Of a DNA stretch of 59,128 nt, positions 1-59,128 are shown one piece after another. This DNA comes from a bacterium (GTDB taxonomy: Bacteria > Armatimonadota > Zipacnadia > Zipacnadales > UBA11051). The notes beneath the pieces were generated by a model. That model did not search any database, was not told where the DNA came from, and worked only from the letters and a program-made list of their open reading frames with translations. The position numbers were made by a program, and so were the translations under genes. Location: positions 1 through 59,128 of the forward strand of contig JAJFUB010000161.1 in NCBI GenBank assembly GCA_021372615.1, in the 5' to 3' direction. How positions within the stretch are numbered: the first letter of the stretch is position 1; every line of letters begins with the position of its first letter.

Positions 1-555
1 TGCGGGTGCGAGATCACCCACGGTGCGTACACCAGTTGGGAAGAGAACAGCCAGCGGCGAGGCGAGCTTCTGCACGGCAGCCACGACGAGGACGACCGGC
101 AGCCACCACACCACTACGAGCGGCCATGCCACGTACCATGCGATGTCTGCTTGGTACAAGCTCCAGGCCAGGCCCAGGCAGATGAGCAAAGTCGCCAGGC
201 CGACCGCGATAGCGAGTGGTCGGGGCAGTTGCAGTTGCGGCAATGCCACGCCAGCGCTCTCGCTCCATGTGCCCCAACGCCGCCGTCTAGCCCAGGCAGG
301 CAGCGCCTCTGCCAGTGGCGTCGCAGGCGTGATGTCCCTGCGACGTAGGCCCGTCACCTCCTGCAGGCCGCGGCGCAGCCGATAGAAGACCCGGCTGGTC
401 ATGCAGACACCGTCTCCCACAGGCCGCCCCAGCTTCGCCATTACCACTTCGTACAGGTCCCCTACCGTGCGCACATCTGCGAGTTCCTTGTCGGGGAGGT
501 CAATGCGGAACTCATCCTCGAGTGCCATGATGATCTCAATGGCATTGAGCCCCAT
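1..555 (-). CDS. Acyl-carrier-like domain membrane protein, cut by the left edge
   Basis: The reading frame is open from ATG at 555 to the first base of the window, giving 185 residues without a stop, so the gene continues outside. An AGGAGG lies 9 bases upstream of the ATG. Residues 2-42 (GLNAIEIIMALEDEFRIDLP, then a VGDLYEVVMAKL helix) look like the second half of an acyl carrier protein. The place where carrier proteins have the phosphopantetheine serine (DSL) is here MGL, so the attachment serine is replaced by Gly2. A middle part with FYRLRRGLQEVTGL and RRRDITPATPLAEALP follows. Then come two hydrophobic segments, about 114-134 and 139-161, which are likely membrane spans. The sequence ends in another VGDL-like stretch. 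It lies 27 bases after the ceramidase-like gene and is probably co-transcribed with it. The function is unknown; it is unlikely to be a true phosphopantetheine carrier. Confidence 0.75.
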   Translation of the reverse strand, partial: MGLNAIEIIMALEDEFRIDLPDKELADVRTVGDLYEVVMAKLGRPVGDGVCMTSRVFYRLRRGLQEVTGLRRRDITPATPLAEALPAWARRRRWGTWSESAGVALPQLQLPRPLAIAVGLATLLICLGLAWSLYQADIAWYVAWPLVVVWWLPVVLVVAAVQKLASPLAVLFPTGVRTVGDLAPA

Positions 556-582
556 CAGACATCGCCTCCTGAGCGGACGATT

Positions 583-1947
583 CTAGTGGATCTTCCTGAG
601 CAACTCCACCGACTTCTTGGCGATCAGCTTGCCGGCCTCGGGGACGAGCTTGCTGGAGCAGGCGTGGCGGGGCTCGTACCCGCCGCCCCTGGGGCCCAGC
701 GCCTTCTCGTCGGGCACGTAGCCGACGCAGCCGTTCGCCAGCTCCACCACCATCGTCTGCGCGAACGGCGACTTGGCCTTGATGTCCAGGCCGAAACAGC
801 AGAAGTACTCGGCCGGGTTCGAGACCAGCCCGAGCGGGCCGATGCGGATGGCCTGGATCTCGGTCGGCACCTCCGGCTCGGACTTAATCCACTCGGCCAA
901 GCGCAGCATGTCGTCCGCGTTCACGAAGTCGGCGCTGCGCTCTCCCTGGTGCCCCTTGAGGTACTGCTGCGCCTGCGCGATCATCTCCGCAGTCACCGGA
1001 CGCATGGCGATGGGCATCACTTCATCGGCCACCGCGAGGGGCACGTCCTCGTGCTTCTCGCCCTCGATGGAGAGCCGCTCGATGACCTTCATCGCTTCGG
1101 CGGCGACGGTGGTGCCGACGTAGCGGCCGTAGCCCTCACCGTATTCGCGCGGACGGGGCGACTGGTTGTCCACCTGCGTCACGTCGCCACACGCGCCGTT
1201 GAGGAATACCGTGAGCACCTCGGGGCCGTACACGCCGCTGATGGCCTCGCGCAGGTAGTGGGGCCAGTCGGACGAGTACCCCGTGCCGCCAACGCCGACG
1301 GTGCCATGGAGCGTGTAGTTGACCAGGCAGCCCAGCAGTGTGGGAGCGGTCACCGACCGCGACTGTTCGGGGTCGGTGACCCCTCCCACGCCGTCCGCCG
1401 CGAAGACCGCGATGACTCCCACCTCCGGGTCAGTCGGCCCGGCGGTCTTGCGGATGTCGGGGTTCATCTTCCCCGGGTGGGTGCGCTCGTTGCCATCCTT
1501 CATCACAAAGCGGCGGTTGAAGGCGACGCTGCCCTCCTGGCCGCTGCCGATGGCGATGACGGCGGGCTGCTTGGCCCGGTCAGCCTCGGCCACGGCCGCG
1601 CCGATCTGTTTGCCGACGAAGTCGCAGTACCACTTCTCGGGGCGGCTGCCCAGACAGTCGCACGTCGGGCCGCCGCAGTGCGTGTGGCTGGCGCCGACCA
1701 TGATGTTCCCGGCTGTGATGCCGCAGAGCTTGTGGGCGAGCTTGCGCCCGGCCTGCACCGTGGAGTGCTTGACCGACAGCGCGTCGAGCCCGACGAGCGC
1801 GACCCGCTCCTCGCCGTTGTCCACGACCATGGCCGTGGCGTACAGACCATCGTGCACGTGCGTCCCGGCGCGCGGGAAATGCCCTCCGGGGACGTTACAG
1901 CCCGGCGGGGGCGTGATGTTGGCGCGAGCAAAGCCGACCTTGAGCAT
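583..1947 (-). CDS. Neutral/alkaline ceramidase-like protein
   Basis: The product has 454 residues from the ATG at 1947, chosen because AGGAGG lies 5 bases upstream and the family typically begins with a phrase like KVGFARANITPPPGC. The N-terminal pattern, GLDAL, GASHTHCGG and NGACGDVTQ are characteristic of the neutral ceramidase N-terminal domain family (PF04734-type). Members of that family hydrolyse N-acyl bonds in ceramide, but many bacterial members are of unknown substrate. There is no clear signal peptide, so it may be cytoplasmic. Residues about 187-203 (GVTDPEQSRSVTAPTL) are encoded by a palindromic repeat at 1340-1389 that is inserted in frame. The upstream Gfo/Idh/MocA gene is 81 bases away on the same strand. 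Confidence is high for the family and low for the substrate. Confidence 0.85.
   Translation of the reverse strand: MLKVGFARANITPPPGCNVPGGHFPRAGTHVHDGLYATAMVVDNGEERVALVGLDALSVKHSTVQAGRKLAHKLCGITAGNIMVGASHTHCGGPTCDCLGSRPEKWYCDFVGKQIGAAVAEADRAKQPAVIAIGSGQEGSVAFNRRFVMKDGNERTHPGKMNPDIRKTAGPTDPEVGVIAVFAADGVGGVTDPEQSRSVTAPTLLGCLVNYTLHGTVGVGGTGYSSDWPHYLREAISGVYGPEVLTVFLNGACGDVTQVDNQSPRPREYGEGYGRYVGTTVAAEAMKVIERLSIEGEKHEDVPLAVADEVMPIAMRPVTAEMIAQAQQYLKGHQGERSADFVNADDMLRLAEWIKSEPEVPTEIQAIRIGPLGLVSNPAEYFCCFGLDIKAKSPFAQTMVVELANGCVGYVPDEKALGPRGGGYEPRHACSSKLVPEAGKLIAKKSVELLRKIH
1340..1389. repeat. In-gene palindromic repeat, GGTCACCGACC family, copy 1
   Basis: Arms GTGGGAGCGGTCACCGACCG (from 1340) and its near complement ending CTCCCAC at 1389 pair over 23 bases with two mismatches. 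A second copy with the same two arms in the other order is at 8010-8065 inside another gene. The repeat lies inside the ceramidase-like gene and keeps its frame open. Confidence 0.8.
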
Positions 1948-2028
1948 GGGAACCTCCTGAAGCGTATGCACCGTGAGGTTCCCTGAACTGAGGAGCTATC
2001 CCTTCAGTGATGGACGCGTGTCGGGAGC

Positions 2029-3306
2029 CTACCCGATGTCCTCGATCTCGACGACCTTCCGGCCCTCCATGGCTTCATCGGCGGCGAAGCCGATGAGGTG
2101 GCCGTAGATCGAGTCCTCCAGTTGCGTCGTGGAGAGCGAGGGCGCCTCGCCCCGCACGACCGCCAGGAAGTCGCCCACCAGCCGCAGGTCACCCCCACCG
2201 TGCATGTCCATGGACACGTTCATGTCCACGATGTCCTCGCTGTACTCGTGGCCCGCGCGGGCGTCGGGGTAGCGGATCGCGAACTTGCCCTCCTCCATCT
2301 CGCCCTCGATCTCGCCGAGGGTGCCGACCAGGTGCATGGTGCGGCAGGGCTTGGCGGTGCCGGTGGTCATGGTGTGGGTGGCGACGCAGCCATCGGCGAA
2401 GTGCGCGATGACCGACTGGTGGTCCACGACATCATTGTCGCACTTCCACACGCAGCGGCCGTGGGGGTTGTCGGTACTCAGCGAGCGGAGCTTGTCCTCC
2501 TCGGTAGGGGTGCCCAGGTACTCCAGGCAGTGCCAGATGTACGTGCCCCACAGGTTCTGCTCCAGGTAGTGCTTGCGTGCCGAGTAGCGGCAGGTGGGCT
2601 CGATCGGGCAGTCCACAGTGCAGCGCGTACCGGCGCCTTCGGGGGCGTATTCGGGGCGGAAGTGCATGAGCGAGCCGAGGCTCGCCACGCGCAGCGGGCG
2701 AATACCGCTCTTCATCCAGGCGATCAGGTCGAGGTCGTGGCAGCACTTGGCCATCAGCATCGGGTTGCTGGTGGCCTTCTGGTTCCACTTGCCGCGCACG
2801 AAGCACGAGGCCATGTGGTGGTAGCTCACACGCTCGGTGGTGTTGACGGTCACGAGGTCGCCGATCTCCCCGGAAGCCACGCGCTTGCGGATCTCGGCAT
2901 AGAACGGCGCGTGGCGCAGGACATGGCCGATGCACACGACGCGGCCGGTGCGGCGAGCCGTCTGCAGCAGCGCCAGCAACTCAGCCTTGGTCGGGCAGAT
3001 GGGCTTCTCGAGCAGCACGTCATAGCCGGCTTCCAGCAGCGGCAGCGTCGTCGGCACATGATCGGCGTCCATGGTGCCGTTGATGATCGTGTCCGCGATC
3101 TTGCCGTGGGCGGCCAGTTGCTCGGCGGACTCGAAGCAGTTGGCCTCGGGGAAGCCGAAGCGCTCGCGGGCGCGCTCGCGCCGGACAGGATCAGGGTCGG
3201 CGACGCCGATGACTCGGAACTGGTCCGGATGGCGCTGCGCGTATGAGGCATACAGCACGCCGCGGTGCCCGGCGCCGACGATGATGGTGGTGAGGGGTTG
3301 GGACAT
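2029..3306 (-). CDS. Gfo/Idh/MocA family oxidoreductase
   Basis: The product has 425 residues starting at the ATG at 3306 (MSQPLTTIIVGAGHRG). The N-terminal Rossmann motif GAGHRG, ADPDPVRRERARERFG and the LLEKPICPT segment (the EKP motif holding the catalytic-region lysine) mark the NAD(P)-dependent Gfo/Idh/MocA family. The C-terminal half carries the usual alpha/beta dimerisation domain. These enzymes oxidise or reduce sugar and cyclitol substrates. A cysteine-rich stretch (CTVDCPIEPTCRYSARKHY) in the middle is notable and could bind metal. Its position between a GH123-like gene and a ceramidase-like gene suggests a role in handling released sugars. No substrate can be named from the sequence. 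Confidence 0.9.
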   Translation of the reverse strand: MSQPLTTIIVGAGHRGVLYASYAQRHPDQFRVIGVADPDPVRRERARERFGFPEANCFESAEQLAAHGKIADTIINGTMDADHVPTTLPLLEAGYDVLLEKPICPTKAELLALLQTARRTGRVVCIGHVLRHAPFYAEIRKRVASGEIGDLVTVNTTERVSYHHMASCFVRGKWNQKATSNPMLMAKCCHDLDLIAWMKSGIRPLRVASLGSLMHFRPEYAPEGAGTRCTVDCPIEPTCRYSARKHYLEQNLWGTYIWHCLEYLGTPTEEDKLRSLSTDNPHGRCVWKCDNDVVDHQSVIAHFADGCVATHTMTTGTAKPCRTMHLVGTLGEIEGEMEEGKFAIRYPDARAGHEYSEDIVDMNVSMDMHGGGDLRLVGDFLAVVRGEAPSLSTTQLEDSIYGHLIGFAADEAMEGRKVVEIEDIG

Positions 3307-3340
3307 GTGTAGGTCTACTCCAGTGTTAGTATGGGTGGGG

Positions 3341-3415
3341 CCGTAGGAGCGCCAGCTTCCAGCTGGCACGGGTGTTGCCAACTGACGTGCCAGCAGGAAG
3401 CTGGCGCTCCTACGG
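3341..3415. repeat. Long inverted repeat, CCGTAGGAGCGCC family
   Basis: Left arm 3341-3370 begins CCGTAGGAGCGCCAGCTTCC and right arm 3386-3415 is its reverse complement with one mismatch in 30 bases. It fills the gap between the GH123-like gene and the oxidoreductase gene. A related half-copy is at 55695-55725. Transcribed, it would form a very strong hairpin that could attenuate or protect the operon RNA. Confidence 0.9.
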
Positions 3416-3421
3416 CAACGG

Positions 3422-5797
3422 CTACTTGCTGAGCCTCAGGATCTCCTTCGCGAGGCGCTCGCGCTCCTGCACGACCGCCTGCGGGTCGCGGGTGAAGTGC
3501 GTCAGGTCCTGCACCAGCGCTGCCGGCACCTCGGCCCGGTCGCCCGGCAGCTTCCCCTCCGCCAGCAGCTTCCGCAGCAGCAGGTAGGTCTCGTAGTCCT
3601 CCATGCCGTCGCGGATGTTCTCCAGGCGGATCGTCGCCAGCGGGCCGTTCACGCCGGCGCACATGATGCTGCCATCGCCGTTGTTGATCTGGTAGCTGGC
3701 GGGGTTCCAGTCCGTGCGCGGACCGGTAGTGATGAGCGTGTCATTGAGCGGCCAGCGGTTGACGGCATAGTACAGGAAGCCGCCGGGGCGGTACTTGGCC
3801 GTCATCGCGCCCATCAGCAGCCGCGCCTCGATGGCCGGGTACTCCACGAACCAGTTGGCGTACGGGTGCTGCGGGCCGATGCAGATGTACCACCAGATGT
3901 CGCGCCCGGCCTGCCGCGCCTCGGCGACCTTCGCGGCGTTCACGTCGAACTTCGGCGTCAGCGGCACCCAGATGTCCATGGCCGCGCCATCGGGCCGGTC
4001 CAGGCCGAAGCTGGGGTCGTACGCCGTCGTCATCACCGGGATGCCGGCGAAGCGCTGGTGGAGCCTCGTGGCGGTCTGGAAGACGATGTCGCGCTCGCTG
4101 GTGGGGCGCTCATCGAAGCAGTAGATGTAGCACAGGTCGCGCACCCCGGCCTCAGTCACGACCCGCATGTAGTCCTCGATCTTCGCCGCCTGCTCGTCAA
4201 GCTTGCGCCAGAACGCCTCGGGCTTGAAGTCCTTGCCGGTGGGCGCGTTGATGTAGCTGAGGTTGATGGCGTTGAGGCCCACCGCCTTCAGCTCGCGCAG
4301 GCGCGCGGCGTCCCAGGTGGGGACCTGGCCGTAGATGCTGCCGGGGTTGAGGTGGTACTCCTGCAGCATCCAGTCCTCGTACCGTCGGTTCATCTCCGGC
4401 AGCTTGTCCTCCGGGTAGAGCTTGCTGGACAGGCCCCGGAACGAGAGGGCCGTGCGGAGGCTGGAGTGGTCCGGCAGCATGAAGTCCCAGACGCGCACCC
4501 GCAGGCGCACCTCCTGGGGCCTGGCGCCGTCGGCGGAGACCGTCAGATGGCCGGTGTAGTCGCCGGCTGCGGCGTCCTTGGGCACACTGACAGTCAGCCA
4601 TAGCGGCAACACCTCCGCCGCCGGGACCACGGGCACGCTGGACATGAAGTCCAGCAGCGGGTCGGGGTACCAGCCCGGCCCGGGGGTGCCGTACGACGGC
4701 TGCTTGCAGTCCACATAGCCGACGACCCGCACGGTCGCGGGCAGCGTGCCGCCCTTGCCGTTGCCCAGCGGCGAGAGGTGCCAGGTCACGTTCTTGAGGT
4801 CGCCTTCCAGCGGGAACACGATCACCTGCAGGCTTTCGTGCTCATTGCGGGCAGCGCTGAGCGTCTGCGTCCCCTCGAAACGCGAGGCGAACCGGCTCTT
4901 GTCCAAGAAGACCTTCTGCATCGGCGACTCGACGCCGAGCACGAACTGGTCGGCCTGCTGCGTCCGGGCATACGCCGCCGCCTGCAGGCGCGGCACCAGC
5001 GGGCGCACGGCCTGCAGCTCCCGCGCCAGCCGGTCCGCGCGCCGCCGCGTCGCCAGCGCCTCATCGTATGACGCGATCTTCCCGGAGGCCACGCGGTCGC
5101 GCAGCGCCACAGCTTGGTCCTGCAGTCGGGGGAGGGTCACGACGCCCTCGCGCAGATCGGCCGGCAGGGCCTGGAGCGACAGCTTCAGGAGCGCCACTTG
5201 CTGCTGCAGCGCGATGGCCTCGCGCGCCAAGTCGGCGCTCCGCGCCCGCAGGTCCAGCGTGAGCCTGACCGCGTCCACATAGAGCGTGTAGGTGCGGGCC
5301 GGTTGGCTGACGTAGAAGTGCAACTCCGCTACCGCCGCCGCGTTGATCGTGGCGGCGATGTCCCTGACCGGCACGCTGAGCACCGACGCCTGCTTCGACC
5401 CCACCGAGAACGGCATGGCGAAGCGTGCTCCCGAGCTGTCTCGGATATGGACCTTGATCTCGGCGGGGGCGTCCTGCGGGTCGTACACGGTGAATTGCAG
5501 GGCGGCGAAGGGAGTGAAGTCCGAGACGGCCAGCGTGCCGTTGGCCGCGGTGGCGATGACCGCCGGCCACTGCTCCTTGCCGGGCGCGTACTGCTCGTAT
5601 GTGATGGCCGCGGCCGCTCTGCCGTGGGCCGCCCAGGCCGTGGTCTGCGCGAACTGTGTCTGCGCCCGGACTGACCATCCCGCCAGATCGGCGGCGTTCT
5701 CGAAGTCGTACAGCAGCAATCCGTCGGCATCCCCGGTCGGGGCAGCGTGGACCACCACGGCCGCCAGGGCCAGCAACGTCAGCATCATCACCCGCAT
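3422..5797 (-). CDS. Exported GH123/DUF4091-type glycoside hydrolase-like protein
   Basis: The product has 791 residues. Residues 1-18 (MRVMMLTLLALAAVVVHA) form a signal peptide. An N-terminal beta-rich carbohydrate-binding-like part starts with LLLYDFENAADLAGWS. A helical stretch about residues 190-265, rich in leucine and glutamine, looks like a coiled coil. The C-terminal half contains YIYCFDERP and NRWPLNDTLI and ends with RLENIRDGMEDYETYLLLRK. That last pattern is the signature of the DUF4091 domain found in GH123-related proteins (beta-N-acetylgalactosaminidase family). The aspartate and glutamate in CFDERP are plausible catalytic residues. It lies 33 bases downstream of the 1200-residue exported protein on the same strand, so they probably act together outside the cytoplasm. 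The substrate is not known. Confidence 0.82.
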   Translation of the reverse strand: MRVMMLTLLALAAVVVHAAPTGDADGLLLYDFENAADLAGWSVRAQTQFAQTTAWAAHGRAAAAITYEQYAPGKEQWPAVIATAANGTLAVSDFTPFAALQFTVYDPQDAPAEIKVHIRDSSGARFAMPFSVGSKQASVLSVPVRDIAATINAAAVAELHFYVSQPARTYTLYVDAVRLTLDLRARSADLAREAIALQQQVALLKLSLQALPADLREGVVTLPRLQDQAVALRDRVASGKIASYDEALATRRRADRLARELQAVRPLVPRLQAAAYARTQQADQFVLGVESPMQKVFLDKSRFASRFEGTQTLSAARNEHESLQVIVFPLEGDLKNVTWHLSPLGNGKGGTLPATVRVVGYVDCKQPSYGTPGPGWYPDPLLDFMSSVPVVPAAEVLPLWLTVSVPKDAAAGDYTGHLTVSADGARPQEVRLRVRVWDFMLPDHSSLRTALSFRGLSSKLYPEDKLPEMNRRYEDWMLQEYHLNPGSIYGQVPTWDAARLRELKAVGLNAINLSYINAPTGKDFKPEAFWRKLDEQAAKIEDYMRVVTEAGVRDLCYIYCFDERPTSERDIVFQTATRLHQRFAGIPVMTTAYDPSFGLDRPDGAAMDIWVPLTPKFDVNAAKVAEARQAGRDIWWYICIGPQHPYANWFVEYPAIEARLLMGAMTAKYRPGGFLYYAVNRWPLNDTLITTGPRTDWNPASYQINNGDGSIMCAGVNGPLATIRLENIRDGMEDYETYLLLRKLLAEGKLPGDRAEVPAALVQDLTHFTRDPQAVVQERERLAKEILRLSK

Positions 5798-5830
5798 GTC
5801 AGCACTCCCTCAACTTGATCGGCGATGCCG

Positions 5831-8800
5831 CTACTGCCACGGCACCGTGTCCACCATCTGTCCCAGCCGCAGCAGCTTCAGGCAGACGGGCTTGGCGTCG
5901 GCGGGGAGCTTGGTCAGGTCCAGCGTGGCCGCCGCGCCCCTGGCGTCCTGGGTGAGTACGTTCTCACCCTTCGCATTCGCGAGCACCAGTTGCCCACCCT
6001 TGGCGTCCCTGATCTGCACCTGCCCCTGCGGACGCAGGGCCAGCACGCGGGGCAGGAAGGCGACGCAGGCGACATCGTCCCGGTCCAGGTAGAGGGTGAT
6101 CTTGCCGCCAACGACCGGCAGCTCCTGACCGGTGAGCAGCTCGATGACGTGCGCACCGCGGAGCGTTGCGGGCACGATGAGCGCCTCGCCCTCGAACGTA
6201 TGGCCGGTGGCGTTGTAGAGGTGGACCATGACCTTGCCCGCGCCGGCGAAGCGGTTGCCGTAGACGAAGGGCGCGAGAGTGGGGCAGAGGGGGGTGTTGT
6301 CGCGCCCCTGGTACACGTCTTCGTTCTCATTGAGGATGTTGTACATGGCTGGTGAGAACGGGCGCTCAAACGACTCCACGGTATTCCAGAACTTCTTGCG
6401 GTTCAGGACGTCCATGCCGCGATGGTCCAGCTCGTAGGCCTTGCACTCGAGGAAGTAGAACCGCTGCAGGTTGCACTCCAACGGGCGCAGCGATGAGGCG
6501 ACCACCGATAGATCATACGTGATGCAGCCCTCGATATGACGGAAGAGGTAGTCATACCCGGGGTGTTCGGTCGTGAGCACCAGGTCGGGCCGCACCTTGT
6601 CCATCTCGGCGTGGATCTGCTCGCAGGCGTCGGCCACGGCCTTGTTCCACTGGGTAATGCCGGGCTCCTGGAAGGTGTGCTTGTGGGTCGGGTCGTAGCA
6701 GCCCCAGCCGCGATGGCCGTACTCGTCCAGCCGGATGCCGTCAGCGCCGGTCTCGCGCATGACCCGGCCCATCGTCTGTGCCACCCACTGGCGCACCTCC
6801 GCCAGGTTGTGGCAGGGGTTCCAGACCTCGTAAGCAGTCGTCTTCTTGCCATCCACGCCGACGACGCCCCACTGCTCGCCGTACTTGCCGCCGATTTCGT
6901 TGTTGCTGTCCAGACGGAACGGGTCGGTGTACAGCGTCACCAGCGCGCCCATGTCCTTGTACGTCTGGACTGCCTTCCGGAACGCGGGCAGCCCACCGAA
7001 GCGCTCGTTGTAGCCCTTGTAGTCGCCCGGCTGGTTGTTCCACATCATCTGGCCCGTCACCGGGTCCTTGACGAAGTACGGCTGCCAGCCCTTGATCTGC
7101 GCCTGGGTCAACACCGTGTCGAGCTTGTCAAAGGGCGTCTTGAACGGGCCCAGCGGCGACCACTCCCACCAGCTCATCAGCTCCACGCAGTCATACCCCG
7201 GCTTGATGAAGTCGGTGCGATAGGCGCCGTCCTTGAACAGGATGTTGTGGCCCCAGCCCGGACACTCCATGTCGCGGATGCCCTGGAGGCGCGAGGGGAA
7301 CGGCCGGAAGGTCCACACTCGGTGCGCCCAGTCCGCGTACGCCTTCATCGCCACATGCCAGTCCCCGGCGTGGACCGTGAGCAGAGCATCCGACGGCGCG
7401 AACGAAGCCGTCTTCTGCAGTTCCGCTGCATCGGTCAGACCCGTAGCGCGGGCGGCCCCGCCCGCGCCGCCGGGCTGCCCGGGACGTTCAGCCCCACGCG
7501 CCAGCGGCGCACGCGTCCGCCGCTCGTACTCATACGCCACCGACGTCCCCTCCACCGGCTCGAGCGGGTTGGTCCACTTGTACTCCGGCTTCAGGTTCAT
7601 GGTGAGCCGCTCTTCGTTGCGCTCGGCCTGGCCCGCGGTGACCTTGCGCAGTGCCAGGACCTTATGCCAGCCCTGGTCGTCCAGCGCCCGGATGGACAGC
7701 CCGCAGCCGCGAGCCGGACTGAAGACGTCCATCACCTGGTACATGGCCTCGTAGTCGCCATAGCCGCGCCGGATGAGCGCCGGAAGCGTGCTGATGATCC
7801 CGCCGCCGGAGGGGAAGAAGTAGTAGTCATCCGCGGGCTTCTCAGAGACGGCCACCCCGGCGATGACCGGGAAGGCCAGCTTGAAGTCCACGGGCGCGCC
7901 CCCGGTGTTCGTCAGGTTCATGCCCAGCCGCAGGCCCTCGGCGGTCATCGTGGCCGTGAGCGCGGCGCGCAGAACGGGCGCTGCAGGAGCGGCGGGCGCC
8001 ACCGTGGGGTCGCGGTCGGTGACCGCTCCCACTGCGCCCGTTGTGGGAGGGGTCACCGACCCCGACCCCGGTAGCGGCCCCTCCAGCGCCGCAGTGAAGC
8101 CATTCGGCACCGGTTTGAGCGCCGTCAGCTTGAAGTCCCGGCTGCCGGCATAGCGGGTGTTGCTGACCTCAACCAGGAAGAGCGGCGACGCCTCCGGCTG
8201 GCCCAGCATCTCGGACTTCGTGAGCAGGTTGCTCAGCGACCGCAGCGTCAGCTTCTCCCCGCGGGCGAACACGGCTCGCAGGTAGCCGCCGCTGAGGGTC
8301 GCCGACTGCGCGTCCACGCGGCACTGCGGCTTGAGCGGGATCACCTTGGGCGTGGCGGCGACGGGCGGAGCGATGTCCGGGGGCGGGGTCTGCGGGTGGA
8401 TCGTGCGCGAGCCGCTGAGCGTGACGCCGGCGATCGTGACCGGCTGGGCCTGGGCGGTGATGACCAGTCCGGAGGGCTGCAGGGGGCGGCCGGCGGGAAG
8501 CTCCGCCCTCAGGCCGGCGAGGGCCGGATCGTTGAGGGCCTTGCCCTCGGACGACAGCCACTGCAGTCTGGGCGCGCCCTGGGCCTGGACGGCGACCTGC
8601 AGGGCCTCGAGCGTGTCGAAGGCAGTGGCGGTCCATTCCACGCGCGCCGATTGCCCCGCGGCGAGTTGCAGGCCCTGTGGGCCGGGCGTGACGCCCCGGG
8701 CCCCCGCATACAGGACGAGCTTCGCCGGGTCCTCCAGCGCCGGGGTGCGGCCGGGCTGCCAGGTGGCCTTGACCTGCGCCTGGCCAGTGACCAGGTACAG

Positions 8801-9433
8801 GCGCACCATGTACTCCCCGTTGCCGCCCGGGATGGTCAGCATCTCCTGGGTCCACGTCTTGCCATCGAAGGTGACACTGCTGTTCCCGCGCTTGCGGACG
8901 GGGTCAATGCCCAGGTACATGTAGTCGTCGGGCTTGGCCTCCGGGTTGCCGACCTTCCCGGGGGCCTTGTGGATGATGATCTCATTGACGCCGCGGGTCA
9001 CTTCGCTCTTGGGTATGGCGATGTCGTACCAGTCCGGGTGCGGAGCGGTATTCTGCCTATACACAGGGGCCCCGGCGTCCGTCCGGATGACATGGGAGTG
9101 GCCGTTGACGAGCACCTCAAAGGCCTCGTCCAGGCCGTTGACCGCCGGTAGCTCGTGCCAGGAGTAGTCGTGAACTGTCAGGAAGATGGACAGCCGCACG
9201 GTCGCGGCCTGGTCCCACAGGGCCGCGGGCACGTCCGACAGGTCCAGTAGCTTCTTGGCCTGGTACGGCGGCGCGTTCTGGTGCGTGACATGGTAGCTCA
9301 TGTGCCCGCCCCAGTTGCCCGTATCGTCGTGGACGACCGTCACGGCCTCGTTCACAGGCGTGACGAGGGAGGGGACGGCGTAGGCAGAGACGGCCAGCAA
9401 GAGGGCGTAGCAGCAAAGTGGCCAGGTGCGCAT
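5831..9433 (-). CDS. Large exported glycosidase-like protein (TIM-barrel)
   Basis: The product has 1200 residues with a signal peptide at residues 1-19 (MRTWPLCCYALLLAVSAYA). The first 300 residues look beta-rich. The region from about residue 740 to 1000 resembles a TIM-barrel glycosidase: GYDCVELMSWWEW, a long stretch on travel and positions, then GADGIRLDEYGHRGWGC near residue 900 and DLVLTTEHPGYDYLF near 955. The acidic residues in RLDEYG and TTEHP are candidate catalytic residues. A beta-sandwich C-terminus follows. Two palindromic repeats are built into the coding sequence: 8010-8065 (residues about 457-475) and 7446-7467 (about 656-663). The family resembles DUF6259-like hypothetical glycosidases, but this was not confirmed. 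It is probably the first gene of the minus-strand cluster reaching to the left edge. Confidence 0.7.
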   Translation of the reverse strand: MRTWPLCCYALLLAVSAYAVPSLVTPVNEAVTVVHDDTGNWGGHMSYHVTHQNAPPYQAKKLLDLSDVPAALWDQAATVRLSIFLTVHDYSWHELPAVNGLDEAFEVLVNGHSHVIRTDAGAPVYRQNTAPHPDWYDIAIPKSEVTRGVNEIIIHKAPGKVGNPEAKPDDYMYLGIDPVRKRGNSSVTFDGKTWTQEMLTIPGGNGEYMVRLYLVTGQAQVKATWQPGRTPALEDPAKLVLYAGARGVTPGPQGLQLAAGQSARVEWTATAFDTLEALQVAVQAQGAPRLQWLSSEGKALNDPALAGLRAELPAGRPLQPSGLVITAQAQPVTIAGVTLSGSRTIHPQTPPPDIAPPVAATPKVIPLKPQCRVDAQSATLSGGYLRAVFARGEKLTLRSLSNLLTKSEMLGQPEASPLFLVEVSNTRYAGSRDFKLTALKPVPNGFTAALEGPLPGSGSVTPPTTGAVGAVTDRDPTVAPAAPAAPVLRAALTATMTAEGLRLGMNLTNTGGAPVDFKLAFPVIAGVAVSEKPADDYYFFPSGGGIISTLPALIRRGYGDYEAMYQVMDVFSPARGCGLSIRALDDQGWHKVLALRKVTAGQAERNEERLTMNLKPEYKWTNPLEPVEGTSVAYEYERRTRAPLARGAERPGQPGGAGGAARATGLTDAAELQKTASFAPSDALLTVHAGDWHVAMKAYADWAHRVWTFRPFPSRLQGIRDMECPGWGHNILFKDGAYRTDFIKPGYDCVELMSWWEWSPLGPFKTPFDKLDTVLTQAQIKGWQPYFVKDPVTGQMMWNNQPGDYKGYNERFGGLPAFRKAVQTYKDMGALVTLYTDPFRLDSNNEIGGKYGEQWGVVGVDGKKTTAYEVWNPCHNLAEVRQWVAQTMGRVMRETGADGIRLDEYGHRGWGCYDPTHKHTFQEPGITQWNKAVADACEQIHAEMDKVRPDLVLTTEHPGYDYLFRHIEGCITYDLSVVASSLRPLECNLQRFYFLECKAYELDHRGMDVLNRKKFWNTVESFERPFSPAMYNILNENEDVYQGRDNTPLCPTLAPFVYGNRFAGAGKVMVHLYNATGHTFEGEALIVPATLRGAHVIELLTGQELPVVGGKITLYLDRDDVACVAFLPRVLALRPQGQVQIRDAKGGQLVLANAKGENVLTQDARGAAATLDLTKLPADAKPVCLKLLRLGQMVDTVPWQ
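7446..7467. repeat. In-gene perfect palindromic arms GCGCGGGCGG
   Basis: GCGCGGGCGG, two bases, then its exact complement. The surrounding codons give a Gly/Ala/Pro/Arg-rich linker (RPGQPGGAGGAARA) in the large exported protein, unlike the flanking sequence. Confidence 0.65.
8010..8065. repeat. In-gene palindromic repeat, GGTCACCGACC family, copy 2
   Basis: Arms TCGCGGTCGGTGACCGCTCC (from 8010) and GTGGGAGGGGTCACCGACCC (from 8043) are the reverse complements of the two arms at 1340-1389, joined in the alternate order. This is what is expected if both derive from an array of alternating units. It encodes a Thr/Pro/Ala/Val linker in the exported protein. Confidence 0.8.
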
Positions 9434-9563
9434 GGGGGGAGCCTCCGATCAGGTACGGCGCAGGTGAAGGGTGAGTATTCCCGGTGGAGCAGTGGGGTTC
9501 CTGCCAGGGCGGCCGCAGGGGGGGCAGATGGGTCGGATGGGCCATATTGCTATCGGGTTCTGC

Positions 9564-9592
9564 TTGATTTTATTGGGGCGGAGGGGTATGCT
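9564..9592 (+). promoter_or_regulatory. Candidate sigma-70-type promoter for the TPR protein gene
   Basis: TTGATT at 9564-9569 and TATGCT at 9587-9592 are separated by 17 bases. They lie about 85 bases before the start codon at 9678 in the divergent gap 9434-9677. Confidence 0.45.
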
Positions 9593-9677
9593 CATCGTGG
9601 AATATCAGAGGCGGGGTTCCGCCAGTCTGCCAGCGTGCGAGGATTCCAGGTCCTCACCTGCGAGGAGTGTGGAACTT

Positions 9678-12350
9678 ATGTCACACCTACCGGCAAGACT
9701 TGTGCTCGTTGTCGTGGCCTCTTTCATCACCTGTACCGGCCTGTGTCTCGCCCAGGGGTTTGACATCGGCAAGACCCTGACTCCCACCTTCTCAGACATC
9801 GCCCTGCTCCCTACTCGTCTCACGTACTACAATCTGCACGATGACTCCGCGCGGGCGACGTACACCTGCTGCAAGCCATCGCAGGAGGAGCAGATCCGCA
9901 AGGCGCTGGCGGCGAACGCCGCCTTCCTGGAGCGCTACCCGCGGACCGACTACTCCGACGACACTTGCATGCACAACGCCCGCGTGAACTCGGTGCGCAA
10001 GAACTTCCGCTACCAGGTCGAGGCGCTGGAGATGCTCATCCAGCAGTTCCCCGACAGCGACCTGGCCGATGACGGCGCCTGGCGCCTGGCCCAGTGCTAC
10101 ATGGGCGACAAGGACCACGCCGCCGCCATCGAGGTGCTCAACATCCTCGTAACCCGCTACCCCGACAGCGCCTGGGCCGATGACGCCCTGTTTGCTCTCT
10201 CGCGGGAGCTACGCGAGGTGGATGACGAGCCCGAGGCGGTGCGGGCACTGCGCGACCTGGCGTACAAGTACCCCTCCAGCGACAACTGCCCTGCGGCTCT
10301 GGACGCCCTGGCTCAGAGCTACATGAAGGAGGAGAACTACGCCGCCGCCATCAAGGCCTCGATTGACCTGATCCGCCGGTACCCGTGCGCGGACTGCGCC
10401 GATGACGCCTACATGCGGATCGCCGAGGCCCATCGGCACGAGGGCCGCAACCCCGATGCCATGGAGGCCTACGTCAAGCTGATTGACCGCATGAGGGGTA
10501 GCTCGCTGGTCAACACGGCGATGCGAGAGTACAACACGCTGCTGCGCAACTCCCGCGGGAGCGGGCACCGCATCGCAGGCGAGCTGTACGAACCCACTGA
10601 GGAGGACACCGGGCGAGCCGCCCAGGACCTCTTCGACATCGCCATGCACCACCAGAACTACCGCGAGTACGCTGCGGCTGTTCAGACCTACCGTGAATTC
10701 GCCGGCCGCTTCCCCGGCTCCGACCAGTATGACGACGCGCTGTTCAACATCGGTTTCTGCTACCAGCAGATGAACATCCTCTTTGAGGACCTCAACAAGG
10801 CGAAGGGCCCCGAGGAGCTGTTCAAGCGGCAGACCGAGTTCGAGGACGCCACCGGCGCCTACGGAGCCCTACCCAAGGACAAGCTCTCGGCCGTCCGCAG
10901 CGCCTCCGACGCCTTCTCCGTCGTGGTGGACCGGCTGCCGGGCAGCCCGCTGCGCGACGACGCGCTGTATGAGATCGCGAAGTCCTTCGAGGACTCCGGC
11001 AAGGCCGCTGACGAGGCCGTCAGCTACCAGGAGCTGGTCATCAGCTTCCCCGGCAGCGACAAGGAGTTCGAGGCCCTCTACCGGATGCTGAAGTGGTACG
11101 CGGAGCCCGCCAACTGGGACAAGGCCCAGCAGTTCTACCCGGGACTGTCCAAGGCGTACCCCGGGATCTTCCCCAAAGCGCTGACACAGAACAAGACCAC
11201 CTTCTACCAGCTCATGGGGGCCTACTCGCGGCACCTGAACTTCGCATGGTTCGAGTCGTTCGACCACCACATCCCCTATGACATGACGGCCACCGACCTG
11301 TGCTACGACGCCGACTTCAACATCGGCGCCTTGATGCTGAGCATGGGTGAGACGCAGGATGCGCTGAAGCGTCTGCGCCCGCTGTGTGAGATGCCCAGCA
11401 ACGACTTCTGCGCTCCGGCCATCTGGCTGGTGGCGCAGGCCCAGGAGCGGCTGGGCCGCAAGGATGCCGCCGCCAACCTGTATGAGAAGTTGATGACGGA
11501 CTTCGACTGGAGCGGCCTGGCAGATGACGCCAAGATGGCCCTGGCACAGCTCAACGCCGGCGGCGCGGACGCGAAGCGCTACGCCGACCTCGCCGGCCAG
11601 AAACTCGGGCGCGATCTCAGCGCCTTCGACTGCTATGTGGGCCAGCAGGTCGTCGTCTTCGCCCCCTACACCGTGTCGGCGAAGATGCGCGAGTACAACA
11701 TGCCCAACATCTGGGAGAACGCGGCCGGGCTGATGGCCGACTGGACCGGCGAGACAGTGGGTGACAAGGTCCTGGTCTGCGTCGGCGATGGCACCGGAGC
11801 CAAGGACAAGGCCACGATCGAGGTCAGCGCGGCCGGCATCGCCGATCCGCCCCAGTGGTCGCTGGGCCTGGAGCAACTGGCCGGGTGCTACGTGACCAGC
11901 GCCTGCAGCGGCAAGCTGGGCGGGCTGGAGAAGACCTTCAGCAGTGGGCTGGCGCGATTCGCCGCCGCGAGTCTGCAGTACGACCTCGTGACCGAGACCC
12001 GCGACGCCATCGGCAGCGCCGCCGCCGTGGCCCTGCCGCAGGAGGAAGTGCTCCGCACCCGCGAGCAGTCGCTGGCGGCACTGGCCGACTATGTGCGCGA
12101 GCAGAAGGGCCCCCAGGATGTGAGCGCCGAGGTGGCCTGCGGCATGCTGTTCACGCTGCTGGACACGCGCGGCTTCTCGCGCAGCAAGCTCGTGGACCGG
12201 GAACCGTTCAGGGACCTGTTCGCCAGCCTCAAGCGCGATGGCGGGGGCGCGGAAGGGCTGGCCGGAGCCCTCAATAGCTGCCTGGGCGGCGGGTGTGAGC
12301 AACTGCTGCAGCAGTGGAAGCTCGGGCCGGCTCGGTCGGCGATGAACTGA
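9678..12350 (+). CDS. Exported TPR-repeat protein with a degenerate C-terminal domain
   Basis: The product has 890 residues from the ATG at 9678, preceded by GAGGAG. This start places a signal peptide first (MSHLPARLVLVVVASFITCT, ending near LCLAQ). Residues about 60-560 carry many copies of a TPR-like pattern with FPDSDLADDGAWRLAQCY and similar YPDSAWADDALFAL phrases. They recall YbgF/BamD-type periplasmic repeats that bind peptides or envelope proteins. The last 250 residues read like a peptidase-MA/gluzincin fold (QQVVVFAP, a DGTGAKDKATIEV stretch) but no HExxH motif is present, so it is probably not catalytic. A gene with an intact HExxH version is at 15367-16440. It is probably envelope-associated; its exact role is unknown. 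Confidence 0.75.
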   Translation: MSHLPARLVLVVVASFITCTGLCLAQGFDIGKTLTPTFSDIALLPTRLTYYNLHDDSARATYTCCKPSQEEQIRKALAANAAFLERYPRTDYSDDTCMHNARVNSVRKNFRYQVEALEMLIQQFPDSDLADDGAWRLAQCYMGDKDHAAAIEVLNILVTRYPDSAWADDALFALSRELREVDDEPEAVRALRDLAYKYPSSDNCPAALDALAQSYMKEENYAAAIKASIDLIRRYPCADCADDAYMRIAEAHRHEGRNPDAMEAYVKLIDRMRGSSLVNTAMREYNTLLRNSRGSGHRIAGELYEPTEEDTGRAAQDLFDIAMHHQNYREYAAAVQTYREFAGRFPGSDQYDDALFNIGFCYQQMNILFEDLNKAKGPEELFKRQTEFEDATGAYGALPKDKLSAVRSASDAFSVVVDRLPGSPLRDDALYEIAKSFEDSGKAADEAVSYQELVISFPGSDKEFEALYRMLKWYAEPANWDKAQQFYPGLSKAYPGIFPKALTQNKTTFYQLMGAYSRHLNFAWFESFDHHIPYDMTATDLCYDADFNIGALMLSMGETQDALKRLRPLCEMPSNDFCAPAIWLVAQAQERLGRKDAAANLYEKLMTDFDWSGLADDAKMALAQLNAGGADAKRYADLAGQKLGRDLSAFDCYVGQQVVVFAPYTVSAKMREYNMPNIWENAAGLMADWTGETVGDKVLVCVGDGTGAKDKATIEVSAAGIADPPQWSLGLEQLAGCYVTSACSGKLGGLEKTFSSGLARFAAASLQYDLVTETRDAIGSAAAVALPQEEVLRTREQSLAALADYVREQKGPQDVSAEVACGMLFTLLDTRGFSRSKLVDREPFRDLFASLKRDGGGAEGLAGALNSCLGGGCEQLLQQWKLGPARSAMN

Positions 12351-12407
12351 GGGCCCCCCAGCACAGGCGCGGGGCGGTATGGGCCGGACTGTGGCGGGGC
12401 GGAGGGG

Positions 12408-12425
12408 CGCGGGACCAAGCCCGCG
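12408..12425. repeat. Short palindrome, ACCAAGCCCGCG type
   Basis: GCGCGGGACCAAGCCCGCG sits in the 199-base gap between the TPR gene and the radical SAM gene. It resembles the GGGTACAAGCCCCCGC repeats at 17961 and 52015. Apart from this the gap 12351-12549 shows no gene. Confidence 0.5.
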
Positions 12426-12549
12426 ACAAGATGAGTAACCCGGGGCGTCTGTAGCCCGCTTCTGACTGCCGTGCGCGGCAGCAGAACGGCGCGCCAGGCG
12501 CCCCGTGCATGGCGGGGGAACCTCGCAAAGGAGCAGTCAGGACACGAGC

Positions 12550-13695
12550 ATGGGTGCCATGGATCGCCGCGGCTTTCTCGATACCTGCGCGAAGGGGTGT
12601 ATGGCGGCGGGGATCGCGCCCATGCTGAGCCGCGTGCCCGACGTGCCCCCGATGGCCATGGGCGCTGTCGGCAACGTGTCCAACGTCCCCGCACGCTACT
12701 TCAAGCCGCTTGAGAACCAGGAGATCAAGTGCCTGTTGTGTCCCCGGCACTGCCAGATCCGCCCCGGCGAGCGGGGCCTGTGTGGCGTGCGTGAGAACGT
12801 GGACGGCGTCTACGTCACCAAGGTCTACGGCAAGCCGGCCGCCATCCATGGCGACCCGATGGAGAAGGGCCCCTTCTTCCATTTCCTCCCCGCCACCAAG
12901 ACGCTGGCCCTGGGCACCGCCGGGTGCAACCTGACCTGCATGTACTGCCAGAGCTGGCAGTTCGCCCAGCGCCGCCCCGAACAGACCGACAACGAGAGCC
13001 TGCCCCCCGACGAGCTGGTGGCCCAGGTGCGTAAGTACGGCCTGCGCAGCATCACCTTCACATACAGCGAGCCGATGGTCGCGGTGGAGTACCTGGCCGA
13101 CACCGCCAAGGCCGCCCACGCCGCCGGCATCAAGATGGCGATGCACACCTCGGCGAGTTGCAACCCCGGGCCCCTCAAAGACATCTGCGGGCTCATGGAC
13201 GCGGTCAACATTGACCTGAAGAGCTACTCGCGCAGCTTCTACGACGATGTGGTGGGCTGCAAGATAGACACGATCCTCGAGAACACCAAGCTGGTCGCCG
13301 GCAGCGACGTGTGGCTGGAGCTGACTTTCCTGGCGGTGCCGGGCTACAACACCGACCCGGCGGTCTTCAAGCTCATGTGCCAATGGATCGCCATCACGCT
13401 CGGCGACCAGGTCCCGCTGCACATCTCCCGCTTCTTCCCGGCCTACCGCCTGCGTAACGTCCCGGCTACCTCGACCGACACGCTGAAGGACCTGCGCAAG
13501 ATCGCGTACGACACGGGGCTGCGGTACGTCTACCTGGGCAACATGGCGGGCGACCCCAGCGAGAGCACCTACTGCCCCAAGTGTGGCATGATGGTCGTCC
13601 GCCGCGTGGGCTACGAGGTCAGTAACACCGGCCTGGACCTGAGAAGCGGCAAGTGCACGAAGTGTGGGATGAAGATACCGGGGCAGTGGACGTAG
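12550..13695 (+). CDS. amrS: AmmeMemoRadiSam-type radical SAM protein with Tat-like leader
   Basis: The product has about 381 residues. The chosen start at 12550 has AGGA 7 bases upstream; ATG at 12559 (MDRRGF) is a close alternative. The leader DRRGFLDTCAKGCMAAG contains twin arginines. CLLCPRHCQIRPGERGLCGV is a cysteine-rich N-terminal module. CNLTCMYC (Cys126, 130 and 133 from this start) is the radical SAM cluster motif CxxxCxxC. The C-terminus has two CxxC pairs (CPKCGM, CTKCGM), probably a zinc ribbon. These features match the AmmeMemoRadiSam radical SAM protein family, whose reaction is unknown. The next gene, 34 bases downstream, encodes a DUF362 protein with the same leader, suggesting the pair works together. 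The symbol follows family naming and is tentative. Confidence 0.85.
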   Translation: MGAMDRRGFLDTCAKGCMAAGIAPMLSRVPDVPPMAMGAVGNVSNVPARYFKPLENQEIKCLLCPRHCQIRPGERGLCGVRENVDGVYVTKVYGKPAAIHGDPMEKGPFFHFLPATKTLALGTAGCNLTCMYCQSWQFAQRRPEQTDNESLPPDELVAQVRKYGLRSITFTYSEPMVAVEYLADTAKAAHAAGIKMAMHTSASCNPGPLKDICGLMDAVNIDLKSYSRSFYDDVVGCKIDTILENTKLVAGSDVWLELTFLAVPGYNTDPAVFKLMCQWIAITLGDQVPLHISRFFPAYRLRNVPATSTDTLKDLRKIAYDTGLRYVYLGNMAGDPSESTYCPKCGMMVVRRVGYEVSNTGLDLRSGKCTKCGMKIPGQWT

Positions 13696-13729
13696 ATGCT
13701 CCTCCCCGCAAGGTAGTGGTAAGTCTCGG

Positions 13730-14716
13730 ATGGACCGCAGGGATTTCCTGAAGACAGGGCTGGTGGCAGCGGGCGCGTCGCTGGGTCCAGGCTTGCTAAC
13801 CCCGGCGCAGGCCGCCGGCGGCGCGGTCGTGGCCGTGGCGCAGAACGCGGGCCTCGAGCAGATGGAAGAGGCGGTGGCGGCGGAGGTCATCCGCCGCATG
13901 ACCTTCACGGCCATCGCCGACGCTGTGCAGGCGCCGAGCGTGCAGGAGGCCGTGAAGCAGCTCTTCAAGCCCACCGACGTGGTCGCCCTCAAGCTCAACT
14001 GCATCGCGCCGGAGATCTCCCCACAGCCGGCGGTCGTCAACGCCGTCGTCGAAGCCCTGACCTTCGCCGGAGTAGACAAGAAGAACGTCATCATCTTCGA
14101 CAAAGAGGACCGCGACCTGACCGCCGCCGGCTACACCTGCACCGCCACTGGCCCGGGCCCGATGGTCTACGGCACCGTCGGCCCCACCAAGAACCCGGGC
14201 TATGAGGACCGCTTCACCGAGCAGGGCCAGACGGCATTCTGTCTGAGCAAGATTGTCACCCGCGAGGCCACCGCCATCGTCAACATCCCGGTCATCAAGC
14301 AGCACACCTTCGCCGGGATGACCTGCGCCCTCAAGAACCACTTTGGCAGCATCCACAACCCGGAGGACTTCCACTACATCGGCGGGTGCAACCCGGCGGT
14401 GGCCGATGTGAACCTGGCCCCCGCCCTGCGCCAGAAGCAGCGCCTGTGCGTGGTGGACGGCATCTACCTGCAGTACGAGGGCGGGCCGTCGTACAACGCG
14501 GCGTACGTAGACTACTACGGCAGCATCATCGCCTCACGTGACCCGGTGGCGCTGGACACGGAGATCATCATTCTGCTGGACATGATCCGCAAGCAGCACG
14601 ATCTGCCGCCGCTGGGTGAAGCCATTCGCCCGCCGAAGCATGTCGCGACGGCGGCCTCCTACGGGCTGGGCTGCGGCGACCCGGCGCAGATCAGGCTGGC
14701 GGTCCGGAGCGTGTGA
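13730..14716 (+). CDS. DUF362 domain protein with Tat-like leader
   Basis: The product has 328 residues. It opens with MDRRDFLKTGLVAAGASLGP, a twin-arginine type leader. The body has DVVALKLNCIAPEIS, NIPVIKQHTFAGMTCALKNH, and DGIYLQYEGGPSYN followed by SRDPVALDTE, all typical of DUF362. Related proteins are sometimes linked to iron-sulfur and cobamide chemistry, but this copy has no obvious CxxCxxC cluster motif. It is 34 bases after the radical SAM gene and its stop codon abuts the stop of the convergent macrodomain gene at 14717. Confidence 0.8.
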   Translation: MDRRDFLKTGLVAAGASLGPGLLTPAQAAGGAVVAVAQNAGLEQMEEAVAAEVIRRMTFTAIADAVQAPSVQEAVKQLFKPTDVVALKLNCIAPEISPQPAVVNAVVEALTFAGVDKKNVIIFDKEDRDLTAAGYTCTATGPGPMVYGTVGPTKNPGYEDRFTEQGQTAFCLSKIVTREATAIVNIPVIKQHTFAGMTCALKNHFGSIHNPEDFHYIGGCNPAVADVNLAPALRQKQRLCVVDGIYLQYEGGPSYNAAYVDYYGSIIASRDPVALDTEIIILLDMIRKQHDLPPLGEAIRPPKHVATAASYGLGCGDPAQIRLAVRSV

Positions 14717-15250
14717 TCACAGCGCCGCGGCGAAGATCGCTGTCGTCTCGTCGTCGAACAGCACGAAGTCTATCTGCTTGACGGTGGGGGTGGGGGTGTG
14801 CTGCAGGTAGTCACGCGCCGCGGCCATGAGGATCGTGGCGGCGCGCTCCTTGGGGAACCCGAAGATCCCGGTCGAGATGGCGGGGAACGAGATGCTCGTC
14901 AGGCCCAGGTCGTGGGCGGCCAGGAGCGCCTGTCGGGCTGTGCTGGCGAGCTTCTCATCGCCCTCCGGGTCGCCGCCGCGGGGGCCGACGGCGTGGATGA
15001 CATAGCGGGCGGCGAGCGTCCCGGCCCCGGTCACGGCCACCTGGCCCTCCGGCACGAACCCGGCGGCATCGGACTCGCGCTGGATCTCCGGGCCGCCGCG
15101 GCGCACGATCGCCGCCGCCACGCCGCCCCCGTGCTGCAGCCATGAGTTCGCGGCATTGACGATGGCGTCCGTCTCGGCCAGCGTCAGGTCGCCCTGCAGC
15201 ACGCGGATGACGCCGGCGCCGGCTTCGGCCTGCGCGATGAGCTTTGACAT
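14717..15250 (-). CDS. Macrodomain protein (ADP-ribose/O-acetyl-ADP-ribose hydrolase type)
   Basis: The product has 177 residues. VLQGDLTLAETDAIVNAANS, LQHGGGVAAAI and SFPAISTGIFGFP are the three hallmark segments of the macrodomain, which binds ADP-ribose. The loop with the conserved asparagines and the GIFGFP loop are intact. Such proteins remove ADP-ribose or O-acetyl groups from ADP-ribose, or signal. It is convergent with the DUF362 gene with no spacer, so both transcripts may interfere at their ends. The start at 15250 is about 117 bases from the next gene on the other strand. Confidence 0.93.
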   Translation of the reverse strand: MSKLIAQAEAGAGVIRVLQGDLTLAETDAIVNAANSWLQHGGGVAAAIVRRGGPEIQRESDAAGFVPEGQVAVTGAGTLAARYVIHAVGPRGGDPEGDEKLASTARQALLAAHDLGLTSISFPAISTGIFGFPKERAATILMAAARDYLQHTPTPTVKQIDFVLFDDETTAIFAAAL

Positions 15251-15366
15251 GGGATCACCTCGGTCGTCGGGCCCGTATGGGGGAACATTCCACCCCCCCG
15301 CGCGTCTGCCCTTCAGGTGTGCGGGCGAGACTGCCCGCGCCGCCCGTCATCTTCAGGAAGACTGAC

Positions 15367-16440
15367 ATGCCCAGACATCTTCTCGTGCTTCTATGCGTTA
15401 CCGTGAGTTCGCTCACCGGCGTCGCCGGCGCCGACGGCCTGCAACGCGTATTGCAGGCCTACCAGCGCGGCCAGTACGAGGAAGTCATCCGCCTGGCGAC
15501 TGACGCGCTTGACAGCCGCCAGCCGCAGCCGGAGGCGTACCACTACCTGCGCGGCATGGCGGCCTTCCGCATCGCGTGGTTCGGGCAGGCGGAGGAGGAC
15601 CTGGCGCCCCTGGCCGCGCGCGGTGAGGGCGGCGCATGGGGCCAGGCGGCTGACCTCGTGGCGCGGATCCGGCGCTCGCGTGAGCTGGCTCCGCGGAACG
15701 TGCGGGAGGTCGTGTCCGGCCGCCGGGTGGTCTTCCGGGTCTACTTCGATGAGGATGACAAGTGGACCGGCGCTCTGTTCAACGCCCTCGACGACACCTA
15801 TCGCGTTGTATGCGATCTCTACGGGATCAGACCTGTGGAGACGGCCGTCTTCGTGTTCGCCGACCAGGACCGTCACACGGCCTTCGCCGAGACCCTGACG
15901 GGGCAGGAGCTGAGCAGTTGGGCCTGGGCCAGCGGCGGTAACGGCATGCTGCTCTTCTGTCCGTACGCGCCAGGCAACGACTACCGCGAGTCGCCGAGCC
16001 AACTGCCCGAGTGCACCGCCCACGAGTACAGCCACTGTGTGACCCACCGTGTGCTGGGCAACGCCGCGATGCCGATGTGGCTGGATGAGGGCCTCGCGAT
16101 GCACTGCGGCGCCCTGGTGCGCGACCGTGAAGTCGAGGACAATGATCTAGCGCTCACGCGCATGTGGACAGCCAAGCAGATCCTGCCCCTGCGAGCCGTG
16201 ACGGAGCGGAACACCTTCTACGACGAGCAGATCGCCCCGTACGCCTACACGCAGGCCTACGCGATGGTGCGCTTCCTCATGTCGGAGTTACAGCGTGACG
16301 GCCTGCTCGAGGTGCTGAACAACCTCAAGCACGGGGGCAACTTCAACGCTGCGATGGAGGACGTCTGGGGCGGCAATGTGGACGCCTTCTACGAGGACTG
16401 GCTGGCCGCGACGCAGCGTCGCGTGCAGAAGTTCAAGTGA
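15367..16440 (+). CDS. Exported HExxH peptidase-MA-like protein
   Basis: The product has 357 residues from the ATG at 15367, with AGGAAG upstream. The N-terminus MPRHLLVLLCVTVSSLTGVA is a signal peptide. A short TPR-like part (residues 30-110) with YQRGQYEEVIRLA follows. The motif HEYSH (His219, Glu220, His223) followed by WLDEGLAMHCG (Glu241) is the zinc-peptidase gluzincin pattern HExxH...E. The rest resembles the peptidase MA family of predicted periplasmic metalloproteases. It is related in build to the C-terminus of the protein at 9678-12350. The substrate is unknown. Confidence 0.85.
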   Translation: MPRHLLVLLCVTVSSLTGVAGADGLQRVLQAYQRGQYEEVIRLATDALDSRQPQPEAYHYLRGMAAFRIAWFGQAEEDLAPLAARGEGGAWGQAADLVARIRRSRELAPRNVREVVSGRRVVFRVYFDEDDKWTGALFNALDDTYRVVCDLYGIRPVETAVFVFADQDRHTAFAETLTGQELSSWAWASGGNGMLLFCPYAPGNDYRESPSQLPECTAHEYSHCVTHRVLGNAAMPMWLDEGLAMHCGALVRDREVEDNDLALTRMWTAKQILPLRAVTERNTFYDEQIAPYAYTQAYAMVRFLMSELQRDGLLEVLNNLKHGGNFNAAMEDVWGGNVDAFYEDWLAATQRRVQKFK

Positions 16441-16457
16441 CCGCCAACAGGTCCAGA

Positions 16458-18518
16458 TCAGTCGTAGACGCGCTTCTCCCGCCACTCCCGCCACGTTGCC
16501 TCATACCACGAGTCATCGTCCGGCAGCGGCCGCACCGGCGTTGGCCAGGCCTCGAACTCCCCGCGTTCGTTCAGCCGCACCTCGATGATCTCCTGGCGCA
16601 TCTCCAGATTCTCCGCCCGGTGGGGCAGGCGCGGTCCCTGCGCCGTCTCGACCACGAGGTTCCCCTCGCGGTCCAGCACCATGTACGCCCCGCGGCTGCC
16701 CCCGCCGCGTGACAGCAGGTCGGCGATGGCCGTCAGGAAGGCCACATGAGTCAGGCACAGGTGGTGGTTCTGCACGGCCTCCGGGAGTTGCTCCGGCCCG
16801 GCGACGCGCATCCCTGAGCGGATACGCCTGAGCAGCTTGCGGGCATCGTCCAGGGCCTCCTGCACGCGCTCGGGAGACCGCACGAAGGCCGCGTCCTCGG
16901 TCATGCGCTGCTGGATCTCGCGGCGCACGTCGGCACAGCGCGGCGCCCGAGTGGTGGCCGTCAGATGGCCCTTGAGCAGGCTGATCTCCTCGGCAATCTG
17001 ATCGCGGGTGACGGCGAGCAGCTCCGTCTGGTCCAGTGTCTTCGGCCCATGGGCGGCGATGCACTGCGCGGCTCTCATGCCACCGACCTGCCCGGAGTTC
17101 AGCGCGCTGCCCCCCGGCCGGATGCCGTGCGTTCCGGCCACTTCCCCAATCGCGAACAGGTGCGGGATGGTCGTCTGCCACCACAGGTCCACGCTCAGCC
17201 CGCCGTTGCAGTGCTGCGAGCACACCGCAACCTCGAGCGGCTCGCGCAAGTCCACCCCGTGCTCGTGATAGAGGTCCACCGCGAGGGGGTTCATGTGCAG
17301 CAGGCGGCCCAGGGGGGTCTCCTGGGTCGCGCCCGAGCGCTCCAGGTACGTCCGCGCCTCGGGCGGGAGGGAGGCGAGGGACCACGCGTGGGGCGGCGTG
17401 TCCTCACGCCGCCGCCGTTGCGCGCGTGAGGACACACGCGCCCACGCGGCGCCCTCTGCCGGCGCGACGTTGTGCGTGAAGTCCATGTACACCCGCCGCC
17501 CGAGCTGGCGCTGCTCGTGGACCGCGATGTCCACCAGCGACGAGCCGTACTCCTGCAGCCGCGCGGCGTGGAACGGCCACTGGTAGCCCTTCAGGAAGAT
17601 GGCTCCCGCGATCTGCTCAGGCGTCTCGTAGTAGTCACGGAGGAAGTCGTAGCGCTTGCCGCTCTCGTCGTCGCTGAAGTAGCTGGGGATGACTTGCTGG
17701 TACGTGCCCGACAGGTTCCACCGGAATCCCGTGGACGCCAGACCGAACTGTGTCTCGCTCAGGTTGTTGGCCTGAGCCCCGATCTCCAGGGCGAGTCCGT
17801 GGTTGCCGATCTGCCCGGGTGGGTAGACCGACAGCTCGTACATCTCGCCCGGCCCGCCCGTGGCGAGGACGACGTTGTCGGCGAAGAAGACCGTCAGGCC
17901 CATGTCCGGCGCGTCGAGGCGTTGGCGATTCAGGGCCAGCGCGCCGACGACGCGTGGGGCTGTAGGGCGGGGTACAAGCCCCCGCCCTACAGTGAGCAGC
18001 CGTATCACCTCGTACCCATCGAAGAACTGCGCCCCGGCCTGCCGGAGGCGCACCAGGGAGCACTGCACCATCTGCATCGAGGTCTTGGGTCCGGCCGACG
18101 TGGCGCGTTGGCGCGGGTCGTGGTCGGTCTTGTAGCCGACATAGGCGCCATAGCGGTTGCAGGGGAACTCGACTCCATTGCGCACGAGGTGGAAGAACTC
18201 CGGCAGCGACCCGAGGGCCTCGACATAGGCCAGGTCGCCGTGGCACATGCCGCCGTTGAACAGCGACCGGGCGAACTCCATCGGGCTGTCGGGCACGTCG
18301 CCGAACACGCCCATCTTGTAGTACGTCTGCTTGTCCGAGCCCGAATTGTTGGAGGTTCCGGCGCCCAGGCAGTCGGTCACGATCGCAAAGTCCTGCCCGA
18401 GTTCGTGCAGGTGCTCGGCGCAGTTGAGACCGGCGGCGCCGGACCCAATGATGAGGTTCGGGACGGTGTAGACAGGGATGTCGGCGAGGCCGGCGATCTC
18501 GATGTGGGCAGCGGTCAT
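16458..18518 (-). CDS. FAD-dependent oxidoreductase, fumarate reductase/succinate dehydrogenase type
   Basis: The product has 686 residues from the ATG at 18518, where AGGTGAT precedes the start. IIGSGAAGLNCAEHL (GxGxxG dinucleotide fold) followed by TDCLGAGTSNNSGSDKQTYY marks FAD_binding_2. HPGGSALNSGQVGG-like text (RPGGSALNSGQVGG) near the end is the C-terminal FAD motif. The substrate is not determined; related proteins reduce fumarate or oxidise succinate or other acids. Two repeats interrupt the gene without breaking it: 17961-17991 encodes RGLVPRPTAP (residues about 173-187) and 17385-17448 encodes a Ser/Arg-rich insert at about 357-378. The pseudopilin gene starts divergently at 18682. 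Confidence 0.85.
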   Translation of the reverse strand: MTAAHIEIAGLADIPVYTVPNLIIGSGAAGLNCAEHLHELGQDFAIVTDCLGAGTSNNSGSDKQTYYKMGVFGDVPDSPMEFARSLFNGGMCHGDLAYVEALGSLPEFFHLVRNGVEFPCNRYGAYVGYKTDHDPRQRATSAGPKTSMQMVQCSLVRLRQAGAQFFDGYEVIRLLTVGRGLVPRPTAPRVVGALALNRQRLDAPDMGLTVFFADNVVLATGGPGEMYELSVYPPGQIGNHGLALEIGAQANNLSETQFGLASTGFRWNLSGTYQQVIPSYFSDDESGKRYDFLRDYYETPEQIAGAIFLKGYQWPFHAARLQEYGSSLVDIAVHEQRQLGRRVYMDFTHNVAPAEGAAWARVSSRAQRRRREDTPPHAWSLASLPPEARTYLERSGATQETPLGRLLHMNPLAVDLYHEHGVDLREPLEVAVCSQHCNGGLSVDLWWQTTIPHLFAIGEVAGTHGIRPGGSALNSGQVGGMRAAQCIAAHGPKTLDQTELLAVTRDQIAEEISLLKGHLTATTRAPRCADVRREIQQRMTEDAAFVRSPERVQEALDDARKLLRRIRSGMRVAGPEQLPEAVQNHHLCLTHVAFLTAIADLLSRGGGSRGAYMVLDREGNLVVETAQGPRLPHRAENLEMRQEIIEVRLNERGEFEAWPTPVRPLPDDDSWYEATWREWREKRVYD
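17385..17448. repeat. In-gene inverted repeat, GGACACACGCGC family
   Basis: CGCGTGGGGCGGCGTGTCCT at 17385 and the segment ending CACGCG at 17448 pair over about 25 bases with a few mismatches. A similar smaller palindrome is at 56119-56140. The frame of the FAD gene remains open through it. Confidence 0.7.
17961..17991. repeat. In-gene palindrome, GGGTACAAGCCC family, copy 1
   Basis: TGTAGGGCGGGG and its complement CCCCGCCCTACA surround TACAAGC. Translated in the gene on the minus strand it gives RGLVPRPTAP. The same core recurs between genes at 52018-52045. Confidence 0.85.
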
Positions 18519-18681
18519 GGCATCACCTGGAGTTGGCGGATGGTCAGGCAGGAACAGTATAGCGCCTGGGCGGCGGCGGGGGCAATGAGTTCGGGGGAGG
18601 CCAGCAGGAACCCCCGGGGGAGATGGCGAAGTTACCACTTGAAGACCCATTCTGACCGTCACTCGGGAGGAGATGTGTCCT

Positions 18682-19341
18682 ATGCGTCGTGGCTTTACGC
18701 TCATCGAGTTGCTGGTCGTGATCGCGATCATCGCCATACTGGCAGCGATCCTGTTCCCTGTCTTTGCCAAGGCCCGCGAGAAGGCCCGGCAGACCAGTTG
18801 CCTGAGCAATGTGCGCCAGCAGATGACCGCCTGGGTGGCATATGCCCAGGACTACGACGAAGTGACCGTGCGCAACACCGTCAACTACTCAGGCATGATG
18901 GCGACGGGCTATCCGCCAGCCGGCACGCCCCCGCTGCAACTGTGGCACCACAATCTCCATCCGTATTGCAAGAACGTGCAGATGTGGAACTGTCCGAGCT
19001 ACGGCAACACCTACTACGGCCAGTACGGCAGCCCGGGCGGGTATGGGATCAACACCTACGTGTACGGCGTGGCCCTCGGGACGATCCAGCGGCCGGCGGA
19101 GATCGTCTGCATAGGCGAGTCGGCCGACGACAACGCCGGGAAGGCCTCGTACTACATCATGGACTGGGACACGCGGCTGGGCTCCTCTTCGGACAATGCC
19201 GCGCCGGTATCCGACCGCCACAACGACGGCGCCAACATCGGCTTCTGCGATGGCCACGCCAAGTGGCTGGGCTGGAAGAGCATCAGCTTCCGGGACGGCG
19301 CTGAACACGCCACGCCGCCTGGAACGAACGTCTGGTACTAA
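18682..19341 (+). CDS. Pseudopilin (DUF1559-like, prepilin-type N-terminus)
   Basis: The product has 219 residues from the ATG at 18682. GGGAGGAG ends 9 bases upstream; the in-frame ATG at 18673 abuts the same sequence and is less likely. The N-terminus [20 protein letters not shown] is a type IV prepilin/type II pseudopilin leader (cleavage after Gly4) with the +5 glutamate. The N-terminus then reads [13 protein letters not shown], as in Armatimonadota-type pseudopilins. The mature domain ends with [18 protein letters not shown]. The head has several aromatic residues and cysteines. No pilus motor gene lies near it in the window. Confidence 0.93.
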
Positions 19342-19391
19342 GCCGGAGAGGCCGAACCCGGCGCATCGGGACAACTGCGGGCGACGGCTCG

Positions 19392-19428
19392 GGGCGCATT
19401 CCTGCAAGGGGGTGCGCCCTTTCGTCTT
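19392..19428 (+). terminator. Terminator after the first pseudopilin gene
   Basis: Stem GGGCGCA at 19392-19398 pairs with TGCGCCC at 19413-19419 and is followed by TTTCGTCTT. It lies about 50 bases after the gene stop. Confidence 0.65.
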
Positions 19429-19558
19429 GAGGGGAGTGGTCCTGGTGAGGCTGGCGCGAGCCGAAAGCTTCCGGGAAGTTCCGCGTGCGGCGCCAGGTTG
19501 CTGAGGTCGGGCGGCGAATAACTCTTTGTTGTATGTACCTTGAAAGGAGGAATGTCCG

Positions 19559-20173
19559 ATGCGTCGTGGTTTTACCCTCATTGAACTGCTGGTCGTGATT
19601 GCGATCATCGCCATCCTGGCGGCGATCCTGTTCCCTGTCTTCGCGAAAGCGCGCGAAAAGGCGCGCCAGAGCAGTTGTCTCTCCAATGTCAAGCAGATGG
19701 GTCTGGCCTTCCTGCAGTACTCCCAGGACTACGACGAGATGCTCCCGTGGTACGTGGACACCAACTACAACTTCGCTACGATGGCCTGGTACCAGATCAT
19801 GCAGCCGTATGTGAAGAACCAGCAACTCTGGACCTGCCCGTCGCAACGAGGCGGCATTGACTACGGCGTGGTGTACAACCACGTCAGTGGGGTGGGCACC
19901 AGCAAGCCTCTGGCGGAGATCCAGTTCCCGGCAGAGACCGGGATGCTGACCGAGACCGAGGGTCAGAACACTGCAGCCGGCCGGAGCGGTACGCTCTACC
20001 TGTGCTATTGCCCCTTCCACTGGGGGCAGGGCGCCATCAGTTGGGCGTACTACCGGGGCCTGGCCTGGCCGGGGCGTCACAATGATGGCAACAACTGGTG
20101 CTTCGTGGACGGCCATGGCAAGTGGCTGAAGTACCAGACGGCCATCACAACGCAACGGCTCTGGAACCACTAG
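19559..20173 (+). CDS. Pseudopilin (DUF1559-like), second copy
   Basis: The product has 204 residues. AAAGGAGGAATGTCCG precedes the ATG at 19559. The N-terminus [20 protein letters not shown] is the prepilin-type leader with the same [14 protein letters not shown] extension as the neighbour, so the pair arose by duplication. The head shares QDYDEM, PSQRGG and DGHGKWLKY at the end. It is transcribed in the same direction as the preceding one but has its own terminator, so it may have its own promoter. Confidence 0.93.
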
Positions 20174-20198
20174 CCCCATCCAGACTCAGGAGCAGCAC

Positions 20199-20229
20199 CG
20201 CGCGCGGCCACCGTGGCCGCGCGCGTTTT
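20199..20229 (+). terminator. Strong terminator after the second pseudopilin gene
   Basis: CGCGCGCGGCCA (20199-20210) pairs perfectly with TGGCCGCGCGCG (20214-20225), followed by TTTT. Confidence 0.8.
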
Positions 20230-20324
20230 CGCTCCGGGGCGCCTGCCAGGGAGGTGTTCGACTCGCCCGCCGGGAACACAGGGCGTGACTACCGGCCTGA
20301 GCGCCGGAATGCTGGAGGCATGAG

Positions 20325-21059
20325 ATGGCGAACCTTGGCTATGACGATACCCCCTTCCTGCCCGGCGGCAAGTGGCGCGTGCATGACGGCACCCGCCCCC
20401 AGCCCCCGGTTGTGACTCCCGGCAAGTGCAGTGCCTGCCCGCCGTCCGATGCGGTTGTGCTGTTCGACGGCACCAGTCTGGACGGCTGGGTGCAGAAGAA
20501 AGATGGCGAGCCCTGCGCCTGGAAGCTCGAGAACGGCTACATGGAGGTCGTGCCGGGTACCGGGCAGATCCAGAGCAAGGCGAAGTTCGGCTCCTGCCAA
20601 CTCCACCTGGAGTTCGCCGCGCCCGAGGTTGTCAAGGGCGAGAGCCAGGGACGCGGCAACAGCGGCGTCTTCCTGATGGGCCTCTACGAACTCCAGGTCC
20701 TAGACAACTACGACAACCCGACCTATCCTGACGGCACCGTGGGCGGCATCTACGGGCAGTACCCGCCGCTGGCCAACGCCATGCGCAAGCCCGGCGAGTG
20801 GAACACCTACGACATCGTCTGGGAAGCCCCGGTGTTCAACGGCCCGCAGCTCATCAAGCCGGCCTTCGTGACCGTGTTCATCAACGGGATTGTGATGCAG
20901 AATCGCCAGCAGCTCCTGGGCGTCACGAACCACCGCGTGCTGACGACCTATGCGCCGCACGATCCCGAGCTGCCGCTGGAACTGCAGGACCACGGCGACC
21001 TGGTGCGCTTCCGCAACATCTGGTACCGCCCGCTGTGCTTCTGCTGCTGCAAGGGATAG
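20325..21059 (+). CDS. DUF1080 (3-keto-disaccharide hydrolase-like) protein
   Basis: The product has 244 residues. VLFDGTSLDGWVQKKDGEPC, then WKLENGYMEVVPGTGQIQSK, and RGNSGVFLMGLYELQVLDNY are typical of DUF1080. LCFCCCKG closes the chain. Proteins of this concanavalin-like fold hydrolyse or bind sugars and are common in planctomycetes and relatives. No signal peptide is apparent. The short N-terminal extension (GYDDTPFLPGGKWRVHD) is common in this family branch. It is followed after 88 bases, which include a 63-base inverted repeat, by an aminotransferase. Confidence 0.88.
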   Translation: MANLGYDDTPFLPGGKWRVHDGTRPQPPVVTPGKCSACPPSDAVVLFDGTSLDGWVQKKDGEPCAWKLENGYMEVVPGTGQIQSKAKFGSCQLHLEFAAPEVVKGESQGRGNSGVFLMGLYELQVLDNYDNPTYPDGTVGGIYGQYPPLANAMRKPGEWNTYDIVWEAPVFNGPQLIKPAFVTVFINGIVMQNRQQLLGVTNHRVLTTYAPHDPELPLELQDHGDLVRFRNIWYRPLCFCCCKG

Positions 21060-21066
21060 AGCCATT

Positions 21067-21129
21067 GATGGAGCGCGGGCTTTCCAGCCCGCGAGCGCGT
21101 GTCGCGGGCTGGAAAGCCCGCGCTCCATC
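21067..21129. repeat. Perfect 28-base inverted repeat, GCGGGCTTTCCAGCCCGC family
   Basis: The arm 21067-21094 (starting GATGGAGCGCGGGCTTTCCA) is exactly repeated, inverted, at 21102-21129 with a 7-base loop. Each arm is itself nearly palindromic. The same core is seen at 47866-47882, 55739-55757 and 59069-59128. Confidence 0.93.
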
Positions 21130-21147
21130 GTGCCGAGGAGACCTCCC

Positions 21148-22086
21148 ATGCCTGAACGCCTCGTCTACATCAGCGGCGAGTACTACCCCGAGGCTGAAGC
21201 GAAGCTCTCGATCTTCGACTCGGCCGTGCAGCTCGGGGACTGTGTCACCGAGTCCACGCGCACGTTCGCCCAGAAGCCCTTCAAGCTGCGGGCGCACGTC
21301 GAGCGGCTGTACAAGTCCCTGAAGATCTGCCGCTTCGATTGCGGCCTGACCGTGGATGAGATGGAGGCGCTCAGCCTCGAAGTGCTGAAGCGCAACCTCC
21401 CGGCCTACGGGCCGGACCAGGACCTGTGGCTGGTGCACAACATCTCGCGCGGGGCCTACCCGCCCAGCGGGGACCAGTCCACCAAGCGCCAGGCCACCAT
21501 CGTCATCCACACCGCCCCGATGGACCTGCGCTACTGGGCGCGCTTCTATGTCCAGGGCTGCCACGCCGTCACCCCTCCCAGCCGCGCCATGCCCGCGGTC
21601 TCGCTGGACGCCAAGATCAAGAACCGCAGCCGCATGGCGTACACGCTGGCGGAGTTGGAGTGCAAGCTGGTGGACCCCAATGCCCAGGGCATTCTGCTGG
21701 ACATCAACGGCTACCTGGCCGAAAACAAGGGCGGCAACTTCTTCGTGGTCAGCAACGGCGTGCTGAAGACCCCGCGCACGCTGCAGGCCCTCGCCGGCAT
21801 CACCCGCGAGACGTGCCTGGAGATCGCCCAGAGCCAGGGCCTCCCGACGCTGGAGACGGACCTGCAGCCGTATGATGTCTACACCGCCGACGAGGCCTTC
21901 TTCACGAGCACACCGTACTGCATCATGCCGGCGACGAAGTTCAACGGTCTGCCCGTTGGCGACGGGACGGTGGGGCCGATCACCAGACAACTGCTGCAGG
22001 GCTGGGCGGAGCTGACCGGCGTAGATGTGATGGCGCAGGCGTTGGGGCAGTTGACGACAGAGGAGCGGGCAGAACTGGAGGCGTAG
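21148..22086 (+). CDS. PLP class IV aminotransferase (branched-chain or D-amino acid type)
   Basis: The product has 312 residues from the ATG at 21148 with GAGGAG upstream. SIFDSAVQLGDCVTESTRTF and FKLRAHVERLYKSLKICRFD match the class IV fold. DAKIKNRSRMAY contains the catalytic lysine (in the AKIKN region). LDINGYLAENKGGNFFVVSN is the motif for substrate and phosphate binding. It probably makes or degrades branched-chain or D-amino acids. Its promoter region would be inside the 28-base inverted repeat. Substrate specificity is not fixed by the sequence. Confidence 0.88.
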   Translation: MPERLVYISGEYYPEAEAKLSIFDSAVQLGDCVTESTRTFAQKPFKLRAHVERLYKSLKICRFDCGLTVDEMEALSLEVLKRNLPAYGPDQDLWLVHNISRGAYPPSGDQSTKRQATIVIHTAPMDLRYWARFYVQGCHAVTPPSRAMPAVSLDAKIKNRSRMAYTLAELECKLVDPNAQGILLDINGYLAENKGGNFFVVSNGVLKTPRTLQALAGITRETCLEIAQSQGLPTLETDLQPYDVYTADEAFFTSTPYCIMPATKFNGLPVGDGTVGPITRQLLQGWAELTGVDVMAQALGQLTTEERAELEA

Positions 22087-22138
22087 GGCCCGCCCTGTCC
22101 AGGCACGGCGAGACCATAGTCACCCGACCACAGCCAGC

Positions 22139-23065
22139 CTACTGGGACTGCTTCAGTGCGTCCAGGATGGCCTTGGCGAGGTCGTTGCGAGGCAATACGA
22201 GCTTCTTGGCCTTGTTCACCTCGAATTCGACCACGAGGGGCTTGTCGCCCATGAACTCGTACCGAACGCAGGTATTGCCGTTCGGCAGCGTGTTGATGTA
22301 TGACGCTTGACCGCTGCCAACGTCCTTGCCGGGGTACTGCTGCATGAGCCGCAAGCGGAGGGCGAACAGGCCCATGCTAATGTCCCCGCCGCCGACCTTG
22401 TAGTTCTCCAGGTAGTCCACATCCTCCGACAGGGATGCCCCGCCGGTGCTGGACGGCGCGAAGGCCTTGGCGACCGCGTCCGTGTACTTGGTCGTCTCCT
22501 GGGCGACCTGCTCCCGTGTGGCCTCCACCATGGATACTCTCATGAGGTGCGAGACATACTCCTCTGTGCCGGCCTGCTCGGCTTCGCCCTGAAGGAACTG
22601 GCTGAAGAAGTCCGTCGAGGCCTTGAAGTCCTCGAAGTCCCCGACCGTCTTGTCTACCTTGACCGCGCGGTCAAGCCAGGGCATGGCGTCCCTGATCTTG
22701 CTCTGCTTGGGTCGCCCGTTGGGCTGGATGAGCAGGTGGGCTGCGTACAGCCGATAGGCGATGGCCGCCTGGCGCGGCGCCTGCCTCTCGTAGGAGACGT
22801 TGCTGGCTGCCTGCTCCGCCAGCCGTTTGAACTTGTCATCCAGTCCGCCCAGGACAGTGGTGTCGGAACAGCACTCCTGGGCCATCGCGGTGACTTCGCT
22901 CCGGAAGGAGGCCAACTCCTCGGTAGGCACGGGCTTGGTCATAAGCCGCGCGCAGCCGCTCCCCAGCAGCACAAGAGCTGCCGCAATCCAAGCCGCGCCG
23001 ATACTGGCTGCCATCCTGGTACGCGAGGTAGCGAGAGCATTGCGGTCGCGCGCGATGAGGCACAT
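22139..23065 (-). CDS. Lipoprotein homologous to the C-terminal domain of the TIR protein
   Basis: The product has 308 residues. AAGGAG precedes the ATG at 23065. Residues 20-37 are hydrophobic and end in LLGSGC, a plausible lipobox with Cys38, followed by alanine rather than the inner-membrane retention aspartate. Residues 56-74 (SEVTAMAQECCSDTTVLGG) and 95-113 (QAPRQAAIAYRLYAAHLLI) align with residues 251-269 and 290-308 of the upstream TIR protein (LEVLELANACMQDPAVVAG and EAPGETAALYRMYTASLLF). The final hundred residues have FMGDKPLVVEFEVNKAKKL. It is 18 bases after the TIR gene and certainly in its operon. I recognise no named family. It may be a partner or decoy of the TIR receptor in the envelope. 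Confidence 0.8.
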   Translation of the reverse strand: MCLIARDRNALATSRTRMAASIGAAWIAAALVLLGSGCARLMTKPVPTEELASFRSEVTAMAQECCSDTTVLGGLDDKFKRLAEQAASNVSYERQAPRQAAIAYRLYAAHLLIQPNGRPKQSKIRDAMPWLDRAVKVDKTVGDFEDFKASTDFFSQFLQGEAEQAGTEEYVSHLMRVSMVEATREQVAQETTKYTDAVAKAFAPSSTGGASLSEDVDYLENYKVGGGDISMGLFALRLRLMQQYPGKDVGSGQASYINTLPNGNTCVRYEFMGDKPLVVEFEVNKAKKLVLPRNDLAKAILDALKQSQ

Positions 23066-23083
23066 GGCAAGCTCCTTCTGTCC

Positions 23084-24301
23084 CTATGGATTCACGTCAA
23101 TCTGGTACACATTCTCCTTGGCCGCGCGATCAACAATCTGGCGCGTGTACTCATCTATCTTGTCGTCAGCGCTGCCCAACAGCGCGAGCTTCACTACGTG
23201 TCGGGTGGCTCCGTAGGCGTCGTATGAGGCCGAGGTGCCGTCCGCCAGCTTCGTGAAGTACTTCTCACACACGAGGAGGTCCTGGTTCGTGGTGACCGAC
23301 GGATTGATGGCGCGCAGCTTACGCAGTGCGGCCAGGCCCTGGCGTAGCTTCGCATCCGTGGGCCGCTCCTTCGGGGCGAAGAGCAACGAAGCGGTATACA
23401 TGCGGTAGAGCGCAGCGGTCTCGCCGGGCGCCTCCTCGCCATAGCGTGGGTTTGACTCGACCTTGGCTGCGAGTTGGGCCAATTGTGTTTGACGACCAGC
23501 CACGACTGCAGGATCCTGCATGCAGGCGTTCGCGAGCTCAAGCACCTCAAGCCTCATGTCATCCACTTCGCGTGCCGTGACGGGGGGACGGAACGCGGGC
23601 CGAACTGACAGCCCCAGACCCCCGTTGCGCTGCAGGATTGCCAGCCCCACCGCCAGGACCAGCACGACTGCGGCCAGCGGGACAGTGATGCCTAGCACCC
23701 GCCGCCGGCGTCGTCGCAGGGCGGCCCGGTCCACCGGGCCACGCGCCGTGCCACCTGCGGCCTCGGCACTGGCTGCCGGTGGAGTCGGCGACGCGACGCC
23801 GACCGGCGGAGGCACCGATGTGGAGGCCGGTGGCACATCAGAAGGGGCCTCGGTCAGCGGCGCGCCTTGCCCGGCAAGCGTGACGGCCCCCGCAGCAGTG
23901 TCTCCAGCCAGCACGCGTGCGACGGCCTGCGCCAGCTTCTCAATGTGTTGTTCCAGCGGAGGGGTGAGGGCATCAAGCCAGTGCGGTATGCCCAGGTAGT
24001 ACTGCATGTCGGGGGATGCGGGCGCGTCCTCGATGCGGAACGGGAGAATGGGCTTCTCAGCCTCCGCCGCACTCTGGACTTCGCGCAGTACATCACTCGA
24101 GGAGTTCGAGTGTGTGGAGAAGACCAGCACGAAGACGGAGCACGCCTGGATAGCTGTGACAATGGCCCCGGCCCACGTCTGTGAGGGCAGTATGTCGCGC
24201 GGCGCGATCCAACAGCGAATGCCGCGACCCTCCAGTCGGGCGCAGATGGCGTCCGCGGTCAGCTTGTCACGAAAGGAGTAGCTGATGAATACGTCGGACA
24301 T
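23084..24301 (-). CDS. TIR-domain membrane protein with extracytoplasmic domain
   Basis: The product has 405 residues from the ATG at 24301 (MSDVFISYSFRDKLTADAIC). Residues 1-135 form a TIR domain. It has FISYS, then GIRCWIAPRDILPSQTWAGA, then VFVLVFSTHSN and DVLREV, where Glu74 sits at the position of the catalytic glutamate of NAD-cleaving TIR domains. Residues 140-195 are a Pro/Ala/Ser linker ending in six arginines. Residues 202-223 (VLGITVPLAAVVLVLAVGLA) are one membrane span. Residues 245-405 form a domain homologous to the lipoprotein encoded next. By the positive-inside rule the TIR side is cytoplasmic and the C-terminus outside. It starts about 146 bases from the divergent gene at 24448. 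It is likely a transmembrane sensor with a TIR output. Whether it cleaves NAD is untested. Confidence 0.85.
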   Translation of the reverse strand: MSDVFISYSFRDKLTADAICARLEGRGIRCWIAPRDILPSQTWAGAIVTAIQACSVFVLVFSTHSNSSSDVLREVQSAAEAEKPILPFRIEDAPASPDMQYYLGIPHWLDALTPPLEQHIEKLAQAVARVLAGDTAAGAVTLAGQGAPLTEAPSDVPPASTSVPPPVGVASPTPPAASAEAAGGTARGPVDRAALRRRRRRVLGITVPLAAVVLVLAVGLAILQRNGGLGLSVRPAFRPPVTAREVDDMRLEVLELANACMQDPAVVAGRQTQLAQLAAKVESNPRYGEEAPGETAALYRMYTASLLFAPKERPTDAKLRQGLAALRKLRAINPSVTTNQDLLVCEKYFTKLADGTSASYDAYGATRHVVKLALLGSADDKIDEYTRQIVDRAAKENVYQIDVNP

Positions 24302-24447
24302 AGGCGTTCCGTAATCCGCATCATGATCATGCGCCAGTGTCCTATTCCTCCTTGGGCACGCCATCTCCTGCTACGGTTTGGCATGAAGCAGGACCTCGCG
24401 GCACCGGTGGCGAAGTGACGACGACCATAACGAAGAGGTGGCCCCCG

Positions 24448-26229
24448 ATGCGCTACGTTGCACGCCTGTTGATCCTGATCGCAACCGCCGCCCCCGTACT
24501 CGCTCAGCCCGGCCGCCTTCCGGCCACCAAGAAGCTCATCGAGTACGGCTGGGATGTGCCTGATCCCGCCTTCGTCGCCAAGAACATCACGGAGATGGAG
24601 AAGCGCCCGTTTGACGGCCTGCTCATGCGCGTGGCCGGCAAGGGGCGGGGGAGCATCTTCTCCGGCGGCAAGTGGAACCCGAAGGACTACCAGGCCGACA
24701 TGGACGCCCTGGCCAGCATCAAGTGGGGCAAGTTCAAGCATAACTTCCTCATCATGTACGCCGCCTCCGAGCAGGACTGGTTCAGCGACAAGGACTGGGC
24801 CAATGTGCTCAGCAACGTGGCGATCATGGCCCGGTGCGCCAAGGCCGGCGGGTGCTACCTGGCGTTCGACGCCGAGCCGTACGGCAAGAACCCGTGGAAC
24901 TACGCTGAGCAGAAGCACGCCAAGGAGAAGAGCTTCGCCGAGTACAGCGTGAAGGCCCGCCAGCGCGGGCGGCAGTTCATCAAGGCCATCGGCAAGGTTC
25001 TGCCGGACAACGTGATGCTGACGTTCTTCACCTTCAGCATCTTCGCCGGGCAGATGGACGTCCAGGACCCCGCCAAGCGTGAGGAGGGGCTCAAGCAGCA
25101 CGGGTACGGGCTGTACTACCCCTTCCTGGTGGGGATGCTCGACGGCATCGGCCCGCGCATGACCATCACGGACGGCAACGAGCCCTCGTACTACTACGGC
25201 AACTCCGAGAGCTTCTACGCGGCCTACCACATGATGCGCCAGCGCGCGCTGGGGCTGATCCCGCCGGGGCTGGTGACGAAGTTCCAACTCAACACCCAGG
25301 CCTCGCAGGCGCTCTACATGGACTATGTCTTTGCGCGGGTGCCGTGGCCGAACATCCCCGCGAAGTTCATGACCCCCGAAGAGCAGGCGAAGTGGTTCGA
25401 GCACAATGTCTACTGGGCACTGAAGACGACCGATGAGTACGTGTGGTGCTACACCGAGAAGATGAACTGGTGGACGAACAAGGACGTCCCGGCGGGCATG
25501 GAGGAGGCCATGGTGCGGGCGCGGGAAGCCATCGCCGAGAACCGCGGCCTGGGCTTCGACCTGCGCGACCGGATGAAGGCGATCGAGGACCGGCGCAAGG
25601 CCGAGATCGCCAGCAAGCTCGTGCGGCGAACCGCCGAGGTGAAGATCCTGACCGGCGCGCCCATCCCGGTAATCGATGGGAAGCTCGACGACGAGGCCTG
25701 GCGCCGCGCCACGCCCCTGGAACCCTTCATCGGCTACTTCGGAACCAAGCCCGAAGCCCTGAAGGCCAAGACCCAGGCCTTCGTCACGTACGACGCCGCC
25801 GCCCTGTACATCGGCGTTCACGCCGAGGAGCCGCAGATCGCGAAGATGCAGGCCGTCGGCGGCAAGCACGACGACGCGGTGTGGAACGGGGACAGCCTCG
25901 ACCTCTTCCTGACCAAGGAGACCTCCGGCAGCCCGTACTACCACTTCATCCTCAGCCCCAAGAACGTGCAGTGGGATGCGGCCTTCGACACAGACAACGA
26001 CATGAGCTTCGACCCGGCGTGGAAGAGCGCCACGCAGATCGGGGCGAAGGAATGGGTGGCGGAGATCGCCATTCCGTGGCAGGACCTGAAGATCGGCCCG
26101 GTGCCGGGCATGAAGCTGCGGGCCAACATCTGCCGCCAGCGCCTCACCGACCGCGAGCAGACCTGCTGGAGCCAGACGGTGAGCGGCTTCATGGAGAGCG
26201 ACAACTTCGGCACGTGGGTCCTGCGGTAG
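24448..26229 (+). CDS. Exported protein with C-terminal CBM9-like domain
   Basis: The product has 593 residues from the ATG at 24448 (MRYVARLLILIATAAPVLAQ is the signal peptide). The first 400 residues have LIEYGWDVPDPAFVAKNITE, FDGLLMRVAGKG, and CYLAFDAEPYGKNPWNY, resembling a TIM-barrel-like fold of unknown function. Residues from about 420 carry VIDGKLDDEAWRRATPLEPF and YFGTKPEAL, typical of carbohydrate-binding module family 9-like domains. It may bind and process polysaccharide outside the cell. It is divergently oriented to the TIR gene. A strong hairpin follows its stop and is shared with the convergent GDPD gene. Confidence 0.75.
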   Translation: MRYVARLLILIATAAPVLAQPGRLPATKKLIEYGWDVPDPAFVAKNITEMEKRPFDGLLMRVAGKGRGSIFSGGKWNPKDYQADMDALASIKWGKFKHNFLIMYAASEQDWFSDKDWANVLSNVAIMARCAKAGGCYLAFDAEPYGKNPWNYAEQKHAKEKSFAEYSVKARQRGRQFIKAIGKVLPDNVMLTFFTFSIFAGQMDVQDPAKREEGLKQHGYGLYYPFLVGMLDGIGPRMTITDGNEPSYYYGNSESFYAAYHMMRQRALGLIPPGLVTKFQLNTQASQALYMDYVFARVPWPNIPAKFMTPEEQAKWFEHNVYWALKTTDEYVWCYTEKMNWWTNKDVPAGMEEAMVRAREAIAENRGLGFDLRDRMKAIEDRRKAEIASKLVRRTAEVKILTGAPIPVIDGKLDDEAWRRATPLEPFIGYFGTKPEALKAKTQAFVTYDAAALYIGVHAEEPQIAKMQAVGGKHDDAVWNGDSLDLFLTKETSGSPYYHFILSPKNVQWDAAFDTDNDMSFDPAWKSATQIGAKEWVAEIAIPWQDLKIGPVPGMKLRANICRQRLTDREQTCWSQTVSGFMESDNFGTWVLR

Positions 26230-26257
26230 GGGATGGGGGAGAGCCCCCTGCTTCACA

Positions 26258-26316
26258 GGCAAGGAAAGCGGCGCGGCCCACCTCTGGTGGTGCCGCGCCG
26301 TGTCGCTACCCTTGCC
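26258..26316. terminator. Shared hairpin terminator between convergent genes
   Basis: Outer arms GGCAAGG (26258-26264) and CCTTGCC (26310-26316) enclose CGGCGCGGC/GCCGCGCCG and inner CCACC/GGTGG arms with a TCT loop. It lies between the stops of the genes at 24448-26229 and 26325-27053 and could end both transcripts. Confidence 0.75.
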
Positions 26317-26324
26317 CCGGGCTG

Positions 26325-27053
26325 CTACTCCGCGAGCACCTGCAGCATCAGGTCCAGGTGGTCGGTCAGGATGTAGTCTACCCCGGCGCCGATCAGTTGC
26401 CGCATCTCGGCGGCGTCCGAGGTGCCGAAGTAGTTCACCGTCACGCCGTGGGCATGGAGCTTGTCCACGACTTCGGGCATGCAGTCGGCCCAGCCCCAGA
26501 GCTGGATGAACTGCGCGCCCAGGGCGATGGTGCGGTCCGGGTAGTCGCTGTCGGGGCCGCGTTGACCCTCCAGGCTGCACCAACGCATCCCCGGCGCGAT
26601 CTGCCGCGCCACCTCGATATGCGCCTGGTTGCACGCGAAGAAGCCCTGGTCAGTCTTGCCGTAGCGCTTCATCTCGGCCACCACGAGCGGCACGTAGCGA
26701 GGCTCGAGGTAGAGCTGCACATTCAGCAGCGGGCCGGGAGGCACGATGGCCAGCAGCTCGGCGAAGGTGGGGATGCGCGTGCCCGCGAAGCGCGGGTCCT
26801 TCCAGCTTCCTGCATCCAGGGCCTGGATCTCCGCGAGCGTCAGGTCCGTGGTCTTGCCCGTGCCGTTCGTGGTGCGGTCCACCTTCTCGTCATGGATGAC
26901 GATGAGCTGCTCATCCCTGGTGACGCGCAGGTCGAACTCGAGCTGATGCGCGCCCTTCTGGATCGCCAGTTCGAACGCCGGCAGCGTGTTCTCCGGCGCG
27001 CAGTGGTTGTCGCCCCGGTGGGCGCACGCCATCGTCCTGCAGGTCGCGGACAT
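26325..27053 (-). CDS. Glycerophosphodiester phosphodiesterase family protein
   Basis: The product has 242 residues. CAHRGDNHCAPENTLPAFE (motif HRG...APENT) and LEFDLRVTRDEQLIVIHDE (motif E-D...HD) are the catalytic segments of the GDPD family. These proteins cleave glycerophosphodiesters to glycerol-3-phosphate and alcohols. No signal peptide is visible, so it is probably cytoplasmic. The ATG is 2 bases after the stop of the creatininase gene, which indicates translational coupling. The substrate could be phospholipid or a related diester. Confidence 0.92.
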   Translation of the reverse strand: MSATCRTMACAHRGDNHCAPENTLPAFELAIQKGAHQLEFDLRVTRDEQLIVIHDEKVDRTTNGTGKTTDLTLAEIQALDAGSWKDPRFAGTRIPTFAELLAIVPPGPLLNVQLYLEPRYVPLVVAEMKRYGKTDQGFFACNQAHIEVARQIAPGMRWCSLEGQRGPDSDYPDRTIALGAQFIQLWGWADCMPEVVDKLHAHGVTVNYFGTSDAAEMRQLIGAGVDYILTDHLDLMLQVLAE

Positions 27054-27055
27054 CG

Positions 27056-27865
27056 CTACACCAGCCTCTCATTGGGCTTCTCTACCGGCTCGAAGACGGC
27101 GACATCAAGCCGGGCCAGTTGCTCCAGTGTTGCCACCAGCGGCGGCAGGGCCCCGGCGATGAGCTGCTCGCCGGCCTCGGCGTTGGCGAGCTGCGGATCG
27201 CCCACATAGCCCATCCCGCGCGTCACCCAGCACCAATCGGGGAAATGCCGGAACTGCGCCGGGGCCTCAGGCGCGTAGCTGCGGGCCTCGTTGGCCGGCG
27301 GGTGGGTCTCCATCCAGGTGTACTGGGGGTTGAGGGCCAGGTTCAGCGACGTCTCGGACGCGCAGCCGTGGCCACAGGACTTCTCGCCGAACTGGCCCCA
27401 ATCCATGCCGGTTGTGACCATGTAGTGGAAACAGTGCAGGGCCGGGTAGTCGCGCTCCAGCGAGTGGCAGATGACTGGCAGGAACATGCTGTTGCCGCCG
27501 TGCATGTTGAAGATCAGCAGCTTGCGGAAGCCGTCGCGCACCAGACAGCCCGCGATGTCGTGGAACAGCCGCATGAGCGTCTCTTCGGTCACGCCGATGA
27601 TGCCGGGATACTGCGGGTTGCGGTCGTTGCCATGGTGGCAGACCAGGGCATAGGGGATGGTCGGGAAGATCACGAGGTTGGCCTCGTCGGCCACCAGCCC
27701 CGCCGCCCGGCGCAGCACGCCATCACCTACCAGCGGGTCTGCGCACAGCGACAGGTGCGGACCGTGGGTCTCGATCGAGGCGAGTCCGATGACGGCCGTA
27801 TCACAGACCTGCAGAAGCTTCTGGTACTCGGGTGAGCTGAGCGACTCGACGTAGATGGCAGGCAT
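27056..27865 (-). CDS. Creatininase family amidohydrolase
   Basis: The product has 269 residues from the ATG at 27865 with GAGGTG upstream. ASIETHGPHLSLCADPLVGD (E-x-HG-HL-x-D), CHHGND, FNMHGGNSMF and GHGCASETSLNL are the metal-binding and active-site motifs of the creatininase fold. The final motif is usually HAGExETS, while here it is GHGCASETS. The enzyme class includes creatinine amidohydrolase and several amidases of other substrates. It forms an operon with the GDPD gene. The substrate is not determined by the sequence. Confidence 0.85.
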   Translation of the reverse strand: MPAIYVESLSSPEYQKLLQVCDTAVIGLASIETHGPHLSLCADPLVGDGVLRRAAGLVADEANLVIFPTIPYALVCHHGNDRNPQYPGIIGVTEETLMRLFHDIAGCLVRDGFRKLLIFNMHGGNSMFLPVICHSLERDYPALHCFHYMVTTGMDWGQFGEKSCGHGCASETSLNLALNPQYTWMETHPPANEARSYAPEAPAQFRHFPDWCWVTRGMGYVGDPQLANAEAGEQLIAGALPPLVATLEQLARLDVAVFEPVEKPNERLV

Positions 27866-28172
27866 ACAGCACCTCTGCATTGCGGACCTTGGCAGTCGGA
27901 AAGACAGTTGCCCGCCGAGTGCGCGAGCACCTGCGGGCAACGGGCCGTCTTGCTGGCGGCGGCAGTGAGGCCGGTGAGTCGAAACGCGGACCCCCTCCGG
28001 AGCCGCAACCGTGCACAGCGGGGGGAGAGGGGGGTGGCGCCAACCGCGCCAGGGGAGAGCCCGTGGACATGGGCGCCCACGGGCTCGGAAGTCTGCTCAG
28101 CCGGCGTGCCACAACTGCATGGGCTCGATGGCTGGCAAGCCCATGCGGCCGCAACTGAGGCGCGACGCTGGC
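27866..28172. other. 307-base gap holding a hairpin and no gene
   Basis: No convincing open reading frame was seen. The gap holds the creatininase gene's upstream region and the hairpin at 28057-28086. Confidence 0.6.
28057..28086 (-). terminator. Hairpin after the third pseudopilin gene
   Basis: GAGCCCGTGG (28057-28066) pairs with CCACGGGCTC (28077-28086). It is the same GCCCGTGG stem seen after the two neighbouring genes, 87 bases after the pseudopilin stop. The tail is not T-rich, so termination could be factor-dependent. Confidence 0.5.
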
Positions 28173-28772
28173 CTAGTCGGCGTCCCACATGTCGGTGACG
28201 TTGAGCTTCTCGGGCATGTACCACTTGGCGTGGCCATCCACGAACGCGAAGTTGTCTCCGTCATTGTGGCGGCGCGAATGCGAGGCGGGCGCCTGGTAGA
28301 TGTAGTACCGCGATGATGATGACGTGCCATTGTACCACGAGTCGCCCAGCATCACCGTCTCCGCCGGGCCCGGGCTGTTGTAGATGCCCAGGTTGCATCC
28401 CTCATAGATCGCGCCGGTGCGAACGGGCGACCACGTGTTACCAGGCTGGTAGCCGCAGCCCTGGTAGTTCCAGCCGTAGCCCGGGTAGGTGGTCCTGGCC
28501 GACGGGCAGTAGATCATCTGCGTGTTCTTGAGGTAGGGCTGGAGTATGACGACCCAGTAGTAGCCGCCGCAGTAGGCGAAGGGCAGCGTCTCGTCGTTGT
28601 CCTGGGCGTACATCAGCGCCCCCAGGGCCAGTTGCTTGACGTTGGACAGACAGTTCGTCTGTCGCGCCTTCTCACGGGCCTTGGCGAAGACGGGGAACAG
28701 AATCGCCGCCAGGATGGCGATGATCGCGATCACAACCAGCAACTCGATGAGTGTAAAGCCTCTCTTTGCCAT
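28173..28772 (-). CDS. Pseudopilin (DUF1559-like), third copy
   Basis: The product has 199 residues from the ATG at 28772, with AAAGGATGTGAGCAC upstream. The leader [20 protein letters not shown] is the prepilin peptidase substrate. The sequence continues as in the other copies ([42 protein letters not shown] at the end). The upstream 100 bases and the terminator are shared with the copy at 28994-29617, so the cassette is a tandem duplication. The tyrosine-rich C-terminal head differs. Confidence 0.94.
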
Positions 28773-28824
28773 GTGCTCACATCCTTTGCGCCGGTTCGGT
28801 GGCAGAAGTCGTGTTATGGCCACA

Positions 28825-28854
28825 CTATGCATACCCATTATTCGACGCGCACAT
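28825..28854 (-). CDS. Candidate leader peptide MCASNNGYA upstream of pseudopilin 3
   Basis: A nine-codon frame with ATG at 28854 and TAG at 28825-28827 has AAGGAGG 4 bases upstream (28859-28865). The same frame exists upstream of the other copy (MCASNNGYG), with one synonymous change and one amino acid change. It ends 52 bases before the pilin start. It may be an expressed leader or merely a relic of the duplication. Confidence 0.3.
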
Positions 28855-28924
28855 ACATCCTCCTTGTAGATTGCCCAATGCTAGTCAGTACACTTGGCCG
28901 GCATTCGCCTTGCGCAAGACAGAA

Positions 28925-28950
28925 GCCCGTGGACGCTGTGGTCCACGGGC
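28925..28950 (-). terminator. Terminator between the pseudopilin cassettes
   Basis: GCCCGTGGAC (28925-28934) pairs perfectly with GTCCACGGGC (28941-28950). On the minus strand it is followed by TTCTGTCTT, so it should stop transcripts from the pseudopilin at 28994-29617. Confidence 0.7.
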
Positions 28951-28993
28951 CTCGGGTTCGACTCGGTCGCGGCTCTGAACGGGCTCAGGCCGT

Positions 28994-29617
28994 CTACTTG
29001 CGTGTCGCCTGGCACACCGGCTGCATGTAGATGGCGCTCGGCTTGTGCCACTTGACGTGTCCGTCGGCGTAGCCGTAGTTCCCGCCGTCATTGTGCAGCA
29101 CGGGGAGGTACGAGAACGAGTAGAGGACCAGGTACAGTCCGTTGCCGCTGTAGCCGTTGCTGGCCGGGTCGCCAATCACGATGGACTCGGCCGGGTACGT
29201 GACGTCGCTCAGACACACAGGAGCGCCACTCCAGGTGCCATAGTCGCCATAGTAGTAGCCGTAACCGTCCACGTCAGCGAGGTTGTAGCCGCGGAGGTTC
29301 CAGCCGTAGCCGCCCGAATAGCCCACGCCACTCATGGAGGGACACACAAAGACCTGTGTGTTCTTGACGTACGGAGCGATGACATTGTACCAGCGGACCG
29401 CAGGCGGGTTAGAGATATAGGCGATGCAGAACGTCTCGTCGTAGTCCTGGACGTACATGGCCACGGCGGTCATGATCTGCTTCTCGTTGGACAGGCAGCT
29501 ACTCTGTCGTGCTTTCTCACGGGCCTTGGCGAAGACGGGGAACAGGATCGCCGCCAGGATGGCGATGATCGCGATCACCACCAGCAACTCAATGAGCGTA
29601 AAGCCACGCTTTGCCAT
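28994..29617 (-). CDS. Pseudopilin (DUF1559-like), fourth copy
   Basis: The product has 207 residues from the ATG at 29617. The leader [20 protein letters not shown] and the following [20 protein letters not shown] match the other three. The head contains [14 protein letters not shown] and [20 protein letters not shown], very rich in tyrosine and glycine. It ends [16 protein letters not shown]. Sequence and spacing match the neighbour at 28173-28772, so they are paralogues from a recent duplication with changed heads. Confidence 0.94.
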
Positions 29618-29669
29618 GTGCTCACATCCTTTGTGCGGGTACGGTGGCAGAAGTGGTGTTGTAGTCACA

Positions 29670-29699
29670 CTATCCATACCCATTATTCGACGCACACAT
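29670..29699 (-). CDS. Candidate leader peptide MCASNNGYG upstream of pseudopilin 4
   Basis: Nine codons, ATG at 29699 and TAG at 29670-29672, with AAGGAGAAGG upstream. It matches the frame at 28825-28854 except the last residue. It may be functional or a shared relic. Confidence 0.3.
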
Positions 29700-29769
29700 A
29701 CCTTCTCCTTGCAGATGGAGAAATGCTAGTTAGGAGGCTTGCCCAGCATTCGCCTTGCGGAAGGCAGAA

Positions 29770-29795
29770 GCCCGTGGACGCTGTCGTGCACGGGC
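29770..29795 (-). terminator. Terminator after the GH123-like gene
   Basis: GCCCGTG (29770-29776) pairs with CACGGGC (29789-29795) and is followed on the minus strand by TTCTGCCTT. It is 42 bases after the stop of the gene at 29837-32353 and is a copy of the hairpin at 28925-28950. Confidence 0.6.
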
Positions 29796-29836
29796 CTCGG
29801 GTTCGGCTCGGTCGCGGTGCTCGGGGCACCCGGCCC

Positions 29837-32353
29837 TCACTTCAGCTTCGCGATCCACACCGCCATCTGGTTCCTGATCTCGTCCAGGTCCCCCCGCGTG
29901 GGGTCCAGGTCGTCCAGCCACTTCCGCGCCGCCGCGGCCGTCTGCTTCTTCGCCGGGGCCGCGGCCCGGATGGCCTGCTCGAGGGTCGTCACATACCGCA
30001 CGTCGTCCACGGCCTCGCGGAATCCCTCCCACTGGATCGTGTCCACCACGCCGTTGACCGTCGGGTAGCTGAAGTTGTGGTCGCGGTAGCTCCGGTCGTC
30101 AAAGTCGTTCCAGACGTGGTGGAAGCCATGCTGGTAGGCGTAGTCCATGGCGCCGTCGAAGCCGGCCTTCCATAGCACCAGGCCGAAGTTGCGCCGGTAC
30201 ACATGCGGGTCCTCGACACCAACCTGCGGGTTGGCGTAGCAGAAGGCCTCAGAGCCCACGAAGTGGTACTTCCGCGCCTCCTCGGGATCGGGCGCGCCGG
30301 CCAGGATCGCGGTGTTCAGCAGCTTCCCCATTGCCTCGAAGGTCCTCTTGTAGCAAGCCACAAAGGTCTTGCCCCCGGCTTCCTGGGCCGCGCCCCAGGT
30401 GGCTTTCTGGGCGGTCAGCGCGTCCCCGGTTGCCTCATCCGTGCCGTAGAAGTACACCTCGTCATAGCCCCAGGGCTTCAGGAAGGCCAGCCACTGCTTC
30501 ACCTGCTTCTGCAGGTCGGGCAGTTGCTCGGGCTTGCGCGGGCCGATGCCCAGGCCGAGGTTGTAGAAGCGGCCGGTGGGCATCCCGACTTCCTGCCGGA
30601 TCTGCAACTGCCGGGTCAGCAGCGGCTCATCCCAGCCCAGGTAGTTGGTCGGGTAGCCCACGCCATGGGCCAACAGGTCCGCCATCTCCGCCCGGTACTG
30701 CTCCTCCGAGCGGCGCTCCGAATCGATGCGGGGCTGCCCGTCGGCGCTGAGGCAGGCCCGGTAGTAGATCGAGTAGGTCAGCCGCGGGGGCTGGAGCACG
30801 AAGGGTCGCACCGTCAGGTTGAGCGGGAGTTGGGCCTTGCCGCCGCCCGAGGCGAAACTGACCATGCCCGTGTACGTGCCCGGCTTGGCCTTGGCGGGCA
30901 CGTGGACGGTGATCCAGACCTCGCGGGCCTCCCCGGCCTTGACGTCCATCGGCTGTAGTGTCGCGGCGTCCACCGGCCGCACGTCCTTGAGATTGCTGCT
31001 ATCCGGGTCGCTGCAGACAAGGTACTCCTGGGTGCCGTCGGCCCGGGTGCTGCGCAGGTAGTTCGTCTGCTTCTCCACGTCCACTCGCACCAGGGCATCG
31101 TCCTTGAGCAGCAACTCCGGGATGAGCCATTTCCTGGGTGTGTAGCCGATGTTGTTGGAGGCGCCCTGGAACCAGGCCTTCACCAGGCGGATGTCGACGG
31201 CCGAGGTCGGGATGACACCCGCCTTGCCCGTCAGATCACCACAGCTCACCGTCACCCCTGCCAGATTCTGGAACGCGTAGACGAAGGCCGAGACCGGCTC
31301 GTACTCGCCGGGGCATGCCGCCGCTTCGAGCGAGGAACCTCCGGCCGCAGTGAAGCCGCCGCCCGGCGCCTGCGTGCGTGACAGGGTTGTGGGGTGGTTC
31401 CAGGGGTAGGCCACGTAGTTGCGCCCGGCGGTTTTGGCCTGGCGGACGATCTCCAGCGTCTGGGGGGCGCCCTGGAGCGTCACAATGATCTGCCGCAGCT
31501 CCTGGACGTCCTGGGGGGAGCCGTAGGTGGCCTTGTTGAGCGCCGCGAGCAGCTCCTGGCCCCGGCTGGCTGCCCGCTTGACGCTCTGCACGAGCGCCGG
31601 GGCGTCGGCTACCGCCGCTTCCGCCTGCGGGACCACCTGCATCGCGGCTTCGAGCTGCTTGCCCCAGTCCGCCAGTTCCTGGCGGTACACGGCTTGCCCG
31701 GCCGTGAAGGCTGCCGTGGCCTGGGCCAGGTACTCCTTTTCGTCAGGGACCTCGCCCTCGATGCGCACATCATCGAGGTAGAGCACGGCGCGCTGGCCGG
31801 GCTGGCCGTTGAGGAAGATGGCCCAGCGGTCGAGCATGGGCGCGGTCTGCTTGCCGGTGACGCCGTAGACGTACCGGGGCACGACACCGGCGGCCCCGTC
31901 CGCCCCGATCTGCACCAGGTCTCCCGTCACAAGCTTCCAGTCGGTGCGGCCCCGGTAGCCCTCGATGCTGCCGCAGCCCGAATGGCTGGTCGGCGGGTAC
32001 ACCGCGTTGATCCCGAAGCCGACGCTGGCCTGGTTGCCCTCCCCCAGCATCAGCCGGGCGGAGATGGTCAACTTGCCGGCCATCGGCACGCGCAGGGGCA
32101 GGCCGAAGTAGTAGTAGGGGCTATCGCCGAAGGTGACGTCGAGCTTGAGCGACTTATTGCCCTCGGCAGCCTGCTCGTCGGTGAAGCCGAGGAAGTTGAC
32201 GGTCGGGGCGCTGCCCCGGCTGGCCCACAGCGCGACCGCCGGAGCCGTGTCCTCAAACGTCTCATGGTATGAGTACGGGCGGAGTGGCAGATCGGCTCCC
32301 AGAGCGAGCGAGGCCAGCAGAGCCAACATCATGAGGGAGGCGCAGGGGCGCAT
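29837..32353 (-). CDS. Exported GH123/DUF4091-type glycoside hydrolase-like protein, second copy
   Basis: The product has 838 residues from the ATG at 32353, the start that leaves AGGTG 6 bases upstream (ATG at 32359 abuts it). The leader MRPCASLMMLALLASLALGA is a signal peptide. An N-terminal domain with SYHETFEDTAPAVALWASRG and YYYFGLPLRVPM is beta-rich and carbohydrate-binding-like. Helices with VPQAEAAVADAPALVQSVKR follow. The C-terminus ends in DTIQWEGFREAVDDVRYVTT, the DUF4091/GH123 signature. EVYFYGTDEATGD is a candidate active-site segment. It resembles the protein at 3422-5797 in build but differs strongly in sequence. It faces the secD promoter region. Confidence 0.8.
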   Translation of the reverse strand: MRPCASLMMLALLASLALGADLPLRPYSYHETFEDTAPAVALWASRGSAPTVNFLGFTDEQAAEGNKSLKLDVTFGDSPYYYFGLPLRVPMAGKLTISARLMLGEGNQASVGFGINAVYPPTSHSGCGSIEGYRGRTDWKLVTGDLVQIGADGAAGVVPRYVYGVTGKQTAPMLDRWAIFLNGQPGQRAVLYLDDVRIEGEVPDEKEYLAQATAAFTAGQAVYRQELADWGKQLEAAMQVVPQAEAAVADAPALVQSVKRAASRGQELLAALNKATYGSPQDVQELRQIIVTLQGAPQTLEIVRQAKTAGRNYVAYPWNHPTTLSRTQAPGGGFTAAGGSSLEAAACPGEYEPVSAFVYAFQNLAGVTVSCGDLTGKAGVIPTSAVDIRLVKAWFQGASNNIGYTPRKWLIPELLLKDDALVRVDVEKQTNYLRSTRADGTQEYLVCSDPDSSNLKDVRPVDAATLQPMDVKAGEAREVWITVHVPAKAKPGTYTGMVSFASGGGKAQLPLNLTVRPFVLQPPRLTYSIYYRACLSADGQPRIDSERRSEEQYRAEMADLLAHGVGYPTNYLGWDEPLLTRQLQIRQEVGMPTGRFYNLGLGIGPRKPEQLPDLQKQVKQWLAFLKPWGYDEVYFYGTDEATGDALTAQKATWGAAQEAGGKTFVACYKRTFEAMGKLLNTAILAGAPDPEEARKYHFVGSEAFCYANPQVGVEDPHVYRRNFGLVLWKAGFDGAMDYAYQHGFHHVWNDFDDRSYRDHNFSYPTVNGVVDTIQWEGFREAVDDVRYVTTLEQAIRAAAPAKKQTAAAARKWLDDLDPTRGDLDEIRNQMAVWIAKLK

Positions 32354-32496
32354 GGTCATCACCTGTGGAGGGGTTGGGGTGAATCGACAGCGATTATAGC
32401 GTGCCGTCGCCCGTCGCGCCACCGCCGCTGTCGGCGTCCCCGGGTGCCGATACGCCCGACACCCCTGCCGGGCGTCTGAACACTTGCCCCCCAAAC

Positions 32497-32525
32497 TTGA
32501 CACGCACCCCAAACATACGTACAAT
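32497..32525 (+). promoter_or_regulatory. Consensus promoter 1 upstream of secD
   Basis: TTGACA (32497-32502) and TACAAT (32520-32525) with a 17-base spacer. A transcript would start near 32532 and meet the hairpin at 32660-32685 about 130 bases later. Confidence 0.7.
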
Positions 32526-32536
32526 TTCATCACGAT

Positions 32537-32558
32537 TTGCGGCGGCAGCAGCCGCCGC
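32537..32558 (+). other. Stem-loop in the secD leader
   Basis: TGCGGCGGC pairs perfectly with GCCGCCGCA around an AGCA loop, within the RNA that promoter 1 would make. Confidence 0.45.
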
Positions 32559-32624
32559 ATGTTGCTTGCGGGAGTCGTGGTCAGGCAGTCTGTGGAACGA
32601 CGACTGTCAGCGGGTGCGTTGACG

Positions 32625-32653
32625 TTGACAGAGGGTCGGGTCCGGCTTATACT
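32625..32653 (+). promoter_or_regulatory. Consensus promoter 2 upstream of secD
   Basis: TTGACA (32625-32630) and TATACT (32648-32653) with a 17-base spacer. The start would fall at about 32660, just at the leader hairpin. Confidence 0.75.
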
Positions 32654-32659
32654 GAGCCG

Positions 32660-32685
32660 GGCGGGCCTGCCACGGCCCGCCTTTT
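32660..32685 (+). terminator. Terminator-like hairpin in the secD leader
   Basis: GGCGGGCC (32660-32667) pairs with GGCCCGCC (32674-32681) followed by TTTT. It lies 79 bases before secD. It could end a short RNA from promoter 1, attenuate secD, or stabilise the 5' end from promoter 2. Confidence 0.6.
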
Positions 32686-32763
32686 GCCGCCCCCCGCCAA
32701 ACCCTCAGGCGCCGCCTGGTAGGCAACTGGGCTCAACAGTCCCCGGAAAGGGAGATTGCTGCA

Positions 32764-34785
<2,022 letters not shown>

Positions 34786-34861
34786 CCGCGGCCCAAGACC
34801 GCGCTGATACGGGCGCTTTCGCGGCCTCGGCCGAGCCGAGGCCTAAGGAGGTCTTCACGAC

Positions 34862-36061
34862 GTGGATTTTTTCCGCAGACAGAACTGGGACCTGGTAGGC
34901 CGTAGCTGGATCTGGTTCACCTTCTCGGGCATCCTGCTCGTTGCCGGCATCGCCGCCTGGGCCACCTTCGGCCTGAACCTGGGCATTGACTTCACCGGTG
35001 GCGGCCTGATCCGCTACGAGTTCGCCAAGCCCATCGCGGCCACCCGCGACGAGCAGGTGCAAGTGCTTTCGCGCACCAAGCAGGCGCTGGGCACAGTGAA
35101 CCTGGGGCACGCCCAGGTGCTCGTGGGCGGCAACAACGAGCTGATCGTCCGCACTCCCCCCGTGGCCAACGACGAGGCGGCCATGGTGCAGGAGCAGGCG
35201 GTCCGGCAGCAGATCGAGCAGCTCTTCGGCGCCCAGTACGGCCCTGTGACCGGCCTCGGGCGCGAGAGCGTCGGGCCCATTGTAGGGGCCCAGCTTCGGC
35301 AGTCAGCCATCCACGCCCTGATCCTGGGCTGTTTCCTGATTCTCCTGTATATCACGCTCCGCTATGAGTTCAAGTTCGCCGTTGCCGCGGTCGTGGCGCT
35401 CGTCCACGACGTCTTCATCCTGATAGGCTTCATGGCGCTCCTGCGACTGGAGCTGGACAGCTCCTTCGTGGCGGTGGTGCTCACCGTTGTCGGCTTCTCG
35501 GTCCACGACACCATCGTCATTTTCGACCGGATGCGCGAGAACCTCAAGCTGCACCGGCGGGCGAACTTCGCCGACACGACGAACGCCAGCTTGCTGCAGA
35601 CCATGGCCCGGTCCATCTACACGGTCACCACGACCCTGTTGACCCTGATCGCCCTGGCGATCTTCGCCAGCGACAGCATCCGGGTGTTCGCCATCGGCAT
35701 GGTCATCGGTATCGTCTGCGGTGCGTACTCTTCGATCTTCAACGCGAGCCAGATCGTCGTGGTCTGGGAGCGCTACCGGGCCCGCAAGCGGGCCGCCAGT
35801 GGCGGGACGGCCGTGCGCCGGCGCGAGCGTGCCCGCCTGATGGGCGGCACGGCCTCGGTAGACGTCGAAGAGGACGTCGAGGCGGAGGAAGAGGACACTG
35901 AGGAGGCCGAGGAGGCTACGCCGTCTCGCCGCCTCAGCGCTCACGAAGCCCTGGCCCGCGCCGAAGAGGCGGCCCAGGAGGAGAAGCGCGCTGAGCGCCG
36001 CGCCCGGCGCAAGTCCAAGGACAAGGCTGGCCGCAGTGGGAAGGGCAAGCGCCGCTTCTAG
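34862..36061 (+). CDS. secF: Protein translocase subunit SecF
   Basis: The product has 399 residues, start GTG at 34862 with AAGGAGG about 8 bases before. N-terminal membrane span, then FGLNLGIDFTGGGLIRYEF, VGPIVGAQLRQSAIHALILG and VGFSVHDTIVIFDRMRENLK are the SecF hallmarks. The C-terminus has a very long charged tail of about 90 residues (first acidic, then Arg/Lys/Ala-rich, RRARRKSKDK). SecF with SecD completes preprotein translocation. The tail is likely cytoplasmic and of unknown role. A hairpin terminator follows at 36088-36117. Confidence 0.97.
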   Translation: MDFFRRQNWDLVGRSWIWFTFSGILLVAGIAAWATFGLNLGIDFTGGGLIRYEFAKPIAATRDEQVQVLSRTKQALGTVNLGHAQVLVGGNNELIVRTPPVANDEAAMVQEQAVRQQIEQLFGAQYGPVTGLGRESVGPIVGAQLRQSAIHALILGCFLILLYITLRYEFKFAVAAVVALVHDVFILIGFMALLRLELDSSFVAVVLTVVGFSVHDTIVIFDRMRENLKLHRRANFADTTNASLLQTMARSIYTVTTTLLTLIALAIFASDSIRVFAIGMVIGIVCGAYSSIFNASQIVVVWERYRARKRAASGGTAVRRRERARLMGGTASVDVEEDVEAEEEDTEEAEEATPSRRLSAHEALARAEEAAQEEKRAERRARRKSKDKAGRSGKGKRRF

Positions 36062-36087
36062 AATACGAACAAGGATGTGATGCAGAG

Positions 36088-36117
36088 GCCGGCGCCCATC
36101 CTTGGCGCCGGCTTTCT
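36088..36117 (+). terminator. Hairpin terminator after secF
   Basis: GCCGGCGCC (36088-36096) and GGCGCCGGC (36104-36112) are followed by TTTCT. It falls in the first codons of one possible start of the next gene, which favours the later start at 36125. Confidence 0.7.
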
Positions 36118-36124
36118 GCCAGAT

Positions 36125-37090
36125 ATGGTTACTCGCAAAGCAGCGCTAGAGACCTCCCGAGCCGCCACGCTCTCGATCATCAGCAACACGGTGCTGACGA
36201 CCCTCAAGCTCGTCGCCGGGTTCCTCACCGGGTCGGTGAGCGTCCTGGCAGAGGGCATCCACTCGGGCAACGACTTGGTGGCCTCCCTGCTCGCCTGGTT
36301 CGCCATCCGCAAGGCCAATGAGCCCGAGGACGAGGAGCACCTCTACGGCCATGGCAAGTACGAGAGCCTGTCGGCCGGCCTTGAGGCGGGCCTGATCGTG
36401 GCGGCGGCCATCGGTGTCATGTGGACGGCGTTCCGTCGCATCATGCAGGGAGAGGCCGCGCAGCTCTCCCACGGCCCCGCCCTGGTCGTCATGGGCTTCT
36501 CCGCCCTGACGAACATCTTCGTCTCCGGCTACCTGTTCCGCATCGCCAAGCGACATGACTCGGTCGCGCTGAGCGCCGACGCCTGGCACCTGCGCGCCGA
36601 TGTCTGGACCTCGGTGGGCGTGTTCGCCAGCCTCGGCCTGATCCTGGCCACCGACTGGCACTTCCTGGACCCGGCCGCCGCGCTGCTCGTGGGCTTTCTC
36701 ATCCTGTTTCAGGGCGGGCGCATCGGGCGCGAGGCGCTGCAGCAGCTGCTCGACCACACGCTGCCCAACGACGAAATGGACTTCATCCGGGACACGCTCT
36801 CCGAGCATGACGACCTGTTCATGGAGTACCACAAGCTGCGCGCCCGGAAGGCCGGTCGCGAACGCCAGATTGACCTGCACCTGGTGACGTGCCCGAGGGT
36901 CACGGTGGCCGAGGCCCACCAGGTCACCGACCACCTGGAGGAGGCCGTGCGCGCGCACTGGCCCGCCACCCGGGTCACCATCCACATCGAGCCCTGCACT
37001 CGCGAGGAGTGCCCGAACCGCACCAGCGATGCCCGCGATCCGGACGCCTGTGCTCTGCGCGACAAGGCAGCGGTCCTCGCCGAGAAGTGA
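36125..37090 (+). CDS. Cation diffusion facilitator (CDF) transporter
   Basis: The product has 321 residues from the ATG at 36125 (MVTRKAALETSRAATLSIIS). An earlier ATG at 36080 has AAGGA but lies before the terminator hairpin. VSVLAEGIHSGNDLVASLLA, HLYGHGKYESLSAG and SADAWHLRADVWTSVGVFAS carry the HSxxD and HxxxD-type metal-binding residues. Several membrane spans and a cytoplasmic C-terminal domain with DLHLVTCPRVTVAEAH follow. CDF proteins export zinc, manganese or iron by proton antiport. The C-terminus has extra cysteines (CTREECPNRT). The metal is not determined. Confidence 0.92.
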   Translation: MVTRKAALETSRAATLSIISNTVLTTLKLVAGFLTGSVSVLAEGIHSGNDLVASLLAWFAIRKANEPEDEEHLYGHGKYESLSAGLEAGLIVAAAIGVMWTAFRRIMQGEAAQLSHGPALVVMGFSALTNIFVSGYLFRIAKRHDSVALSADAWHLRADVWTSVGVFASLGLILATDWHFLDPAAALLVGFLILFQGGRIGREALQQLLDHTLPNDEMDFIRDTLSEHDDLFMEYHKLRARKAGRERQIDLHLVTCPRVTVAEAHQVTDHLEEAVRAHWPATRVTIHIEPCTREECPNRTSDARDPDACALRDKAAVLAEK

Positions 37091-37099
37091 GGAATCCCC

Positions 37100-37579
37100 A
37101 TGGAAGAGATACTGCACCTGCTGGCTCAGGACAGCCGCATCACGACCGAAGAGATCGCTACGCGGCTGGGGAAGCCCGTCGAAGAGATCAGGCACAAGAT
37201 CAAGCAGCTTGAGGACGATGGCATCATCGTCAGCTACGGCGCCCTGATCAACTGGGAGCGCAGCTCCGACAACAAGGTCTTCGCCTTCATCAGCGTGGAG
37301 GCCGTGCCCGAGCACGGCACGGGCTTCGACTCGGTCGCCGAGTACATCAGCCGCTTCCCGGAGGTCCACTCGCTGTACCTCATGTCCGGTTCGACGGACC
37401 TGCAGGTGGTCGTGGAGGGTGACGACTTCCGCGAGATCGCGCGCTTCGTGGCCGAGAAGCTCGCACCCACCCCCGGTGTGCGCTCCACGGCGACGTCCTT
37501 CGTGCTCAAGAGCTACAAGATGGAGGGCATCCTGCTGGGGGAGGGGCCGGATGACCACCGATTGGCGGTGTCACCATGA
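37100..37579 (+). CDS. Lrp/AsnC family transcriptional regulator
   Basis: The product has 159 residues. EEILHLLAQDSRITTEEIAT is the winged helix-turn-helix. HSLYLMSGSTDLQVVVEGDD lies in the RAM ligand-binding domain. It overlaps the next gene by 4 bases (ATGA-type overlap), so the two are translationally coupled. Pairing of an Lrp-type gene with an aminotransferase suggests control by an amino acid that the enzyme handles. Confidence 0.92.
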   Translation: MEEILHLLAQDSRITTEEIATRLGKPVEEIRHKIKQLEDDGIIVSYGALINWERSSDNKVFAFISVEAVPEHGTGFDSVAEYISRFPEVHSLYLMSGSTDLQVVVEGDDFREIARFVAEKLAPTPGVRSTATSFVLKSYKMEGILLGEGPDDHRLAVSP

Positions 37580-38760
37580 GCGACTGGAGCCTGCCCCTGA
37601 GCCAGAAGGCGCGCCATCTGGCGCCCTCGGGCATCCGCGAGTTCTTCGACCTCGTCATCGGCATGGATGACGTCATCTCGCTCGGAGTCGGCGAGCCCGA
37701 CTTCGCGACCCCCTGGCACATCTGCGACGCTGCTGTCGCCGCCATGCGGCGGGGCGTCACCTCCTACACCAGCAACGCCGGGCTGATCGAGTTGCGCCGC
37801 GCCATCGTGGACGACCTGCACAAGCGGTACGGCGTCGGCTACGAGGCGGAGGACCAGGTGCTTGTGACGATCGGCGTCAGCGAGGCGCTCGATCTGGCCA
37901 TGCGCGCCGTCGTGGACCCGGGCGATGAAGTCATCGTGCCCGAGCCCTCGTACGTCTCGTATATGCCCAGCGTGGAGCTGGCCGGGGGCGTCGCCGTCGG
38001 CGTTCCCACCCGCGAAGAACACGACTTCAAGCTCCTGCCTGAGGATCTGGAGGCGGCCATCACCCCGCGCACGGTGGGCCTGCTGATCGGCTACCCGAAC
38101 AACCCCACGGGCACGACGATGAGTCGCGAGGAATTGCGGCCCATCGCGGAGATCGCCGCGCGTCACAACCTGCTGGTCTTCTCTGACGAGATCTACGCCC
38201 ACCTGACCTACGAGGGCGAGCACACCTGCTTCGCGTCGTTGCCGGGCATGGCGGAGCGCACGGTGCTGTTCAACGGCTTCTCGAAGGCCTATGCCATGAC
38301 CGGGTGGCGGCTGGGCTATGCCTGCGGCCCGGCTCCGATCATTGACGCGATGAACCGCATCCACGCCTACACGGCGCTCTGCGCCCCTGTCGGCGCGCAG
38401 GTGGGGGCGATCGAGGCCCTGCACAACGGCGAGCATGAGATGCAGCGCATGATCGGCGAGTACGACCAGCGCCGCCGCCTGTTCGTCAAGGGCCTCAACG
38501 ACATCGGCCTGCCATGCTTCATGCCCAAGGGCGCCTTCTACAGCTTCCCGCGCATCGCTCACCTGGGTCTGCCCGCCAAGGAGTTCTCGCGGCGATTGCT
38601 GTTTGAGAAGAAGGTCGCCGCGGTCCCCGGCACGGCCTTCGGCGCCAGCGGCGAAGGCTACCTGCGGTGCACGTACGCGACCAGTAGCGAGCATCTCAAG
38701 ATGGCGCTGGAACGGATGGCGGAGTTCGTCGCAGAGCTCAAGTCCGAGGCGCAGAGTTGA
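37576..38760 (+). CDS. PLP aminotransferase class I/II (PatA/AspC-like)
   Basis: The product has 394 residues. SLGVGEPDFATPWHICDAAV, SYTSNAGLIELRRAI, YPNNPTGTTMSREELRPIAE, SDEIYAHLTYEG and FNGFSKAYAMTGWRLGYACG (PLP-lysine in SFSKAYAM-type text) are typical of the aspartate-type fold I. The C-terminus overlaps lnt by a TTGA overlap. It probably transaminates aspartate, tyrosine or related acids. The operon with Lrp and Lnt has no obvious metabolic sense beyond coupling. Confidence 0.93.
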   Translation: MSDWSLPLSQKARHLAPSGIREFFDLVIGMDDVISLGVGEPDFATPWHICDAAVAAMRRGVTSYTSNAGLIELRRAIVDDLHKRYGVGYEAEDQVLVTIGVSEALDLAMRAVVDPGDEVIVPEPSYVSYMPSVELAGGVAVGVPTREEHDFKLLPEDLEAAITPRTVGLLIGYPNNPTGTTMSREELRPIAEIAARHNLLVFSDEIYAHLTYEGEHTCFASLPGMAERTVLFNGFSKAYAMTGWRLGYACGPAPIIDAMNRIHAYTALCAPVGAQVGAIEALHNGEHEMQRMIGEYDQRRRLFVKGLNDIGLPCFMPKGAFYSFPRIAHLGLPAKEFSRRLLFEKKVAAVPGTAFGASGEGYLRCTYATSSEHLKMALERMAEFVAELKSEAQS

Positions 38761-40352
38761 CGGAGGCTCCGGTCGAGACGCTTGATCTGCGACAGCTCGT
38801 CCCGCCGGGACGCTGGGTCGTGCTGCTTCTCCTGACGGTGGTCTCCGGGTTCGCCACGTGGGCCGCCTTCCCGCCGTATGAGCTGTCCGGGCTGGCGTGG
38901 GTCGCGCCCGCACTGCTGATGCTGGCGCTCAGCCAGGTGCCCCCGCGCCAGGGGTTCCTGTTGGGCTGGCTGTACGGCACGATCCTGATGGGCGGGATCG
39001 TCAGCTTCGTCGCCCCCTACGGGGCGCTGCCCTGGTCGGCGCTGGCGCTGGCCATGGGGCTGTTCTATGGTCTCTTCGGGCTGGTGGGCTCGGCCCTGCG
39101 CACCACGCCGCCTCTCTGTCGCGCGGTCGCCCTCGCCGCCGCCTGGTACCTCGTCGAGTTCCTGCGGGGGCACTGCGGCTCGCTGTCCCTGACTTTCGGC
39201 GACCTGGCCTACAGCCAGAGCGCGAACCTCCCCTTCGTCCAGCTGGCCTCCCTGTGCGGCCACTATGGTCTCAGCTTCACCATGGCGCTGCTCAGCGCCG
39301 GCGTCAGTTGCATGCTGTCGGCGATGCTCCCGCTGACATGGCTGCGCCCGGCCGTGGCGGGGCAGGCAGGCGCTGCTTCCCTCAAGCGCTTCAACCGAGA
39401 CGCCGGGCGTGTCGCACTGGCCTGCTTCCTCCTGATGATCGTCCTGTACACGTGGGGGCGGTTCACGGCGGAGATGGGCCGCACGCGCTGCGCGGAGGCA
39501 ACCGCGCCGCCGCCCGTGCGCGTGGCTGTGGTGCAGGGGGAGGCGACGACGACCGCCGCCGACCGTGCCGAGGACACGGTGGACCGCTACGTGCGGCTGT
39601 CCGAGGGTCAGCCGGCTGACCTGATCGTCTGGCCGGAGACAGCCATCGTCGGCCCCCTGAACCGCTTCCCCTTCCGCCAGCGACAGGTCGGCGAGCTGGC
39701 CCGCAGGAAGCAAGCCCACATGCTGATCGGGGCCCAGGAGCGGGAGCGGGACCGCATCTACAACAGCGCCTACTTCATCCGCCCCGACGGCGCCATCGCG
39801 GGCACCTACCGCAAGATGGACCTGGTGATGTTCGGGGAGTACGTGCCGGGACGCGAGCGCTTCCCATTCCTGAAGCGGTACCCGATCCGGCCCTTCGACT
39901 TCACCGCCGGCCGCATGCGCGCGCTGTTCGCCGCGCCTGAGTACACGCTTTCGCCCCTGATCTGCTTCGAGGGCATCTTCCCGGAACAGACGCGCCGGAT
40001 CTGCCGCCTGGGGGCCCAGCTTGTGGTCATCATCACCAGCGACGCCTGGGCCATCGGCGACAACGAGGTGCGGATCCATTCGGCGGTTGGCCCGTTCCGC
40101 GCCGTGGAGGCCCGCAAGTACCTCGTGCGAGCCGCCAGCATCGGGCGCTCGGCCATCTACGACCCGTACGGCAACGCACTGGCCGAGGTTCCGTGCTATC
40201 AGAACGGCGTCGCCACTGCGGTCGTCCGGCGTGTGGACGCCCTGTCGGTGTACCACTTCTGGGGCGACTGGCCGCTGCTGGTGGTATCGCTCGTTGCGTT
40301 GGCGTATGCCCTGAGCCAGGCCAAGCGCGGGACCTTCATCATCCAGACGTAG
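38757..40352 (+). CDS. lnt: Apolipoprotein N-acyltransferase
   Basis: The product has 531 residues, start TTG at 38757 overlapping the previous stop. N-terminal membrane spans (FPPYELSGLAWVAPALLMLA, FLLGWLYGTILMGGIVSF) and a carbon-nitrogen hydrolase domain follow. IVWPETAIVGPLNRFPF (catalytic Glu), TYRKMDLVMFGEYVPG (Lys) and LICFEGIFPEQTRRI (Cys) form the Glu-Lys-Cys triad. It attaches the third acyl chain to lipoproteins in the inner membrane. It supports a diderm with lipoproteins, as does the lipoprotein at 22139-23065. Confidence 0.95.
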   Translation: MTEAPVETLDLRQLVPPGRWVVLLLLTVVSGFATWAAFPPYELSGLAWVAPALLMLALSQVPPRQGFLLGWLYGTILMGGIVSFVAPYGALPWSALALAMGLFYGLFGLVGSALRTTPPLCRAVALAAAWYLVEFLRGHCGSLSLTFGDLAYSQSANLPFVQLASLCGHYGLSFTMALLSAGVSCMLSAMLPLTWLRPAVAGQAGAASLKRFNRDAGRVALACFLLMIVLYTWGRFTAEMGRTRCAEATAPPPVRVAVVQGEATTTAADRAEDTVDRYVRLSEGQPADLIVWPETAIVGPLNRFPFRQRQVGELARRKQAHMLIGAQERERDRIYNSAYFIRPDGAIAGTYRKMDLVMFGEYVPGRERFPFLKRYPIRPFDFTAGRMRALFAAPEYTLSPLICFEGIFPEQTRRICRLGAQLVVIITSDAWAIGDNEVRIHSAVGPFRAVEARKYLVRAASIGRSAIYDPYGNALAEVPCYQNGVATAVVRRVDALSVYHFWGDWPLLVVSLVALAYALSQAKRGTFIIQT

Positions 40353-40401
40353 GTGGGCGCTCTCGCCGCCGCCCCTCCAATCGCCGCCTCGTGCTACTGC
40401 C

Positions 40402-41436
40402 ATGGTCCACCACTTCGCTCTGTCAACCTTCGTCATCACTTGCCCCTCGTCGTGGGAGCGACAGGCCATTCGCGAGCTGAAGCTCCTGCTGCCCGACCTC
40501 ACCTGCCGCGAGCTGTTTTTCCCCGGCAACCTGCTGGCCAACTCCGAGCGGGCTCAGGCCGAGGTGCTGGCGGCCTTGGAGGAGGCCGAGACGCGGCTGA
40601 TAGGCCATGTCATCCCGGTAACGCTGCGCGTAGATGTGACGAAGCACCGGACCAGCCTGGAGACGCTGGTGGCGGGCGCTCTGGAGCTACCGCGCCTGGA
40701 CCCCCGCTTCACCTTCCGAGTCACCTGCAACCGGCGCGGTAACCACGAGTTCGGCTCGCGCGAGGCGGAGTACCTGGTGGGGGACAGGCTGGCGGACGAG
40801 TGGGGCGTCCAGGCCGACCTGGACGAGCCCGAGCAGGTGGTGAGCATCGAGATCTTCCAGGATCTGGCGCTCCTGGGCGCGGGATTTGCGGATGAGCGCC
40901 TGCAGAAGGACATCAGCCAGATGCGCAAGCATCCGCCGGGACAGCGTCCGCTGAACCGCGCGGAGAAGAAGCTGCGCGAGGCGTTCGCGAAGTTCCGTCC
41001 CGTGCTGCCGCCGGGCGCGCGGGCGCTGGACCTGGGGTCAGCGCCGGGGGGCTGGGCGAAGGTGCTGGCAGAGGTGTGCGCCGAGGTCGTGGCCGTAGAC
41101 CGGGCGGTGCTTGACGAGCGCGTCACGGCGCTGGCGAACGTCACGCACGTGCAGCAGCGCGCGGAGGACTACCTCCCCCGGGCGCAGGGCCCCTTCGACC
41201 TTGTCACCTGCGACATGAACGTCGAGTCACAGGTGGCGGCGGAGGTGCTCTGCCAGGCCGCGCCCCTGCTGCGGGAGGGGGGAGAGGCCATTCTGACGAT
41301 CAAGTTCAACAGCCGCCACCGCCGCCAGCACGTCGCGCGGGCAGTGGCGGTGCTGCAGGCGTGCTATGAAGGCTTCGAGACCAAGCATCTGCCGCACAAC
41401 GGCAAGGAAACGACGCTGCACATGCGGAAGCGATAG
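40402..41436 (+). CDS. THUMP plus FtsJ-like RNA methyltransferase (RlmM-like)
   Basis: The product has 344 residues. The N-terminal part (residues 1-170) has a THUMP-like pattern. ALDLGSAPGGWAKVLAEVCA is the SAM-binding motif I and DLVTCDMN the motif IV aspartate, both as in the 2'-O-methyltransferases FtsJ and RlmM. LTIKFN and ETKHLPHNGKETTLHMRKR end the chain. It probably methylates rRNA or tRNA, as RlmM does at C2498 of 23S rRNA. Confidence 0.85.
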   Translation: MVHHFALSTFVITCPSSWERQAIRELKLLLPDLTCRELFFPGNLLANSERAQAEVLAALEEAETRLIGHVIPVTLRVDVTKHRTSLETLVAGALELPRLDPRFTFRVTCNRRGNHEFGSREAEYLVGDRLADEWGVQADLDEPEQVVSIEIFQDLALLGAGFADERLQKDISQMRKHPPGQRPLNRAEKKLREAFAKFRPVLPPGARALDLGSAPGGWAKVLAEVCAEVVAVDRAVLDERVTALANVTHVQQRAEDYLPRAQGPFDLVTCDMNVESQVAAEVLCQAAPLLREGGEAILTIKFNSRHRRQHVARAVAVLQACYEGFETKHLPHNGKETTLHMRKR

Positions 41437-41572
41437 CAGCGAGGGTCAGGGCCCAATCGCTTCTTGAGCAGTCCCTGAGCCCGACCTGTCATCCGCTTGA
41501 CCTGTCGCGCTAAACTTGGTCTTGGCGGGGCGCACCAGCAAACGCCCTGGCGGGGCCCAACGGGAGACAGCC

Positions 41573-42142
41573 ATGGTCGCCGAAACCGTGCCCGACGGCG
41601 TCGCGCCCGAGTTTGTGCACAAGCTGGAGACGGCCAGGTCCAACCTGCGGGTCATTGCCAGTCTGTGCATCGTCGGCGGCGTGTTCTCTCTGACGTTCAT
41701 GCTGCTGATGGCCTACCAGATGCGCGGGGCGATGCTGAACATGGCCCACGTCAGCTTCCTGGTGGGCGGGGCCATCGCTTTCGCCATCGGGATCGGCCTG
41801 CTGAGCTTCTCAGAGGGCGCTCGGCAGGCGGGGTCAATCTGGTTGCTGTCGTGGGGGATCGTGAACCTGATCGTCGGGTTCACCGCCGCGTGGCAGGGGC
41901 AACTGCTGATCGGGATCTTCTGCATGGTCAGCGGCGCGATCCAGGTGGTGTTCGCGGACCTGTTGCACCTGCCCGCCGAGATATTCGTGTGCGCATATAC
42001 CGGGGGCGAGTTGACATCGGTCCTGATCGTCGAAGGCATTCTGAAGGGACACGGGGACACGCAACACCGTGGCATGGCGCAGTTCGTGGCGACCGCCCAG
42101 CCAGCGCCTGGCGTACACAAAGTCAAAGACCGGCCCGTGTGA
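41573..42142 (+). CDS. Small membrane protein with four spans
   Basis: The product has 189 residues from the ATG at 41573. Four hydrophobic segments (VIASLCIVGGVFSLTFMLLM, SFLVGGAIAFAIGIGLLSF, IWLLSWGIVNLIVGFTA, IGIFCMVSGAIQVVFADLL) alternate with short polar links. It does not match a family I recognise. It ends before a strong hairpin at 42178. Confidence 0.65.
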   Translation: MVAETVPDGVAPEFVHKLETARSNLRVIASLCIVGGVFSLTFMLLMAYQMRGAMLNMAHVSFLVGGAIAFAIGIGLLSFSEGARQAGSIWLLSWGIVNLIVGFTAAWQGQLLIGIFCMVSGAIQVVFADLLHLPAEIFVCAYTGGELTSVLIVEGILKGHGDTQHRGMAQFVATAQPAPGVHKVKDRPV

Positions 42143-42177
42143 GCGTGCGGGAGTGCCAGGGGAGAGGCTCCCAGCAG

Positions 42178-42215
42178 CAATGAGACCTCCCGGTAACGGG
42201 AGGTCTCATTGTTTG
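42178..42215. terminator. Perfect 15-base hairpin terminator
   Basis: CAATGAGACCTCCCG (42178-42192) pairs with CGGGAGGTCTCATTG (42197-42211) around GTAA and is followed by TTTG. It lies between the membrane protein gene and the convergent UroD-type gene and may serve both. Confidence 0.85.
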
Positions 42216-42237
42216 TGGCGGCCTGTGGCACGAAGCC

Positions 42238-43266
42238 CTAACGCCGATACGCCCGCGCCGCCTCAATCGCTGCCAGCAGGTTCTCCAGAGGCACGTCGGC
42301 CTGCACCGTGATCCCCGGCTCCAGGATGTAGCCCCCGCCGCGCCCCATCTCGTCGCCCAACCGGCGGACTTCCGCCCGTATCTCGTCCGGCGTCGCATGC
42401 GGTAGCAACTGCTGCGTGTTGAGGCCCCCGCAGAACGTGAGGTCGCGCCCGAACTCGCGCTTGAGGGTGGCGCCATCCATCGCTTCTGGCTGGATGGGAT
42501 GGAGGATGTCCAGACCCAGCCCGATCAGGTCGGGGATGATCTCAGAGACGTTCCCACAACTGTGCAGCATGATCGTGAAGGCGTGCCGCTTCGCCTCCGC
42601 AAACAGCACTTGCAGGCGCGGCCGAATGAACGTGCGCCAGTCGCGCGGGCTCATCATCAGGCTACGCTGCAGCCCGTAGTCGTCGCTGAGGAAGACACCG
42701 TCGGGCCGGAACTGCGCCATCTCCCGGAGAGTGGCCAGATTGTACTCACAGACGGTGTCGAGGAGTTCATGAACGAACCGGGGCTGATCGAGCAGGTCGA
42801 GCAGCAGCCGGTCCAGGCCGCGGAGGACCTGGGCCCGCTCCCACAGGTCGCCGATGACCGCCAGGCGGTAGAGATGGGGATAGCGGTCCGCCGACCGCGC
42901 CACCCCTTCCCAGCGCCGCGGCTCGCACGGGTCCGGCCCCGGGAGCACCAGCGTCCCGCCGCCGTCTCCGAGCGGGTGCACCACCGGATAGCCCCGGTCT
43001 GTCTCCGACGTGCTCCACACGACGCCCCACTGGTCCGTGATGGTCGGTCCATACCGGTCGGGGTGGGCGTAGAGGGGCTTGTCCCGGCATCCATACAGGT
43101 ACAGGCACGACCCGATCCAGTCCTCGGCCTCATGCTCGCCGAGCCCCAGGTGCTCCTGCAGCCTCTGCAGGGCGGGAGGGGACAGCATGAAGTCATAGGG
43201 CAGGCGCTCGGTCTCTTCGTGCCGCAGGGCGGCCAGGACGAGATCGCGGGGAGGTGGGCCAGACAT
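42238..43266 (-). CDS. Uroporphyrinogen decarboxylase family (MtaA-type) protein
   Basis: The product has 342 residues. LVLAALRHEETERLPYDFML, FRPDGVFLSDDYGLQ and MLHSCGNVSEIIPDLIGLGL, then FCGGLNTQQLLPHATPDEIR are typical of the UroD fold. The H-x-C...C arrangement (LHSCGN ... TFCGG) is the zinc motif of the cobamide methyltransferase branch (MtaA/MtbA-like), while true HemE lacks it. Such proteins transfer methyl groups between a corrinoid and a thiol. It lies divergently to a homocysteine methyltransferase gene. Confidence 0.85.
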   Translation of the reverse strand: MSGPPPRDLVLAALRHEETERLPYDFMLSPPALQRLQEHLGLGEHEAEDWIGSCLYLYGCRDKPLYAHPDRYGPTITDQWGVVWSTSETDRGYPVVHPLGDGGGTLVLPGPDPCEPRRWEGVARSADRYPHLYRLAVIGDLWERAQVLRGLDRLLLDLLDQPRFVHELLDTVCEYNLATLREMAQFRPDGVFLSDDYGLQRSLMMSPRDWRTFIRPRLQVLFAEAKRHAFTIMLHSCGNVSEIIPDLIGLGLDILHPIQPEAMDGATLKREFGRDLTFCGGLNTQQLLPHATPDEIRAEVRRLGDEMGRGGGYILEPGITVQADVPLENLLAAIEAARAYRR

Positions 43267-43322
43267 GGCCCACTATTCGCCACGCCCCCCGCGCGTCACC
43301 TGCGGCAGTGGCAGGGGGAGAG

Positions 43323-43563
43323 TTGAGTCACGCCCCCGGCGCACGGACGGATGGGTGTGGGGAGGGGGGCGCGCTGGGTGACGGGGGCTTCCGCCCCCGC
43401 CTGGATTGAGTCGGCCCTCCGGGCCTCAACGGCAACGGCCCTCCGGGCATTGGCCGACGGCAAGGGCGTGCCGCATCGGACGATGGCGACGCTGGCGGTG
43501 CGCGGAGGCTGTTAGCGCCGGAGGCGCGGCTCATGCTAGGCGGGGGCGGCAGCCCCCGTCGCC
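43323..43563. repeat. Mosaic palindromic repeat island, copy 1
   Basis: Modules in order: CGCCCCCGGCGCACGGACGG, GACGGGGGCTTCCGCCCCCG, CGGCCCTCCGGGCCTCA, a central stretch, GCGCCGGAGGCGCGGCTCA, and GGCGGGGGCGGCAGCCCCCG. The same modules, with changed centre, form the island at 57935-58165. It fills most of the 415-base gap between two divergent genes (43267-43681), which holds no gene. Confidence 0.85.
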
Positions 43564-43619
43564 CGGCGGCCCCTCCCCCTTACGCAGCGTCTGCATGTCG
43601 GGTCGCTGCGCCCTCACAG

Positions 43620-43648
43620 TTGACTTGCCCGCCGCCATTCTCTAAACT
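43620..43648 (+). promoter_or_regulatory. Candidate promoter for the homocysteine methyltransferase gene
   Basis: TTGACT (43620-43625) and TAAACT (43643-43648) with a 17-base spacer, 34 bases before the ATG at 43682. Confidence 0.6.
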
Positions 43649-43681
43649 CGCTACACGCATTGACTCACGACCCAAGAACGG

Positions 43682-44572
43682 ATGATTCGCGTGAAGGCGC
43701 CGCTGCTGGATGTACTGAAGGACCGCGTACTGGTCGCCAACGGGGCGATGGGCACGGCGCTCGCCGCCCGCGGCCTGACCCTCGCCAACTCTGCGGTCGC
43801 CAATGTGGAGCACCCAGACGCGGTGCGAGACATCTTCCGTGAGTACCGAGAAGCCGGCGCACTGGTGTTCCAGTCGAACACCTTCGTCGGCAATGCCCGG
43901 ATGCTCGACCACGCCGGCTATGGCGAGCGGCATGATGAGATCAACCGGGCCGGCTTTCGGCTGGCGCGCGAGGCCGTCGGGGACGACGCCTACGTGGCGG
44001 CCAACTTCGGGCCGACCGGGCTGCTGCTTGAGCCGCTGGGGAAGGCCACCGCGGAGGAAGTGTCAGCGATCTTCGAGCGCGAGGCCCGGGTGCTGCTCGG
44101 CGAGGGGCCGGACTTCGTCCTCTTTGAGACCTTCGAGGCTGTTGAGGAGCTTGAGGCGGCCGTGGCGGGCGTCCGCGCCGCCGGGCTCAGCGTGCCCCTG
44201 GCGATCACGTTCTCGTTCTCGCAGCCGAGCGGCCGCAGTATGATGGGCGTGACCCCGCGCCAGGCCGCGGAGAGAATGCTGGCCCTCGGAGCCGACATCA
44301 TCGGCGCCAACTGCGGCCTGCCCGAGGTGACCGTGGCCGCCGTGCGCGAGATGGCCGAGGTGACCAACAAGCCCCTGATGATGCAGGCGAACGCGGGCGT
44401 GCCCGAGGTCCGCAGGGGGGTGGCGTGCTTCTCGGGGACGCCCGAGGACGCGGCGGCCCTCGCCCGCGAGGCCGTGGCCGTCGGCGCCCGGATCATCGGC
44501 GGCTGCTGCGGGACGACCGTCGCGCACATCAGGGCGATCGCCGCGGCCGTCGCCGTCACCCCCTCCCTTTAG
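43682..44572 (+). CDS. Homocysteine S-methyltransferase domain protein
   Basis: The product has 296 residues. VANGAMGTALAARGLTLANS and VFQSNTFVGNARMLDHAGYG start the MetH/BHMT barrel. GANCGLPEV and GARIIGGCCGTTVAHIRAIA supply the three zinc cysteines. The enzyme transfers a methyl group to homocysteine to make methionine, or to a related thiol. It stands alone here without cobalamin or folate domains. The C-terminal residues VAVTPSL come from a palindromic repeat around the stop at 44570-44572. The UroD-type gene is divergent and may supply methyl groups. Confidence 0.88.
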   Translation: MIRVKAPLLDVLKDRVLVANGAMGTALAARGLTLANSAVANVEHPDAVRDIFREYREAGALVFQSNTFVGNARMLDHAGYGERHDEINRAGFRLAREAVGDDAYVAANFGPTGLLLEPLGKATAEEVSAIFEREARVLLGEGPDFVLFETFEAVEELEAAVAGVRAAGLSVPLAITFSFSQPSGRSMMGVTPRQAAERMLALGADIIGANCGLPEVTVAAVREMAEVTNKPLMMQANAGVPEVRRGVACFSGTPEDAAALAREAVAVGARIIGGCCGTTVAHIRAIAAAVAVTPSL

Positions 44573-44670
44573 GGAGGGGGGCGGGGGTAGGCCGCCGTCG
44601 CCGTTGCCCCCTCCCTGTGAGGCGCGTAGCGCCTCCGGACGGGGTAGGGGGTAGGCCGCCATTGTCGTTC
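44555..44670. repeat. Direct and palindromic repeats in the gap before the GH106-like gene
   Basis: CCCTCCCTTTAGGGAGGG is a palindrome across the stop. The unit GGGGGTAGGCCGCC occurs at about 44583 and again at about 44648, each followed by a GTCGTT-like text. Confidence 0.75.
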
Positions 44671-44687
44671 ACCCGTGAGGTACCCAC

Positions 44688-47600
44688 ATGGACGACATCA
44701 TCCACGACTTCCAGAACCCGCCGGCTTCGTTCCGCCCCCAGCCCTTCTGGTTCCTGAACCACCGGCTGGAGGAGGGACGACTGCGCCACCAGATCCGCGA
44801 GATGGCGGAGAAGGGTGTGGGGGGCGTCGTCCTGCACGCCCGCCACGGCCTGCTGACGCCGCACATGTCGGAGGAGTGGCTGCAGGCCATCGGCGTGTGC
44901 GTAGATGAGCTGCGCGCCCAGGGCATGGAAGCCTGGCTATACGACGAGGACAACTGGCCCTCCGGCACCTTCGGCGGCAAGCTCACGCGGCCCCATCCTG
45001 AGTTCCGCATGCGCTATCTGCGCATCCAGACGATGCGCGTCGTGGGCGGCGCCACCTTCCAGAGCACCCTCGACGTGGACGACAACACGCTGCTGTGCGC
45101 GGAGGCCATTCGGCTCGGGGACGATGGGCGCATCATCGTCGGCGAGGCCGGCATCCCCGAGATGCGTGACGTGAGTGCGCACTATGCGCAGGGGCGCTTC
45201 CGCTGGGAGGCCCCGCCGGGCAACTGGCTCGTGTCCCTGTTCTGGGAGTGCCCTGTGGCCGCGAAGGTCACGTTCTTTGATGCCTACTACCTGGACACGA
45301 TGAATGAGGAGGCCGTCGCGGCCTTCCGCGACCTGGCGTACACGCCGCACGACCGCTTCGCCGCCGACTACGGCAAGACCATCAAGGGCGTGTTCACCGA
45401 CGAGCCGGGCCTGATGATCCATGACGGGTTCTTCAAGGTCGAGGCCATGCGCACGACCCTCCAGAACCTGCAGCGCACCCTCCCGGGGATTGCGCTGGCC
45501 TGGACGCGGGACTTCGAGGCGAAGTTCCGGGAGCTGTGCGGCTACGACATCCGCCCGCTGCTCATCGGCCTGCTGTATGACATCGGCCCCACCACGCACA
45601 AGCTCCGCGCCGACTACTTCCGCGCCATCAGCCTGTGGTACAGCCAGATATACCACGGCCGCCTGAGCCTCTGGTGCCGGGAGCGCAACCTGGAGTACAT
45701 CGGCCACACGCTCGAGGAGCCGCTGTTCAACCAGGTGCGCACCCAGGGCAACCAGACGTGGGTGCTATCGCTGATGGACCGGCCCGGCCTGGACTACCTC
45801 GGGCACGGCGTGGGCACTGCGGCCAGCCCGGTGCGCATCCTATCGTGCAAGTGCGCCGCCTCGGTCGCGCACATCCAGGGCAAGCCGCGCGTGATGTGCG
45901 AGGCCTTCGGGGGCAGCGGCCACGGGCACCCGCTGCTCGACCGCCGCCTGGACGCGAACTTCATGGCCGTCCTGGGCGTGAACATGTTCATCCCGCACGC
46001 CTTCTACTACTCCTTCGAGGGCTACCGCAAGACCGACTGGCCGCCCACCGAGTTCCTGCACCAGCCCTACTGGCGCATGTACAGGCCGTTCGCCGACTAC
46101 CTGGGCCGCCTGTCGTACATCCAGGCGCAGGGCCACCACGTCTCCGGTACAGCCATCCTCAACCCTCTCAAGACGATGTACGTCAGCATGTTCCACGAGG
46201 GGCAGGCGATCAAGGACCCGCCGTGTCAGCGGCTGCACACCCAGCTCTCCGAGTTGATGCTGGCGCTGCACTATGACTACGACTACCTGGACGACACGCA
46301 GCTCCATCAGGCCACCGTGGAGGGCGGACGCCTCAGGTTCCCTGCGTCCGAGGAGACCTACGGCCTGGTGATGCTGCCGGGCGCCAGGATCATGTCCTCG
46401 GCGGCGATGAGCAAGCTGCTGGAGTTCTTCGAGGCGGGCGGCAAGGTGATCGCCCTGGGCGACGTGCCCACCGAGGCTGACGAGCGCGGCAAGGACGAGG
46501 CCCTCGCCGAGATGACCGCCGCTCTGTTCGGCAAGGCCGACCGCACCGGCTCGCGCCGCAACGAGAGCGAGGCCGGCGGCCTCGCGCTGGCGGCCCGGCC
46601 CAAGGACCTACAGGCCTGGCTGCGCGAGCACCTGCCCCAGGTGCTGGAGCCGGATGTCACGATCGAGAACGCCGACGGCGAGGCCGTCGCCGAGATCATC
46701 TGCTGCCACCGGACCAACGAGAGCTTCGAGAGCTACCTGCTGGTGAACCGCAGCGAGCGGCCGCAGTCGTGCGTCTTCACGTGCCGCACGGCCGGGCGGT
46801 TGGAGGAGTGGTCGCTGGAGACCGGCGAGCGCTGGCCGACGGTGTGCCACTTGCTGCCCGAGGGGGGGCTGCAGGCCCCGCTGGAATTCGAGCCCACCGA
46901 GGCCCGCCTGCTGGTGGTCGTACCCGGCCAGGAGCCCGAGGAGATTGCCGACCTGCCCGAGCCGTCGGTGCTGGACCACATTGACCTCAGCCCGACCTGG
47001 CAGTTCGACGCTGAGGGCGGGAACGTGATGATCCTCGACCGGTGGGAGTTCACTGCCCGCAACCTGGAGGCCAGCCGCGCCGAGCGCGTGCCGGAGAAGG
47101 TCAACAGCTACCGCACGAGCTTCATCGTGGAGGGCACGCCGGGGCAGGTGCACCTGGTGCTCGACGACACCGAGCAGTGGCTCCCGGCCCATGTTGGCTT
47201 CCTGTCGGGCATCCGCAGCCTGGAGATCTACGTCAACGGCCGCCAGGCCCCGCCGCTGTCACCCTCCGAATGGCAGGACCCCGACTACGCCTGGACTGAC
47301 ATCACCAACCTGCTGGTCGGGGGCGAGAACACCATCGAGATCCACACCATCTCGATCCTGCAGCCCATGCACGGCCTGCGTGAGCCGGCCTACCTGGTGG
47401 GCGACTTCCGCGTGGCCGACAGCATCATGCTCGCGCCGCAGCGCACCATCCGCGGACTGTTCAGCGAGCAGGGCTATCCGCACTTCGCCGGTGTGGGCCG
47501 CTACCGCCAGATCGTGAACATCCCCGAGGGCCTCGGTGCAGAGAAGCTGATCCTGGACCCGGGGGAGGTCTCAGGCTGCATGCGGGTGCTGGTGAACGGC

Positions 47601-47774
47601 AAGCTCGTGGCCACGCGCCTCTGGCCGCCCTACGAGGTAGACATCTCCGGCGCGGCGCGCGGGGGCAGCAACGAGATCATCGTCGAGGTCGCGGGAACGG
47701 TAGCGAACCTGTACAGCAAGGAGCAGCGCCCTTACGGCCTCAAGGGCCGCGGGGCGATCTGGGTGTTGGCCTGA
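44688..47774 (+). CDS. GH106-like glycoside hydrolase
   Basis: The product has 1028 residues. No signal peptide is obvious. FQNPPASFRPQPFWFLNHRL and KGVGGVVLHARHGLLTPHMS resemble the GH106 (alpha-L-rhamnosidase) N-terminus. YDEDNWPSGTFGGK and KGVFTDEPGLMIHDG are likely active-site segments. The C-terminal part (about residue 780 on) includes galactose-binding-like beta domains with VNGRQAPPL and VSGCMRVLVNGKLVATRLW. The enzyme probably removes rhamnose or a similar sugar. It follows the homocysteine methyltransferase by 115 bases of repeats. Confidence 0.82.
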   Translation: MDDIIHDFQNPPASFRPQPFWFLNHRLEEGRLRHQIREMAEKGVGGVVLHARHGLLTPHMSEEWLQAIGVCVDELRAQGMEAWLYDEDNWPSGTFGGKLTRPHPEFRMRYLRIQTMRVVGGATFQSTLDVDDNTLLCAEAIRLGDDGRIIVGEAGIPEMRDVSAHYAQGRFRWEAPPGNWLVSLFWECPVAAKVTFFDAYYLDTMNEEAVAAFRDLAYTPHDRFAADYGKTIKGVFTDEPGLMIHDGFFKVEAMRTTLQNLQRTLPGIALAWTRDFEAKFRELCGYDIRPLLIGLLYDIGPTTHKLRADYFRAISLWYSQIYHGRLSLWCRERNLEYIGHTLEEPLFNQVRTQGNQTWVLSLMDRPGLDYLGHGVGTAASPVRILSCKCAASVAHIQGKPRVMCEAFGGSGHGHPLLDRRLDANFMAVLGVNMFIPHAFYYSFEGYRKTDWPPTEFLHQPYWRMYRPFADYLGRLSYIQAQGHHVSGTAILNPLKTMYVSMFHEGQAIKDPPCQRLHTQLSELMLALHYDYDYLDDTQLHQATVEGGRLRFPASEETYGLVMLPGARIMSSAAMSKLLEFFEAGGKVIALGDVPTEADERGKDEALAEMTAALFGKADRTGSRRNESEAGGLALAARPKDLQAWLREHLPQVLEPDVTIENADGEAVAEIICCHRTNESFESYLLVNRSERPQSCVFTCRTAGRLEEWSLETGERWPTVCHLLPEGGLQAPLEFEPTEARLLVVVPGQEPEEIADLPEPSVLDHIDLSPTWQFDAEGGNVMILDRWEFTARNLEASRAERVPEKVNSYRTSFIVEGTPGQVHLVLDDTEQWLPAHVGFLSGIRSLEIYVNGRQAPPLSPSEWQDPDYAWTDITNLLVGGENTIEIHTISILQPMHGLREPAYLVGDFRVADSIMLAPQRTIRGLFSEQGYPHFAGVGRYRQIVNIPEGLGAEKLILDPGEVSGCMRVLVNGKLVATRLWPPYEVDISGAARGGSNEIIVEVAGTVANLYSKEQRPYGLKGRGAIWVLA

Positions 47775-47785
47775 GGCGTGAGGCG

Positions 47786-47838
47786 GGATTGGGGATTGGG
47801 GATTGGGGAGTGGGGAGTGGGGATTGGGGATTGGGGGG
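47786..47838. repeat. G-rich heptad repeat (GGGGATT/GGGGAGT)
   Basis: GGGGATTGGGGATTGGGGAG and its continuation form about seven heptads. This could form a G-quadruplex. It lies directly after the stop of the GH106-like gene. Confidence 0.85.
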
Positions 47839-47865
47839 GCGCCAGACGCCGATGATGGGGGTAGT

Positions 47866-47882
47866 GCGGGCTTCCAGCCCGC
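47866..47882. repeat. Palindrome GCGGGCTTCCAGCCCGC
   Basis: Single 17-base copy of the family seen at 21067, 55739 and 59069. Confidence 0.85.
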
Positions 47883-47960
47883 CCCCGGTCGAGGTCGTGT
47901 GCCGTGGTTCGGTCTTAGTCAGTCACTACGGCCGCAAGCACCACTCCCCGTGTCGCACCC

Positions 47961-48009
47961 CATTCATCACCCATGATTCACCATTCCGCGTTCGCCGTTC
48001 ACGCTTCAT
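47961..48009. repeat. Degenerate heptad tract at the end of alr
   Basis: CATTCAT CACCCAT and then GATTCAC, CATTCCG, CGTTCGC, CGTTCAC, GCTTCAT follow in register. The stop of alr (47999-48001) lies in it, so the gene's last codons come from this repeat. Confidence 0.7.
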
Positions 48010-49147
48010 CCTTGCGGTACACGCGCGGCACAGCGCTGTCCACGGCCAGCCGTCGCACCGGGAGCGCCACCTCGTCGCCGACCTGCAGGTCGGGGGCATC
48101 GGTGGCGTCGAGGCAGCACTGGTCCATGGAGATGCGGCCGATCAGCGGGAGGGCGAGATCGCCTGCATGCGCGCGCGGAGCGTGCTCGCTGCGTCCTCTG
48201 CGGCCTTCCCGGCTCACCAGCCACGCCTTGACGACCGACCGCAGCCGCCCGCCGACCGACTGCGGCGCCATGCCGAGGCCCTGTGCCGTGCCCACGGGCA
48301 CCGTCGCGACGCGCGTGTCGCGCGCGCATATGAAGTCCCCACCGTAGCCGATGCGGCTCCCCGCCGGAAGCGTCTGCACGGCCACCACCCGCGAGCGCAG
48401 GCTGAAGGTATCCTCGCGCAGGTTCAGGGGCCGCTCCCGCACGTGGTCGGGGTACTGGCCGTACAGGATCGTCCCGAGGCGCACCATGTCGAGATGGCTG
48501 CTGCGGTCCTCGACAAAGAGGGCGCTGGCCGCTACATGCAGCAGGGGGCGCGCGGCCGCCGCCTGCGCCACCGCGTCCCGCACGAGCCCGGCAAAGGCCT
48601 TCGTCGAGGCCCCCTCCTTGAGCGTGTCAATCTCCTCCAGCATCCGGCCCGATCCGGGCGGGCCAAAGTGCGTGTACGCCCCCGTCAGGTGCAGCGACGG
48701 GAAGACGGTCGCGGCCTGCAGCAGCGCGCACAGCGGGTCATCCGAGCCGATACGCCCCAGCCCGCCATCCACATAGAGATGCCCGTAGACGCTCTGCCCG
48801 AGCCTGCTCGCGGTGTCGCCCAGGCCGCTGACGTGCGCCGTGGACAGCAGCGTCGCCGTCAGCCGGTGGCGCACGATCGCCTCGTACTCGTCTGGCAGGG
48901 GGGGCATGAACACGAGCACCGGGGCATCCAGGCCGGCCTCGCGCAGCGCCGCGCCCTCGGCCACGTTGCTCACGCCCAGCCATTGCGCCCCGGCGGCCAG
49001 GAACACGCGGGCGGTCTCGACGAGACCGTGGCCGTAGGCGTTGGCCTTCACTACGGCCATGAGCTTCGCAGTCGGTTGCAGGTGACGCTGCGCCTCGCGG
49101 ACATTGTGGGCGAGCGCGTCGGTGTTGACGGCCACGCATGTGGTCAT
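47999..49147 (-). CDS. alr: Alanine racemase
   Basis: The product has 382 residues. MAVVKANAYGHGLVETARVF holds the PLP lysine (in VVKANAYGHG). GHLYVDGGLGRIGSDD and GSRIGYGGDFICAR hold the other active-site segments, including the tyrosine of GYGGDF. ISMDQCCLDATD occurs near the end. It converts L- to D-alanine for cell walls. A short Arg/His-rich insert (REGRRGRSEHAPRAHAGD) near residue 325 is unlike the family. It overlaps the BatA-like gene upstream by an ATGA. The C-terminus ends in a heptad tract. Confidence 0.93.
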   Translation of the reverse strand: MTTCVAVNTDALAHNVREAQRHLQPTAKLMAVVKANAYGHGLVETARVFLAAGAQWLGVSNVAEGAALREAGLDAPVLVFMPPLPDEYEAIVRHRLTATLLSTAHVSGLGDTASRLGQSVYGHLYVDGGLGRIGSDDPLCALLQAATVFPSLHLTGAYTHFGPPGSGRMLEEIDTLKEGASTKAFAGLVRDAVAQAAAARPLLHVAASALFVEDRSSHLDMVRLGTILYGQYPDHVRERPLNLREDTFSLRSRVVAVQTLPAGSRIGYGGDFICARDTRVATVPVGTAQGLGMAPQSVGGRLRSVVKAWLVSREGRRGRSEHAPRAHAGDLALPLIGRISMDQCCLDATDAPDLQVGDEVALPVRRLAVDSAVPRVYRKDEA

Positions 49148-51012
49148 GGCTTCCCTCGACGGCTGAAGATGGGCCAGCGCAGGCCCTGCGACAGGGCCAG
49201 TTCGGCCAGAAGCAGCAAGAATACTAGCACCAGCAACGGGCCTGCCAGATGGAGACCGGCGGCGGTCAGGGGCGGCAGCTTCACCGCGCCATCCGGGCCC
49301 GGCCGCACGACGATCACATTCCCCTGCAGGCAGCGGCGGACATGCTCGGGCGTGGTGCGGCGTAGGTCGCCCTCGGCCGGGTCGAGGTCCACGGCATACA
49401 CCGACTCACGTTGCGCGCCGGTCGCCGCTGCGAGGCGCTGGAAGCCCGGCCTGGCTGGAGCGGGGGAGGACCCGAGCGCCTGTCCCACGAGCGCACTCCC
49501 AGCCTGCGCATCGTCCCCGGCGGCGAAGCCCACCAGCCGATGCATCAGCGGCACGAACACCGTCTGCTGCGGCAGGTTTGTCTGCTGCGGGTCCAGCGGG
49601 AGGTTGACGAGCACGGTATGGGCCCGCGCCGCCATCGCCGCCGAGCCATCCTCGAAGCGGGCAGCGACCCGCCAGTGCGTCGGTCGCACCTGCAGATCGG
49701 GCACGTGTCGGAACTCAGGTTGCTTCAGGTCGCCGGCCTGCGGGTTGGCGAACGGCCGCAGCGGCGGGCGGAACACGTCGAACTCGCTGATGTGCAGTGG
49801 GCCAGGCCGGACGGGCCCGAGAGCCAGCTCCGCGTCGCCGGTGAGCGCCTGCACGATGGCCGACGAGAGCTGCGGGGTCAGCAGCACGAGACCGAGGCCC
49901 CGAGCCTTCGCCTGCTGCAGGCGCTTCGTCTCGTCCTCCGTCGGGCGCTTGCTGACGACGATGGCGTCTGCGTCCAGTGCCTCCGGCAGGGCGGCCACGC
50001 TGCGCACCGCCACCGGCGACTGCGCCGTCGGCGCGAGCGCGAGCCGCATGAGGCGCTCTGCGGGACCGTCCCCGAGGATGAGCACCTGCAGCCGCTGCCG
50101 CACCGGCACAACCGCATAGAAGCGATTGTCCCCGGCCATGGCATCCTCGGGGAGCACGGCCTCGACGCGCTTGAGGCCGGGGCGGTCGGGCCGCCACTCG
50201 CAGATGGCCTGTGCCGGCTCGACGTCCATGTTCAGCGCCACCGTGCCGATCTCGCGGCCGTCCACGAGAACCCGGACAGGCACCGGCCCCGACGGGCCTG
50301 TAGTGGCCCGCCCTGTCACGACGATGTCAGTGGGCCGCCCGGCGATGGCCGTTGGCTCTCGCGTCTCCAGGCCGATCAGGCTGCGGTTGGGCGTGTCGCG
50401 CCCGCAGTCCACGATGACGACCTGTCGGCTCAGAAGCAGTGTCGCGGGGGTGAGCCACGAAGTGGCCTGCAGGTCGGTGAAGAAGACGACGCTCTCGTCG
50501 TCGCCCCCGGCCCGTGCACCCGCTCCGGCGAGGACCGGCGCATTGTCCACCGCTCTGTAGCGCCCTCGGTCTCCCACCCCAGCCTCGTCCCCAGTCGGGT
50601 ACGCCATGTCTATGAGCAGCACCCCGCGCGGCTCGCCCGGAACCAGCCGTACTGCTCCTTGCAGCGCGGCGCGCGGGTCCCCGTTCGCCCTGGGGAACAG
50701 CCCCTGCGTGTCCATTGCCCGCATGGAGGGCGTATCGTCCAGCACCACGACGGGATGACCAGGCCTCCCGTGTCCGCGCCAGACCGGCTGCGCCGCGGCC
50801 AGGCTCAACAGCACGATCGCCAGGGCGCGCAGGACCATGAGCAGGAGCTGTCGGGCGCGCATGAGCGCCGTGCGCTCGCGCTGGGCCTGCTGGATGAGCA
50901 TGAGCGACGAGAACTGCACCCGGCGGGGCCGGCGGCGGCCGAAGAGGTGCAGGAGCACCGGCACTGCCGCCCCCAGGGCCCCGAGCAGCAGCCACGGATG
51001 CAGGAAGGACAT
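49144..51012 (-). CDS. BatA-like (aerotolerance N-terminal) membrane protein
   Basis: The product has 622 residues from the ATG at 51012 (MSFLHPWLLLGALGAAVPVL), a typical BatA start; ATG at 51021 is possible. RRRPRRVQFSSLMLIQQAQR after the first span is the BatA N-terminal signature. A second membrane span (ALAIVLLSLAAAQPV) is followed by VVVLDDTPSMRAMD, a degenerate von Willebrand/MIDAS-like start (usual DxSxS is here DDTPSM). The C-terminus ends in LLVLVFLLLLAELALSQGL. Its partners MoxR or BatB are not in the window. It overlaps alr, an unusual neighbour. Confidence 0.82.
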   Translation of the reverse strand: MSFLHPWLLLGALGAAVPVLLHLFGRRRPRRVQFSSLMLIQQAQRERTALMRARQLLLMVLRALAIVLLSLAAAQPVWRGHGRPGHPVVVLDDTPSMRAMDTQGLFPRANGDPRAALQGAVRLVPGEPRGVLLIDMAYPTGDEAGVGDRGRYRAVDNAPVLAGAGARAGGDDESVVFFTDLQATSWLTPATLLLSRQVVIVDCGRDTPNRSLIGLETREPTAIAGRPTDIVVTGRATTGPSGPVPVRVLVDGREIGTVALNMDVEPAQAICEWRPDRPGLKRVEAVLPEDAMAGDNRFYAVVPVRQRLQVLILGDGPAERLMRLALAPTAQSPVAVRSVAALPEALDADAIVVSKRPTEDETKRLQQAKARGLGLVLLTPQLSSAIVQALTGDAELALGPVRPGPLHISEFDVFRPPLRPFANPQAGDLKQPEFRHVPDLQVRPTHWRVAARFEDGSAAMAARAHTVLVNLPLDPQQTNLPQQTVFVPLMHRLVGFAAGDDAQAGSALVGQALGSSPAPARPGFQRLAAATGAQRESVYAVDLDPAEGDLRRTTPEHVRRCLQGNVIVVRPGPDGAVKLPPLTAAGLHLAGPLLVLVFLLLLAELALSQGLRWPIFSRRGKP

Positions 51013-51075
51013 GCCCGTCATTTCCCCGAATGCTTAGCGACGCCCTGCCCCACGGCAGACGAAGGAGAACCGCGC

Positions 51076-51960
51076 ATGAAGACCGCCCTGCACACCATCA
51101 GCTATGCTGGGGTCTGGCCCGGCCAGGCCGCGCTGAGCCTGAGCGAGATCATCCGCCGCGCCGCCGAGCTGGGGTATGACGCGCTCATGATCGCCGCCAA
51201 GCGCCCGCACCTGTCTGTCCTGGACACCGACGACGAGACCCTCAGGCGCGTGCGCGGGGAACTGGATGCGGCCGGAGTCGGCGTGGCGTGCCTGGCGGGA
51301 TACAACAACTTCAGCGCGGATGCCGAGCACTCCGACATCCCGGTCAACGAGCTGCAGATTGGCTACATCGAGCGCATGGCGCAGATGACGGCGGCGCTGG
51401 GCGGCAGCATCATCCGGGTGTTCACGGCGTACCAGCACCCGTCCCTCACCGAGGGTGCCGTGCGCCAGCGCGTCGTGTCGTGCCTGAAGGAAGCCGCCCG
51501 CCGCGCCGCCGACTACGGCTGCGCGCTGGCGGTGCAGAACCACCACGACTTCGCGGCCCACTGGCAGACGCTGCGGGATGTGCTGGCGGAGATAGACGAG
51601 CCGAACTGCCGGGCGGCCTTCGACGCCTGGGCGCCGACTCTGCACGGGGATGACATCGTGGCGGCCGCGCGCGAGATGGCCCCGCTGACGGCGCAGACGA
51701 CCGTGGCGGACTACGTCTACCGCCCGCGCTTCAAGTATTCGCCCCAGCATGTGAACTACGAGCCGCAACTGCCGCTCGTGCAGGCGGTGCGCATGGGGGA
51801 GGGGATGATTGACTACCGGGGGTTCCTCAACGCACTGGCTGACGGCGGTTTCGACGGCGTCGTCACCTACGAGATGTGCTCCCCGCTGCTAGGCGGCGGG
51901 TCGCTGGAGAACCTGGACGCCTACGCCCGGCAGTTCCTGGAGTTCATGCGGAGCCTGTAG
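51076..51960 (+). CDS. Sugar phosphate isomerase/epimerase (xylose-isomerase-like)
   Basis: The product has 294 residues from the ATG at 51076 with AAGGAGAA upstream. ELGYDALMIAAKRPHL, GSIIRVFTAYQHPSL and ALAVQNHHDFAAHWQTLRDV, CRAAFDAWAPTLHG and DGVVTYEMCSPL follow a TIM-barrel fold with metal-binding acidic and histidine residues. Such enzymes isomerise or epimerise sugars. It faces the BatA-like gene with about 63 bases between starts. Confidence 0.88.
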   Translation: MKTALHTISYAGVWPGQAALSLSEIIRRAAELGYDALMIAAKRPHLSVLDTDDETLRRVRGELDAAGVGVACLAGYNNFSADAEHSDIPVNELQIGYIERMAQMTAALGGSIIRVFTAYQHPSLTEGAVRQRVVSCLKEAARRAADYGCALAVQNHHDFAAHWQTLRDVLAEIDEPNCRAAFDAWAPTLHGDDIVAAAREMAPLTAQTTVADYVYRPRFKYSPQHVNYEPQLPLVQAVRMGEGMIDYRGFLNALADGGFDGVVTYEMCSPLLGGGSLENLDAYARQFLEFMRSL

Positions 51961-51984
51961 AACCGGCAGCCGCGTCTGCAGGGC

Positions 51985-52049
51985 GCGGGTACACCCGACA
52001 CTCTTGTCGGGCGTGAGGGGGCGGGGTACAAGCCCCCGCCCCACACCTA
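51985..52049. repeat. Palindromes CCCGAC..GTCGGG and GGGTACAAGCCCC between genes
   Basis: CCCGACACTCTTGTCGGGCG at about 51990 and GGGGGCGGGGTACAAGCCCC at about 52015 lie side by side. The first is like the one near 32440 and the second is like 17961. Confidence 0.8.
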
Positions 52050-52056
52050 GATGAGC

Positions 52057-52848
52057 TCAGTACCCCCAGCGCCGCAACTGCTCCCGGTCTGCGCCCTGCT
52101 GCTGCATGGGTGTCAGGTCCTGCCTGCGGGACTCGTTCTCCGACACGACCCAGCCATCATAGCCCAGTTCGTCGAGCTTGCGCAGGACGCCGGCGTGGTC
52201 CACGACACCTTCGCCGAGCATCGTCCAGCCCTCGGCGCCGTCGTAGTCCTTGAAGTGCAGATAGGCGATGCGGGGGAAGTAGCGCTCGACAGTGGCCACC
52301 AGGTCGTGTCCGGCTTTGACCATGATGCCGCTGTCAGGGCACAGGAACCAGTATCGCTCGTCGGTGAGGTCCATCATGCGGGCAATCTCGTCGGGCGAGG
52401 CCGCGATGCCGCCGGCATGTAGATGGTAGCAGGCCTTGACACCGTGCTGCTCGTAGACCGCGCGGCCGAGGTCGTTGTAGTGCTCACACGCGGCGCGGAA
52501 GGCGGCCGGGTCGTCGGTGGACGTGCCGCCGCCGACCATCATGTGACCGGCGCCGAACTCCTTGACGAAGGCCGCGGTGCTGACGGCGTTGGCTACTTCC
52601 TCGCGGGCGGCCGCCGCGTCGGCCGGAGTGCCCACGATGTAGAACAGCCCCGCCAGCACGACCCCGGCGTCGCGGAGGACGCCGCCGAACTCCTCCTTGC
52701 GCTCGGCCCAGACCTGGCTGACGCGCCAGTTGCTCTCGATGCCCGCGTAGCCGATCTGTCCCGCCTCGTGGATGGCCCGCACCAACTCCGCGTCGAAGTC
52801 GGGGCCTACGGGCCAGCAGTTCACTTGTGCGCCGATCCTGATTGCCAT
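52057..52848 (-). CDS. Sugar phosphate isomerase/epimerase, second copy
   Basis: The product has 263 residues from the ATG at 52848 with AGGGAGA upstream. MAIRIGAQVNCWPVGPDFDA starts the barrel. YAGIESNWRVSQV, CYHLHAGGIAASPDEIARMM, WFLCPDSGIMVKAGHDLVAT and YLHFKDYDGAEGW carry the usual metal-binding residues. It is convergent with the gene at 51076-51960, with repeats between them. The substrate is unknown. Confidence 0.87.
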   Translation of the reverse strand: MAIRIGAQVNCWPVGPDFDAELVRAIHEAGQIGYAGIESNWRVSQVWAERKEEFGGVLRDAGVVLAGLFYIVGTPADAAAAREEVANAVSTAAFVKEFGAGHMMVGGGTSTDDPAAFRAACEHYNDLGRAVYEQHGVKACYHLHAGGIAASPDEIARMMDLTDERYWFLCPDSGIMVKAGHDLVATVERYFPRIAYLHFKDYDGAEGWTMLGEGVVDHAGVLRKLDELGYDGWVVSENESRRQDLTPMQQQGADREQLRRWGY

Positions 52849-52975
52849 GGTGTGAAGTCTCCCTGGATGGTCTGTGTGGCTGGTTCGCCGCAGCGGCGCT
52901 AGGGGCCTGCACGGAGCGTGGAGACGCCTGCAGACGAACATGGGAACACGTCCTCCCCTCTGCACCGTTTTCGGG

Positions 52976-52981
52976 TATACT
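52976..52981 (+). promoter_or_regulatory. Candidate -10 element TATACT before the greA-like gene
   Basis: TATACT 58 bases before the start at 53039. No good -35 lies 17 bases upstream, so the site is weak. Confidence 0.3.
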
Positions 52982-53038
52982 GGAGTCTCGTGGTTCGTCC
53001 CGTCCTCTTCTCTGCCACGCTGCTAAGGAGTCGTGTTC

Positions 53039-55690
53039 ATGTCGGAGCTAGCTGATCGCCTGCGCGGCCTTCTGGAGTTGCCAGACGCCGCCACCGCCCT
53101 CGAAACCGAACACCGCAACGAACTGTCCGCCCTGATTGGCGAAGCCGCCAGTGGAGACCTGCTGGAGCTGGCCGCAGTGGTGGACCGCGTCCTGCAAGCG
53201 CAGGCCGGCCACCTGCAGGGGCTCTTCGCCCGGGCGCTGATCGAGGAGCAGTCGGGCCATGCGGAGGTCGCCGGCAATCTGTACCTGCAACTGGCGCAGC
53301 ACAGCGCCACCCAACGCAACTGGGAGGGCATGCTGGACCTGGCCGTACGGGCCATGCCGCTGACCGGCGACTATCGCCTCGTGCGGATCGTGCGCCGGGC
53401 AGGCGAGCACAGTCTGGACATCACTTCGGCCATGGCGTTGGCGCAGGAGGAGTGCGCCGACTCCCCCGATCTGCTGTGGGAGCAGAGCCAGGAGGCCGAT
53501 GCCAACGGCGACGGCGCCCAGGCCCTGCAACTGGCGCTCGCGGCGCTCGAAGGCTACGTGGCGGTGAAGGAGCCCGAGCACGCCGAGGATCCGCTGTTGC
53601 GGGTGCTGGCGACTGAGGAACGGGCGACGTACGACCACCTCCTGCAAGTCCTGCGCCGCATGGCAAACGCCGGGCAGTGCGAACTGGTGGCCACGGCCCT
53701 CGAACTGGCCGAGGAGACCTTCTTCACGCTCGGGATGCCTCACGAGTTGGCCGAGGCCCTGGCCTGGATGCTGGAGCGGCGGCCCGAGCTGAACCGCTTC
53801 CGCGCCCTGTATGCCGAGGCCGTGGCCCGGCCGCTGGCCCATCGCGACCAACTCGACGAGGCCATCGCCGAGTCGGGTCTGGCAAACCCCGACGTACCGG
53901 TCGAGGACGCCCTGGCGGCCTTCCGGGAGTTGGCGGCCTTCAGCCCCGGTGCCTACGTGATGCACCGCTCGTGGGGCGTGGGCCTCATCAAGCGCAAGGA
54001 AGACGAGGACCTCTTCGTGGACTTCGAGGACCACCCGGCGCATCGGATGGCCCTCGGCCCGGCCAGGCAGGTGCTCATGCCGCTGGCGCACGACTCCCTG
54101 CAGGTCCAGCGCGCCACGGACCTGTCCTCCCTGCAGGAACAGGCGAAGGACACCCCTGCCGAGGTCATCTACCGGCTGATCGTCGAGAGTGGCGGGGAGA
54201 TCGTGACCCCGGACATCAAGCTGCGCCTGTCGCCGTGGCTCATCGAGGAGAGCGCCTGGGCCGGCTGGTGGCGCAACGCCCGCAAGGCCATGGAGGAGGA
54301 CCCGCGGATTGACTGCTCGCAGGCCTTCCGGCACCTGTACCGTGAGGCGAAGCAGGGCCTGGAGGTGGATGTCCCGCTCCTGCCGCTCGATCGCCGCAAG
54401 GGCGTCAAAGGCGCCATGTCCTTCCTCAACAAGCTCCTGGCCCAGCACCCGCATGTGAGCGACCGCGCCCGCATGAACTACGGGTCGGACCTGCGCCAGT
54501 GGCTCGCCGCCACCCACAAGATGGACGAATGGATCCGCGCCCTCCCGCTGCTCATGCGCTGGTACCCCGAGCGCGAGGAGGAATGGCAGGCGGCCGCCGA
54601 GCAGGCCATGCCCTCGGCCGCGCTCACCGTCGCCAACACAGAGGAAGACCAGCAGGTGCTGCTGGACCTGGGCCTCAAGACGCGCGTGTGGAAGGAGGCC
54701 GCCTATGCCGCGTTGGCCTCGCGCTTCCAGTCCATCCGCGAGCGCGCGCTGCAGACCCTCGGCGAGCGCGACCGCGACGTGCTGTGGGAGGACTTCGAGG
54801 ACCTGCTGACCATGCCGGGCCACTACCAGCAGAAGATGGCACTGGCCGACATGATCCTGCGGGGCGAGCTGACTCGCGACGACGCCAACGGTAGCGACTT
54901 GCCGGTGGACCCGTGGCTGCTCATGCGGGCGGCGCTGTCGGTCGTGGGCAGCAAGGCGGCCCGCGCCGGCGCCGGCACGGCCCACCGCCTCCTGCGGGCC
55001 AATGGCCCGCTCACACCGTTCCTGAAGGACCGACCGCTGGATGAGGAGGCCAACGAGCTGCTGGACACCTTCCGGCGCCGGCCCATCGAGGGCGAAGTGC
55101 AGCTTCAACTGCAGGTGTTCTTCGACGAGATCGGCCAGCCGCAGCTCTCGAGCGAGATGCTGGCGATGAACATGCAGGAGCCGGAGGACGAATCGCGCCC
55201 GCCGGAGCTGGACCCACGCATCACGCTGATGACCCGGGCGACGCTGGAGATGCAGAACGAGCGCCTGCGGGAGATGGAGCGCCTGCTGGCGGTGGACATC
55301 CCGCAGGAGATCGCCAAGGCCCGGGCCCTGGGCGACCTGGCCGAGAACGCCGAGTATCATGCCGCCCGCGAGCGCCAGGGCATCACCAAGGCGCTCTACG
55401 ACAGCCTTCTGGCGCAGATGGAGACGGCCATGGCCATCGAGGAGCTGCACCTGCCTGAGGGCGTGGCCGGGGTCGGCAAGTTCTTGCGCCTGCGCAACCT
55501 GGACACCTCCAACGAGCAGAACGTCTGGATCCTGGGCGAAGGCGACAGCCAGTACGGGCACGAAGTGGTCTCGTACAAGGCGCCGCTGGGCCAGACGCTG
55601 GTGGGGAAGCGGGTTGGCGAGCAGGTCCAGATGGAGACGAACGGGCAGCAGCGCTTCGAGGTCCTGTCCATCGAGACGAAGCTGCCGTAG
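53039..55690 (+). CDS. greA: Long GreA-type transcription elongation factor
   Basis: The product has 883 residues from the ATG at 53039, 8 bases after AAGGAG; GTG at 53033 is less likely. The last 160 residues are GreA: DIPQEIAKARALGDLAENAE and EYHAARERQGITKALYDSLL (coiled-coil tip with acidic DLAENAEY), then VSYKAPLGQTLVGKRVGEQV. GreA rescues stalled RNA polymerase. The first 720 residues are an extension of helical repeats, with a middle part (YVMHRSWGVGLIKRKEDEDL) recalling a CarD/Tudor-like polymerase-binding fold. Long GreA forms of this type are known in Spirochaetes and Chlamydiae. The role of the extension is unknown. Confidence 0.9.
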   Translation: MSELADRLRGLLELPDAATALETEHRNELSALIGEAASGDLLELAAVVDRVLQAQAGHLQGLFARALIEEQSGHAEVAGNLYLQLAQHSATQRNWEGMLDLAVRAMPLTGDYRLVRIVRRAGEHSLDITSAMALAQEECADSPDLLWEQSQEADANGDGAQALQLALAALEGYVAVKEPEHAEDPLLRVLATEERATYDHLLQVLRRMANAGQCELVATALELAEETFFTLGMPHELAEALAWMLERRPELNRFRALYAEAVARPLAHRDQLDEAIAESGLANPDVPVEDALAAFRELAAFSPGAYVMHRSWGVGLIKRKEDEDLFVDFEDHPAHRMALGPARQVLMPLAHDSLQVQRATDLSSLQEQAKDTPAEVIYRLIVESGGEIVTPDIKLRLSPWLIEESAWAGWWRNARKAMEEDPRIDCSQAFRHLYREAKQGLEVDVPLLPLDRRKGVKGAMSFLNKLLAQHPHVSDRARMNYGSDLRQWLAATHKMDEWIRALPLLMRWYPEREEEWQAAAEQAMPSAALTVANTEEDQQVLLDLGLKTRVWKEAAYAALASRFQSIRERALQTLGERDRDVLWEDFEDLLTMPGHYQQKMALADMILRGELTRDDANGSDLPVDPWLLMRAALSVVGSKAARAGAGTAHRLLRANGPLTPFLKDRPLDEEANELLDTFRRRPIEGEVQLQLQVFFDEIGQPQLSSEMLAMNMQEPEDESRPPELDPRITLMTRATLEMQNERLREMERLLAVDIPQEIAKARALGDLAENAEYHAARERQGITKALYDSLLAQMETAMAIEELHLPEGVAGVGKFLRLRNLDTSNEQNVWILGEGDSQYGHEVVSYKAPLGQTLVGKRVGEQVQMETNGQQRFEVLSIETKLP

Positions 55691-55691
55691 C

Positions 55692-55765
55692 GCCGTAGGA
55701 GCGCCGGCCTCCAGCCGGCTGCCTTGACGTTGGCGCGGGCTTTGCAGCCCGCTCGCTCGACCCAG
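55692..55765. repeat. Half-copies of two palindrome families after greA
   Basis: CCGTAGGAGCGCCGGCCTCC (near 55695) resembles the arm at 3341, and GCGCGGGCTTTGCAGCCCGC (near 55736) resembles the family at 21067. Confidence 0.75.
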
Positions 55766-55778
55766 GGGAGGGCCTCCC

Positions 55779-57938
55779 ATGCTCAAGCCTTCTGCCGCGC
55801 CTCTTGTCATGCCGTACCCTCGCGAGATGGAGTTCGCCGGAGGCAGTGTGCCGCTCAAGGCGGTTGCCATCCGCGCCGCTGACGCCGTCACCCGTCGCAC
55901 CGCCCGCGTGCTGAAGCGTGAGTTGAAGGCTCTCGGCCTGCCCGTCGCCGATGGCGGCTACCCAGTCTCCCTCGTGCGCCTCGACCAGCCGGGCCTCGAT
56001 GACGAGATGTACTCGCTGGAGGTGGGGAAGAGCGGGGCGGTCGTCGGGGCGGCGTCGTACGCGGGGCTGTACTACGGGGTGCAGACGCTGGCGCAACTGT
56101 TGGCGTGGGGCCAAGCTCCGCGCGTGGGGACACGCGCGGCTGTGCGGCTGCCGTTATGCTCGATCCTCGACTACCCCCTCAAGCCCATCCGGGGGATCCA
56201 CACGTACCTGCCCGCCCGCGAGAACCTGCCCTTCTTCAAGCGCTTCGTCGAGTGGCTCGGCCGGCACAAGATCAACACCATCTTCCTCGAAGTCGGCGGC
56301 GGGATGGAGTACCGGCGCCACCCGGAGGTCAACCGCGCGTGGGAGGCCTTCTGCCGCGAAGCGTTGGCCTACCCCGGCGGGCCGGACGCGCTGCAGGACA
56401 GCCAGTGGTTCGCCAAGAACTCCACCCATACCGAACTCGCCGGCGGGTCGTTCCTGACGCAGGACGAGTGCCGGCAGATCGTCCAGTGGTGCCGTGAGAA
56501 CGCAATCGCGGTCATGCCCGAGGTGCAGTCCCTGTCGCATTCGTACTACCTGTGCATGGCCCACCCCGAGATCGCCGAGGTCAAGGAAGACCCCTGGCCG
56601 GACAACTACTGCCCGTCCAACCCCAGGAGCTACGAGCTGTACTTCGAGCTGCTCGAGGAGATCATCGAGGTCTTCGACCCGAGCCTGATCCACATCGGCC
56701 ACGACGAGGCGTACATCTTCAACTTCTGTCCCCGGTGCAAGCAGCGCGACGCGGCGGAGATCTACGCGACCGACATCACCAAGATCCACGACTGGCTCGC
56801 CGGGCGAGGCATCCGCACGGCGATCTGGGGGGACAAGCTGCTGAACATCGTCCATCCCAATGGCAACACGTACGGCGGGGTCGAGCGCAACACGATGCGC
56901 TACGGCCGCCAGTTCCACCAGCCCGCCACCAACCGCTGCAAGGACCTCATCCCCCGCGACGTGCTCATCTTCGATTGGTACTGGAGCCTCAGCTACGAGT
57001 CCGCCCAGATGCTCGCCGACATGGGCTACCAGATGATCTACGGCAACTTCCATGGCCCGAGCTTCCAGGGCTGGCAGAAGCACCGGCAGAACCCGGCGCT
57101 GCTGGGCGGCGAGACCTCGCTGTGGTGCGCCGTGGACGACTACTCCATCGGCCGCAACGGGACGTTCCACAACATCCTGTGGGGCGCGAACGATCTCTGG
57201 TCGGATGTGGACCCGGACGCCGAGCGCGAGCGCATCGTCAGCGACATCGCCGCCGTCATGCGGCAGGACCGCCTGAAGCTCAGCCAGCTCAAGTCCGTCA
57301 TCCAGTCCCCGGCGAAGCTGAAGTTCAAGCCCATAGACATGACCACGGCCGGGCGGCGGGGGTTGTACCTGGGCGAGGGCGTCAGCGCCGATCTGCGCTT
57401 CCTGCCCGTCGGCCAGCAGACGCTCGGAGACGTGCCGTTCCTGCTGCCCGATGGCGACAAGGCCAGTGTGCCGAGCGTGGACTGGCACATCCGCGCCACG
57501 CCGCCGGTGCCCATCAACGCCGAGGCCGAGGCGTTGTGCTTCCTGCACACGACCACCATCCCGGCAGTCCACGCGCCGACTTACTACAGCCTCGACCTGG
57601 GCCCCAACATCATCGGGGCATATCTGGTGGAGTACGAGGACGGCAGTACCACCGAGGTCCCGCTCGAGTACGCGATGAACATTGACTCGATCAACTCGGG
57701 CTACATGATCGGCAAGGCAGGCGACCAGAGCGCCACCATCGGCGCGTACGACTACCTGGCCGACCCGGTCGTGAGCGGGAAGACGAACGAGGGCGGGACA
57801 TACACGCTCTTCATGGTCGAGTGGGTCAACCCGCGCCCGACGAAGGCGATCAGGAGCGTGCGGCTCCTGTGGAAGGCTGGCTACAACCAGGGGCTGATCG
57901 CGTTGATTGCGGTGACGGAAGTAAGGAGATGCGGCTGA
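55779..57938 (+). CDS. GH20 beta-N-acetylhexosaminidase-like protein
   Basis: The product has 719 residues. No signal peptide is apparent. The N-terminal GH20b-type domain (about residues 10-120) ends with YYGVQTLAQLLAWG. RGIHTYLPARENLPFFKRFV begins the barrel. PSLIHIGHDEAYIFNFCPRC contains Asp309-Glu310, the expected catalytic pair. CPRCKQ makes a CxxC nearby. The enzyme would remove N-acetylhexosamine. A palindrome at 56119-56140 is built into the frame (residues about 114-121, near APRVGTRA). The last codons (RRCG) and the stop fall at the edge of the repeat island at 57935-58165. Confidence 0.88.
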   Translation: MLKPSAAPLVMPYPREMEFAGGSVPLKAVAIRAADAVTRRTARVLKRELKALGLPVADGGYPVSLVRLDQPGLDDEMYSLEVGKSGAVVGAASYAGLYYGVQTLAQLLAWGQAPRVGTRAAVRLPLCSILDYPLKPIRGIHTYLPARENLPFFKRFVEWLGRHKINTIFLEVGGGMEYRRHPEVNRAWEAFCREALAYPGGPDALQDSQWFAKNSTHTELAGGSFLTQDECRQIVQWCRENAIAVMPEVQSLSHSYYLCMAHPEIAEVKEDPWPDNYCPSNPRSYELYFELLEEIIEVFDPSLIHIGHDEAYIFNFCPRCKQRDAAEIYATDITKIHDWLAGRGIRTAIWGDKLLNIVHPNGNTYGGVERNTMRYGRQFHQPATNRCKDLIPRDVLIFDWYWSLSYESAQMLADMGYQMIYGNFHGPSFQGWQKHRQNPALLGGETSLWCAVDDYSIGRNGTFHNILWGANDLWSDVDPDAERERIVSDIAAVMRQDRLKLSQLKSVIQSPAKLKFKPIDMTTAGRRGLYLGEGVSADLRFLPVGQQTLGDVPFLLPDGDKASVPSVDWHIRATPPVPINAEAEALCFLHTTTIPAVHAPTYYSLDLGPNIIGAYLVEYEDGSTTEVPLEYAMNIDSINSGYMIGKAGDQSATIGAYDYLADPVVSGKTNEGGTYTLFMVEWVNPRPTKAIRSVRLLWKAGYNQGLIALIAVTEVRRCG
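56119..56140. repeat. In-gene palindrome CCGCGCGTG/CACGCGCGG
   Basis: Nine-base perfect arms around GGGA in the GH20 gene. Related to the repeat at 17385-17448 in the FAD gene. Confidence 0.75.
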
Positions 57939-58165
57939 GCCGCGCCCCCGGCGCTCGGACGGCGAAACGCGAGATAGAGGAAGAGGGCGCGCCGTTGGAC
58001 GGGGGCTACCGCCCCCGCCTAGCCTGAGCCGCGCCTCCGGCGCTGAACGACCACGCCCCGGTCCTGCATGCGTCAGGACGATGGAGCGAGACGGGACGGG
58101 ACGGAGCCGTCTGAGGCCCGCAGGGCCGGATCAGAGTAGGCGGGGGCGGAAGCCCCCGTAATGGA
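57935..58165. repeat. Mosaic palindromic repeat island, copy 2
   Basis: Modules CTGAGCCGCGCCCCCGGCGC, GACGGGGGCTACCGCCCCCG, CTAGCCTGAGCCGCGCCTCC, then a central stretch, GAGGCCCGCAGGGCCGG, and AGGCGGGGGCGGAAGCCCCC. The island matches the one at 43323-43563 module by module but with a different centre. It spans most of the 293-base gap 57939-58231, which holds no gene. Confidence 0.85.
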
Positions 58166-58231
58166 GACACATCTCCCTCCCTCCCGGCCGTGAGCCCCGG
58201 AGGGGCGATACAACAACATAGGAGTGCCACC

Positions 58232-59047
58232 ATGAAACTAGGCGCAAACTCAGTCCTCTTCGGCGGTTACGACATGGAGACCGCCTTCAAGTACATCGCC
58301 ATGGCGGGCTATGACGGCATTGAGCTGTCGGCCATCGGCGGCATGAGCGAGCACCTGGTGCTCGACCGCTGGCAGGAGCTGGCCCAGCCCATCAGGGACC
58401 TCTCCGCGCAGTACGGCCTCGAGCTGCTCGCCATGGAGCAGCCGTCGCAGGACAGGGCGACCATGGAGACGGCGTTCGCGGCGGCGAAGGAGATTGGCAT
58501 CCCGGTCGTCAACTGCGGCCCGGGTGGGAAGACCGATGACGAGGAGACGCTGAAGGCGTCCATCGCATCCCTGAGCTCGCTGTCCGAGCTGGCCGAGACG
58601 TACGGGGTCACACTGTGTGTGAAGGCCCATGTCGGCGCGGCGATCTGGAACACGCCGACGACGCTGCGCGCCATGGCCGAGATCTCCTCGCCCGCCTTCG
58701 GGATTGACATGGATCCCTCGCACATCTGGCGTGCGGGCGAGAACCCCGTTGAGGCCATCGCGGCCGTCGTGTCGCGCGTCAAGCATGTCCACATCCGCGA
58801 CTGCGAGAGCCTGGACACAGGCTCCGGTCGGCAGCAGAGCCCCGGCAAGCCGGAGCTGCAGGCGAACGGGCGCGGCGGCATTGACCTCGTCGGCTACCTC
58901 CGCGTGCTCCACGAGGCGGGGTACGCCGGGCCGGTGGACCTGGAGATCATCGGGGCGAAGGAGTACACGCTGGAGCAGTGCTGCACCATCGCCGCCGAGA
59001 GCCGCGGGCACATGCAGGCCTGCCTGCAGGCGTGCGGGGCGAGGTAG
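58232..59047 (+). CDS. Sugar phosphate isomerase/epimerase, third copy
   Basis: The product has 271 residues from the ATG at 58232 with GGAG upstream. MKLGANSVLFGGYDMETAFK, AMAGYDGIELSAIGGMSEHL, VVNCGPGGKTDDEETLK, SPAFGIDMDPSHIWRAGENP and VKHVHIRDCES follow the xylose-isomerase-like barrel with metal-binding acidic and histidine residues. GPVDLEIIGAKEYTLEQCCT ends it. The substrate is unknown; it lies after a hexosaminidase gene. Confidence 0.88.
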   Translation: MKLGANSVLFGGYDMETAFKYIAMAGYDGIELSAIGGMSEHLVLDRWQELAQPIRDLSAQYGLELLAMEQPSQDRATMETAFAAAKEIGIPVVNCGPGGKTDDEETLKASIASLSSLSELAETYGVTLCVKAHVGAAIWNTPTTLRAMAEISSPAFGIDMDPSHIWRAGENPVEAIAAVVSRVKHVHIRDCESLDTGSGRQQSPGKPELQANGRGGIDLVGYLRVLHEAGYAGPVDLEIIGAKEYTLEQCCTIAAESRGHMQACLQACGAR

Positions 59048-59068
59048 TGGAGAGGGCCGTGACTGGGA

Positions 59069-59128
59069 CCGCGGGCTTCCAGCCCGCAATGGCCGTTACC
59101 GACAGACGTGCGGGCTGGAAGCCCGCGG
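59069..59128. repeat. Perfect 20-base inverted repeat at the right edge
   Basis: CCGCGGGCTTCCAGCCCGCA (59069-59088) and its exact complement at 59109-59128, 20 bases apart. Same family as 21067-21129. Confidence 0.9.

Follow-up and report, generated by a model that had tools for sequence, protein, structure and literature searches.

A TIR protein and an adjacent predicted lipoprotein share a helical domain in a Candidatus Zipacnadia genome

The locus and its host

The DNA analysed here (59,128 nucleotides, hereafter the window) makes up contig C161 of genome G000, a MAG of 6.4 Mb. Relatives of the same order were deposited under the name Candidatus Zipacnadia, a class of the Armatimonadota from marine sediment (PMC10290634), and the host is a deep-sea sediment bacterium. 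The minus strand of the window carries a gene for a TIR protein of 405 amino acids (P0001, 23084..24301), followed, after a gap of 18 bases (23066-23083), by a partner gene encoding a predicted lipoprotein of 308 amino acids (P0002, 22139..23065); the genes, their places and their spacing are those given in an earlier note on this DNA. A ribosome-binding site, AAGGAG (23072..23077, minus strand), lies inside the gap, upstream of the ATG of the partner gene. The genes flanking this two-gene unit are metabolic, encoding a class IV aminotransferase, a CBM9 protein, GDPD and a creatininase. No known defence gene was found among the locus neighbours with a Pfam match, and at the locus PADLOC matched nothing except the generic TIR part. 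Four prepilin-type proteins are also encoded in the window (18673-19341, 19559-20173, 28173-28838 and 28994-29695), dispersed amid metabolic genes; their N-termini are near-identical and they share the C-terminal motif HNDG...DGH.KW.

The TIR protein

Residues 4-112 of P0001 (23966..24292, minus strand) match the TIR_2 profile (PF13676) with a score of 74.2 bits against a curated cut-off of 28, while the score of the Thoeris TIR model on this protein was below its cut-off. A Pro/Ala-rich linker follows (residues 133-201; 23699..23905, minus strand), which ends in six arginines and is mostly missing from the ortholog P0004 described below. After the arginines comes the one strong hydrophobic span of the protein (residues 206-224; 23630..23686, minus strand; hydropathy 2.82), a predicted transmembrane segment. 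Because this span follows the arginines, the C-terminal part, made up of a helical domain that we call X (residues 237-405; 23087..23593, minus strand), is predicted to lie outside. The TIR domain with Glu74, the one membrane span and the extracytoplasmic domain that the earlier note had described were thus borne out, the last two by prediction. P0001 is probably a membrane-spanning protein for cell death or signalling.

The glutamate at the catalytic (NADase) position, which all enzymatic TIRs examined require (PMC10022894), is present in P0001 (Glu74) and in P0004 (Glu75), and is retained in most of the relatives shown. The WxxxE motif of TIR domains (PMC4203976) is incomplete: the position of its Trp, at -4, is occupied by Asp in P0001 and by Asn in P0004, and the Trp is replaced in the closest relatives of the window TIR as well. 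This motif is common in NADase TIRs, not strictly defining; nevertheless, since the glutamate is kept but the Trp is replaced, NADase activity should not be assumed.

The partner lipoprotein

P0002 begins with a signal sequence (22952..23065, minus strand) made up of a hydrophobic region and the lipobox AAALVLLGSGC, which ends in GSGC at Cys38 as expected of a bacterial lipoprotein and in agreement with the earlier assignment. The host genome encodes LspA (1.2e-34) and Omp85, which makes a lipid anchor and an outer membrane plausible. The mature protein comprises its own copy of X (residues 42-202; 22460..22942, minus strand) and a partner-specific C-terminal alpha/beta domain, Y (residues 203-308; 22142..22459, minus strand).

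The full-length AlphaFold2 model of the partner is moderate (pLDDT 72). X is all-helical in the partner model and TPR-like in a weak sense only; a TPR fold was rejected, as the best matches, which included TPR proteins at Z about 8, were under the level trusted for helical folds. Y is the best-conserved portion of the partner, includes the motif NGNTCVRYEF and was modelled with confidence (pLDDT 86, pTM 0.78). Comparison with solved structures gave no Foldseek match at E < 0.001 and no match at Z >= 5, and a viral structure library gave none below E 0.02; no solved fold is clearly matched by the predicted structure of Y. A match to this C-terminal domain in another genome of the phylum (G072; 0.006) was rejected, the protein being of a beta-propeller repeat type and the score at chance level over 291 genomes, and matches to DUF4054, L27 and SepX were discarded as weak or low-complexity.

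Homology and age of the shared domain

The X copies of the TIR protein and of its partner are related beyond chance and are true homologues. BLASTP aligned the two with 26% identity over 208 columns (3e-19), a profile comparison with HHalign gave a probability of 98.5% (2.8e-15) over 159 columns (residues 237-395 of the TIR protein against 42-200 of the partner), and the alignment scored 73.9 bits, whereas none of 200 shuffles exceeded 20.4. This profile comparison upholds the homology of the two outer domains proposed in the earlier note, whose motif positions were correct within about one residue. The same homology was found within the independent pair P0004/P0003 (1e-7). Neither X copy gave a match above cut-off with Pfam models, a collection that may not model every published EAD, the class of helical domains considered in the last section.

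X is 33% identical between the orthologous TIR proteins and 44% between the orthologous partners, and 25% and 21% identical within each genome. Since the copies are closer between genomes than within them, the duplication that gave rise to them predates the split of the two lineages, and the genes have been kept paired since. The same figures describe old and diverged copies, as would also be seen if the partner had arisen by tandem duplication of the outer domain, had drifted to an unrelated task and had stayed adjacent by inheritance, with no interaction now; the retention of gene order at 40-46% protein identity, and of both copies in a matching compartment within each genome, makes this reading very unlikely.

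Distribution of the pair

The pair is very rare. The partner was found in 3 of the 291 genomes of the phylum, and the X domain is confined to the same three. Only one other genome, the Candidatus Zipacnadia MAG G029, has both genes, and in the neighbourhood survey called for by the earlier note they were adjacent and in identical order, the TIR protein P0004 being 40% and the partner P0003 46% identical to those of the window. The gene order is therefore common to two families of one order at these identities. In the third genome (G027) the partner copy stands alone and is broken as assembled, interrupted by a stop and by what looks like a change of frame, and a start resembling a signal peptide sits in another frame; the nearest TIR of this genome is located elsewhere, carries TPRs instead of X and has no adjacent partner. 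The orphan copy adjoins a divergent gene (L013:9299-14872, on contig C89) for a protein of about 1857 amino acids with DUF4062, AAA_16/nSTAND, an NWD1-type winged helix and TPRs.

No relatives of the partner were found in plasmids or phages by tblastn, or in viral contigs by pattern scans, and a scan of genome contigs, which reaches just sequences with short conserved peptides in common, returned the two Zipacnadia loci only. In an order-wide scripted scan of TIR loci, which missed the TIR frame in a good part of them, an outer domain was shared with a neighbour only in the two orthologous pairs, and the same held among the loci of the TIR subfamily across the phylum. Matches at L048 and at L085/L091 were set aside because they lay outside any outer domain, the latter reflecting a tandem TIR.

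Compartment of the two X copies

No hydrophobic span is present in the G029 TIR protein, whose TIR domain is joined to X by a short linker rich in proline. Its partner lacks the lipoprotein signature: it starts with MSPSVAEF behind GGAGGAGG, and as only a few codons lie further upstream in the longest frame, there is no signal peptide. Both G029 proteins thus appear, from their sequences, to be cytosolic. In the window both X copies are predicted to lie beyond the membrane, in G029 in the cytosol; what seems to be conserved is their presence in one compartment, although the compartment itself changed, which favours direct contact between them. With two intact pairs, this shared compartment rests on one contrast and carries no statistic. 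As the G029 pair has neither span nor signal peptide, the envelope-sensor layout is a lineage variant, not the conserved core.

The TIR subfamily in the phylum

TIRs of the subfamily, mostly 44-60% identical, are sparse (12 of 291 genomes of the phylum at 1e-15). Some carry NHL propellers or TPRs on the far side of a membrane span, and others end in soluble TPRs, a kinase, a cyclase-STAND arrangement or, in the window's genome, an FtsK motor. The window TIR is therefore one member of a modular family with C-terminal domains swapped on either side of the membrane, and its special feature is the neighbour with the same outer domain.

The closest TIR in G000 to that of the window (contig C41 from 43195; L016:1483-3324, L014) is joined to an FtsK motor that is almost complete (FtsK_alpha, FtsK_SpoIIIE and the start of FtsK_gamma), with the TIR N-terminal of the motor and no membrane span. 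This genome has 13 TIR_2 matches, against none to five in relatives of the order, and encodes a further protein with TIR, Pro/Glu-rich linker, membrane span and TPR-like part (contig C146:38817-39182; L025, L041). A soluble TIR of the same subfamily (L080:464-1342, on G081:C286) is followed by two apparent copies of a helical repeat, each about 60 amino acids long, which no Pfam model matches and which may be an unlisted adaptor domain.

A candidate effector-partner module and its alternatives

The reading that we prefer, and to which we give an even chance, is a two-gene effector-partner module in which contact between the X copies lets the partner set the oligomeric state and output of the TIR protein. 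The output would be the TIR protein, with its cytoplasmic TIR domain, flexible linker, single membrane span and X outside; the lipoprotein would contribute its own X and the conserved domain Y. The two X copies would bind each other, so that the partner fixes the oligomeric state of the TIR protein. If Y, or the X of the TIR protein, sensed a change, this contact would alter, and the clustered TIR domains would then cleave NAD+ or act as a signalling scaffold, likely in defence or stress-induced cell arrest. Through the same contact the partner may be either a trigger or a restraint.

The homology of X in both pairs, the gene order, the predicted topology and the second pair, whose copies are both placed in the cytosol, are observations; X-X binding, sensing by Y, the NADase output and the role in defence are what we infer from them. 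Direct contact between the X copies predicts the matched compartment seen in both pairs, and the conservation of Y, the highest in the partner, is as expected of a binding site. The module is also favoured by the modular subfamily and by the published precedent of shared helical domains. Against it stand the single compartment contrast, the lack of defence neighbours, the missing Trp of WxxxE and the absence of a fold match for Y.

The partner could instead be a dedicated inhibitor, a decoy or antidote whose X caps that of the TIR protein and prevents clustering for as long as the partner is present, in the manner of a toxin-antitoxin system. The anatomy and the operon order, with the effector first, fit this equally; the orphan partner gene of G027 is broken, which might be the fate of an antidote without use, and no partner adjoins the nearest TIR of that genome, which has TPRs in place of X. 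Nothing, however, distinguishes a cap from a co-receptor, and the strong conservation of Y exceeds the needs of a cap, so that we regard an inhibitor as possible but rather unlikely.

We are similarly tentative about a bacterial Toll-like receptor pair, in which the outer domain of the TIR receptor and a lipoprotein co-receptor with the same fold would form a heteromer that relays an envelope event to the cytoplasmic TIR output; in the related lineage the whole module would have been redirected to the cytosol. A receptor acting as a heterodimer is plausible for the window genome from its predicted topology. The sensing of an envelope signal, as put forward in the earlier note, is likewise plausible there, but is unsupported as a general trait, given the spanless TIR and the signal-less partner of G029.

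We consider it clearly improbable that the TIR domain is a self-assembling scaffold with no action on NAD+, in a module for envelope or housekeeping signalling and not defence. The TIR subfamily lacks the Trp of WxxxE throughout, the neighbours are only metabolic and PADLOC recognises the generic TIR part alone, all in line with such a scaffold; yet both orthologs and most relatives keep the glutamate needed by all examined enzymatic TIRs (PMC10022894).

To our knowledge, sensing takes place inside the cell in nearly every bacterial TIR system characterised so far. If the TIR output of the module that we prefer is tied to an outer domain and a matching lipoprotein, envelope-sensed TIR signalling becomes testable, and the cytosolic G029 relative offers a natural control, an equal two-protein module in a different compartment.

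Comparison with known systems

The closest relatives in layout are proteins of the same subfamily and phylum (L082, L083 and L085), with TIR, linker, transmembrane span and NHL or TPR parts: their TIRs are 50-54% identical to that of the window, and they share the proline-rich linker, the one span and a repeat domain predicted outside, but their outer domain has no counterpart in any neighbour. Thoeris, CBASS TIR effectors and TIR-STING likewise have a TIR with the catalytic-position glutamate, whereas no ThsA, cyclase or STING gene was seen beside the window TIR, so the ThsA that marks Thoeris is lacking. Animal Toll-like receptors, by analogy only, have a cytoplasmic TIR, one span and an outer sensor domain; the window TIR differs in being N-terminal, the opposite orientation, in having no LRR and in its paralogous lipoprotein partner.

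The logic of the pair has been published for the EAD conflict systems, in which an effector and a neighbouring protein meet via a common small, non-catalytic, mostly helical domain (Kaur et al. 2020, PMC7159879; 2021, PMC8195603). As far as the accessible text of these two papers goes, a copy of the domain at the end of the effector, a second copy in the adjacent gene and TIR among the effectors are features of those systems, and the window pair likewise has the same non-catalytic domain in an effector and in the adjacent gene. It differs from what that text describes in that X is about 160 amino acids long and matches no Pfam model of such a domain, that the locus has no core MoxR-vWA, STAND, GTPase or peptidase, and that its X copies lie, by prediction, outside the cytoplasm. 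The tendency of adjacent copies to be closest to each other, reported there, is reversed here. The window pair would thus work like an EAD pair, and we do not file it as one because it has no core NTPase or peptidase and no recognised EAD profile, and its neighbouring copies are not the closest.

The earlier note knew of no named system of this layout. Its shared-domain logic is the EAD principle, already known for effectors and their neighbours, whereas domain X and the membrane layout are absent from the accessible text of PMC7159879 and PMC8195603; on that basis, what is new here is a shared helical domain unlisted among EADs and without an NTPase core. If our reading is true, the principle of recruitment through a shared domain is extended across a membrane.
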